Assembly: GCA_024643655.1 (NCBI GenBank)
Contig: JAHEMM010000016.1
Span: 1 to 42,628, forward strand
Direction of reading: 5' to 3'
DNA from: Chitinophagaceae bacterium
GTDB lineage: Bacteria; Bacteroidota; Bacteroidia; Chitinophagales; Chitinophagaceae
DNA: 42,628 nt
Shown: one piece after another, positions 1-42,628 of the stretch
Layout of the letters: every line of letters begins with the position of its first letter
How positions within the stretch are numbered: the first letter of the stretch is position 1
Translations under genes and position numbers: made by a program
The notes under the pieces: model-generated
Databases searched by the model: none
Told to the model about the DNA's origin: nothing
What the model saw: the letters and a program-made list of their open reading frames with translations, nothing else

Positions 1-249
1 TCTATCTGTTTGCGATGGAATTTTCTCAAATTGTATTAAAATGAACCTTTTTTCAGTTGTGTTTGTAACAGATCGGTTAAATGCATTTATTTTTTCTGCT
101 GTAATATTTTTTTCTGGTATGACTATTCCCGATTTTAATAAAACAGAATATCGGGATTCATTATTTATTTGAGAATTAACAACCTGTGCCAGCAAAGTAA
201 AGCTCACAATAAGGCATATAGTTATCAAGGAAATTGGATTGGATCTCAT
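1..249 (-). CDS. Secreted protein, 5' part only (possible S8 peptidase prodomain)
   Basis: This frame stays open from an ATG at 249 to the left edge, so only about 83 N-terminal residues are visible. The start is a typical signal peptide: a short positive n-region (MRSNP), a hydrophobic stretch, then a likely cut after LAQVVNSQ. The rest contains RYSVLLKSG and RFILIQFEKIPS, which resemble from memory the N-terminal propeptide of secreted subtilisin-like (S8) proteins of Bacteroidota; no catalytic residue lies in the window, so that name is tentative. An in-frame ATG at 267 would add six residues. I prefer 249 because a TAAATTTA promoter-like string ends at the upstream ATG. It follows mfd on the same strand, about 85 bases downstream. 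Confidence 0.5.
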   Translation of the reverse strand, partial: MRSNPISLITICLIVSFTLLAQVVNSQINNESRYSVLLKSGIVIPEKNITAEKINAFNRSVTNTTEKRFILIQFEKIPSQTDR

Positions 250-334
250 AGCGGAATTTAAAGACATAAATTTAGCACAAAAAAGCGAAATAAGCCAATG
301 CTGTTAAGGATTTGAGAGAGATACGTAAAATATC

Positions 335-3300
335 TTATTGAGAGATTGCAGTTTGAGCAAAACAAAAATTATGCATGGATAGTAAAAAGCGGTGCATTTC
401 TTCCATGCTGTTCATATTATTAGCTATTAACATAAACAATTTGCCAGTTTGTTTAAGTCTTCCTTTATTCGTTCCAGTCTGAAGGAATTCTATAATTTTT
501 TGAAAAGTACCGGATTCAAAGTAAGGGGAATCTGCTCTGTTGATAAAGAAACAACGCTGTGTGTTTTCTTTCAATGACATTTTTTCGAAACCAAGATCAA
601 CAGCCAACTTTCTGCAACGAACTGTGATGAAAAGATCCTCAACTTGTTGTGGAATAGGACCAAACCTGTCGTGCAATTCTTGTTTCATTAATCCAAGATC
701 TTCCTCTGATTCACAATTATCTAATCTTTGATATAATGATAGACGTTCTGTAATACTCTCAACATAATTATCAGGAATTAATATTTCAAGATCAGTATCA
801 ATGGTACAATCCTGTACAAAATCATCCTGCTTCGCAATTTCTTCTTTAAATAATTCTTTGAATTCAGTCCTTTTTAGTTCTCTTATGGATTCATCCAGAA
901 TTTTTTGATACATTTCAAAACCGATCTCTGCCATAAAACCGCTTTGTTCGCCACCCAACATATTTCCAGCACCCCTTATATCCAAATCTCTCATGGCAAT
1001 CTGGAAGCCACTGCCTAATTCACTATGCTGCTCAAGCGTTTGTAATCTTTTCTTCGAATCATTTGGTAATGTACTCATTGGGGGTGCTAGTAAATAACAA
1101 AAAGCTTTTTTATTGCTACGCCCTACTCTCCCTCTTAACTGGTGCAGATCGCTTAAACCAAACTGATGAGCATTGTTAACAATGATGGTATTTACATTTG
1201 GAATATCAACGCCACTTTCGACAATATTAGTAGAAACCAATACATCATATTTTCGATCTATAAAATCAAATATCCTTTCTTCAAGATGATGACCCTCCAT
1301 TTGGCCATGCGCAAATCCGATGCTCAAATCCGGACAAAGCCCTTGAATGATTGCTGCCATTTCTGCAAGTCCAGCTATACGATTATAAATAAAGAATACC
1401 TGCCCACCCCTTTCTGTTTCAAAATAAATAGCTTCACGTATAAAATCTTCATTATACACTTGAACTTCCGTTTGAATCGGCTGACGGTTTGGCGGTGGTG
1501 TATTCATTATACTCAGGTCTCTTGCTCCCATTAAAGAGAACTGCAAAGTTCTTGGTATTGGTGTTGCAGTTAATGTTAAGCAATCAACAGCAGTGCGGAG
1601 TGTTTTAATTTTTTCTTTGTGACCAACACCAAATTTCTGTTCTTCATCCACAACCAACAGTCCAAGGTCTTTAAATTTTACATCTTTCGCTAATAATCCG
1701 TGTGTGCCAATTATAATATCTACTTTACCCTCTTCTACTTTTTTAAGTGTTTCCTTTTTTTCTTTAGCTGATTTAAATCGGTTGATATAATCAACAGACA
1801 CAGGAAAATCTTTTAGCCTTTCTTTAAAAGTCTGGTAATGCTGAAAAGCCAGAATCGTTGTAGGAACTAAAATGGCTGCCTGCTTTCCATCCAAACAAGT
1901 TTTAAATGCAGCTCTTATTGCAATTTCAGTTTTACCAAACCCCACATCCCCACAAACCAATCTATCCATCGGTGATGGAGATTCCATATCCTTTTTTACA
2001 TCTGCTGTCGCCTTACTCTGATCGGGAGTGTCTTCATAAATAAACGAAGCTTCTAACTCCGTTTGCATATAATTATCCGGCGCATGTTGAAAGCCTTCCT
2101 GTGCTTTTCTCTTTGCATAAAGTTTTATAAGATCAAACGCAATCTCTTTGACTTTAGTTTTTGTTTTCTCTTTCAGTTTATTCCATACATCACTTCCCAG
2201 TTTATTTACTTTGGGAACACTTCCGTCTTTACCTGTGTACTTTGCAATTTTATGAAGACTGTTAATATTAACATATAATATATCTGTATCCTTATACACT
2301 AAACGAACAGCCTCTTGTAATCTTCCGTTCACTTCTAATTTCTGCAACCCGCTGAAAATACCAACCCCGTGGTCCAAATGAGTTACAAAATCTCCGGGTT
2401 GTAATTCCCGCAATGTTCGAAGTGTTAATGCCTTGTTCTTATTATACGCCTGCTTAACCTTATACTTATGATAGCGTTGAAAAATTTGATGATCTGTATA
2501 GCAAACAACTTGAAGATCTTCATCAATAAACCCTTCATGAATGGAAGTTGAAATAGGGTTGAAAACAATTTCCGCTTTTAAATCATCAAAAATACTTTGC
2601 AGTCTTTCTAACTGTTTAGGATTATCTGCAAAAATATTAAGCTGAAATTTCTTTGTCTCCCAACTTTTCAGGTCTTTTATCAATAATTCAAACTGACGAT
2701 TAAACGCTGGTTGTTCTTTTGTATTGAATTCAATTTCAATAGCAGCTAAATAGGATTGAAAGCCAAACTCAACCAAATGCTTTTTATTCAATGCTGATTT
2801 TAAATCATCAGCACTAATAAAATCAGATTGGCTTACATATTTCTTTTCAACTCTATCATCCGTTTCTTCATTCCGTTTTTTAGAACCCCCTAAGGCTTTC
2901 AAATCTTCCTGAATCTGTAGAAAAGCACTCACTTCATCCTGCCCTTCATTCATTCTTTCGGCACAAAGCTGATAATCCTGCATCCAAACAATAGTATTTT
3001 CAGGTAAAAATTCAAACAAGGAAATTCTTCCTTCACTGGCAAATTGTGTGTCTACATTGGGGATTATCGTTACTTGCAAAAGTTTTCTTTCACTCAATTG
3101 TGTTTCGGGATCAACAATTCTTAATGAGTCTACATCGTTGCCAAATAATTCAACCCGATATGGCTTCTCGTTTCCGTAGGAATATATATCAAGAATACCT
3201 CCCCGAATGGCGAATTGCCCGGGTTGGTAAACAAAATCAGTTCTTTCAAAACCATAATCAGATAACTTCAATAATAATTGCTCAACATCTATTTTATCAC

Positions 3301-3754
3301 CGGTTTTGATAAGAATTATATTAGAAGAAAGTGTTTCGGGCAATACTACTTTTTCAAAAACAGCTTCCGGATAAGTAACAACCACTTTTTTATTACCTCC
3401 TGTTGTGATTTTTATCAATGCCTCAGTCCTGAGCATCACATGAGAAGAATTTAATAACTGATAATTCTTTCTATTCTTAAAAGAAGAAGGAAAATAAAAA
3501 AGATCTAAAGCACCTGTAAGATTCTCCAGTGTATTATGAAAATAAGCAGCTTCTTCGGCATCATTTAAAATAATCAAATGATTAAGCTGAGAACAAGCAG
3601 AATGTCCAAGTGCTGCAGCTACAACAAATTGAGATGAGCTACCTTGTAAATTTTTTAAACAAATTTTTTGAGGCGGGGATATAGAAAGCCTGTCCGCCAA
3701 TTGAAAAAGACGGGGGTTATTTTTATACTGTTCGAGCAAATCCTTTGCACCCAT
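335..3754 (-). CDS. mfd: Transcription-repair coupling factor Mfd
   Basis: A 1139-residue protein, close to the roughly 1150 usual for Mfd, an ATP-driven translocase that pushes stalled RNA polymerase off DNA and recruits UvrA. Domains appear in the expected order: an N-terminal UvrB-like region (MGAKDLLEQYK onward), a CarD-like RNA-polymerase-interaction domain near residue 450 (GDFVTHLDHGVGIFSG), a RecG-like helicase core with Walker A GDVGFGKTE near 600 and a DEEQ box (VVDEEQKFGV) near 700, the second helicase lobe (STNIVESGVDIP, QLRGRVGRS), and a C-terminal TRCF domain. The start is supported by a -7-like TATATTTG only eight bases upstream (3763-3770 on the minus strand). It is divergent from the flavoprotein gene at 3849. 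No frameshift or missing motif is visible. Confidence 0.97.
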   Translation of the reverse strand: MGAKDLLEQYKNNPRLFQLADRLSISPPQKICLKNLQGSSSQFVVAAALGHSACSQLNHLIILNDAEEAAYFHNTLENLTGALDLFYFPSSFKNRKNYQLLNSSHVMLRTEALIKITTGGNKKVVVTYPEAVFEKVVLPETLSSNIILIKTGDKIDVEQLLLKLSDYGFERTDFVYQPGQFAIRGGILDIYSYGNEKPYRVELFGNDVDSLRIVDPETQLSERKLLQVTIIPNVDTQFASEGRISLFEFLPENTIVWMQDYQLCAERMNEGQDEVSAFLQIQEDLKALGGSKKRNEETDDRVEKKYVSQSDFISADDLKSALNKKHLVEFGFQSYLAAIEIEFNTKEQPAFNRQFELLIKDLKSWETKKFQLNIFADNPKQLERLQSIFDDLKAEIVFNPISTSIHEGFIDEDLQVVCYTDHQIFQRYHKYKVKQAYNKNKALTLRTLRELQPGDFVTHLDHGVGIFSGLQKLEVNGRLQEAVRLVYKDTDILYVNINSLHKIAKYTGKDGSVPKVNKLGSDVWNKLKEKTKTKVKEIAFDLIKLYAKRKAQEGFQHAPDNYMQTELEASFIYEDTPDQSKATADVKKDMESPSPMDRLVCGDVGFGKTEIAIRAAFKTCLDGKQAAILVPTTILAFQHYQTFKERLKDFPVSVDYINRFKSAKEKKETLKKVEEGKVDIIIGTHGLLAKDVKFKDLGLLVVDEEQKFGVGHKEKIKTLRTAVDCLTLTATPIPRTLQFSLMGARDLSIMNTPPPNRQPIQTEVQVYNEDFIREAIYFETERGGQVFFIYNRIAGLAEMAAIIQGLCPDLSIGFAHGQMEGHHLEERIFDFIDRKYDVLVSTNIVESGVDIPNVNTIIVNNAHQFGLSDLHQLRGRVGRSNKKAFCYLLAPPMSTLPNDSKKRLQTLEQHSELGSGFQIAMRDLDIRGAGNMLGGEQSGFMAEIGFEMYQKILDESIRELKRTEFKELFKEEIAKQDDFVQDCTIDTDLEILIPDNYVESITERLSLYQRLDNCESEEDLGLMKQELHDRFGPIPQQVEDLFITVRCRKLAVDLGFEKMSLKENTQRCFFINRADSPYFESGTFQKIIEFLQTGTNKGRLKQTGKLFMLIANNMNSMEEMHRFLLSMHNFCFAQTAISQ

Positions 3755-3762
3755 GAGAGGCG

Positions 3763-3770
3763 CAAATATA
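3763..3770 (-). promoter_or_regulatory. Candidate -7 element of mfd
   Basis: On the minus strand this reads TATATTTG, a perfect match to the Bacteroidota consensus TAnnTTTG. It ends eight bases before the mfd ATG, so the mRNA leader would be only a few bases long. No good TTG -33 box is seen at the usual distance, so confidence is moderate. Confidence 0.45.
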
Positions 3771-3848
3771 ATTCATCCTATACATATACTTTTATAAAAT
3801 TCAGTTTTAAACAACATTTGGTTTTATCTTTAGCAAAATCAACAAAGC

Positions 3849-4568
3849 ATGGCCCTTCAACCCTGGCGAACAGGAAAAGTAATACGGATTGCTGACCATA
3901 CACATAATACAAAACAGTATTGGATAGAGATACCAGAACTTAGTTCTTTTGAATTTAAGCCAGGGCAATTTGTAACCCTTGACCTCCCAATTCATGAAAA
4001 GCAAAATAAACGTTGGAGGAGCTATTCTATCGCATCCTGGCCAGATGGCTCTAATGTATTTGAATTACTAATAGTACTTGCGGAACATGGACTAGGTACA
4101 CACTATATATTTGAAAATATAAAAGTAGGAAGTGAAATAACGCTACGTGGAGCCCAGGGTGTTTTTGTGTTGCCAGAAAAGATAGAGAAAGATTTATTTC
4201 TGATTTGTACCGGAACCGGAATAGCTCCTTTCAGAAGCATGATCAATTTTATACAACTTCAAAATATCCCATTCAAAAAAATTCACCTGATTTTTGGTTG
4301 TCGTAAAAAAGAAGATTTGCTTTATCATGAGGAATTAAAAGAATTGGATAAAAAATTACCTGGTTTCCATTATCATCCCACTTTATCCAGAGAAAAATGG
4401 GAAGGCCATCAAGGATACGTCCATCCAATTTATGAAGAATTGTGCAAAGATAAACCAGAAGCTCAATTTTTTATATGTGGTTGGAGAATGATGATAGATG
4501 AAGCTAAAAAGAGAATTGTGGAAATGGGATATGATAAAAAAGCTATTCATCAGGAATTATATGGATAA
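3849..4568 (+). CDS. Ferredoxin-NADP reductase family flavoprotein
   Basis: A 239-residue soluble oxidoreductase of the FNR superfamily. The FAD-binding beta-barrel carries PGQFVTLDLP near residue 38 and the flavin motif RSYS at 57-60. The nucleotide-binding domain has GTGIAPFRS at 122-130 and a CGW at 210-212, and the protein ends in ELYG, as FNR proteins often end. It has no cysteine cluster for a [2Fe-2S] centre, so it is not a PyrK/NfnA-type subunit. It lies 95 bases upstream of nuoA on the same strand, though nuoA appears to have its own promoter. By family it should move electrons between NAD(P)H and ferredoxin or flavodoxin; direction and partner are unknown. Beside a complex I that lacks its NADH module this is suggestive, but the link is inference. 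Confidence 0.88.
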   Translation: MALQPWRTGKVIRIADHTHNTKQYWIEIPELSSFEFKPGQFVTLDLPIHEKQNKRWRSYSIASWPDGSNVFELLIVLAEHGLGTHYIFENIKVGSEITLRGAQGVFVLPEKIEKDLFLICTGTGIAPFRSMINFIQLQNIPFKKIHLIFGCRKKEDLLYHEELKELDKKLPGFHYHPTLSREKWEGHQGYVHPIYEELCKDKPEAQFFICGWRMMIDEAKKRIVEMGYDKKAIHQELYG

Positions 4569-4601
4569 GTATTTTATTACTGAAATAATTCACCTCAACT
4601 G

Positions 4602-4615
4602 TTGACAACTGTCAT
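4602..4615. promoter_or_regulatory. FNR/CRP-like dyad upstream of nuoA
   Basis: The sequence TTGACAACTGTCAT is a dyad, TGAC-N4-GTCA, close to the FNR-type box TTGAT-N4-ATCAA. Its centre (4608.5) is about 42 bases upstream of the start point implied by the nuoA promoter call, the distance used by class II activators of this family. Both the site and the start point are predictions. Confidence 0.4.
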
Positions 4616-4617
4616 GC

Positions 4618-4646
4618 TTGCTTTTAATACATAGTTACTATATTCG
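4618..4646 (+). promoter_or_regulatory. Candidate promoter of the nuo operon
   Basis: A TTG at 4618-4620 and TATATTCG at 4639-4646 are separated by 18 bases and match the Bacteroidota sigma pattern (TTG at -33, TAnnTTTG at -7) at all but one position of the -7 box. The implied start point is near 4651, about 13 bases before the nuoA ATG. Confidence 0.5.
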
Positions 4647-4663
4647 TAAAAATCAATCTGCGT

Positions 4664-5014
4664 ATGGGAGCATCCTCGCTAATTGTACTAATTATTGCCG
4701 CCATTGCTTTCTCTGGCATTGCTATTCTAGTCTCTAAATTTGTTTTAAAGCCAGGCACCAACAAACAAAAAGGCGAACCATATGAATGTGGAATTCCTAC
4801 TCAGGGAAAAACTTGGACGCAGCTGAATGTAGGTTACTACCTTTTTGCACTAATATTTTTGATCTTTGACGTTGAACTTGTATTTCTGTTTCCTTGGGCG
4901 GTTGTAGCAAAAGGAATGGGATGGATAGCCATGATAGAAATAGTTATCTTCTTTTTTATTTTATTTATGGGATTTTTATACGCACATAAAAAAGGAGCGT
5001 TGAAATGGATGTAA
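4664..5014 (+). CDS. nuoA: NADH-quinone oxidoreductase subunit A
   Basis: A 116-residue inner-membrane protein with three predicted helices, the normal size and shape for NuoA, which forms part of the quinone-site region of complex I. Family signatures are KGEPYECGIPT after helix 1, the TQLNVGYYLFALIFLIFDVE stretch with its acidic pair in helix 2, and LFPWAV at its end. It is the first gene of the nuo operon and has its own promoter candidate at 4618-4646. The TAA stop is immediately followed by a GC-rich palindromic repeat that fills part of the gap to nuoB. Confidence 0.97.
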   Translation: MGASSLIVLIIAAIAFSGIAILVSKFVLKPGTNKQKGEPYECGIPTQGKTWTQLNVGYYLFALIFLIFDVELVFLFPWAVVAKGMGWIAMIEIVIFFFILFMGFLYAHKKGALKWM

Positions 5015-5062
5015 GGCCTCCCCAAACCCCTCACAAGGTGGGGCTTTGCTTTGCACAAGGCC
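5015..5062. repeat. GC-rich palindromic repeat between nuoA and nuoB
   Basis: This block starts and ends with AGGCC/GGCC and contains CCTCCCCAAACCCCTC followed by AAGGTGGGGCTTTG, so the C-rich and G-rich parts can pair. It is strikingly GC-rich against AT-rich surroundings and resembles the element inside the start of nuoB (5141-5178). It lies inside the operon and has no T-run after it, so I call it a repeat and not a terminator. Confidence 0.55.
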
Positions 5063-5100
5063 AGCTTATTTAAATTGTAATACTGATATTAAAATTTCGA

Positions 5101-5679
5101 ATGCAGGAAGAAAATAAAATACCAAATGACTCTTCGGAAGCCTCCCCCTTAAGGGGAGGTTTGGAGGGGGCTTTTCCCGGCGAAATTAAAGAGCTTCCCG
5201 GCGGAGGAATTGTATTGAGTAAACTCGATGATATTATTAATTGGGCAAGATCAAACTCTTTATGGCCTTTAACTTTTGCAACTAGTTGTTGTGGCATTGA
5301 AATGATGTCTACAGCAGGCGCCAAATATGATTTTTCGAGATTTGGATTTGAAGTAGCAAGAGCAACACCAAGACAAGCAGATGTTATTATCATTGCCGGT
5401 ACTATCGTTAACAAAATGGCGCCAGTTTTAAAAAGATTATACGATCAGATGGCTGAGCCAAAATATGTAATTGCCATGGGAGCTTGTGCCATAAGTGGCG
5501 GCCCCTTTTTCTATAATACTTATTCTGTAGTTAAAGGAGCTGACCATGTGATACCGGTAGATGTGTATGTAGCAGGTTGCCCGCCAAGACCAGAAGCATT
5601 ATTACATTCATTGATCACATTGCAACAGAAAATAAAAAGTGGAATGACAAGAGAACAAATTAAAGCACCACAACCTTAA
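5101..5679 (+). CDS. nuoB: NADH-quinone oxidoreductase subunit B
   Basis: A 192-residue peripheral subunit that holds the terminal [4Fe-4S] cluster N2, which passes electrons to quinone. All four ligand positions are present: the adjacent pair C63-C64 ([10 protein letters not shown]), C129 (GACAISGG) and C160 (AGCPPRPE). The core begins near residue 36. Residues about 14-26 ([13 protein letters not shown]) are encoded by a GC-rich palindromic repeat, so the N-terminal tail looks like an insertion that stayed in frame. The ATG at 5101 is the only ATG before the conserved core; a TTG near 5214 is the only late alternative I noted. It follows nuoA by 86 bases and precedes nuoC by 18. Confidence 0.96.
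5141..5178. repeat. Palindromic repeat inside the nuoB 5' end
   Basis: CCTCCCCCTTAAGGGGAGG (5141-5159) is an almost perfect palindrome around TTAA, followed by TTTGGAGGGGGCTTTTCCC. The same C-rich/G-rich style recurs at 5015-5062 and 9757-9784. It falls within the nuoB reading frame before the conserved domain. Confidence 0.65.
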
Positions 5680-5697
5680 TTCTGTGTTGAATTAATT

Positions 5698-6156
5698 ATG
5701 ACAAACGAAGAACTTAAAATAAAGCTTGCTGAAATCCTGCCTTCTGCAATTATTGAAGACGGTAATGAATGGATCGAAATAGCCATTGAACCAGGTGAAT
5801 GGTTACAGTCTGCCAAACAACTTCGTAAAAAAGAGGCTTTGCAATTCAATTTTCTATTTTGTCTCACTTGTATCGACTGGAAAACACATCTGACAATGGT
5901 ATACCATCTTCGGTCAACAATTTTTCATTACAACATTGTTGTAAAAGCTAAATTAGACAGAGATAAACCCGAAATAGAATCTGTATCGAATATTTGGAGA
6001 ACAGCAGAGTTTCACGAAAGAGAAGTATTTGAAATGTTTGGAGTAAACTTCCTTAACCATCCAGACCTGAGACTGCTGATTTTACCAGATGGTTGGGAAG
6101 GGAAAAACCCATTGAGAAAAGATTTTGAAGACCCTATAAATATGATAAGACTATAA
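5698..6156 (+). CDS. nuoC: NADH-quinone oxidoreductase subunit C
   Basis: A 152-residue hydrophilic subunit of the connecting arm of complex I (30-kDa family). The family signature is complete: the acidic-aromatic segment EFHEREVFEMFGV, then HPDLRLLILPD, GWEGKNPLRKDF and a short C-terminal tail. NuoC is a separate gene here, not fused to NuoD as in Escherichia coli. Its stop codon is one base before the nuoD start, which suggests translational coupling. Length is at the short end for the family, but no motif is missing. Confidence 0.95.
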   Translation: MTNEELKIKLAEILPSAIIEDGNEWIEIAIEPGEWLQSAKQLRKKEALQFNFLFCLTCIDWKTHLTMVYHLRSTIFHYNIVVKAKLDRDKPEIESVSNIWRTAEFHEREVFEMFGVNFLNHPDLRLLILPDGWEGKNPLRKDFEDPINMIRL

Positions 6157-6157
6157 C

Positions 6158-7273
6158 ATGTTTGAAGAAGTAGGCACAACACCTGAAGGTGACATGATCA
6201 TTAATGTAGGACCACAACATCCTGCCACACATGGCGTGCTGCATCTTGTTATTACATTGAATGGAGAAACGATCAAGAAAGTAGAACCACATCTTGGTTA
6301 TATACATCGTTCGATTGAAAAAATGTGTGAAAGCCTTTCTTATCGACAGTTCATTTATGTTACTAGTCGGATGGATTATTTATCTGCTCATATGAATAAT
6401 CATGCCTGTGCCATGTGTGTTGAAAAAGGATTGCAAGTAGAAATTCCACCCAGGGCACAAGTGATCAGAGTATTGATGAGTGAATTGACACGAATCGCTT
6501 CACATGAATTATGGTGGGGAGCCATGGCGATGGACCTCGGTGCTTTCACTCCTTTTTTCCATGCTTTTCGGGAAAGAGAAAGTATCAATGATATTATGGA
6601 AGAAACTTGTGGAGCCAGACTAACGATGAACTATATGGTACCCGGAGGTGTGATGCATGATCTTCATCCAAATTTTCAGCAACGAGTGAAGGCATTCATG
6701 AAATTGTATAAAAAGAAAATCCATGAATATGATGAAATGGTAACCGGCAATATCATTTTTCAGAACAGAATGAAAAACGTGGGAGTACTTTCTGCTAATG
6801 ATGCTATCTCATACGGATGCACCGGACCGACAGCAAGAGGTAGTGGCGTAAGTTCAGATATCCGCAAATTGTATCCATACGAAATATATAATACATTGGA
6901 ATTTGATGAAGTATTGGAAACAGGTGGTGATTCATTTGCCCGATATATGGTTCGTATTAGAGAAATGCAGCAATCCATTCGCATTATTGAGCAGTTGATT
7001 GATAACATACCGGAAGGTGACTTTCAAACTAAAACAAAAGCGGTATTGAAATTACCAAAAGGAGAGTTTTATTCGAGAGTAGAAACAGCAAGGGGGGAAC
7101 TCGGTGTTTATATTGTAAGTGAAGGGGGAACAACACCGTACCGTATTAAATTCCGGTCACCAGGGTTTTCAAACCTTTCTGTTTTAAATCATATTTCAAA
7201 GGGAAGTAAATTAGGAGATCTGGTAGCAATGATGGGAACATTGGATTTAGTAATACCTGATATTGACAGATAA
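6158..7273 (+). CDS. nuoD: NADH-quinone oxidoreductase subunit D
   Basis: A 371-residue subunit (49-kDa family) that forms the quinone pocket together with NuoB and NuoH. The N-terminal quinone-site motif GPQHPATHGVL is intact, followed by HLGYIHRSIEKMCE and the RMDYLSAHMNNHA segment. GCTGPTARGSGV and YRIKFRSPGFSNL later in the chain are typical. It is somewhat shorter than many NuoD proteins of about 400 residues, and it ends IPDIDR where GExDR is common. The important context is downstream: nuoH starts two bases after this stop, so nuoE, nuoF and nuoG, which often lie here, are absent. Confidence 0.96.
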   Translation: MFEEVGTTPEGDMIINVGPQHPATHGVLHLVITLNGETIKKVEPHLGYIHRSIEKMCESLSYRQFIYVTSRMDYLSAHMNNHACAMCVEKGLQVEIPPRAQVIRVLMSELTRIASHELWWGAMAMDLGAFTPFFHAFRERESINDIMEETCGARLTMNYMVPGGVMHDLHPNFQQRVKAFMKLYKKKIHEYDEMVTGNIIFQNRMKNVGVLSANDAISYGCTGPTARGSGVSSDIRKLYPYEIYNTLEFDEVLETGGDSFARYMVRIREMQQSIRIIEQLIDNIPEGDFQTKTKAVLKLPKGEFYSRVETARGELGVYIVSEGGTTPYRIKFRSPGFSNLSVLNHISKGSKLGDLVAMMGTLDLVIPDIDR

Positions 7274-7275
7274 TT

Positions 7276-8352
7276 ATGTGGAGCTTTTCTAACATAGCGA
7301 ACAATATTCATGCATGGTTGGGCAATAATTTCAATCCAACAATGACATTGGTCATAGAAATGGTTCTTGCCGGAGTTGCCGTGATAGGATTATTTGCGGG
7401 ATTAGGATTGGTACTCGTAATTATGGAACGAAAAGTATCGGCCTGGATGCAGATACGGCTTGGCCCTAATCGTGTAGGACCGAAGGGGATGCTTCAATCA
7501 TTGGCAGATACAATCAAGCTGATTGTAAAAGAAGGATTAACTCCTGATGGCGCTGATAAATTTTTATTCAACCTAGCACCTTTCATTGCGATGATAGTTG
7601 CCATGTTATTAATGGCGCCGATTGCTTTTGCAAAGGATTTTCAGCTGTGGGATTTGAATATCGGCGTGTTGTTTGTATCAGCAGTTTCATCTATCATGGT
7701 CATTAGTATATTGATGGCTGGCTGGGCAAGTAATAATAAATATTCGTTAATGGGGGCAATGCGAAGCGGCGCACAGATAGTAAGCTATGAACTATCAGCT
7801 GGTTTATCAATATTGACTATCGTTGTATTGTCGGGCAGCCTGAGTGTTTCTGATATAATTTATTCGCAAGCCGATGGCTGGTGGATATTTAAAGGACATA
7901 TTCCGGTACTGATCGCTTTTGTAACATTCATTATTGCAGTGACGGCAGAAACAAACAGAGCTCCATTTGATCTGGCCGAAGCAGAATCGGAACTAACGGC
8001 AGGTTTTCATACCGAGTATTCAGGAATGAAATTCGCTTTGTTCTTCCTGGCGGAATATGTAAACGTATTTATCGTTTGTGCGATTGGCGCTACATTATTC
8101 CTTGGTGGGTGGATGCCTTTTCATATCGGCAGCTGGGAAGGATTTAATCAAGTGATGGATTATATACCTTCCAGTATCTGGTTCTTTGGCAAAACATTTT
8201 TCCTGATATTCGTTATCATGTGGTTTCGTTGGACATTTCCGAGATTGCGAATTGATCAGTTGCTGAATTTAGAATGGAAGTATTTATTACCGATCAGTAT
8301 GATCAATTTATTGATAGTAACAGCCATGGCAATTTTAAAATGGCATTTTTAA
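7276..8352 (+). CDS. nuoH: NADH-quinone oxidoreductase subunit H
   Basis: A 358-residue membrane protein with about eight helices. It anchors the peripheral arm and lines the quinone tunnel and the first part of the proton path. Signatures are the loop ERKVSAWMQIRLGPNRVGP with GMLQSLADTIKL near residues 50-80, and the acidic loop AETNRAPFDLAEAESELT near 220 that is nearly invariant in the family, followed by HTEYSGMKFALFFLAEY. The helix-7 to helix-8 segment with FRWTFPRLRIDQLL is present. It begins two bases after nuoD and ends four bases before nuoI, so it sits firmly inside the operon. Confidence 0.97.
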   Translation: MWSFSNIANNIHAWLGNNFNPTMTLVIEMVLAGVAVIGLFAGLGLVLVIMERKVSAWMQIRLGPNRVGPKGMLQSLADTIKLIVKEGLTPDGADKFLFNLAPFIAMIVAMLLMAPIAFAKDFQLWDLNIGVLFVSAVSSIMVISILMAGWASNNKYSLMGAMRSGAQIVSYELSAGLSILTIVVLSGSLSVSDIIYSQADGWWIFKGHIPVLIAFVTFIIAVTAETNRAPFDLAEAESELTAGFHTEYSGMKFALFFLAEYVNVFIVCAIGATLFLGGWMPFHIGSWEGFNQVMDYIPSSIWFFGKTFFLIFVIMWFRWTFPRLRIDQLLNLEWKYLLPISMINLLIVTAMAILKWHF

Positions 8353-8356
8353 AAGC

Positions 8357-8833
8357 ATGTTTATAAAAAAATACATACAAGACATCTGGGGTGCTGTTAA
8401 ATCCTTATTGACAGGGATGAGACGAACGATGTATTATTTTACACATCACAAAGAAATTATTACAGAACAATACCCCGACAATAGAGATACACTTCAATTA
8501 CCTGAACGATTCAAGGGTGAGGTAGTAATGCCGCATGATGAAAACAACGAACATCGCTGCACCGGATGCCAGGCCTGCGAACTGGCTTGTCCGAACGGAA
8601 CGATTAAAGTGATCTTTAAGAATGAGATTAATGCAGAAGGAAAAAAGAAAAAAGCTATTGATAAGTTAGTTTATCATTTAGAATTATGTACGATGTGTAA
8701 TTTATGTATCGAAGCCTGTCCTTCGGATGCAATCAAAATGGCACAAACATTTGAGCATAGTGTATTCGATAGAAATGAATTGACTAAAATTTTAAATAAC
8801 CCAGGATCTAAAATCATGGAAGGTGTAGAATAA
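8357..8833 (+). CDS. nuoI: NADH-quinone oxidoreductase subunit I (2x[4Fe-4S])
   Basis: A 158-residue ferredoxin-like subunit carrying clusters N6a and N6b, which wire electrons toward NuoB. Both cluster motifs are intact: C68-C71-C74 with C78-P (CTGCQACELACP) and C111-C114-C117 with C121-P (CTMCNLCIEACP). The N-terminal 50 residues are amphipathic, as usual for its membrane-facing helix. In a complex without NuoEFG this subunit is the natural entry point for electrons from a soluble ferredoxin; that is inference. The stop and the nuoJ start share one base (TAATG), a sign of coupling. Confidence 0.96.
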   Translation: MFIKKYIQDIWGAVKSLLTGMRRTMYYFTHHKEIITEQYPDNRDTLQLPERFKGEVVMPHDENNEHRCTGCQACELACPNGTIKVIFKNEINAEGKKKKAIDKLVYHLELCTMCNLCIEACPSDAIKMAQTFEHSVFDRNELTKILNNPGSKIMEGVE

Positions 8834-9393
8834 TGAACGGATCAACTATTATATTTTATTTATTAGCCGCTATGGCTTTAGTGTTTGCAGCATTGTCTGT
8901 AACTACAAGGCAGATATTCAGAGCAGCCATATATCTATTATTTACACTTATTAGCATTGCTGGTATTTATTTCTGGCTGCAATATGAATTCATAGCCGCA
9001 GTACAAATTGTCGTTTATGTCGGAGGCATTGTGGTGCTGATTATTTTTTCGATATTCCTCACTCAGCAAACCGGTGAAAAATTACCGAAACAAAAAACAG
9101 ACAGGAAAATATTTGCAGGACTAGCTGTATTTGCAGGATTTGCTTTGACCATACTGCAGATTTATCAGCATACATTTTTTGAAACAGATGAATCAGCTAT
9201 TACACCAACAGTTCAGAATATTGGAACTAAAATGCTGACCGTGGATAATGGTGGATATGCATTGCCTTTTGAAGTGATCTCGATGCTGCTATTGGCTGCG
9301 ATGATTGGATGTATAGTAATTGCATTGAGAGAAAAGAAAAATATTGAACCACAGAGACAGGAAGACAGGGAGGAACACAAAAGGATTGTTTAA
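8833..9393 (+). CDS. nuoJ: NADH-quinone oxidoreductase subunit J
   Basis: A 186-residue protein with five predicted membrane helices; NuoJ contains the pi-bulge helix that couples quinone chemistry to proton pumping. YEFIAAVQIVVYVGGIVVL is the conserved third-helix region. The family normally stops soon after the last helix; here the helix ends near ALREKKN and about 16 more charged residues follow (IEPQRQEDREEHKRIV). These are encoded by the left half of an imperfect inverted repeat (9347-9431), so the original stop seems to have been displaced. It overlaps nuoI by one base, and nuoK starts 51 bases downstream. Confidence 0.93.
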   Translation: MNGSTIIFYLLAAMALVFAALSVTTRQIFRAAIYLLFTLISIAGIYFWLQYEFIAAVQIVVYVGGIVVLIIFSIFLTQQTGEKLPKQKTDRKIFAGLAVFAGFALTILQIYQHTFFETDESAITPTVQNIGTKMLTVDNGGYALPFEVISMLLLAAMIGCIVIALREKKNIEPQRQEDREEHKRIV

Positions 9394-9431
9394 TACTTTG
9401 CAAATCTTTGTGACACTGTGCCTCTGTGGTT
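9347..9431. repeat. Imperfect inverted repeat covering the nuoJ 3' end
   Basis: AACCACAGAG at 9347-9356 is repeated exactly in inverted form as CTCTGTGGTT at 9422-9431, and the arms continue with weaker similarity (CACAAA versus TTTGTG inside). Repeats built on CACAGAG/CTCTGTG are, to my knowledge, scattered through many Bacteroidota genomes. The left arm is translated as the nuoJ tail; the right arm fills the gap to nuoK. Confidence 0.65.
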
Positions 9432-9444
9432 AAAAAACAATTAA

Positions 9445-9756
9445 ATGGAACCAGGATTATACCATATTTTATTTTTAAGCACTGCACTTTTCTTTATTGG
9501 TGTGTATGGTTTTCTTACCAGAAGAAATCTGATTACAATGCTTATGAGCATTGAACTAATATTGAATAGTGTGAACCTGAATTTTATAGCGTTCAATAAA
9601 TATTTATGGCCTAACCAGATGGATGGACTGTTCTTTTCATTATTTATTATCGCCATTGCAGCAGCAGAAGCAGCTGTTGCGATTGCTATTATTATTAATT
9701 TATATCGTAGCCATAATTCTATTGATGTAGAAAATGCAGAAGATTTAAAGTATTAA
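9445..9756 (+). CDS. nuoK: NADH-quinone oxidoreductase subunit K
   Basis: A 103-residue membrane protein with three predicted helices, the standard size for NuoK, an antiporter-related subunit homologous to MrpC. The conserved core RNLITMLMSIELILNSVNLN carries the helix-2 glutamate needed for proton transfer, and the third helix begins after the loop with the run IAAAEAAVAIAI, holding the second conserved glutamate. It is followed by a palindromic repeat in the gap before nuoL. Nothing unusual is seen in the protein itself. Confidence 0.96.
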   Translation: MEPGLYHILFLSTALFFIGVYGFLTRRNLITMLMSIELILNSVNLNFIAFNKYLWPNQMDGLFFSLFIIAIAAAEAAVAIAIIINLYRSHNSIDVENAEDLKY

Positions 9757-9784
9757 GCCCCCAACCCCTAAAGGGGAGTTAGGG
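9757..9784. repeat. GC-rich hairpin between nuoK and nuoL
   Basis: Directly after the nuoK stop the sequence reads GCCCCCAACCCCTAAAGGGG followed by AGTTAGGG. CCCC at 9765-9768 and GGGG at 9773-9776 flank TAAA, with partial pairing beyond. It resembles the repeats at 5015-5062 and 5141-5178. No T-run follows, so termination is not implied. Confidence 0.5.
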
Positions 9785-9836
9785 AAATAAAGAATAAAAC
9801 TATTGAAAGATTTGAAACAAAATTTTGTTGACTAAT

Positions 9837-11771
9837 ATGCCAAACGTAACTGCCATAGCATTAATTCCTTTATTACCCCTTGCAGGTTTTTTGTTATTGG
9901 GTCTATTCGGCAGAAAGTACCTGAAGAATAGCTCCGGCCTGATTGGAACTGTTCTATTACTGGCATCAACTATTCTTGCCTTGTATACAGCTTATGAATA
10001 TTTCTTTGTGTATGGCAATGTAGGAGGTGTGTATCAAAAATTTGTTCCACTGCAATTAACATGGCTTGAATTTTCTCCCGGTGTGTCTATTGACATGGGA
10101 TTGATCATTGACCCAATATCAGTGATGATGCTGGTAGTGGTCACTTTCATTTCCTTAATGGTACATATTTACAGTTTAGGTTATTTAAAAGGTGAAGAAA
10201 GGTTTCCAACATATTTTTCTTATCTCGGTTTATTTACCTTTTCAATGTTGGGGTTGGTATTAGCATCAAATATTTTTCAGATCTACATTTTCTGGGAACT
10301 GGTTGGTGTTTCTTCATTCTTATTGATTGGCTATTATTATGATAAACCAAGTGCAGTTGCTGCTTGTAAAAAAGCATTTATCGTTACCAGATTTGCAGAC
10401 CTTGGATTTTTAATCGGCATACTAATCTTGTCATTTAGTGGTGGCACACTTGATTTTTCTACATTGATAGAAAGACTGACTTCACCAGAATCAAATGCAT
10501 TTAAAACTGCGGCAGCCTCTACATTTTTAGGTGCATCGGCATTAACATGGGGAGCTGCATTGGTATTTATCGGCGGTGCGGGAAAGAGTGCCATGTTTCC
10601 TTTGCATATCTGGCTACCCGATGCAATGGAAGGTCCCACTCCTGTATCTGCATTGATACATGCAGCCACGATGGTTGTCGCCGGTGTTTATTTAGTTGCA
10701 AGATTGTTTCCAATCTTTTCCATAACCGTACCAGGTGTATTGGAAATAATAGGTTGGGTAGGTGCCATTTCAGCTATCATAGCAGCCATTATTGCATGTA
10801 CTCAAACAGATATTAAACGAGTATTGGCATATTCTACCATGTCGCAGATCGGTTATATGATGTTTGCACTCGGTGTTTCTAATTATGGTGGAGAAGCAGG
10901 TTTAGGATATACCGCTTCCATGTTTCATTTATTTACACATGCCATGTTCAAGGCTTTATTATTCCTTGGTGCCGGTGCTGTCATTCATTATGTACATAGC
11001 AATGATATGAAAGATATGGGTGGGCTGAGAAAATTATTACCGATTACACATATTACTTTTTTGATTGCATGTCTGGCAATTGCCGGTGTTCCACCTTTTG
11101 CAGGATTCTTTAGTAAGGAAGAAATTTTATTGGCTGCTTTTCAGAATAATATGGCGATTTATTATATCGCTTTGATCACATCTGGTATAACTGCTTTTTA
11201 TATGTTTCGATTGTATTTTAATATTTTCTGGAACAAACCACATCATGCACATGGTGAAAATAAATCAGAAGGTGGTTTTGTAATGATGTTGCCATTGATA
11301 TTATTAGCCATAAGTGCTGCTGCAGCTGGATTTATTCCCTTTGGTGAGTTTGTAAGTTCCGATGGCAGATTACTGGAATCTCATTTTCATCTATCCTTTT
11401 CAATTGCACCCGTTGCTTTAGCTGTAGTCGGAATTTTTACCGCACTCTGGCTATACAAAAAGGAAAATGATAAACCAGCAAAATTCGCTTCTTCGATGGG
11501 AGGAGCTTATAAAGCAGCCTATAATAAATTTTATATCGACGAAGTATATCTTTTCATTACGAAGAAAGTTTTGTTTAATCTGATCGGAAGGCCAGCAGCC
11601 TGGTTTGATAAGAATGTTGTGGATGGCTTGATGAATCTGATCGGAACTATCACAGAATATATTTCGGAAGGGATTAAAAAAATACAATCAGGAAGAGTAC
11701 AACAATATGCAATCTACTTTTTAGGTGGAGTAATTTTTTTGGCGGCATTGTTTATTTATTTATTGAAATAA
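9837..11771 (+). CDS. nuoL: NADH-quinone oxidoreductase subunit L
   Basis: The distal antiporter-like proton-pumping subunit, 644 residues from the ATG at 9837; two TTG codons at 9825 and 9828 would extend it by up to four residues. Key residues of the pump are visible: the helix-5 glutamate in FWELVGVSSFLLIGYYY, the helix-7 lysine in GGAGKSAMFPLHIWLPDAM, and GPTPVSALIHAATMV. The C-terminal third includes the region that forms the long lateral helix and a final transmembrane anchor (AIYFLGGVIFLAALFIYLL). It is 80 bases from nuoK, the gap being partly filled by a palindromic repeat, and 22 bases from nuoM. Confidence 0.96.
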   Translation: MPNVTAIALIPLLPLAGFLLLGLFGRKYLKNSSGLIGTVLLLASTILALYTAYEYFFVYGNVGGVYQKFVPLQLTWLEFSPGVSIDMGLIIDPISVMMLVVVTFISLMVHIYSLGYLKGEERFPTYFSYLGLFTFSMLGLVLASNIFQIYIFWELVGVSSFLLIGYYYDKPSAVAACKKAFIVTRFADLGFLIGILILSFSGGTLDFSTLIERLTSPESNAFKTAAASTFLGASALTWGAALVFIGGAGKSAMFPLHIWLPDAMEGPTPVSALIHAATMVVAGVYLVARLFPIFSITVPGVLEIIGWVGAISAIIAAIIACTQTDIKRVLAYSTMSQIGYMMFALGVSNYGGEAGLGYTASMFHLFTHAMFKALLFLGAGAVIHYVHSNDMKDMGGLRKLLPITHITFLIACLAIAGVPPFAGFFSKEEILLAAFQNNMAIYYIALITSGITAFYMFRLYFNIFWNKPHHAHGENKSEGGFVMMLPLILLAISAAAAGFIPFGEFVSSDGRLLESHFHLSFSIAPVALAVVGIFTALWLYKKENDKPAKFASSMGGAYKAAYNKFYIDEVYLFITKKVLFNLIGRPAAWFDKNVVDGLMNLIGTITEYISEGIKKIQSGRVQQYAIYFLGGVIFLAALFIYLLK

Positions 11772-11793
11772 AACAGTTGATAATAAAATATAA

Positions 11794-13272
11794 ATGAATC
11801 TATTATTTCTTATAGGACTTCCTTTACTGACGGCTGTTGCTGTATTGCTTTCCCGCAATAAGCAACAAGTGAAATGGATTGCATTGGCTGGCTCAATAGC
11901 ACAGTTAGGATTGGCATTCGTTTTATTTTTTATATATCAACAGGAAAGAAACAGTGGTAATGCTGCTCAAATGTTATTCGAACAGAATTATCCATTATTT
12001 GCTTCTCTTAATATTAATTTCCACTTCGGTGTTGATGGTATTTCAATTGCCATGATCTTATTGACGGCATTTGTTGTGGTTGCCGGAGTACTAGTCTCCT
12101 GGAAAATAGAGAAAATGACCAAAGAGTTTTACTTCCTCTTGCTACTTCTTGGCATGGGAGCTTATGGTTTTTTTATCTCCCTTGATTTGTTTATACTTTT
12201 TTTCTTCCTCGAAATATCAGTTATCCCAAAATATCTGCTAATTGGTATCTGGGGTAGTGGCAAAAAAGAATACAGTGCCAATAAACTTGCATTAATGCTG
12301 ATGGGAGGATCAGCATTAATATTGGTTGGTATGCTTGGATTATATTTTGCAGGAGGAAGGAGTTTTGATATACTTACTTTATCAAAGGCCACTATATCTG
12401 CAGGATATCAAAGTCTACTCTTTCCATTATTATTTGTAGGTTTTGGCGTATTCACTGCACTATTTCCTTTACATACATGGGTGCCAGACGGTCACTCCTC
12501 AGCACCAACTGCAGGTTCCATGTTTCTGGCGGGTATCTCAATGAAATTAGGCGGCTATGGTTGTTTAAGGGTGGCCACTTATTTGTTACCCGAAGGAGCA
12601 AAAGAATTCGCTGACATTATCATCATACTTTCTGCAATTGCTATTTTATACGGGGCGTTTGCCACAATGATGCAGAAGGATTTAAAATACATTAATGCCT
12701 ATTCATCAGTGAGCCATGTTGGTTTTAGTTTATTAGGTATAGGGATGCTAACACAAACGGCCATCACAGGTGCTTTAATGCAAATGGTTTCTCACGGATT
12801 GATGACAGCACTTTTCTTCGCCGTTATCGGAATGATTTATGATAGAACACATACAAGAATGGTAGGCGATATGGGTGGACTCATGAAAAAATTACCTTTT
12901 ATAAGCACCATATTTTTTATAGTGGGTCTTTGTTCATTGGGATTGCCTGGCTTAAGTGGCTTTGTGGCGGAGATGACCATCTTCATGGGGTCATGGCAAA
13001 ATACAGATGCATTCCATCGAATTGCTACCATTGCTGCAGCCATGTCAATTGTTGTAACGGCAGTTTATATATTAAGGGCCATTGGAAATACAGTGATGGG
13101 ACCTATTAAAAATGAAAATTATTTAACATTGAAAGATGCAGCATGGAATGAGAAACTAGCTGCTATACTTTTAGTTGCGGGAATATTAGCGATTGGAATT
13201 GTGCCGGGTTGGCTAAATGATCTGTTGAGACCGGCAGCAGAAGAAATTATGAACCGGATCGCCGGAAAGTAA
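11794..13272 (+). CDS. nuoM: NADH-quinone oxidoreductase subunit M
   Basis: A 492-residue antiporter-like proton-pumping subunit with about 14 helices. The helix-5 glutamate is kept (E140 in FFFLEISVIPKYLLIG), as are the helix-8 lysine (K251 in GISMKLGGYG) and the glutamate in GLSGFVAEMTIF that matches the helix-12 glutamate of the Escherichia coli protein. By eye alignment to that protein the helix-7 lysine before PLHxWxPD is replaced by F220 (GFGVFTALFPLHTWVPDGH), while an extra lysine (K146) appears six residues after E140. This may be a known sub-lineage pattern. nuoN follows after 12 bases. Confidence 0.95.
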   Translation: MNLLFLIGLPLLTAVAVLLSRNKQQVKWIALAGSIAQLGLAFVLFFIYQQERNSGNAAQMLFEQNYPLFASLNINFHFGVDGISIAMILLTAFVVVAGVLVSWKIEKMTKEFYFLLLLLGMGAYGFFISLDLFILFFFLEISVIPKYLLIGIWGSGKKEYSANKLALMLMGGSALILVGMLGLYFAGGRSFDILTLSKATISAGYQSLLFPLLFVGFGVFTALFPLHTWVPDGHSSAPTAGSMFLAGISMKLGGYGCLRVATYLLPEGAKEFADIIIILSAIAILYGAFATMMQKDLKYINAYSSVSHVGFSLLGIGMLTQTAITGALMQMVSHGLMTALFFAVIGMIYDRTHTRMVGDMGGLMKKLPFISTIFFIVGLCSLGLPGLSGFVAEMTIFMGSWQNTDAFHRIATIAAAMSIVVTAVYILRAIGNTVMGPIKNENYLTLKDAAWNEKLAAILLVAGILAIGIVPGWLNDLLRPAAEEIMNRIAGK

Positions 13273-13284
13273 AATATAAATTGA

Positions 13285-14682
13285 ATGAACGAATTTTTTA
13301 CATTAATGAAGTCTGAGTTGGTGATCACTGCTATCATCTTCTTATTGCTATTCATTAAGATTGGTAAAGGAATGAAGAATGATTCGTTGCTTTCTTTAGT
13401 TCAGGCTTTATTACTTATTAATTTCATTGTTGGTTTCTTTTTTAATAAAGAAGGAAATCTTTTCGGAGACATGTTTTATACAAGTTCATTAATTGTTTTT
13501 CAGAAAAATATCTTAAGCCTTGGCGTTTATCTCATTTCTTTACTTTGTTCTGATTGGTTAAAGAAAACTGAACATCTTCCTGAATTCTTTATATTGATGC
13601 TATCTGCTTTATTAGGTATGTTCCTGATGATATCAAGTGGTAATCTATTGATCTTTTATCTGTCGCTGGAATTAGCAACTATTCCTGTTGCCGCAATGGC
13701 CAATTTTGATTTGCATAAAAAAAGATCTTCTGAAGGCGCCATGAAAATGATCTTATCTTCTGCATTCTCATCCGGTATTTTATTATTCGGCATTTCATTG
13801 ATCTATGGAATTACAGGAACATTAAGCTTTGCTGCTATTCCTGGTCAACTGGACGGCTCCACTTTACAAATTCTGGGCTTTGTATTTTTAGTAGCTGCTT
13901 TTGCATTCAAACTTTCGATTGTACCGTTCCATTTATGGACTGCTGATGTCTATGAAGGATCACCAGTAGCTGTTACTGCTTTTTTATCCGTTATTTCTAA
14001 AGGCTCCATTGCTTTTATATTTATAACAGCCTTGTACAAAGTTTTTGCTCCCATGCAGGATGTATGGTACATGATGTTGGTAATATTCGCCATCATTACC
14101 ATGGTCATTGGAAACCTGTTTGCGATCCGGCAACAAAATATAAAAAGATTCCTTGCCTTTTCTTCCATTGCACAGGTTGGATTTATTTTAGTTGGAATGA
14201 GTAGTGGTAGCAATATCGGTATCACTGCAGTTGTATATTTTATATTAATATATACATTCTCTAATCTGGCAGCTTTTGGAGTTGCTGCAGTGATAGCAGA
14301 GCAAACAGGAAAAGAAAATATTGATGATTATAAGGGCTTGTACAAAACCAATCCATTCCTTTGCTGGATATTGGCACTAGCTTTGTTTTCCTTAGCTGGC
14401 ATACCACCTACAGCAGGATTCTTTGGCAAACTCTTTTTAATTACAGCTGGAGCCACCAAAGCCAGTTTTACTTTTATCATTATCGCTGCATTAAATATGA
14501 TCATCTCACTTTATTATTACTTAAGAGTGATCAGAGCTGCCTTTATGGATAAAAATGAAAGTCCAATCGGAAAGATAAAATTAGGAATTGCTGTTAAACT
14601 TGGATTGATAATTTGCGCAGCAGGTATACTATTGGTGGGTTTATTCAGTTGGATTTATGATTACATTAATTCATTAAGCTAA
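13285..14682 (+). CDS. nuoN: NADH-quinone oxidoreductase subunit N
   Basis: A 465-residue antiporter-like subunit with about 14 helices, the one nearest the small membrane subunits. Pump residues are present: the helix-5 glutamate in IFYLSLELATIPVAAMANF, the helix-7 lysine in AFKLSIVPFHLWTADVYEG, and the lysine in LSVISKGSIAF. SLAGIPPTAGFFGKLFL near residue 370 is the usual broken-helix motif. It ends the nuo set; the small gene at 14688 begins only five bases later and is probably co-transcribed. Confidence 0.95.
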   Translation: MNEFFTLMKSELVITAIIFLLLFIKIGKGMKNDSLLSLVQALLLINFIVGFFFNKEGNLFGDMFYTSSLIVFQKNILSLGVYLISLLCSDWLKKTEHLPEFFILMLSALLGMFLMISSGNLLIFYLSLELATIPVAAMANFDLHKKRSSEGAMKMILSSAFSSGILLFGISLIYGITGTLSFAAIPGQLDGSTLQILGFVFLVAAFAFKLSIVPFHLWTADVYEGSPVAVTAFLSVISKGSIAFIFITALYKVFAPMQDVWYMMLVIFAIITMVIGNLFAIRQQNIKRFLAFSSIAQVGFILVGMSSGSNIGITAVVYFILIYTFSNLAAFGVAAVIAEQTGKENIDDYKGLYKTNPFLCWILALALFSLAGIPPTAGFFGKLFLITAGATKASFTFIIIAALNMIISLYYYLRVIRAAFMDKNESPIGKIKLGIAVKLGLIICAAGILLVGLFSWIYDYINSLS

Positions 14683-14687
14683 TATAA

Positions 14688-15074
14688 ATGGCACTAAATA
14701 AAAATCATCTGTTTGAAGAAATTAATGATGTAAGATGCGGCATTGTAGAAAAAGATGCATCGCCTGAACGAGTTGCATTTCTGAAAGAACTACTTGAGCA
14801 TAATGGTTACACAGTAATGACAGCACCTTCTCCACCCCCAAAAGTCGCTCCAGCACCGAAACCAAAAGAAGGTGAAGAGATTGTTCCAGCTCCATCCCTG
14901 CCCCCTTTACCAGAAACTTTTACTGTTGGTGTAACTGATTATACATTTAATCCCATCAATGCAATTTTTGGTAGAATGCTAAAAACCAAAAAAGGGCATA
15001 TCGTTACTTTGGCTTATTGGGAACAAAAGGAAAAAGAGAGTCATGATGAGATCCCGTATTATGAAAATATCTAA
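14688..15074 (+). CDS. Small proline-rich hypothetical protein linked to nuo
   Basis: A 128-residue soluble protein that I do not recognise. It has an N-terminal part of about 40 residues with predicted helix (HLFEEINDVRCGIVEKDASP), a low-complexity proline/alanine/lysine/glutamate linker at roughly 46-80, and a compact C-terminal part with aromatic residues (YTFNPINAIFGRMLKTKKGH, then IVTLAYWEQ). There is no signal peptide, membrane helix or cysteine motif. It starts five bases after nuoN, so it is probably translated from the nuo mRNA. An accessory role in complex I is possible, but nothing in the sequence itself shows it. Confidence 0.7.
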   Translation: MALNKNHLFEEINDVRCGIVEKDASPERVAFLKELLEHNGYTVMTAPSPPPKVAPAPKPKEGEEIVPAPSLPPLPETFTVGVTDYTFNPINAIFGRMLKTKKGHIVTLAYWEQKEKESHDEIPYYENI

Positions 15075-15144
15075 ATAGATTTTTACATCTTTTGAATTGT
15101 TTCAATTTCCAACTTTTTTACTAAAGGCTTAACCTTCATAATAA

Positions 15145-15158
15145 ATGATAATTATCAA
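15145..15158. promoter_or_regulatory. FNR-like box upstream of ppdK
   Basis: ATGATAATTATCAA matches the FNR-type consensus TTGAT-N4-ATCAA at nine of the ten fixed positions and contains the 12-base palindrome TGATAATTATCA. Its centre lies about 63 bases upstream of the start point implied by the -7 element at 15203-15210, a distance used by class I activators. Confidence 0.4.
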
Positions 15159-15202
15159 GATTTAGTCTGACTTCTGTTTTCATTATTCTGCCAAACATGC
15201 CA

Positions 15203-15210
15203 TATCTCTG
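15203..15210 (+). promoter_or_regulatory. Candidate -7 element of ppdK
   Basis: TATCTCTG matches TAnnTTTG at all but one fixed position. It would start transcription near 15215, which supports translation from the ATG at 15233 and not from the upstream in-frame ATG at 15197. No clear -33 TTG is seen. Confidence 0.35.
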
Positions 15211-15232
15211 TATTGCACAAAAAGCAATAATT

Positions 15233-17983
15233 ATGGCAAAAAGTATAAAATCCGGGAAATACGTTTATTTCTTTGGGGGCGGCAAAGCCGATGGAAACGA
15301 ATCGATGAAAAATCTATTAGGGGGCAAAGGTGCAAACCTCGCAGAAATGGCAGGTCATCCAAAACTAAAATTACCAGTTCCACCAGGATTTACGGTTACT
15401 ACTGAGGTTTGTACTTATTATTATGACAACAAAAAAAGTTATCCTAAAACATTAAAAGCAGAAGTAGAAGAATCGATAAAGAAAATCGAAAAATTATCCG
15501 GTAAGAAATTTGGAGATATAAAAAATCCACTTTTGTTTTCAGTACGGTCCGGTGCCAGACGAAGTATGCCCGGGATGATGGATACAGTTTTAAATATTGG
15601 ATTAAATGAAAATACTATCAAAGGCCTGATTGCTCAAAGTGGCGATGAACGTTTTGCTTTTGATGCCTATAGAAGGCTGATCATGATGTATGCAGATGTT
15701 GTAATGGAAAAAGCAGCAGGTATTGAAATTAAAGGAAAAGGTATCCGTAAAGTGTTGGATGAAAAACTGGAGAATATCAAAAAGAAAAAGGGTTATAAAA
15801 ATGATACAGAGTTAACCGTTACTGAGCTAAAAGCACTTGTAAAAGACTTTAAAAAAACAGTTAAAACCGTACTCGGAAAAGATTTTCCCGAAGATCCTTT
15901 GCAACAACTCTGGGGAGGTATAGGCGCAGTATTTGGCAGCTGGAATGGCAAAAGAGCAAGGGAATACAGGATCATAGAAAAAATTCCTGACGACTGGGGT
16001 ACCGCTGTAAATGTACAGGCTATGGTTTTTGGAAATATGGGAGAAGATAGTTGCACTGGCGTAGCATTTACCCGTAATCCCGGAACAGGCGAAAATAAAT
16101 TTTATGGCGAATACCTGGTAAATGCGCAAGGTGAAGATGTAGTTGCAGGAACAAGAACTCCGGCACCGGTAAATGAATATTCTAAGAATGCCCAAAGCAA
16201 ACATCTTATTGCATTAGAAAAACTTATGCCTTCGCTCTACAAAGAATTATTCAGCTATCAAAAAAGATTAGAGCAACATTATAAAGATATGCAGGATATA
16301 GAATTCACTATAGAAAAAGGAACTCTTTATATGTTGCAATGCCGTGTAGGAAAGAGGAATGGAATAGCATCAGTTAGGATGGCAACAGAAATGCATTTAG
16401 AAAAACTGATCGATGCCAATACTGCAATAATGAGAGTGGGTCCAAACCAGTTGGTTGAATTGTTATTACCCATGATCGATCCAAAAGCTGAAGGAACCAA
16501 CACAATAATTGCAAAAGGATTACCGGCAGGGCCTGGTGGTGCAAGAGGCCGTGTTGTATTTGATACAAAAGATGCGGTGACATGGGCTGAAAAAGGTGAA
16601 AAAGTAATTCTTGTAAGAGAAGAAACATCGCCTGAAGATGTAGACGGCATGCATAAATCACAAGCTATTTTAACTACAAAAGGAGGTATGACATCTCATG
16701 CTGCATTAGTAGCAAGAGGCTGGGGCAAATGCTGTATAGTAGGTTGTGGCGATATTGAAATTCACGAAAACACAAAAACTTTCCATTCAAAAAATGGAAA
16801 AATTATTAAAGAAGGTGATTGGGTAACATTAAATGGCACAAAAGGTTTTGTTTATGAAGGAAGTTTGCCTTTAGTAGATATTGATCTGGACAAGAACCAA
16901 TCATATAAAGATTTGATGAAATTAGTAGATAGAGTAAAAGTAATTGGTGTTCGTACTAATGCTGAGACACCTGAAGATGCAGCCCATGCTATGAAGTTTG
17001 GCGCTGAAGGGATTGGCTTATTCAGAACTGAACATATGTTTTATGGCGAAGGAAGTGAACAGCCCTTATTCCTTTTACGAAAAATGATAGTAAGCAAAAC
17101 TGAAAGTGAGAGAAGAACAGCTTTGAATGAGCTATTTAAATATGTAAAGAAAGATGTAAAAGATACCATGAAAATAATGAAAGGATATCCCGTTACTATT
17201 CGACTTTTAGATCCACCACTTCATGAATTTGTACCACATGACGCTAATAAATTACATCATCTTAGCAAAGAGCTTGGAATCAGTATGAGTGTATTAAGAA
17301 GAAGAGTCTTGGCATTACACGAAAATAATCCGATGCTTGGTCATCGTGGTGTACGATTAGGTGTAAGCTATCCAGAAATTACTGAAATGCAGGTAAGAGC
17401 AATTTTCGAAGCAACAGCTGAAATGTTGAAAGCAGGTAAAAAAGCATATCCGGAAATAATGATTCCTGTAACCTGTACTGTAAATGAACTTTCTCATCAG
17501 AAAATAATTGTAGACAGAGTATATAAAGAAGTATGCGAAAAAATGAAGATCAAAAAGATCCCCTATTTATATGGCAGCATGATTGAAACCCCCAGAGCTG
17601 CTATAAGAGCCGAGTTGATGGCAAATGTGGCTGATTTCTTTAGCTATGGAACCAATGATCTTACACAAATGAGTTTCGGATTTAGCAGAGATGATATCGG
17701 CGGTTTCCTTCCGAAATATATGGATCTCAAAATTCTTCCATACGATCCGTTTCAAACAATCGATCAGGATGGAGTTGGTGAATTGGTAAAAGTTGGGATT
17801 GAAAGAGGCCGAAAAGCAAAACCAAATTTAAAAGTTGGTATTTGTGGCGAACATGGTGGCGATGCTGAAAGTGTAAAATTCTTTCATCGATTAGGGATGA
17901 ATTATGTTAGCTGTTCACCATTCCGTGTACCAATTGCCCGCTTAGCCGCAGCACAAGCAGCATTAGAGTTTCCAAGAAAATAA
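15233..17983 (+). CDS. ppdK: Pyruvate, phosphate dikinase
   Basis: A 916-residue enzyme that interconverts pyruvate, ATP and phosphate with PEP, AMP and pyrophosphate in the cytoplasm. The N-terminal nucleotide-grasp domain starts YVYFFGGGKADG and includes LLGGKGANLAEM and SVRSGARRSMPGMMDT. The swivelling domain has the phospho-histidine H489 in GGMTSHAALVARGWG. The C-terminal TIM barrel has EGIGLFRTEHMF and the catalytic cysteine in GICGEHGGD. The ATG at 15233 (MAKSIKSGKY) matches family N-termini; an ATG at 15197 would add 12 residues unlike the family. With PFOR encoded nearby it links PEP, pyruvate and acetyl-CoA and may serve gluconeogenesis or pyrophosphate-based glycolysis. A strong terminator follows. 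Confidence 0.96.
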   Translation: MAKSIKSGKYVYFFGGGKADGNESMKNLLGGKGANLAEMAGHPKLKLPVPPGFTVTTEVCTYYYDNKKSYPKTLKAEVEESIKKIEKLSGKKFGDIKNPLLFSVRSGARRSMPGMMDTVLNIGLNENTIKGLIAQSGDERFAFDAYRRLIMMYADVVMEKAAGIEIKGKGIRKVLDEKLENIKKKKGYKNDTELTVTELKALVKDFKKTVKTVLGKDFPEDPLQQLWGGIGAVFGSWNGKRAREYRIIEKIPDDWGTAVNVQAMVFGNMGEDSCTGVAFTRNPGTGENKFYGEYLVNAQGEDVVAGTRTPAPVNEYSKNAQSKHLIALEKLMPSLYKELFSYQKRLEQHYKDMQDIEFTIEKGTLYMLQCRVGKRNGIASVRMATEMHLEKLIDANTAIMRVGPNQLVELLLPMIDPKAEGTNTIIAKGLPAGPGGARGRVVFDTKDAVTWAEKGEKVILVREETSPEDVDGMHKSQAILTTKGGMTSHAALVARGWGKCCIVGCGDIEIHENTKTFHSKNGKIIKEGDWVTLNGTKGFVYEGSLPLVDIDLDKNQSYKDLMKLVDRVKVIGVRTNAETPEDAAHAMKFGAEGIGLFRTEHMFYGEGSEQPLFLLRKMIVSKTESERRTALNELFKYVKKDVKDTMKIMKGYPVTIRLLDPPLHEFVPHDANKLHHLSKELGISMSVLRRRVLALHENNPMLGHRGVRLGVSYPEITEMQVRAIFEATAEMLKAGKKAYPEIMIPVTCTVNELSHQKIIVDRVYKEVCEKMKIKKIPYLYGSMIETPRAAIRAELMANVADFFSYGTNDLTQMSFGFSRDDIGGFLPKYMDLKILPYDPFQTIDQDGVGELVKVGIERGRKAKPNLKVGICGEHGGDAESVKFFHRLGMNYVSCSPFRVPIARLAAAQAALEFPRK

Positions 17984-17999
17984 TACTCCTTTAAAAACT

Positions 18000-18034
18000 A
18001 ATGCCCGAAGCATAATTGTTTCGGGCATTTTTAG
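18000..18034 (+). terminator. Rho-independent terminator after ppdK
   Basis: AATGCCCGAA (18000-18009) pairs perfectly with TTCGGGCATT (18020-18029) around a ten-base loop and is followed by a T-rich tract. It lies 17 bases after the ppdK stop. Confidence 0.88.
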
Positions 18035-18072
18035 TAAAAATTTTCCGACCTTTCCTCAATAAATATTAAATC

Positions 18073-18522
18073 ATGGAAATAAAAAATTTATTTGATCCGG
18101 AAGTGAAAAAGGAAATAATAGAACGAATAAATAAACTGACTCCCGAATCACAAAGAAACTGGGGCAAAATGAATGTTGCACAAATGTTGGCACATGTACA
18201 GGTTCCTATGGGCGTTGCATTGGGTACACATATTGTGAAAGGAAACTGGCTGATGAAATTGATTCTTCCATTATTTAAAAAAGCCTTATACGATGAAAAA
18301 CCATGGAAAGAAGGCTTACCGACTGATAAAACATTTATCATGACTGATCAGCAAAAAGATTTCGATGCTGAGAAAAAGGATTTACTTAAAAAAGTAGATA
18401 TATACAGTGAAACAACAATGATCAATGATAAACATCCCGTTTTTGGTAAACTAACTAAAGAACAGTGGAGTAAAGCTACCTGGAAACATTTAGACCATCA
18501 TTTGAAACAGTTTGGTGTTTAA
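18073..18522 (+). CDS. DUF1569-like (DinB-fold) protein
   Basis: A 149-residue cytoplasmic protein that looks like the DUF1569 family, related to the DinB/YfiT four-helix fold. Supporting features are the segment RNWGKMNVAQMLAHVQVPMG near residues 30-50, a central WKEGLPTDKTF segment, and the C-terminal HPVFGKLTKEQWSKATWKHLDHHLKQF; histidines at the first and last segments are where DinB-fold proteins bind metal. The biochemical role is unknown. It is a single gene between the ppdK terminator and the fhs 3' end, and its stop overlaps the convergent fhs stop by four bases (18519-18522). Confidence 0.75.
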   Translation: MEIKNLFDPEVKKEIIERINKLTPESQRNWGKMNVAQMLAHVQVPMGVALGTHIVKGNWLMKLILPLFKKALYDEKPWKEGLPTDKTFIMTDQQKDFDAEKKDLLKKVDIYSETTMINDKHPVFGKLTKEQWSKATWKHLDHHLKQFGV

Positions 18523-20183
18523 CTCACACCCACAATTTTTCCATCCACTACATCAATAAAATTTGCCTGTGGAATTTTAGGTAATCCTGGCATCCGCATC
18601 ATCTCACCACAAACTGCTACAAGAAAACCAGCACCCCTGTTTATAGCAATATCATCAACATCAATTTTAAAGTTACCATCCAATCCATTATTTAATGGAT
18701 CATCAGTAAATGAATATTGCGTTTTTGCCATACAGACAGGCAAATGCTCGAGTCCTAATTGTTTAATTTTTTTGATCATTACTTGTGCCTTTTTATATAG
18801 GACAACATCTTTTCCGCCATAAATAGTTTTTACAATCTTTCTGATCTTTGTTTCCACATCATCTGAAAGGTCATATGTAAAATGCAATGAAGGCGATGGT
18901 TCTTTACAAATTTCCACAACCGCTTGTGCCATTTCCAAACCTCCTTCTCCCCCTTTACAAAACGCATCATTTACTGCAAAAGATACTTCTTTGCTCATGC
19001 ACCATTCTCTCATTAAATCAATTTCCTCATCTGTATCGAAATGATACCTGTTCAATACAACAAGTACTTTTTGTTTGAATGACTTCAGAATGGCAATATG
19101 TTTTTCCATATTTTTTAATCCTTGATGAAGGGCAACACTATCGGGCAGCATCATTTTATCTTCCTTTATCCCTCCACTTAATTTTAATGCCTGAGATGTT
19201 GCGACCAATACACTCATTGCCGGTTGTAAACCGGCTTTTCTGCATTTTATATTGAAAAATTTTTCTGCACCAAGATCACTGGCAAACCCAGCTTCCGTAA
19301 TTACATACTCACCAAACTGCATGGCTGTTTTAGTAGCTACTATTGAGTTGCAACCATGGGCTATATTGGCAAATGGTCCACCATGTACAATAGCGGGACA
19401 TCCTTCCAATGTTTGTACAAGATTGGGAAGTATAGCATCTTTTAATAATGCGGTAATAGCTCCTGTTACACCTAATTCTTTTGTTGTAAATGGTTCCCCT
19501 GCAAACGTAAATCCAAGTAACATATCATCAATCCGCTTTCGGAGATCGTTTAGATTTTCTGCAAGACAAAGTAATGCCATTATTTCACTGGCTGGAGTAA
19601 TAACAAATCCTGTTTCTGAAGGAATACCATTATTTGGACCATCCAAAGCGGTTACAATTTTTCGCAACACCCGATCATTTACATCTAGACATCTTTTCAT
19701 TAATACCGTCTTAATACCTTCTGGTTTACCGCGGTTATAAAATCGAAAATTATCCATTAAAGAAGCCAGTGTATTATTAGCAGCAGTTATAGCATGAAAA
19801 TCACCGGTAAAGTGAAGATTAATATCTTCCATCGGTACGATCTGAGAATACCCACCACCCGCAGCACCACCTTTCATTCCAAAACAAGGACCAAGTGATG
19901 GTTCACGAAGTGCCAATACTACATTTTTATTCATTTTTTTTAATCCATCTGCCAGGCCAATTGAAGTTGTTGTTTTCCCAATTCCGGCTTTAGTTGGTGT
20001 AATAGCAGTTACCAGGATCAACTTGGAAGCAGCTATTTTATTTGTATCAAACTGGTTTATATTGATCTTCGCTTTATGATGCCCGTATGGCACAAGCATT
20101 TCAGCAGGAAGACCCATTTCCGATGCAATTGAAGTGATTGGCTGGATTTTATTTTCCTGCGCAATTTCATAATCTGATTTCAT
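18519..20183 (-). CDS. fhs: Formate--tetrahydrofolate ligase
   Basis: A 554-residue cytoplasmic enzyme (family length about 555) that makes 10-formyl-THF from formate, THF and ATP. It begins MKSDYEIAQ, as the family does, and has the P-loop near residues 63-72 (PTKAGIGKTT), LREPSLGPCFGMKGGAAGGG, DFHAITAANNTLASL, and the THF-site region near GRPFNAN-type positions is replaced by family-consistent sequence. The P-loop reads GIGK where I expected GEGK. It is the last gene of the minus-strand run beginning at 26461, 47 bases after the DHOD-like gene, so it is probably co-transcribed with PFOR, although a separate promoter cannot be excluded. Confidence 0.95.
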   Translation of the reverse strand: MKSDYEIAQENKIQPITSIASEMGLPAEMLVPYGHHKAKININQFDTNKIAASKLILVTAITPTKAGIGKTTTSIGLADGLKKMNKNVVLALREPSLGPCFGMKGGAAGGGYSQIVPMEDINLHFTGDFHAITAANNTLASLMDNFRFYNRGKPEGIKTVLMKRCLDVNDRVLRKIVTALDGPNNGIPSETGFVITPASEIMALLCLAENLNDLRKRIDDMLLGFTFAGEPFTTKELGVTGAITALLKDAILPNLVQTLEGCPAIVHGGPFANIAHGCNSIVATKTAMQFGEYVITEAGFASDLGAEKFFNIKCRKAGLQPAMSVLVATSQALKLSGGIKEDKMMLPDSVALHQGLKNMEKHIAILKSFKQKVLVVLNRYHFDTDEEIDLMREWCMSKEVSFAVNDAFCKGGEGGLEMAQAVVEICKEPSPSLHFTYDLSDDVETKIRKIVKTIYGGKDVVLYKKAQVMIKKIKQLGLEHLPVCMAKTQYSFTDDPLNNGLDGNFKIDVDDIAINRGAGFLVAVCGEMMRMPGLPKIPQANFIDVVDGKIVGVS

Positions 20184-20230
20184 TAATTGTAAGATTAATA
20201 TTATGTCATGAAAAAAATCTACGGCATCTC

Positions 20231-21220
20231 CTATTTCACTCCCTCCAGAATTTTAATATAGTTTGCTCTTTCATAAGCAGTCGGGTCAGAAACATTTTGT
20301 TGACTCATAATCCCTTTAAAAGATTTGATATCGTCAAAACCCATCATATACATCCAATCCTGCAATTCTTTATTCATTGTTTTCAAATAAGGAATACCAT
20401 TTTTATATAATGAAGAGGCCGTCATTACCACATCAGCGCCTGCCAGTATATATTTTATTACTTCTATTGCACTTTGCACACCTGTAGTAGCAGCAAGGGA
20501 AATATCTACTTTCCCATACAATAATCCGATCCAGAAAAGCGGCAATCTTATTTCACCTGATTCACTATAATGCAAATCAGTTTTGATTACTAATTCATTG
20601 ATGTCGAAATCAGGTTGATAAAATCGATTAAATAAAACTAATCCATCAGCTCCCTGATTTTTCATTCGCAATGCCATATTGCCCATTGCACTGAAATACG
20701 GATTTAATTTAACTGCCACAGGTATTTTGACGGTTTGCTTGATTGATTGGATAATATTAAGGTATCGGTGTTCTACTTCAGAAGATGACATAGCAATGTC
20801 TCCCGGTAGAAAAAATATATTTACTTCCAGCGCATCAGCACCGGCCTGCTCAATCATTTTTGAATAATCGATCCACCCTTCATTAGTAATTCCATTAATA
20901 CTTCCTATTATTGGGATATTAACTTTCTCTTTCGCCTTTCGTATATTTTCAAGGTATTCATCAGTTCCAACATTATAATCATCAAGATCTGGAAAATAAT
21001 CCAAGGCTTCCGGAAAAGCATAACTTGTTTCAGACATAACACCTTTATATCTTGCTTCTTCTTTTTTTATCTGCTCTTCAAATAAAGAAAAGAGTACAAC
21101 CGCACCGGCACCATTATCTTCCATTTTTACAATGTTATCTGTTTGTTCAGATAATGTACAGGCCGAAACAAGGATTGGCGAATCCAATTCAAGTCCCATA
21201 TATTTAGTATGTAATTTCAT
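20231..21220 (-). CDS. Dihydroorotate dehydrogenase-like flavoprotein
   Basis: A 329-residue FMN-type TIM-barrel protein of the dihydroorotate dehydrogenase superfamily. Recognisable parts are MGLELDSPILVSACTLS at the N-terminus, IPVAVKLNPYFS (FMN-contacting lysine), GADGLVLFNRF, and the phosphate-binding TTGVQSAIEVIKYILAGADVV. The substrate loop, which in true enzymes reads like NxSxPN with a catalytic Cys or Ser, is N134-IFFLPGD here, so pyrimidine synthesis (pyrD) is unlikely. There is no iron-sulfur motif. It lies 11 bases downstream of PFOR and in the same operon as a GltD-like protein with ferredoxin domains. A flavin subunit of a PreT/PreA-like electron-transfer pair is my best guess. 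Confidence 0.88.
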   Translation of the reverse strand: MKLHTKYMGLELDSPILVSACTLSEQTDNIVKMEDNGAGAVVLFSLFEEQIKKEEARYKGVMSETSYAFPEALDYFPDLDDYNVGTDEYLENIRKAKEKVNIPIIGSINGITNEGWIDYSKMIEQAGADALEVNIFFLPGDIAMSSSEVEHRYLNIIQSIKQTVKIPVAVKLNPYFSAMGNMALRMKNQGADGLVLFNRFYQPDFDINELVIKTDLHYSESGEIRLPLFWIGLLYGKVDISLAATTGVQSAIEVIKYILAGADVVMTASSLYKNGIPYLKTMNKELQDWMYMMGFDDIKSFKGIMSQQNVSDPTAYERANYIKILEGVK

Positions 21221-21231
21221 ACACTAATTTT

Positions 21232-24200
21232 TTATGTTATTGGAACAAAATCACTTGCCTGTTTGGTTGCCAACTCCTCATATGTTTTCCATTTCAGGTT
21301 CACAAGATCCTGTGCATGATTCATCAATTCGTCTGCTGCATCAGGATTTGTAATCGTAAGCACTTTATATCGAAGCTCTTTATACGCATACTCTTTCAAT
21401 GGCATTCTTGGTCTTGGCGAATCCAATACAAATGGATTTTTATTTTTCTTTCTTAATAACGGGTTATAACGTAATAAAGGCCAGTGTCCGCTGGCAACAG
21501 CATTGTTCTGCTGCGTTAACCCATCTTTTAAATCATAGCCATGAGCTATACAATGACTGTATGCTAATATCAATGCAGGACCATCATAAGCTTCTGCTTC
21601 CCGCATGGCTAATAATGTTTGCTGTGGATTTGCTCCAAATGCAACTCTTGCTACATATACATTGCCATATGAAATAGCCTGCATAGCAAGGTCTTTTTTT
21701 CCTCCTGCCTTACCCCCAGCTGCAAACTTTGCTGTGGCTGCTGTAGGTGTTGCTTTAGAAGATTGGCCGCCGGTATTTGAATATACTTCAGTATCCATTA
21801 CCAATATTTTGATATTTCTTCCACTGGCTAATGCATGATCTAATCCGCCATATCCTATATCATAAGCCCACCCATCACCACCAACTAACCAAACACTTCT
21901 ACGAACTAACTGATCAGCAACAGACAATAAATGTTGAGCTGATGATGATTTCATTGTTCCTAATTTCTCTTTCAATAACTGTACTCGCAATTGTTGTTTA
22001 GCTATTTCGGACTCATGCACCTGTTTTGCATCTAAAATTTCATTGATATATTCTGCACCTAATTCATCTTTTAATTCTTCTAATAATTGCTTTGCCATTG
22101 ACAATTGTTTATCAGCACTAACCCGCATTCCTAATCCAAACTCTGCATTATCTTCAAATAAGGAGTTAGACCAGGCTGGCCCTCTACCGTCTTTATTTAT
22201 TGACCAAGGAGTAGTAGGAAGATTGCCTCCGTAAATAGAAGAACACCCTGTTGCATTAGCAACCAGTAATCTGTCTCCAAATAATTGCGATAATAATTTT
22301 AGATATGGTGTTTCACCACAACCTGCACAGGCACCCGAGAATTCAAACAATGGCTCAAGGAATTGTGCACCATGAACGGTAGAGAAATCAATTTTCGAAC
22401 GATCATTCCATGGAATATTTTCAAAGAATTCAATATTTTTTTGTTCAGTTACTAGTACGGGTTCTTTTTCAGCCATATTAATGGCTTTACGGGAACGATC
22501 CTTCGGGTTAGTAGCAGGACAAACTTCTACACATAAATTACAACCGGTACAATCTTCTAAATAAACCTGCAAAGTATATTGTGTTTCCGGAAATCCTCTT
22601 GCATTGATTGGCGCAATCTTAAAATCGTCCGGAGCATTTTTTAAATTATCCTTGTGATAGAACTTTGCCCTAATAACACTATGCGGACAAACATATGCAC
22701 AATTACCACATTGAATACAGGTGTCAGGTTCCCAGATCGGCACTAAATCTGAAACATTCCTTTTCTCCCATTGTGTCGTTCCGCTAGGATAAGTTCCATC
22801 CACTGTCATTTTGCTTACGGGTAAATCGTCGCCATGACCTGCCATCATTACAGAAGTAACTTCCTGAACAAAGGCCGGAGCTTTTTTAGAAACAGTAAGT
22901 AATTCATGCTCTTTAGCAGAAACTTTTTTCGGATATTCAACCTCGAATAGATTAGCCAATGTTGCATCGACAGCAATAAAATTCTGGTTGATTACTTTCT
23001 GTCCTTTTTTAAAATACGTCTTTTCAATTGCTTTTTTAATTTGTTTGATCGCATCTTCTCTTGGCAATACGCCTGATAAAGCAAAATAACAAGTTTGCAT
23101 AATGGTATTGATTCGTCCACTCATTCCGGTATCTCTTGCAACTGTAGTGGCATCAATCACATAAAATTTTATTTTCTTGTCAATGATCATCCTTTGAACC
23201 TGCCCTGTCAATTTTCTCCACACTTCATCTTTGTTGTAAGGACTATTCAACAAAAATGTCGCACCGTCATTTGCAAACTCAAGCATTTCTATTTTCTCCG
23301 TAAAATTGAATTGATGACAAGCTATAAAATCTGCTTTTGAAATTAAGTATGGTGCTTTTATCGGTTTTGGACCGAAACGCAAATGTGACACTGTTCTTGC
23401 TCCTGATTTTTTAGAATCATAAACAAAATAACCTTGAGCAAATAAATCAGTGTTCTCACCAATGATCTTAATAGTGTTTTTATTGGCGCCAACAGTTCCA
23501 TCAGCACCCAATCCAAAGAATAATCCTTGTCGCCAATTTGTTTCATCCAATTTATAGGATGGATTATACTCCAAACTGGTAAATGTTACGTCATCATTTA
23601 TGCCAATCGTAAACCCATTCTTTGGCAGTTTCTTTTTCAATTCATCATACACTGCTTTTACCATTGCCGGAGTAAATTCTTTTGAAGAAAGTCCGTAACG
23701 ACCACCAACTATTAATGGCAATTGCTTCAGTTTCCCTTGCTGTAAAGCATCCACAAATGTTGACAATACATCCTGGTACATTGGTTCACCAGCTGCGCCG
23801 GATTCTTTTGTTCTGTCTAATACTGCAATAGATTTTACAGAAACAGGCAATGATTTTACTAAATACTCTAATGAAAATGGACGATATAATCTAACTTGAA
23901 TAACACCTGTCTTTTCACCATTCATATTCAAGGCATTGACTGTTTCAGCAACTGTTTCTCCCCCAGAACCCATAATGATAATTACCCGTTCTGCATCTTT
24001 TGCACCTGTATATTCAAATAATTCATATTTTCTACCAGTCATTTTTTTAAAGTCCTTCATTACTTTATCCACTATGTCCGGCATATCATTATAAAAACTA
24101 TTCACCGTTTCTCTACCCTGAAAATACACGTCGGGATTTTGTGCAGTACCTCTTACAAAAGGATTATCAGGATTTAAGCCTCTGTTTCGATGTGCTATCA

Positions 24201-24807
24201 CTAACTCATCCGGGATCAAAGATTTGATTTGATCATCACTCAGCAATTCCAGTTTATTTACTTCATGAGATGTTCTGAATCCGTCAAAGAAATGAATAAT
24301 AGGAATTCTTGATTGCAAAGAAGCTACTTGTGCAATCAAAGCAAAATCATGTGCTTCCTGTACGCTGGCAGAACTTAACATCGCAAAACCTGTTGTTCTT
24401 GCAGCCATCACATCCTGATGATCACCAAAAATAGAAAGTCCTTGTGCAGCTAACGAACGAGCGGCCACATGAAAAACAGCAGCTGTCAACTCACCGGCAA
24501 TCTTATACATGTTTGGCAACATTAGCATCAACCCTTGAGAAGCAGTGAATGTTGTTGTTAAAGAGCCGGTTTGTAAAGCACCGTGTACTGTTCCCGCAGC
24601 ACCACCTTCACTTTGCATCTCAATCACATCTGGAATATTTCCCCATATATTTTTTATTCCTTTTGATGCCCACTCATCAGCAAGTTCAGCCATGGTAGAT
24701 GAAGGAGTGATAGGATAGATAGCACAGACTTCATTAACCCGATACGCCACATAAGCAGCCGCTTCATTTCCATCTATCGTTGCGATAATATTTTTATGCT
24801 TAGACAT
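21232..24807 (-). CDS. nifJ: Pyruvate:ferredoxin (flavodoxin) oxidoreductase
   Basis: A 1191-residue single-chain 2-oxoacid oxidoreductase, normal length for NifJ-type PFOR. It decarboxylates pyruvate with CoA to acetyl-CoA and CO2 and reduces ferredoxin. Domains in order: pyrimidine-binding domain (AIYPITPSSTMAE near residue 35), the gamma domain, two [4Fe-4S] motifs near 692 (CIQCGNCAYVCP) and 752 (CTGCNLCVEVCP), the proximal cluster region near 824 (GACAGCGETPY, NATGCSSIYGG) and the thiamine-diphosphate domain near 972 (GDGWAYDIGYGG, TEVYSNTGGQSSK). The start overlaps the upstream GltD-like stop by eight bases, and the DHOD-like gene follows after 11, so the three are surely one transcript. 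It is oxygen-sensitive by family, which points to an anaerobic or micro-oxic phase. Confidence 0.97.
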   Translation of the reverse strand: MSKHKNIIATIDGNEAAAYVAYRVNEVCAIYPITPSSTMAELADEWASKGIKNIWGNIPDVIEMQSEGGAAGTVHGALQTGSLTTTFTASQGLMLMLPNMYKIAGELTAAVFHVAARSLAAQGLSIFGDHQDVMAARTTGFAMLSSASVQEAHDFALIAQVASLQSRIPIIHFFDGFRTSHEVNKLELLSDDQIKSLIPDELVIAHRNRGLNPDNPFVRGTAQNPDVYFQGRETVNSFYNDMPDIVDKVMKDFKKMTGRKYELFEYTGAKDAERVIIIMGSGGETVAETVNALNMNGEKTGVIQVRLYRPFSLEYLVKSLPVSVKSIAVLDRTKESGAAGEPMYQDVLSTFVDALQQGKLKQLPLIVGGRYGLSSKEFTPAMVKAVYDELKKKLPKNGFTIGINDDVTFTSLEYNPSYKLDETNWRQGLFFGLGADGTVGANKNTIKIIGENTDLFAQGYFVYDSKKSGARTVSHLRFGPKPIKAPYLISKADFIACHQFNFTEKIEMLEFANDGATFLLNSPYNKDEVWRKLTGQVQRMIIDKKIKFYVIDATTVARDTGMSGRINTIMQTCYFALSGVLPREDAIKQIKKAIEKTYFKKGQKVINQNFIAVDATLANLFEVEYPKKVSAKEHELLTVSKKAPAFVQEVTSVMMAGHGDDLPVSKMTVDGTYPSGTTQWEKRNVSDLVPIWEPDTCIQCGNCAYVCPHSVIRAKFYHKDNLKNAPDDFKIAPINARGFPETQYTLQVYLEDCTGCNLCVEVCPATNPKDRSRKAINMAEKEPVLVTEQKNIEFFENIPWNDRSKIDFSTVHGAQFLEPLFEFSGACAGCGETPYLKLLSQLFGDRLLVANATGCSSIYGGNLPTTPWSINKDGRGPAWSNSLFEDNAEFGLGMRVSADKQLSMAKQLLEELKDELGAEYINEILDAKQVHESEIAKQQLRVQLLKEKLGTMKSSSAQHLLSVADQLVRRSVWLVGGDGWAYDIGYGGLDHALASGRNIKILVMDTEVYSNTGGQSSKATPTAATAKFAAGGKAGGKKDLAMQAISYGNVYVARVAFGANPQQTLLAMREAEAYDGPALILAYSHCIAHGYDLKDGLTQQNNAVASGHWPLLRYNPLLRKKNKNPFVLDSPRPRMPLKEYAYKELRYKVLTITNPDAADELMNHAQDLVNLKWKTYEELATKQASDFVPIT

Positions 24808-26461
24808 TATTAGTTGGATTAACAGGTTCAGGAATCATTTCAATTGCATGACAAGGGCATTGTTCATAACAAACAGCACATCCGGTGCATGCATTGTAGT
24901 TAAACTTATAGCGGTTGCCTTTTCCTAATTTAATAATTGCATCCTCTGGACAGGCCCCAAAACATCCATCACATTCAAAGCAATTACCACAACTCAAACA
25001 TCGTTGAGCTTCATATTTTGTTTCAGTTTCTGTAAGTCCCGCAATTACTTCATCAAAATTTTTTACTGCTTCAGAAGGTAATAGTTTATCTTGTTCTTTT
25101 AGATCTGCTTCTGTTTTATACCACATATGCAGTTTTCTGTACCCTGCTGTTGGATGCTTATCTGGTCGTTGATAATTCTCATTTATTAACCAGGCATTGA
25201 TATATTTTGCCGCTTTCTTTCCATGGCCGATTGCAATTGTAGCACTTCTATTTTCACCCGGCAACATGTCTCCACCTGCAAAAATTCCGTCATGACCCGT
25301 CATTCTTGAGGTATTAATAACAACTGTGCCATCTTCTTTTAAAACAATTGCTGAATCTTTACGTAAAAAGCCAGAATCTGTTTCTTGTTTATTAGCCAGA
25401 ATCAAGACATCTGCCTCTACGACCTCGAATACATTTGTTCCAACAGCTTTTCCTTTTTCGATCTTCATCTTCTGCAGTGTAATAATATTTTTATCTATAC
25501 TACTTAAACTTGTTAGCAGCTGAATATTGACACCCTCAGCTATTGCATCTTCTGTTTCATAATCATAAGCCGGCAATAATTTAGAGTCCCCTGGAAAAAA
25601 TACCGTAACCTCAGAACCAAATCTTTTTATCATCCTGGCGATATACATCGCTAATTTACCTCCACCATAAATCACCACTTTTTTTCTTATATATGGCGAT
25701 GTCGTTTCTTTTATTTCTTTAAAAAAGGAAAAAGCATTCGTGATGTAAACCGAATTATCATGTTCAAAATCTTCTTCTTTGATCAGCTGAGCACCAATAG
25801 CAAGATAAACAGCATCAAAACAGCCGGCTTCCTTTTCTCCCACAACATCTTTCACATTATAATTCAGTCGGATTTTCACTCCCATTCTAACAATACGATC
25901 TATTTCAGCATCCAATATTTTTTTAGGTAATCGATAATCTGGCACCCCACTCCATAACAATCCTCCGGGATGACCAGCTGATTCAAAAATTTCAACGGTG
26001 TGACCCATTCTTGCTAAATGATAGGCTGCTGATAAACCCGATGGCCCTGCACCAATAACCATAACTTTCTTTCCTGAAAACCTGGTAGAATAATTGACTT
26101 GCCATTTGTGATTAATAGCTTCATCGCCAATAAATCTTTCAACGGCATGAATATTTACCGTTGTATCAATATGATTCCTGTTGCACCCAGTTTCGCAAGG
26201 TTTGGTACAAACTCTTCCCATAATTGCAGGGAAAGGGTTATCCTCTACAATTTTTTGAAACGCCTCGAAATAATTACCAGCTTGTGCATGAGTTAACCAT
26301 GCTTGAATATTTTCACCCGCCGGACAGGCACTGTTGCACGGTGGCATAAAATCAACATAAACCGGACGCTGAGATCTTTTTGGGCCGGTTCCTTCTGCAT
26401 GTACAAAAAGGTCAACCGGTTTTGTAATATCAAGTTGGGGCATGTCTATTTTTTTCAACAT
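24800..26461 (-). CDS. GltD-like NAD(P)-binding flavoprotein with C-terminal ferredoxin
   Basis: A 553-residue iron-sulfur flavoprotein. The N-terminal Fe-S helical domain (CNSACPAGENIQAW, then GRVCTKPCETGCNR, about residues 42-100) and the FAD fold (IGAGPSGLSAAYHLARMG near 135) are as in glutamate synthase small subunits and PreT. A C-terminal ferredoxin domain follows, with C488-C491-C494-C497-C500-C504 and the set C525-C528-C531-C535. The second nucleotide fold reads YGGGKLAMYIAR with FFPGDSK after it, unlike the GGGNxAMD...YRR of NADPH-specific GltD. No glutamate synthase large subunit is nearby, so gltD is not a good name. It is the first gene of the PFOR operon and probably passes electrons between NAD(P)H and ferredoxin; from memory the C-terminal motif resembles DsrL-type proteins. 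Confidence 0.9.
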   Translation of the reverse strand: MLKKIDMPQLDITKPVDLFVHAEGTGPKRSQRPVYVDFMPPCNSACPAGENIQAWLTHAQAGNYFEAFQKIVEDNPFPAIMGRVCTKPCETGCNRNHIDTTVNIHAVERFIGDEAINHKWQVNYSTRFSGKKVMVIGAGPSGLSAAYHLARMGHTVEIFESAGHPGGLLWSGVPDYRLPKKILDAEIDRIVRMGVKIRLNYNVKDVVGEKEAGCFDAVYLAIGAQLIKEEDFEHDNSVYITNAFSFFKEIKETTSPYIRKKVVIYGGGKLAMYIARMIKRFGSEVTVFFPGDSKLLPAYDYETEDAIAEGVNIQLLTSLSSIDKNIITLQKMKIEKGKAVGTNVFEVVEADVLILANKQETDSGFLRKDSAIVLKEDGTVVINTSRMTGHDGIFAGGDMLPGENRSATIAIGHGKKAAKYINAWLINENYQRPDKHPTAGYRKLHMWYKTEADLKEQDKLLPSEAVKNFDEVIAGLTETETKYEAQRCLSCGNCFECDGCFGACPEDAIIKLGKGNRYKFNYNACTGCAVCYEQCPCHAIEMIPEPVNPTNNV

Positions 26462-26513
26462 AAAGAATGTAATTCTGCCTTAAGCAGATCCACAATATCA
26501 TTGAAAAATTAGT

Positions 26514-26538
26514 ACTTTGAAGTAAGGTCAAAGTTGAC
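26514..26538. promoter_or_regulatory. Dyad symmetry upstream of the PFOR operon
   Basis: ACTTTGA and TCAAAGT form a perfect seven-base inverted repeat separated by seven bases (26514-26534), and an overlapping dyad GTCAA-AG-TTGAC runs 26527-26538. The core TTGA-N7-TCAA is one base longer than an FNR box. It lies 53-77 bases upstream of the start codon, where an operator would be expected. Confidence 0.4.
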
Positions 26539-26660
26539 TTAATTCATTAAAAACAATGATTCATATCATATATACAGTGATTGCATATTTTTTAAGCAAC
26601 CCTTTCAATATTTAAATATTTTCTGAGTAAGAATGATTCTATCCAAAGTAATACAATAAT

Positions 26661-26704
26661 AAAAAATTCCGGTACAGATCAAAGACTTGAGCTATACCGG
26701 AATT
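26661..26704 (-). terminator. Rho-independent terminator after the serine hydrolase gene
   Basis: AATTCCGGTA (26665-26674) and TACCGGAATT (26695-26704) form a perfect ten-base stem, and the loop can extend it with TCAA/TTGA. Read on the minus strand the stem is followed by a run of T, and it lies 32 bases after the serine hydrolase stop. Confidence 0.85.
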
Positions 26705-26736
26705 AAAATTATGAGAAAAGTAGTTGACCTATAATT

Positions 26737-27870
26737 CTATTGCAATGAAAATGATAGCGATATTGCTGGATCCCAACCAGATACAGCAGCATCATCAATT
26801 CCAAATGCAAAAGTAAAGTTGTTATTTAAAACTCCTGTGAAAGATTGAAACCCGAACGTTTGCCCTGCATGACCTAAAGAAAAATTCATAAGATTAACCA
26901 CACCCATTCCATATTTAATTGTTCCTTCCATCGTCATAAAATGCTCAGTCTTCAGCTTATTAATGGTAGCAGTATCAGAAAACAATTTTCCTTTATTCCA
27001 CTCACTGATAAACTTTTGCATATCGTCAAGGTCAGAGATAATTTCTCCAGCAGCTCCAGCTAATGTAGCCGGCATTACTGATATTTTCCCTTTATAATGC
27101 CCATCTGCTCTTTTTGCAGGTGGATTAACTGATGCGAAGTATGTGTGTTTTAATCCAAGTGGATCGATAATATTCTTCTGTACATACTCATGATATGTCA
27201 TACCCGAATATTTTTCAATTATTAATCCCAATAAAATATAATTGACATTACAATACCTAAATTCAGAACCAGGGATGAATGGTTTAATCACATGACCTTT
27301 CGCCATTGTTATCAACTCGTATGGGGTAAACCGTAAAGTAGAGTCGCCATGAAGTGAGAATTCTTTATCATCATCCCCTTCTAAAAAATATTCAGGAAAT
27401 CCTGATGAATGATTCAGCAAGTTGATGACTTTTACGGAATCGATATAATTCTTACCATTGATTACCAAAAGGTTTTTAAATAATGTATCATTGGGTAGTA
27501 CAGAAGTTAATTTATCCTGCAATGAAAATTTTCCTTTTTCAATCAATTGTAAAATGGAAGCAGCAGTGTACATTTTTGTACAACTGCCAATATCAATACT
27601 TCCGCTAAAATCTGTAATGGCTTTCCCTTCTCGTCCGTCATAACCAACATAATAAGCAGCTCCACTGTCATTGGCTACTTTGCAAGTCATACGACACTTA
27701 TTTTTAATTGCTAATTTAATAACTACACTATCAACAATATTTCTTATCGAATCGGGGATTGGAGTAACAGCTGCTATTACTGCAGAATCATCTGTTTTCT
27801 TATCAGATTGGCTATTTTTACAGGAGATGATGGCTGTAAAAATGAACGAAATGAAAATAATTTTTTTCAT
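26737..27870 (-). CDS. Serine hydrolase lipoprotein (beta-lactamase class C fold)
   Basis: A 377-residue secreted protein of the beta-lactamase/D-alanyl-D-alanine carboxypeptidase (class C) family. The N-terminus is a lipoprotein signal (MKKIIFISFIFTAIISC, likely lipidated C17), so it is probably anchored to a periplasmic or outer-membrane face. Catalytic motifs are present: S96-C-T-K99 (SxxK), Y206-C-N208 (YxN) and H334-A-G336 (HxG in place of KTG), the set usual for esterase- or peptidase-like members and not for true resistance enzymes. Substrate is unknown. It is a single gene, with a strong terminator before the PFOR operon and a divergent channel gene upstream. Confidence 0.88.
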   Translation of the reverse strand: MKKIIFISFIFTAIISCKNSQSDKKTDDSAVIAAVTPIPDSIRNIVDSVVIKLAIKNKCRMTCKVANDSGAAYYVGYDGREGKAITDFSGSIDIGSCTKMYTAASILQLIEKGKFSLQDKLTSVLPNDTLFKNLLVINGKNYIDSVKVINLLNHSSGFPEYFLEGDDDKEFSLHGDSTLRFTPYELITMAKGHVIKPFIPGSEFRYCNVNYILLGLIIEKYSGMTYHEYVQKNIIDPLGLKHTYFASVNPPAKRADGHYKGKISVMPATLAGAAGEIISDLDDMQKFISEWNKGKLFSDTATINKLKTEHFMTMEGTIKYGMGVVNLMNFSLGHAGQTFGFQSFTGVLNNNFTFAFGIDDAAVSGWDPAISLSFSLQ

Positions 27871-27990
27871 AAATAATTAATTAATAAATAAAAATATTGA
27901 ATAGTGTGAAATAATGCTTTGAATAAAAGCAGGTTAAAGTAACAAATCTTTAATTAGATTGCCCATTATTTAGTAAGATAATTTAAAATT

Positions 27991-30483
27991 ATGCCGAAAC
28001 TAAGGTTTTTATCCCCCTATTTAATTCAATTTTTCCTGTCGCTTTTGATTTGGAGCCAATCAGCTCATTGCCAGAATGATTCACTGAACCAGGCAAGAAC
28101 AAACGATACAGTGAAATCTATTAAAGAAATAATTCCATTTATACAGGAAATGGGCAAACAGGAAACTGAAAAAAGTATAAATAAATTCCGATCCGGTCAA
28201 ATTGCAATCAGGCAAACGCAGATAATTAAAGAAATCAGTTTTGTAATTTTAAAAGCAAAAGATTATTTAAAAAGGGGTATTGATACATCCGGACTTCAAT
28301 CAGAGCTAATTCGTTCACTGGATCTATATAATATTGCCGCAGATGGCGTTTTTACTAACCCAGGCAGTATTCAAACATACAGAAATCTTAATACTTCGTA
28401 TGATTTCATGAATGTACTTTTGAGAAAATTAAAATCCCGAAAGAACATAATTGATAAATATCAAAATGACCTTTTGCAATTCAGAGAACAGATTGACTCA
28501 CTTGCTACTGATAGTACAATTTATATTTTCCCAAGTGATTCAGCCTCTTTTTTCCAGTATTACCAAAAGCTTACTGCTGTAACAAGCTTACTTGGCCCAA
28601 CTGATTCCCTTATTGACAAATCTTCAGCTAGTTTAAGTAATTTAGATGCAGCCCTGAGTCCTCTTATCAATCAAATTTCTTCAAGCCTTGAGGACATTGA
28701 AAGTTTTCAGAAAAAACTTTCTTCTTCATCATTTGAAAAAGAATTACCCGGAATATTTGGACCTGTTACCCATAAAAGGCCATTCTCGGAAATTATTAAA
28801 TTTTCTATTGCTAAGGAAGGAAGGGTGCTAAAATACTATACCGCTGAAAATAAAGGAAGACTAATATTAATGGTTGCTATTATTATAGGTATGGCAATCT
28901 TTATTAGTTCATTAAAAAAGAAAATTTCAGACAATAAAGTTAATCGCAATGATTATACTGGTCAACTTGTATTTCGTTATCCAATCCTATCAGCAATACT
29001 GATCTCTGTAAATCTTTTACAATTTATTTTTCCAACCCCGCCTTTTGTATTCAGTTTAATTTTATGGATAACAGCAGCTCTTTCACTTACATTTATATTC
29101 CTTAACTATATATCAAAATATTGGATGGAATTCTGGTTAACAATGCTTGCTTTTTTTATTCTGGCTAGTGCAGATAATCTGATTTTACAAGTATCTAGAA
29201 CTGAAAGATGGGGCATGTTCATTTTGGAACTGGGAGCCACATTTACGGCTTCTCTAATATTACTAAAAGGCCATCGTTTCGATCTGAAAGAAAAGAAAAT
29301 CCTCTATTTTATCGGACTTGTTGTATTGCTAGAACTGGCAGCCTTTATAGCAAATTGGACGGGGCGATACAATATTTCAAAATCTTTATTTTTTAGTGGA
29401 TTTCTGAATATTATTATTGCGATTTCATTTTTATGGACTGCTCGACTAATCAACCAATTATTAAAAGTTGCATCAAACTTTTATTCAAGTTCAGATAAAT
29501 CAAAATCTGTTTTGAATTTCGAAAAATTAAGTTCGAATATTCCAACCTTCTTATATGTGGTACTCGGAATAGGTTGGTTGATGTTGTTTGGCAGAAATTT
29601 TTATTTCTTTAAAGAAATTACACAACCTTTTATTGACTTACTTTTTAATGAACGAAAAATAGGAGATTATTCTTTTTCAATTTATTCTATTTTATTATTC
29701 TTTCTGATAATGACATTCTCTGTAATCCTATCAAAGATTGTTTCCTTTTTTACATCAGAAACTTATACATCACAAAATAAAAAATCCCGTAAACTAAATA
29801 TTGGAAGCTGGGTGCTTCTTATAAGAATTTCTATCATTTGTATAGGCTTATTTCTTGCTTTTGCAGCTGCAGGCATTCCAATGGACAGAATAACAATTAT
29901 TTTAGGAGCACTTGGTGTTGGTATTGGACTAGGATTGCAAGCATTAGTAAATAATCTTGTCAGCGGTTTGATTATTGCGTTTGAAAAACCTGTTAATGTA
30001 GGGGATATAGTAGAAGTATCAGGCATTTCAGGAAGAATGAAATCTATAGGTTTCAGGAGCAGCGTTGTTGCTACCTGGGATGGCGCAGATGTTATCATTC
30101 CAAATGGAGACATACTTAATGCGCATCTCATTAACTGGTCAATGGGTAATAATAACCGGAGAACTGATTTTATGATTGGAGTTGCGTATGGTACAGATTT
30201 AGATAAAGCCAAAAAAATTATACAGGATATCATTGAAGCTGAAAATAATATTTTAAAAAATCCTCAACCCACCATTATATTCCAGGAATTCGGAAACAGC
30301 TCAATTGATATAAAAATCTTTTATTGGGTGAATCATTTCAATCATTTAGCATCAAGCAAAAGCAATCTCATCTTTGCTATAGACCAGGCATTCAAACAAA
30401 ATAATATTGAAATCCCATTCCCACAACAGGATCTGCATATTAAAAGTGTAATTAATAATGAAAGTAAAAAGGAAAATAAATGA
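27991..30483 (+). CDS. Large MscS-family mechanosensitive channel
   Basis: An 830-residue inner-membrane protein. It begins with a signal peptide (cut near SAHCQ), followed by a periplasmic, helix-rich region to about residue 285 with segments likely to form coiled coil, then many membrane helices between about 290 and 630. The C-terminal part is a complete MscS core: the glycine/alanine-rich pore helix GALGVGIGLGLQALVNNLVSG near 640, then FEKPVNVGDIVEV, DGADVIIPNGD and the soluble vestibule domain. By architecture it resembles the large KefA/YbiO-type members and not the small MscS. It should release solutes on osmotic downshock. Its stop is one base from the convergent glyS stop. Confidence 0.92.
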   Translation: MPKLRFLSPYLIQFFLSLLIWSQSAHCQNDSLNQARTNDTVKSIKEIIPFIQEMGKQETEKSINKFRSGQIAIRQTQIIKEISFVILKAKDYLKRGIDTSGLQSELIRSLDLYNIAADGVFTNPGSIQTYRNLNTSYDFMNVLLRKLKSRKNIIDKYQNDLLQFREQIDSLATDSTIYIFPSDSASFFQYYQKLTAVTSLLGPTDSLIDKSSASLSNLDAALSPLINQISSSLEDIESFQKKLSSSSFEKELPGIFGPVTHKRPFSEIIKFSIAKEGRVLKYYTAENKGRLILMVAIIIGMAIFISSLKKKISDNKVNRNDYTGQLVFRYPILSAILISVNLLQFIFPTPPFVFSLILWITAALSLTFIFLNYISKYWMEFWLTMLAFFILASADNLILQVSRTERWGMFILELGATFTASLILLKGHRFDLKEKKILYFIGLVVLLELAAFIANWTGRYNISKSLFFSGFLNIIIAISFLWTARLINQLLKVASNFYSSSDKSKSVLNFEKLSSNIPTFLYVVLGIGWLMLFGRNFYFFKEITQPFIDLLFNERKIGDYSFSIYSILLFFLIMTFSVILSKIVSFFTSETYTSQNKKSRKLNIGSWVLLIRISIICIGLFLAFAAAGIPMDRITIILGALGVGIGLGLQALVNNLVSGLIIAFEKPVNVGDIVEVSGISGRMKSIGFRSSVVATWDGADVIIPNGDILNAHLINWSMGNNNRRTDFMIGVAYGTDLDKAKKIIQDIIEAENNILKNPQPTIIFQEFGNSSIDIKIFYWVNHFNHLASSKSNLIFAIDQAFKQNNIEIPFPQQDLHIKSVINNESKKENK

Positions 30484-30484
30484 T

Positions 30485-31957
30485 TTAAACGATAGCCTCC
30501 AGAATAATTTCTTTTAACCTATTCAATGGCACTCTTTCCTGCTCCATAGAATCCCTGAAACGAATTGTAACAGTATTATCTTCTTTACTCTGATGATCAA
30601 CTGTAACACAAAATGGTGTGCCTAATGCATCCATTCTTCTGTATCGCTTACCTATTGAATCCTTTTCTTCGTAGAAGCAACGGAAATGAGGTTTGCATTC
30701 CGCAATTATTTTTTCAGCAATCTCTGGCAACCCATCTTTTTTTGTTAATGGAAGAACGGCCATTTTTATTGGAGCAAGTTTCGCCGGGAATTTTAAAACT
30801 ACCCGATCATCTTTTTTATCTTCAGTACTCAGGTCTTCTTCAGTATAAGCCTGACTTATAACAGCCAGAAACATCCTATCCAAGCCAATTGATGTTTCGA
30901 TTACATATGGTATATAATTACCAAAAGGTTTACCTGTAGCTGGATCAACATCATTATCGAAGTACTGCATTTTCTTTTTGCTGTATTCTTGATGCTGCTT
31001 TAAATCAAAATCAGTTCTGGAATGAATTCCTTCCAATTCTTTAAACCCTATTGGAAATTCAAATTCAATATCGCAAGCTGCATCAGCATAGTGAGCTAAC
31101 TTTACATGGTCATGGTAACGATACTTTTGTGAAGGCATACCTAAACTCTTATGCCATTCTAATCTTGTGGCCTTCCATTTCTCATACCATTCTTTTTGTG
31201 TACCAGGGCGGATAAAAAACTGCATTTCCATTTGTTCGAATTCCCTCATTCTAAAAATAAATTGTCTTGCAACAATCTCATTCCGGAATGCTTTACCTAT
31301 TTGAGCAATACCAAACGGAATTTTCATTCTTCCCGTTTTTTGTACATTCAGAAAGTTGACAAAAATTCCCTGCGCTGTTTCTGGACGGAGATAAACTTTA
31401 TTGTCTTCATCATCCGCTGAGACTGTAGAACCAAATTCAGTAGAAAACATCAAATTGAACTGGCGAATATCTGTCCAGTTGCAAGTACCACTGACAGCAC
31501 ATTTTATTTTATTTTCTTCAATTAGTTTTTTCAATCCCGCAAAATCATCTTTTGCAATCAAAGCTTCCATCGAAGTAATTAGCTCATTTGATTCTTTCTC
31601 TTTTCCATCTGTTGCCAATGTATCAGCAAAACCTTCAATCAAATGATCTACCCTGTATCTTTTGTTACTGTCTTTATTATCGATCATCGGATCGTTGAAA
31701 TTATCAACGTGGCCGCTTGCTTTCCAGGTGGTTGGATGCATAAATATGGCAGCATCAATACCAACGATATTTTCGTCAGACAACTGCGTCATACTTTTCC
31801 ACCAATAGTCTTTGATATTTTTCTTTAACTCCGCTCCCATCTGTCCGTAATCATATACAGCCTGTAAGCCGTCATATATTTCGCTGCTGGGAAAAATAAA
31901 ACCGTACTCCTTACAATGAGAGATTATTGCCTGAAATTTATTTGTATCGTTAGCCAT
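30485..31957 (-). CDS. glyS: Glycyl-tRNA synthetase, dimeric type
   Basis: A 490-residue class II synthetase of the single-chain homodimer type (also named glyQS), within the normal length range. Motifs: KEYGFIFPSSEIYDGLQAVYDYGQMG at the N-terminus (cut here to its recognisable order), KCAVSGTCNWTDIRQFNLMF, the substrate-site YLRPETAQGIFVNF, motif 2 around GKAFRNEIVARQFIFRMREF, motif 3 with ETSIGLDRMFL, and an anticodon-binding domain from about residue 395 (APIKMAVLPLTKKDGL). It charges tRNA-Gly with glycine. A perfect -7 box (31966-31973) ends eight bases before the start, and a MazG-like gene lies 47 bases upstream on the same strand. Confidence 0.97.
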   Translation of the reverse strand: MANDTNKFQAIISHCKEYGFIFPSSEIYDGLQAVYDYGQMGAELKKNIKDYWWKSMTQLSDENIVGIDAAIFMHPTTWKASGHVDNFNDPMIDNKDSNKRYRVDHLIEGFADTLATDGKEKESNELITSMEALIAKDDFAGLKKLIEENKIKCAVSGTCNWTDIRQFNLMFSTEFGSTVSADDEDNKVYLRPETAQGIFVNFLNVQKTGRMKIPFGIAQIGKAFRNEIVARQFIFRMREFEQMEMQFFIRPGTQKEWYEKWKATRLEWHKSLGMPSQKYRYHDHVKLAHYADAACDIEFEFPIGFKELEGIHSRTDFDLKQHQEYSKKKMQYFDNDVDPATGKPFGNYIPYVIETSIGLDRMFLAVISQAYTEEDLSTEDKKDDRVVLKFPAKLAPIKMAVLPLTKKDGLPEIAEKIIAECKPHFRCFYEEKDSIGKRYRRMDALGTPFCVTVDHQSKEDNTVTIRFRDSMEQERVPLNRLKEIILEAIV

Positions 31958-31965
31958 AATGGCGG

Positions 31966-31973
31966 CAAAAATA
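31966..31973 (-). promoter_or_regulatory. Candidate -7 element of glyS
   Basis: On the minus strand this reads TATTTTTG, a perfect TAnnTTTG match, with a TTG 22 bases further upstream. It ends eight bases before the glyS ATG, the same spacing as at mfd. Confidence 0.45.
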
Positions 31974-32004
31974 GGATAGAATAAGGATTTAATACCAATA
32001 GAAT

Positions 32005-32331
32005 CTAGATGAGTTTATCGTTATTCTTATGTCTTTCGCTATCTCTATTATTCTTTTTTTCAAAATTTTTCTCCAAAGCTGTAGTCAGGTCTACTCCTGT
32101 TTGATTGGCCAGGCAGATCAAGACCCAAAGTACATCAGCCATTTCATCAGCCATTTCATTCTTTTTTTCAGAATCCTTAAATGACTGATCGCCGTATTTA
32201 CGAGCCATAATACGGGCAAGTTCACCCACTTCTTCAGTAAGAATCGCCATGTTTGTTAATTCACTAAAGTAGCGAACACCCACAGTTTTTATCCAATCAT
32301 CTACTTTTTGCTGCGCATTTTCAATAGTCAT
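32005..32331 (-). CDS. MazG-like nucleotide pyrophosphohydrolase
   Basis: A 108-residue protein of the all-alpha NTP pyrophosphatase superfamily, which hydrolyses nucleoside triphosphates to monophosphate and pyrophosphate and can clean up damaged nucleotides. The magnesium-binding helices are visible: E33-E34-x-x-E37 (LTEEVGELARI) and E59-x-x-D62 with E63-x-x-D66 (EMADEMADVLWV). I start it at the ATG at 32331 (MTIENAQQKV), which fits the family; an upstream ATG at 32367 would add 12 hydrophobic and cysteine-rich residues without similarity. The C-terminal tail is highly charged. It probably shares a transcript with glyS. Confidence 0.88.
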   Translation of the reverse strand: MTIENAQQKVDDWIKTVGVRYFSELTNMAILTEEVGELARIMARKYGDQSFKDSEKKNEMADEMADVLWVLICLANQTGVDLTTALEKNFEKKNNRDSERHKNNDKLI

Positions 32332-32386
32332 AACAAATATTTTAGAGTAAGTTTTGCAATATAGCATGATTCTTGTCGTTAAAGTC

Positions 32387-32419
32387 GTCCTGCTTGTATG
32401 AATTGCAGCGAATCAGGAC
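32387..32419. repeat. Small inverted repeat between divergent genes
   Basis: GTCCTG (32387-32392) and CAGGAC (32414-32419) form a six-base dyad with a 21-base loop, in a stretch more GC-rich than its surroundings. It lies between the divergent MazG-like gene and the orphan secreted protein. It may be a dispersed repeat or an operator; I cannot tell which. Confidence 0.3.
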
Positions 32420-32476
32420 CTCCTGCCCCTTGAAGATCGATTACAAACCAATTCCTTTAAAAGATTAATATACTCT

Positions 32477-32806
32477 ATGCAACAATCAATTCGTAGGCTA
32501 TTAGCCATTGTAACCCTATCACTATTAGTTTTCGTTTCTCAGGCACAATCTGATAGCAATCTGCCTTTAAAAACTGAAACAAAGCCTTATAAGATTCTTA
32601 CGGCTGGCAAACAAATTACCATAAAAAGTACAAAAGATATTAAACATATAATGCTATGGACAACCAGTGGTAACCGTGTAGTAGAGCAAAAAGATATCAA
32701 TAAAACTTCTTTAACAATTAACATACCTGTAAATCAAAAAGCATTTTTCATAATGATCGGACTTGTTGGCGGCAAGATTTATACAGAGAAGATTGGAATT
32801 CAGTAA
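32477..32806 (+). CDS. Small secreted protein resembling a lone type IX sorting domain
   Basis: A 109-residue protein with a signal peptide (cut near residue 23, VSQAQ) and a mature part of only about 85 residues. The last 70 residues look like a type A C-terminal sorting domain of the type IX secretion system: ITIKSTKDIKHIMLWTTSG with the GNRVV turn, NKTSLTINIPVN and a final GKIYTEKIGIQ. There is no cargo domain in front of it. It could be a remnant, a small surface protein, or a domain of similar beta fold with another role. Its stop codon shares its last base with the left inverted repeat of the neighbouring GxxExxY unit. Confidence 0.7.
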   Translation: MQQSIRRLLAIVTLSLLVFVSQAQSDSNLPLKTETKPYKILTAGKQITIKSTKDIKHIMLWTTSGNRVVEQKDINKTSLTINIPVNQKAFFIMIGLVGGKIYTEKIGIQ

Positions 32807-32836
32807 ACACTAATTTCATCAAATTACACGAATTAT
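32806..32836 (+). repeat. Left inverted repeat of the GxxExxY unit
   Basis: A 31-base sequence that starts AACACTAATTTCA and ends with ACGAATTAT. It matches the reverse complement of 33210-33241 at about 26-27 positions with one gap. The GxxExxY stop codon follows directly at 32837. Confidence 0.7.
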
Positions 32837-33211
32837 TTAAAAGACCACTCTTTTATAAGTCAGGGATTTTTCACCAAAATTTATTATAATACCCAACTTA
32901 ATTCCTGAAGCTTTTAAATAATTAATAGTTTGATAAACAAAGGGGTTTACGATTACCGGTGTTGCTTTTATTTCTACTATAATAGAATCAAATAATACAA
33001 AATCAGCATAAAATTTTCTAGGCAATACTTTTCCTTTGTATTCAATCTTATATGCTTTTTCTCGTTCATATTTGAAGTCGAGCATTTTCAATTCAATTTC
33101 TAATGCATCTTTATAAACTATTTCTTTAAACCCCATACCCAATTCTCTATGTACTTCCATACAAGCTCCAACTATTTTATAGGACTCTTCTTTGAATATA
33201 AGGTCTGCCAT
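32837..33211 (-). CDS. GxxExxY protein
   Basis: A 124-residue protein of the GxxExxY family, named for the motif G27-F-K-E30-I-V-Y33 seen here. Farther on, D70 (FYADFVLF) and E80-I-K82 (IIVEIKA) have the spacing of a PD-(D/E)xK nuclease core, so a nuclease-type fold is likely, but the role of the family is not established to my knowledge. The C-terminus (YLKASGIKLGIIINFG) is typical. The gene is framed by inverted repeats that abut its start and stop codons, which sets it apart from its neighbours. It is on the same strand as dtd and lies just downstream of it. Confidence 0.9.
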   Translation of the reverse strand: MADLIFKEESYKIVGACMEVHRELGMGFKEIVYKDALEIELKMLDFKYEREKAYKIEYKGKVLPRKFYADFVLFDSIIVEIKATPVIVNPFVYQTINYLKASGIKLGIIINFGEKSLTYKRVVF

Positions 33212-33241
33212 AATTAGTGTAATTAATTTGAAATTAGTGTT
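33210..33241 (-). repeat. Right inverted repeat of the GxxExxY unit
   Basis: On the minus strand it reads AACACTAATTTCA followed by AATTAATTACACTAATTAT, nearly the same as the left copy at 32806-32836. It overlaps the first bases of the GxxExxY start codon and ends six bases before the dtd stop. Confidence 0.7.
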
Positions 33242-33246
33242 GCAAA

Positions 33247-33699
33247 TTATTCTTTGCTTTTTGTATCTATAACTATCGTTACCGGTCCATCATTCAATAA
33301 TTCAACTTTCATATGGGCACCAAAAATACCAGTGCCAATAGGTTTTCCTAAATCTATTGCTAACTGTTGAATCATTTTTTCATATAAAGGAACAGCAATA
33401 TCAGGTTTACTTGCTTTAATATAGGATGGCCGATTCCCTTTTTTGGTAGATGCATGAAGCGTAAACTGACTTACCAGTATTATTTCGCCTTTCTTATCCA
33501 GCACAGATTCATTCATTACACCTTCAGCATCATTAAATATTCTAAGATTTACGATTTTCCCGCTTAACCAAATAATATCTTCTGCAGTATCTTCATCTTG
33601 AAACCCAATTAAAACTAATAAGCCTTCATCAATTTGTGCAGTATAATCTCCATTTACCTTTACACTTGCCTTACTTACCCGCTGAATAACTGCTTTCAT
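33247..33699 (-). CDS. dtd: D-aminoacyl-tRNA deacylase
   Basis: A 150-residue enzyme that removes D-amino acids, and mischarged glycine, from tRNA. Family motifs are present: MKAVIQRVSKASVKV at the start, LVSQFTLHAST in the middle and the Gly-cis-Pro loop NDGPVTI near the end; GTGIFGAHM is also typical. I start at the ATG at 33699; an in-frame ATG at 33774 would add 25 hydrophobic residues, unlike the family, and would run into arfB. It is divergent from arfB with only 38 bases between the two start codons. Confidence 0.95.
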   Translation of the reverse strand: MKAVIQRVSKASVKVNGDYTAQIDEGLLVLIGFQDEDTAEDIIWLSGKIVNLRIFNDAEGVMNESVLDKKGEIILVSQFTLHASTKKGNRPSYIKASKPDIAVPLYEKMIQQLAIDLGKPIGTGIFGAHMKVELLNDGPVTIVIDTKSKE

Positions 33700-33705
33700 T
33701 GTTCG

Positions 33706-33713
33706 TAATTTTG
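33706..33713 (+). promoter_or_regulatory. Candidate -7 element of arfB
   Basis: TAATTTTG is a perfect TAnnTTTG match, 24 bases before the arfB ATG at 33738. The predicted start point falls close to or inside the opposing dtd element. Confidence 0.4.
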
Positions 33714-33718
33714 TACTA

Positions 33719-33726
33719 CAAATGTA
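33719..33726 (-). promoter_or_regulatory. Candidate -7 element of dtd
   Basis: On the minus strand this reads TACATTTG, a perfect TAnnTTTG match, 19 bases before the dtd ATG at 33699. It faces the arfB element only five bases away. Confidence 0.4.
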
Positions 33727-33737
33727 ATTGCAGAATA

Positions 33738-34142
33738 ATGATTGACATAAATAAAGAAATAGAATTTCAAACAACCCGCAGCGGTGGTAAAGGAGGACAG
33801 AATGTAAATAAGGTCGAAACAGCTGTAATTGCTTCTTTCCATATTGAAAAATCGCAACTCCTCACAGCTCAACAAAAAGAATTATTGAATGAGAAACTCA
33901 GCTATAGAATTAATAAAGAAGGGTTTTTACAACTAAAATCACAAACACACAGAACTCAATTAGCCAATAAAAAAGAAGCTGTTGAAAAAATAAATGAGTT
34001 GATTAATAAAGCTCTTGTAAAGAAAAAACCACGCATCGCTACAAAACTGAGTAAAGCATCAAAAGAAAAAAGATTAGACTGGAAGAAACGTAATGCTGAA
34101 ATAAAAGCTGGCAGACAAAAGCTAAAACCCGGCCGGTTCTAA
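33738..34142 (+). CDS. arfB: Peptidyl-tRNA hydrolase ArfB (ribosome rescue)
   Basis: A 134-residue release-factor-like protein that frees ribosomes stalled on mRNAs without a stop codon. The catalytic GGQ is G19-G20-Q21 in RSGGKGGQNVNKV, and the C-terminus is the long basic tail (KKKPRIATKLSKASKEKR, then WKKRNAEIKAGRQK) that enters the empty mRNA channel. The absence of a codon-recognition domain separates it from true release factors. The start is at 33738 (MIDINKEIEF); an in-frame ATG at 33699 would overlap the dtd start. It pairs functionally and positionally with dtd, both being translation quality-control genes. Confidence 0.94.
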   Translation: MIDINKEIEFQTTRSGGKGGQNVNKVETAVIASFHIEKSQLLTAQQKELLNEKLSYRINKEGFLQLKSQTHRTQLANKKEAVEKINELINKALVKKKPRIATKLSKASKEKRLDWKKRNAEIKAGRQKLKPGRF

Positions 34143-34180
34143 AACTATTTACCTTAAATAATTGTATTTTAGTACATCAA

Positions 34181-35233
34181 ATGAAAACTGTGCGCAAAAG
34201 TATTTTAACTATATCGACCCTTTTTACCTTTTTAATTCTCCTCACATATTGTATTGTTTCCTGTAAAAAGGAAATTACAATATCAGGAATTGAATTATTG
34301 GCACAGGAAATACCAGCTGGCTTTCCGCAACCAGTGTATACTTTTCAGGACAATCCATTAAGTAAAGAAGGATTTGAACTAGGAAAAAAATTATTTTACG
34401 ACAAAAAACTTTCTGCAGATAACAGTATTTCCTGTGGATCCTGTCACGAACAAAAAGCCGGTTTTGGAACTTTTGAACATGACCTTAGTCATGGCATAAA
34501 TAATTCGCATACAGAACGTAATGCGCCTGTTCTTTTCAATCTGGCCTGGAGTACCAGCTTTCATTGGGATGGTGAGTTCACTTCATTTAAAGAAGCAGCG
34601 AAGCAACCTATATTGGGACATATAGAAATGGGTGAAACATTTGAAAACATCAATAATAAAATTAAAAATGATGCTGAATATAAAAAACTATTCAAAGCAG
34701 TTTTTAATAGTGAGATAATGCACCCAGAGTATATTCTTAAAGCCCTGGCTCAGTTTACCGGCTCATTAGTTTCCGCTAATTCTAAATACGATAAATATAA
34801 AAAAGGCACTGTTTCTTTTACAACGCAAGAAGAAAATGGCTACCAGATTTTCAAAGCAAAATGTGCAACATGTCATCCTGAGCCTTTATTTACTGATTAC
34901 AGTTTCAGAAATATCGGGCTACCAGTTGATCATCACCTGGATGATATAGGAAGAATGAAAGTTACCGGCAAAACAGAAGATCGTTTAAAATTTAAAGTGC
35001 CAACATTACGCAACACTTATATTTCATCTAACTATATGCATGATGGCCGCTTTGGCACTTTGCAACAATGCATTAATCACTACCGAACAAATGTACAGGC
35101 AAGTCCTTCACTCGATCCTTTACTAACAAATGGTATTACATTAACAAATGCGCAATCGGATGATCTGATTTTATTCTTAAGAGCACTTACTGACTCCAGT
35201 TTTATACAAGATCCCCGTTTTAAAACCCAGTAA
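34181..35233 (+). CDS. Di-heme cytochrome c peroxidase (MauG/CcpA family)
   Basis: A 350-residue exported protein. The N-terminal hydrophobic segment ends in a lipobox-like CIVSC, so it may be a lipoprotein (C28). Two heme c sites are present, C85-x-x-C88-H89 (SCGSCHEQ) and C228-x-x-C231-H232 (KCATCHPE), together with RNAPVLFNLAW and the later NYMHDGRFGTL segment, all typical of bacterial cytochrome c peroxidases, which reduce hydrogen peroxide with electrons from a c-type cytochrome. Presence of a peroxidase and c-type cytochrome chemistry means the organism meets oxygen or peroxide despite having PFOR. A TATTTTAG -7-like box lies eight bases before the start. Confidence 0.93.
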   Translation: MKTVRKSILTISTLFTFLILLTYCIVSCKKEITISGIELLAQEIPAGFPQPVYTFQDNPLSKEGFELGKKLFYDKKLSADNSISCGSCHEQKAGFGTFEHDLSHGINNSHTERNAPVLFNLAWSTSFHWDGEFTSFKEAAKQPILGHIEMGETFENINNKIKNDAEYKKLFKAVFNSEIMHPEYILKALAQFTGSLVSANSKYDKYKKGTVSFTTQEENGYQIFKAKCATCHPEPLFTDYSFRNIGLPVDHHLDDIGRMKVTGKTEDRLKFKVPTLRNTYISSNYMHDGRFGTLQQCINHYRTNVQASPSLDPLLTNGITLTNAQSDDLILFLRALTDSSFIQDPRFKTQ

Positions 35234-35268
35234 TAAATTTTCTTTTTACAAACTACGATATTTGCCAT

Positions 35269-36441
35269 ATGAATCAACGGGAATTATTTCTTCGTCATAT
35301 TGCACAAACTTCTACAGCACCACTTGCTTTGGAAATTATAAAAGCAGATTGCTGTACTTTGTTTGATGCTGCAGGCAAAGAGTATATTGATCTGATTGGC
35401 GGTATTAGTGTTGCCAATATTGGTCATCGCCATCCTAAAGTAATTGAAGCAATTCAAAAACAATTAGATGCCTACCTGCATATAATGGTTTACGGAGAAT
35501 TTGTTGAAGCACCACAAGTTCAATACGCAAAACTACTCACGGAACATTTACCAGCATCTCTCAACTCCGTTTATTTTACTAACTCTGGTGCAGAAGCAGT
35601 AGAAGGTGCAATGAAGCTTGCAAAAAGAGTAACGAACAGAACACAGATTATTTCATTTATTAATTCCTATCACGGTAGTACACAAGGTGCATTAAGTATT
35701 ATTGGAGATGAGTACTGGAGAAATGCTTTCCGTCCATTATTGCCTGATGTATTGCATCTTGTATACAATTCTTTTGAATCACTGAATTCAATAACAGAAC
35801 AAACCGCCTGTGTGTTTGCAGAAACTGTACAAGCAGAAGCTGGCATTCTTGTTCCCACAAAAGAATGGATGCTGGCATTGCGGAATAAATGTACGGAGAC
35901 TGGCACCTTTTTAATACTTGATGAAATACAGGCAGGCTTTGGAAGAACAGGCAAGCTTTGGGGCTTTGAACATTTTGACATTGTACCTGATGTTTTATTA
36001 TTAGGGAAAGCTTTGGGTGGTGGCATGCCATTAGGGGCTTTTATTGCTGACAAGAAACTGATGGATGCATTTACAGACAATCCGGTGCTAGGTCATATCA
36101 CTACATTTGGTGGACACCCCGTTAGTTGTTCCGCCGGTATGGCAGCAATGAAAGCATTGCTGGAAGAAGGATGGATTGGAACGGTGAAACAAAAAGAGGA
36201 ATTATTTAGATCAAATTTGGTTCACCCAAAAATAAAAGCTGTCCGTTCCTTTGGTTTGTGGATGGCGGTTGAGTTTGATTCTTTTGAAACAAATAAGCGA
36301 ATCATTGATGCTTGTATTGCCGAAGGTATTTTGACGGATTGGTTTTTATTTGAAGCTAATTGTTTACGGATTTCGCCTCCTTTGATTATTGCACACGAAC
36401 AGATTAGAAAAGCTTGCAATATAATATTACAAGCAATTTAA
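35269..36441 (+). CDS. Class III aminotransferase (acetylornithine/ornithine type)
   Basis: A 390-residue PLP-dependent aminotransferase. Signatures: TNSGAEAVEGAMKLAKR near 105-120, YHGSTQGALS, the cofactor-binding LDEIQAGFGRTG around D218, and the Schiff-base lysine K247 in LLLGKALGGGMPLG. The family includes acetylornithine, ornithine and 4-aminobutyrate aminotransferases; the sequence alone does not settle the substrate, and no arginine genes are adjacent, so I give no symbol. It is a single gene that ends seven bases from the convergent glpF. A near-consensus -7 box (GATATTTG, 35257-35264) lies only four bases before the start. Confidence 0.9.
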   Translation: MNQRELFLRHIAQTSTAPLALEIIKADCCTLFDAAGKEYIDLIGGISVANIGHRHPKVIEAIQKQLDAYLHIMVYGEFVEAPQVQYAKLLTEHLPASLNSVYFTNSGAEAVEGAMKLAKRVTNRTQIISFINSYHGSTQGALSIIGDEYWRNAFRPLLPDVLHLVYNSFESLNSITEQTACVFAETVQAEAGILVPTKEWMLALRNKCTETGTFLILDEIQAGFGRTGKLWGFEHFDIVPDVLLLGKALGGGMPLGAFIADKKLMDAFTDNPVLGHITTFGGHPVSCSAGMAAMKALLEEGWIGTVKQKEELFRSNLVHPKIKAVRSFGLWMAVEFDSFETNKRIIDACIAEGILTDWFLFEANCLRISPPLIIAHEQIRKACNIILQAI

Positions 36442-36447
36442 TAATTA

Positions 36448-37155
36448 TTATAATAGCCCATATGCCCAGGCTGCAATCAACGCTCCAATTATCGGGCCTA
36501 TCACCGGTATCCAACTATAGCTCCAATCACTATCTCTTTTTCCCGCTACAGGTAAAATAAAATGTGCAATACGAGGTCCCAAATCTCTTGCCGGATTGAT
36601 AGCATAACCAGTTGGACCACCTAATGAAAGACCTATTCCTAATACCAATAAACCAACGGGCAATGCATCCAAAGTTCCCATTGAAGAAACAGCTGGAGAC
36701 ATAGCCATTGCTCCAAACATTAATACAAATGTGCCAATGATTTCGGTAGTAAGATTATGACCTACACTTCTTATTGCAGGAGCATTACAAAAAACTGCAA
36801 GTTTTAGGTCTTTATCTTCAGTTGCTTCAAAATGTTGTTTATAAGCAACCCAAACAATCATAGCACCGGTAATAGCACCTGCAAATTGAGCTGCAATATA
36901 AGTTAACAATAAAGAGGAGTCGAAATCTGCAAAAGCAGTTAGAGCAATTGTAACGGCAGGATTCAAATGGCCTCCTCCTCCTAATTTCGTAGCAGCGTAA
37001 ACACCAATAAAGACAGCCATTCCCCAACCAAATGTTATAACAATCCACCCTCCATTTTGGCCCTTTGATTTGTTAAGTAATACATTTGCTACAACTCCAT
37101 TACCCATAATGATGAGTAATGCTGTACCAATGAATTCACCGATAAATGGAGACAT
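36448..37155 (-). CDS. glpF: Glycerol uptake facilitator (aquaglyceroporin)
   Basis: A 235-residue inner-membrane channel of the MIP family with six helices and two half-helices. Both pore motifs are intact: N65-P66-A67 (GHLNPAVTIAL) and N187-P188-A189 (AINPARDLGPR). The aspartate after NPAR (NPARD) is the mark of glycerol-conducting members as opposed to pure water channels. It is the last gene of the glpD-glpK-glpF run, 40 bases after glpK, so glycerol import, phosphorylation and oxidation are encoded together. Confidence 0.95.
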   Translation of the reverse strand: MSPFIGEFIGTALLIIMGNGVVANVLLNKSKGQNGGWIVITFGWGMAVFIGVYAATKLGGGGHLNPAVTIALTAFADFDSSLLLTYIAAQFAGAITGAMIVWVAYKQHFEATEDKDLKLAVFCNAPAIRSVGHNLTTEIIGTFVLMFGAMAMSPAVSSMGTLDALPVGLLVLGIGLSLGGPTGYAINPARDLGPRIAHFILPVAGKRDSDWSYSWIPVIGPIIGALIAAWAYGLL

Positions 37156-37195
37156 ATTAGTTGGTTTTTGTTTTTTGAAATTATTTTTGTGTTCC

Positions 37196-38689
37196 TTATT
37201 CTTCCGTCCAGGCCTGTGCTGCTCTCACAGCTTTTCGCCAATTCTTTTGCAATTCTTCTACGGATTCCTTTTTCATTGCCGGGCTAAAGGTTTTATTTTT
37301 CTGCCAGTATTGTTGCAATTCATCGACACTACTCCAAAAACCTACTGCAAGACCCGCAAGATAAGCTGCACCTAAAGCGGTGGTTTCAGTTACCTCAGGT
37401 CGAATTACATCTACACCAATAACATCACTTTGAAATTGCATTAATAAATTGTTGACAGTAGCACCGCCATCTACTCTTACTTCTTTTATAGGCAACCCTG
37501 CATCGGCTTGCATTGCCTTCATCAGATCCATTGATTGAAAAGCGATGCTCTCTACCGAAGCTCTTGCAATATGTGCATCAGTTGTACCTCTGGTGATACC
37601 GACGATAGTTCCTTGTGCATGTGGATTCCAATAAGGTGCCCCTAAACCTGTGAATGCAGGAACTAAATATACACCACCATTATCTTTTACTTTTTGTGCC
37701 AGTTCTTCAACATCGCCGGAATTTTGAATCAACTTTAATCCATCCCGCAGCCATTGAACTACGGCACCACCGATGAATACACTTCCTTCTAACGCATAGT
37801 GTACCTCGCCATTTACTTTCCATGCAATGGTGGTTAGCAAATTATTTTTTGATTGAACTGGTTTTGTTCCTGTATTCATTAACATGAAACAACCTGTACC
37901 ATACGTATTTTTTAGCATCCCGGGTTCTGTACACATTTGTCCGAACAAAGCAGATTGCTGATCGCCTGCAATACCACTTATGGGAATCGGGGAGGATGAA
38001 AGTATATTTTCGGAGTGTCCAAACACTTCACTACTGGAACGAACTTCTGGCAATATATTCTCAGGAATACCAAAAAGTTCGAGTAATTCAGTATCCCATT
38101 TTAACTCATGAATATTATAAAGCAATGTTCTGGATGCATTGGAAACATCTGTTGCATGTACTTTCCCATTAGTTAATTTCCAAAGCAACCAACTATCGAT
38201 AGTGCCAAAACATAATTCGCCTTTTTTTGCTTTCTCTCTTGCTCCTTCTACATTATCTAATATCCATTTTACTTTAGTTCCCGAGAAATATGCATCCGTT
38301 ACAAGTCCGGTTTTTGCCTGTATCATTTCAGCATGTCCATCTTTCTTTAGCTGATCACAGTAAGAAGCCGTTCTTCTATCCTGCCATACAATTGCATTGC
38401 AAATAGGTAGTGAAGTTTGGCGATCCCACACAACGGCAGTTTCTCTTTGATTAGTAATACCGATTGCAGCAATATCATTAATGGTTAATCCTGCCTTAAG
38501 TACAGCCTCTGTGGCAACACCGAGCTGTGTACTCCATATTTCACTGGCATCATGCTCTACCCAACCTGGTTGCGGAAATAGCTGAGTGAATTCTTTTTGT
38601 GCCGTTGCAACAATACTTCCTTTCTTATCAAAAATAATAGCTCTTGAACTTGTTGTTCCCTGATCCAGGGAGAGAATATACTTGACCAT
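37196..38689 (-). CDS. glpK: Glycerol kinase
   Basis: A 497-residue FGGY-family kinase, standard length, that makes glycerol 3-phosphate from glycerol and ATP in the cytoplasm. It begins [18 protein letters not shown] with the phosphate-1 loop, then [40 protein letters not shown] and the adenosine-site region [14 protein letters not shown] and [17 protein letters not shown]. It lies 74 bases downstream of glpD, a gap wide enough for its own promoter; a candidate is listed at 38712-38744. Glycerol trapped here is oxidised by GlpD. Confidence 0.97.
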
Positions 38690-38711
38690 AGCAATTGTTC
38701 TGGTTAATTAT

Positions 38712-38744
38712 TAAATATAAAGGATAATTAAAAAATAAGCCAAA
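38712..38744 (-). promoter_or_regulatory. Candidate internal promoter of glpK
   Basis: On the minus strand TTTG (38741-38744) is followed after 21 bases by TATATTTA (38712-38719), one mismatch from TAnnTTTG. It could let glpK-glpF be transcribed apart from glpD. Confidence 0.35.
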
Positions 38745-38763
38745 GAAGTATTTGTCAAATTGA

Positions 38764-40350
38764 CTACTTCAAAATATACTGTTCTGCTACTTGATTATAT
38801 AACTTGATCTGCTCTTCTTCCCAAGTTTTGTTTCTACCAAGTTTTTTTGCCATAATAACTGCTACTTCTGGTGCTATTCTGCAACTCTCTTTTGCATTCA
38901 GTAGCAATGCTCTGGTTCTTCTTGCTAAAAAATCTTCTACTGTTCTGGCCATTTCATGTTCAACAGCCCATTCAATCTGTGTTTTGTGAATTTTTAGTTC
39001 TTCACTTGTCCATTCTTTTGTATCTCCAATCATTGTTGCCCTGATTAGTTTTGCATCACTTCCATAGAAATAAAAGGGGTCATTCCAATCAATATTTTTT
39101 TCATGACCATGTATAAATAAATTGGCTGTTCCTGATTTTACTGGAGTCCAACCAAGAACTTTTTCAATCCTGTTTACCATATCCTCTCCCATTTTTCGAT
39201 ACGTAGTCCATTTGCCACCTATTATAGTGAAAAGTTGAGATGGTGAAAGAATTATTTTATGACTGCGAGAAATTTCTTTCGTTTTTAATTGTCCTTTTTG
39301 CGGAGCGGCTAAAGGTCGTAACCCTGCAAATACACTCAGTACATCACTACGTTTAGGTTTTTTCTCGAGATATGCACCAGCCGTTTGTAAAATAAAATCA
39401 ATTTCTTTTTCCAGTGCTTTTGGCTCTAATGACGGTTCTTCAATTGGAGTATCTGTTGTACCGACTACCACTTTGTCGTGCCATGGCACAGCAAATAATA
39501 CACGACCATCACTTGTTTTAGGAATCATTAATGCTTCTTCCGAAGGATAAAATACTTTTTCAATTACTATATGAACACCCTGACTGACACAAATGGTTTT
39601 TTCAATTCCAGGTTTATCCATCTTTAAGATATCATCTACAAAAACACCTGTAGCATTAACAACGGCTTTTGCTTTTAATGTTAATGCTAAACCAGTTTCC
39701 TCATCGGCAGCTAATACACCATTTACATTTCCTTGTTGATCTTTCAACAAGTCAATTACTTTTACGTAGTTGATAGCATTACCGCCATTCTCAATTATAC
39801 TTTGAGCCAGATTAATTGCAAGCCGGGAATCATCAAATTGCCCATCATGATAAAGCACACCACCTTTCAATCCTTTTGAAAGAATACCTGGCGTTCTTTT
39901 CAACACTTTTTTCTTTGAGATAAAAACTGAATCCCCCAGACCAAGTTTGCCGGCTATCCAATCGTATAACTTAAGACCAATCGTATATTTAAGTGAATCC
40001 CAAATGTTGTATACAGGAACAATAAATGTTTGATTTTTTACAAGATGTGGCGCATTCTGATGAAGTAACCCTCTTTCTACACTTGCTTCTCTTACCAATT
40101 TTACATTTCCCTGTGCCAAATAACGAACACCACCATGTACTAGTTTAGTACTACGACTGGAGGTTCCTTTTGCAAAATCACTCTGTTCAAGCAACAAAGT
40201 TTTGTAGCCACGGGTAGTTGCATCCAACGCAATTCCAAGACCCGTTGCTCCACCGCCAATAACAATGATATCCCAATAATCGGTGTAGGAATTAAGATAT
40301 TCTATATATAATTTTCTGTTTGATATTTTTTCTTGGGAAGATAACTGCAT
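38764..40350 (-). CDS. glpD: Glycerol-3-phosphate dehydrogenase (quinone-linked)
   Basis: A 528-residue FAD enzyme of the GlpD/GlpA family that oxidises glycerol 3-phosphate to dihydroxyacetone phosphate and passes electrons to quinone at the inner membrane. The Rossmann motif VIGGGATGLGIALDA lies near residue 31, followed by LLEQSDFAKGTSSRSTKL and VHGGVRYLAQGN, all typical of the family, and AVPWHDKVVVGTTDTP later. The C-terminal helical domain from about residue 400 is present (TVEDFLARRTRALLL). No cysteine cluster for GlpC-type coupling is seen. It opens the glp operon; a DUF5686-type gene lies 64 bases upstream on the same strand, without a clear terminator between them. Confidence 0.96.
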   Translation of the reverse strand: MQLSSQEKISNRKLYIEYLNSYTDYWDIIVIGGGATGLGIALDATTRGYKTLLLEQSDFAKGTSSRSTKLVHGGVRYLAQGNVKLVREASVERGLLHQNAPHLVKNQTFIVPVYNIWDSLKYTIGLKLYDWIAGKLGLGDSVFISKKKVLKRTPGILSKGLKGGVLYHDGQFDDSRLAINLAQSIIENGGNAINYVKVIDLLKDQQGNVNGVLAADEETGLALTLKAKAVVNATGVFVDDILKMDKPGIEKTICVSQGVHIVIEKVFYPSEEALMIPKTSDGRVLFAVPWHDKVVVGTTDTPIEEPSLEPKALEKEIDFILQTAGAYLEKKPKRSDVLSVFAGLRPLAAPQKGQLKTKEISRSHKIILSPSQLFTIIGGKWTTYRKMGEDMVNRIEKVLGWTPVKSGTANLFIHGHEKNIDWNDPFYFYGSDAKLIRATMIGDTKEWTSEELKIHKTQIEWAVEHEMARTVEDFLARRTRALLLNAKESCRIAPEVAVIMAKKLGRNKTWEEEQIKLYNQVAEQYILK

Positions 40351-40414
40351 TATTTATTAGCATCAATTTCTTAATGCATTGAAGATAAACCAAAGAAAAT
40401 GGAGTATAAAAAAT

Positions 40415-42628
40415 TTAAAATGCTACCCGGAAACTTCCAAACACCCCAAAGTTTCTATCGCCGGCTTTAGGCAAAGATGACGGCAATACCCGCCAAACAA
40501 AATCCAGTCTGAATACTCTGAATATATTATCGATACCTGTTCCCAGTTCAAGATAAGTATTACCATCCAGCGATTGAAAGCTATGACCGGTTTTAAAATT
40601 CAAGGCTTTGTTAGCAGACGATAAGTTTCCCCATAAGGCTTTGGCTGTCCAGAATTGCCGCAACCTTAATTTTGGAAATAAGCGGAATATTCCATTGCCA
40701 ACATTATGTTCAAAATTTATTCCTGCATATTGATCATGTATAAACTCCCAACGATTCATCATATTAAAAGCATACTTATTATAATAATATAATTCATTTC
40801 CTGGTGCTATATCTAATAAGATATATGGAAGGGTGCCAAATGTTTTTCCAGCGTATACCATCCATGAAATATTCCCAAACGGCGGTATTTTCATATTGTC
40901 TGAAATGCTGGCAGATAATTTTGTATAATTATTACTACTCTTAAATACGCCACTAAAACCCTGACTAATATTTATTTCGCCAACAGGATAAGAACTACCA
41001 AGACTGGTACGATAAAAATGTGTTTCTAAAAATCGCTCCAGATATGCGAATCGTAATTTTAAAGACACTTCAAAACTTGTAAACGGCCTGTCATTATTGA
41101 TCGTCCGAAACGAATCAATAGCAACAAGATTTCGTAATGGTAACGATGATTTATGTGTTATGGTAATTTTATTAGACATCCATGGTACTGTTTCCTTGAA
41201 TATCTCAAACCGCTTTTCATTTACTTTAATATTTTTTATCGCTACGCCGCTTTTTCGTAATGCCAGCGCAAATATGTTATCCTGACTTACTTCACCATAA
41301 TAATTCTGCCCAAAATCAAGGTCATTAATAAATGATGCATAGAGATACATACGTGGATCCTTTTTTGGCAGATAAAATACTTCTGCCATCCCTTTAAGCT
41401 TTTTATCACCAAAGCCATATGCTAAATAACCATGTAATTTTAATTTCTTATTAAAATATTTATTGGTACCTAAATCAAACCGCAATCGAAAACCCTCCCA
41501 ACCATTTTGCGATATCCAGTTCATCCAGGGGCCAATTTGATAATTACCTACATCTTTATAGCCGGTTGCAATAAACTTTACTGTTTTTGCAAAATTTTGA
41601 AATACTGGTGCATTTGTTAATGTATCTATCATTTTAATAATACCACTCTCGGTAGTGCTGAGTGTATCATGTCTGGTTGCCAGCCAATATCCTTTACTTT
41701 TATCAGCGGCACCATCTAACGTAATTATTTCTTCCAGTAGTTTATTCTTTCTTAATTCATTAGTTACAGTTGAATCATTAACAACGACATTTTTATAGGT
41801 TGTTGTTTTACGGCCAATAAAACCGGGCTTTTCTTTTCCTGTAGGAGAAATATCAACTACAAACTTATCTTTTGAAAGAAACCATGTAGAATCATTAATT
41901 AATTTATACTCCTGTATAAGACTTAAGTTTTCTACAAAATTTACATTAGCATCTTTTCCCAGTCTTAAATTCATCTTTTGAATAGCGAATGAACCTAGCT
42001 GTACCCAACAATCGCCTTCAAAAGTATCGCCACCTTTTCTTCTAGGTGTAAAAACGAGATGAAAGTACCTGCTGTTAGCAATCATCTGTGTATCGATAAC
42101 CTGATAATTGTAATAGTAGTCTCCATTATCACTAATAGGACTAACGAACTGTTTATCGAATAAAGGAATAAAATTATTATATACATTCACTACCTGATCC
42201 ATACCACCCAACAACTTTATAACACTTTCATTCTTTACACCATTTGTATTAGCAGCCTTAATTATTTCTCTTCTTTTTTTGGGAGATTGCTGAAAGTAAT
42301 AATCAGAGAGTGCTTCAGTAAAATAAGTTGGCAAATACCGGACACCTTCACTCGAATCGATATGCTGATTAATTAATTCTGATATTGGTCGAAATGGTTT
42401 AAACCTACCCAATTTTTCGAACTTTAAATTCTTAAGATCAAGTTCCAGTTTATTATATAATTCATAAGAAAAATTCTGAAAGCGATAACGATCATTCTTT
42501 GGTTTGTTTTGCACAATTTTCCGCCAAACCAATAAACCTTTATTTACTTTTACTTTTAACTGAGCACCATCATTAAATCTTCCCCGCTCCATATTTATTA
42601 CAACATCAAATGATGCTTTATCCTTATC
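40415..42628 (-). CDS. DUF5686-type outer-membrane protein, 3' part
   Basis: The reading frame is open to the right edge (DKDKASFDVVIN precedes the first visible Met at 42592), so the true start lies outside the window and about 737 residues are seen. It looks like the DUF5686 family of Bacteroidota, in which a carboxypeptidase-like regulatory domain is followed by a conserved middle region and a C-terminal outer-membrane beta-barrel. Support comes from SYELYNKLELDLKNL, YLPTYFTEALSDYYFQ, the segment YHLVFTPRRKGGDTFEGDCW-like (here starting RYFHLVFTPRRKGGD) and many alternating aromatic strands after residue 350, ending in a terminal aromatic-rich strand GVFGSFRVAF. Function is unknown. Confidence 0.8.
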   Translation of the reverse strand, partial: DKDKASFDVVINMERGRFNDGAQLKVKVNKGLLVWRKIVQNKPKNDRYRFQNFSYELYNKLELDLKNLKFEKLGRFKPFRPISELINQHIDSSEGVRYLPTYFTEALSDYYFQQSPKKRREIIKAANTNGVKNESVIKLLGGMDQVVNVYNNFIPLFDKQFVSPISDNGDYYYNYQVIDTQMIANSRYFHLVFTPRRKGGDTFEGDCWVQLGSFAIQKMNLRLGKDANVNFVENLSLIQEYKLINDSTWFLSKDKFVVDISPTGKEKPGFIGRKTTTYKNVVVNDSTVTNELRKNKLLEEIITLDGAADKSKGYWLATRHDTLSTTESGIIKMIDTLTNAPVFQNFAKTVKFIATGYKDVGNYQIGPWMNWISQNGWEGFRLRFDLGTNKYFNKKLKLHGYLAYGFGDKKLKGMAEVFYLPKKDPRMYLYASFINDLDFGQNYYGEVSQDNIFALALRKSGVAIKNIKVNEKRFEIFKETVPWMSNKITITHKSSLPLRNLVAIDSFRTINNDRPFTSFEVSLKLRFAYLERFLETHFYRTSLGSSYPVGEINISQGFSGVFKSSNNYTKLSASISDNMKIPPFGNISWMVYAGKTFGTLPYILLDIAPGNELYYYNKYAFNMMNRWEFIHDQYAGINFEHNVGNGIFRLFPKLRLRQFWTAKALWGNLSSANKALNFKTGHSFQSLDGNTYLELGTGIDNIFRVFRLDFVWRVLPSSLPKAGDRNFGVFGSFRVAF

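Follow-up and report, generated by a model that had tools for sequence, protein, structure and literature searches.

What is a GxxExxY gene doing between inverted copies of one short sequence, in a narrow gap between two unrelated genes? This question is raised by positions 32806-33241 of the window, which is the whole stretch of 42,628 nucleotides analyzed here. A sequence-only reading of this DNA proposed that the nuclease-like protein may act on its own ends and that the unit may thus be a minimal selfish element. We examined the unit itself, its site in related genomes, the flanks of related genes, and dispersed copies of the flanking sequences.

A single gene between inverted arms

The GxxExxY gene (32837..33211, minus strand) encodes a protein of 124 amino acids, which profiles, alignment and a structure model place in the PD-(D/E)XK nuclease superfamily. 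One inverted arm lies 3' of the stop codon (32806..32834, plus strand; AACACTAATTTCATCAAATTACACGAATT) and is composed of imperfect CAC(T/G)AATT units, and the other abuts the start codon (33212..33241, minus strand; AACACTAATTTCAAATTAATTACACTAATT on the gene strand). The outermost 13 nt are identical in both arms, and beyond them the arms can be aligned with small gaps over 29-30 nt. The sequence-only reading had described oppositely oriented repeats of about 31 bases touching both codons. The repeats are indeed there and the distance from arm to ATG is 0 nt, but the other arm is 2 nt away from the stop codon; and because the inner part aligns only with small gaps, they form an imperfect repeat with a length of 29-30 nt.

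The local alignment score of the arms was 34. When both flanks were shuffled 5000 times with dinucleotides preserved, 1 shuffle reached this value, and we regard the inverted repeat bounding the gene as confirmed. Exact matches to the core CACTAATTTCA occur in the window at the two arm positions only, and the arm pattern was found in the organism's own genome only at the same two positions.

Two neighbors lie outside the element, namely a 109-aa ORF (32477..32806, plus strand) with no Pfam or NCBIfam match, and a gene that we take from its sequence to be dtd-like (33247..33699, minus strand). A presumably mazG-like gene (32005..32331, minus strand) was used together with dtd for the host tree. 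The TAA of the 109-aa ORF occupies 32804-32806, and its last A is common to the stop codon and the arm; the dtd stop codon (33247-33249) is 5 nt from the unit. The exact fit between two stop codons that had been claimed is thus nearly right. The sole ORF of at least 80 aa within the unit is the GxxExxY gene, and neither the ORFs nor the Pfam and NCBIfam profiles revealed a transposase gene inside it. In Rfam, no family exceeded its gathering score in any of 16 sources, the window included.

A compact nuclease-type protein

The window gene matched TIGR04256 (E 3.2e-38; 130.7 bits against a curated cut-off of 35 bits) and PF13366 (E 1.8e-33; 115.8 bits, cut-off 22), and these were its only profile matches, with neither S23 (PF05635) nor a tyrosine transposase among them. 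In an alignment of 25 GxxExxY members, E30 of the GxxExxY motif, D70, E80 and K82 were invariant in all 25, as were G25, G27, Y33 and F112. D70 and E80xK82, which had been read as fitting a nuclease core, are thus conserved, together with E30. Q94 and Y98 were nearly invariant, and none of these fully or nearly conserved positions is a cysteine. The residues D, ExK and QxxxY constitute the motif of RecB-family nucleases, and Cas4 has conserved cysteines for an iron-sulphur cluster.

The AlphaFold2 model of the window protein had a pLDDT of 93.2. Its best fold match was the Cas4 protein SSO0001 (PDB 4ic1; Foldseek E 3.8e-5, TMq 0.62), and the comparison with SSO0001 by VIA gave Z 10.1 and an rmsd of 3.0 over 98 residues, the next Z being 7.5. 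A search by sequence for relatives with a solved structure gave none that was credible. The model predicts that the window protein has a compact Cas4/RecB-type PD-(D/E)XK fold. That is, it would have the fold and the D, ExK and QxxxY residues in common with Cas4/RecB-family nucleases, while being smaller than Cas4 and without an invariant cysteine. Among the ORFs listed, no neighbor of the gene stood out as cas-like. We infer that the GxxExxY protein cuts DNA, and likewise which DNA it would cut. The three GxxExxY pairs with usable dS gave dN/dS values of 0.08, 0.22 and 0.29, and these few values suggest that the protein sequence is under constraint.

The dtd site in related genomes

Four genomes of the same genus (G106, G118, G115 and G102) have neither the gene nor the arms beside dtd, a short remnant being possible in G115, and G098 retains both gene and arms. 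At most a short remnant is present at the site in locus L042. The 109-aa ORF adjoins dtd also in relatives without the element. Thus, empty sites exist in close relatives, and gene and arms are absent from them together.

In a tree of dtd and mazG from 20 loci, the window was sister to a unit-less genome (support 0.936), and so was G098 (support 0.974). Since the sisters of both lack gene and arms, the unit is gained or lost as a whole. A related gene, broken in some cases, lies between dtd and mazG at eight loci (L064-L066, L068, L069, L071, L074 and L075), and for this reason an old insertion followed by repeated clean loss explains the pattern as well as repeated gain. Between the window and G098, the GxxExxY proteins are 69% identical and the neighbors 75% and 79%; judged from these sequences, the protein has diverged about as much as its neighbors, a pattern expected if the unit was inherited vertically and lost repeatedly.

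Several arm units of G098 read CACGAATT where those of the window read CACTAATT. When the arms of L004 and L039 were compared, the same G-to-T change was seen in several units, as if they had been homogenized together. In G118, the GxxExxY-less dtd slot (in L041, some 72 nt ahead of position 1500) holds a 72-bp AG-rich insert with inverted CTAAGAG at both ends, the halves of which align weakly (score 15); it is perhaps a gene-less element of the S23 type described below.

Arms at other GxxExxY loci

Five PF13366 genes are present in the organism's own genome. Inspection by eye shows inverted arms at each of them, and the arms differ in sequence: TTTTACCGCAGAGAA; CTAAGATT..GATTAACC; ACTACAGAGACAG; GCCACGAAA..AACACGAAAA; and the window's CACTAATT. 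The arms of the window are therefore no local oddity. The alignment scores of two of these loci (L002 and L003) were not outstanding. Of 98 family-level genomes, 67 carry PF13366, and this patchy distribution of a multi-copy family agrees with the earlier statement that such genes occur in many copies.

In order to examine the arms quantitatively, we collected 89 gene places, made up of high-scoring PF13366 matches, 11 of 12 named relatives (L071 left out) and L039, with L011, L023 and L033 included. L088, L108 and L114 were dropped for a short flank or a run of N, leaving 86 usable places. The 150 nt upstream of each gene were aligned with the reverse complement of the 150 nt downstream, and mismatched loci served as the null. 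In this sample, which is the top of the match list and hence non-random, the median score was 29 and that of mismatched loci 16; the 95th percentile of mismatched flanks was reached by 52 of the 86 loci and the 99th by 25. Control ORFs of the same loci had a median of 16, and 6 of 154 reached the 95th percentile, the top scorer of these six being a second GxxExxY gene of its stretch. These results indicate that arms accompany the gene at the majority of loci. The other 34 of 86 fell below the 95th percentile and have no strong inverted repeat; loci without such repeats, which the sequence-only reading had named as grounds for rejecting its idea, do occur in part.

The aligned arms showed an autocorrelation peak at 9 nt (z 11.2), the next being z 3.1 at 10 nt. 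Read by eye, the template was GTCTGAACnnnGATT in the LGNGFQEV subfamily, AAC(G/A)C(A/T)GATT in the YNxLGYGFLE subfamily, CGCAAAG in the GEAINVHKQLGPG subfamily, CACGAATT in the ELGMGFKE subfamily, and CACAGAG in many ELGPGLLES members. A Mantel test was performed on 80 loci, genes with an internal stop or of at most 100 aa being dropped, with 3117 pairs left after 43 sharing outer DNA were removed, the removal being by DNA similarity only. Protein identity and arm similarity were correlated (Spearman 0.24; 0 of 2000 permutations), and arms in reversed orientation, used as a control, also correlated (0.17; 0 of 2000). Among the 79 pairs above 65% identity, fractions of 0.38 (sense) and 0.37 (reversed) scored at least 30; an orientation-specific signal appeared at 45-65% identity (0.06 vs 0.02 and 0.21 vs 0.09, sense vs reversed). 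Because reversed arms correlate too, and equal the sense arms above 65% identity, palindromic flanks and common descent contribute to the correlation. Taken comprehensively, these sequence comparisons suggest that arm sequence tends to follow the protein subfamily.

Eight further loci came from a plasmid collection. Those of Bacteroides finegoldii and Bernardetia have clear inverted CACAGAG arms, and that of Gemmatirosa (YNTLGYGFLE type) has, by eye, a downstream palindrome of ACGCGGAT units. The loci of Fusobacteria, Treponema and Sphingomonas carry partial arrays, and those of Prevotella and Persicobacter are weak.

S23 and GIY-YIG genes

PF05635 (S23) genes were present in 28 of 40 genomes. 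From 35 S23 loci, 31 were used (L178, L183, L059 and L061 were dropped); 28 of these exceeded the 95th percentile and 18 the 99th, so that S23 arms are stronger than those of GxxExxY, and their period was 7 nt (z 24.4). S23/IVP four-helix-bundle genes between locus-specific inverted 7-nt arrays were seen at L058, L060, L062, L063 and 27 of L174-L202. Seven cyanobacterial S23 loci were also inspected: five have strong inverted heptamer arrays, L252 is weak and L249 has none. On the cyanobacterial plasmids L250, L251, L253, L254 and L255, inverted AAAGCTA, GGTGACA, AAAAGGG and GGGAACA arrays flank the S23 genes, and in L250 and L251 the gene with its arrays lies between cas6 and cas4. Short tandem heptamer repeats are known in cyanobacteria, and S23 heptamer arrays may be one source of them.

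GIY-YIG genes were considered as a third arm-bearing family. There were at least 30 loci, 17 of them small; four were excluded because their length was anomalous, at contig ends or otherwise, and 13 were used. Their median score was 18 vs 16; the 95th percentile computed for this family was reached by 3 of 13, and a score of at least 26 by 1 of 13; we set this family aside, since these 13 loci showed little sign of arms. At L221, L222, L226 and L242, small GIY-YIG genes seem, by eye, to adjoin tRNA genes and to have sequence resembling tRNA on either side.

Mismatches within the arms were analyzed as well. G-U-compatible mismatches were not in excess in GxxExxY arms (79 vs 90, p 0.44); the figures for S23 arms were 49 vs 45.

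Gene-less copies of LGNG-type arms

The LGNG arm template was found in 39 of 98 genomes, and the reversed control pattern gave a single match overall. Gene and template occurred together in 23 genomes, gene alone in 10, template alone in 16 and neither in 49 (Fisher 2e-5); that is, the template is carried by 23 of 33 genomes with an LGNG gene, vs 16 of 65 without. Among the matches listed, many were solitary, and of neighbors closer than 700 bp, 24 pairs pointed inward, 2 outward and 11 the same way.

Genome G077 holds 166 template copies, far outnumbering the gene. In 14 of 18 G077 stretches there is an exact inward pair with a span of 52-350 bp, and the remaining 4 have one exact arm only. 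A gene-less type of 148 bp has 12 further near-full-length copies in G077 (71-89% identity) in addition to partial copies. In L159 the arms enclose a remnant of a GxxExxY gene, namely its 3' part (G077:C46:82734-82883; E 5.8e-21 over profile positions 73-122), which was detected both by inspection of the stretch and by an independent profile search. This indicates that an element with the gene can give rise to one without it. G077 also has another interspersed repeat, about 126 bp long and unrelated to the first (L205:7733-7862, L212, L213, L214, L216 and L218), and its L216 copy sits within a GTCTGAAC-type palindrome.

G077 has no more of the gene than this fragment, and in G005 there are 15 template copies with no PF13366 match; a simple model in which the gene acts in trans is disfavored by these two genomes. 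Across 26 LGNG-type elements no target-site duplication emerged (at the best of many settings, 0.38 vs 0.24 for mismatched pairs), and no palindromic target exceeded mismatched pairs. The sites of the G077 elements had no match in one other genome of its genus. When 42 genomes of the window's genus were scanned for window-type arms, one solo arm was found; the pattern used was so strict that the arms of the window itself do not match it.

Wide dispersal of the repeat without the gene had also been named beforehand as evidence against a mobile unit. Such dispersal exists for LGNG arms and is not seen for the window's arms. Because the dispersed copies are often inward pairs, one of them with a gene remnant, they look like non-autonomous derivatives and not like a refutation.

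What the unit may be

We lean, by a little, toward regarding the window unit as a minimal mobile element that carries a single gene and has non-autonomous derivatives, resembling the REPIN-RAYT system but with an unrelated enzyme. That the unit is mobile is likely, and that the nuclease mobilizes its own arms is about an even question. The same layout around relatives, together with the scattered gene-less copies, suggests an undescribed kind of tiny bacterial mobile element. The selfish element proposed earlier is supported in part: at the dtd site, the gene is never seen without the arms or the arms without the gene, arms accompany the gene at most loci, and the nuclease residues are conserved.

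Such an element might work as follows. The 32806-33241 unit ends in inverted arms built of imperfect tandem units that recur every 9 nt, and the protein would recognize the units of its own arms, which is the simplest account of subfamily-specific arms. It would then cut or nick at the ends and start excision and re-insertion, and host repair or replication would complete the movement with no target-site duplication. Internally deleted, gene-less palindromes with the same arms would, to judge from their anatomy, have spread in trans in some genomes. The window copy would go back to a long-past insertion next to dtd, and among relatives the unit would have come or gone whole.

Several results argue against a single-gene element, namely the S23 layout, the reversed-arm correlation, the templates in 16 of 65 LGNG-less genomes, the lack of a target-site duplication, the 34 of 86 weak loci and the undispersed arms of the window. 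The main argument against a central role of the nuclease is that two unrelated proteins, GxxExxY and S23, have one layout, although S23 does not belong to the nucleases. A common host or mobile process might act on the inverted short-unit arrays of both kinds of element, with the encoded protein as a passenger, stabilizer or processing factor, much like the situation in intervening sequences of 23S rRNA; the arm copies in genomes without the gene would agree with this. The period, however, differs by family (9 vs 7 nt), GxxExxY arms tend to follow the subfamily, gene and template co-occur, the few usable dN/dS values point to protein constraint, and GIY-YIG genes, which are also small and multi-copy, show little sign of arms. 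We consider this process unlikely, although worth keeping in mind. Recognition by the encoded protein is favored, since unit length differs by family and arms tend to follow the subfamily.

The palindromes may instead be the older partner, and the GxxExxY nuclease gene may have entered them by cutting and then recombining via the arms. Such homing would fit the predicted nuclease fold, the palindromes that share these arms but have no gene, and the arms that tend to go with the subfamily, but the four dtd-site relatives lack arms as well as gene and offer no empty palindrome of that kind, and the single gene remnant points from gene-bearing to gene-less forms; we think homing quite improbable. 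Still less probable is that nothing moves and that the arms are a transcript stem or operator controlling the gene. Such a role would suit arms that touch or nearly touch the start and stop codons, and it is contradicted by the lack of a G-U-compatible excess, by the high-copy gene-less palindromes and by presence or absence at a conserved dtd site. The window flanks are AT-rich and the arms imperfect, as a chance likeness would require, but after the shuffles and the family-wide tests we give chance practically no weight.

Relation to known systems and meaning

The mobile single-gene element that we favor resembles the REPIN/RAYT system in that inverted pairs of one short sequence are dispersed in the genome, a related sequence flanks the gene, and gene-less pairs outnumber it; the RAYT protein is a tyrosine transposase, whereas GxxExxY is a PD-(D/E)XK protein (PMC3116915, PMC3733652). 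GxxExxY arms also differ from REPINs in being tandem units with a 9-nt period, and gene-less inverted doublets of the RAYT/REPIN type are dispersed for the LGNG subfamily but were not seen for the window's own arms. As in MITEs, gene-less elements share the ends of a longer gene-bearing element, and one holds a gene remnant; unlike MITEs, the unit has no known transposase and no target-site duplication. It differs from insertion sequences and from transposons with terminal inverted repeats and a DDE transposase in that the window unit has no transposase and LGNG-type elements no target-site duplication. When homing endonuclease genes are compared, four dtd-site relatives are without gene and arms, and gene-less palindromes occur elsewhere.

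S23/IVP genes and 23S rRNA intervening sequences likewise offer a small single gene (S23) between inverted arms, patchy and multi-copy, and the intervening sequence of Coxiella, 428 nt according to the part of the report consulted, is similar in size to the window unit (PMC4990558). In contrast, the S23 protein is unrelated and its arms have a 7-nt period, not one of 9 nt, and rRNA intervening sequences lie within rRNA genes whereas the window unit lies between dtd and the 109-aa ORF. The heptameric intergenic repeats TAACTGA (PMC4679880) and GGGAATC (PMC4692102) are described, in the passages available, as short-unit arrays whose spreading is unexplained. Their 7-nt units resemble S23 arms, unlike the 9-nt GxxExxY arms. 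S1, Csp or Csr proteins were proposed as binders of TAACTGA, and of the origin of these repeats it is said that "no mechanism is evident" (PMC4679880, in the portion available); neither "S23" nor "four helix" is present in the accessible text of the two papers.

No description of GxxExxY arms was found in the literature searched, most subscription papers lying outside the search. A text search for six arm sequences gave no match; for a second set, every match listed was due to the 9-mer GTCTGAACC by itself and is best seen as coincidental. In the text searched, the name GxxExxY was found in two papers, mentioned in passing in the passages concerned, "PF13366" in one and "TIGR04256" in none.

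A bolder proposal, which we hold tentatively and at rather less than even weight, is that of a new class of transposable element, in which a Cas4-like nuclease of about 125 residues is the sole mobilizer, 9-nt unit arrays coevolve with it, and MITE-like derivatives arise. Together with S23 elements (7-nt units, the cyanobacterial heptamer arrays included), it would form a superclass of array-ended mini-elements, and these would be the missing agent for short-unit intergenic repeats in many phyla.

GxxExxY genes are widespread in the family, yet scarcely treated in the literature searched. As the gene of a self-contained element with subfamily-matched arms, GxxExxY would have a function that can be tested directly. 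If this reading is true, a very small nuclease is paired with a modular DNA target, and the finding bears on a question left open in the published text at hand, namely the origin of short-unit intergenic repeats (PMC4679880).
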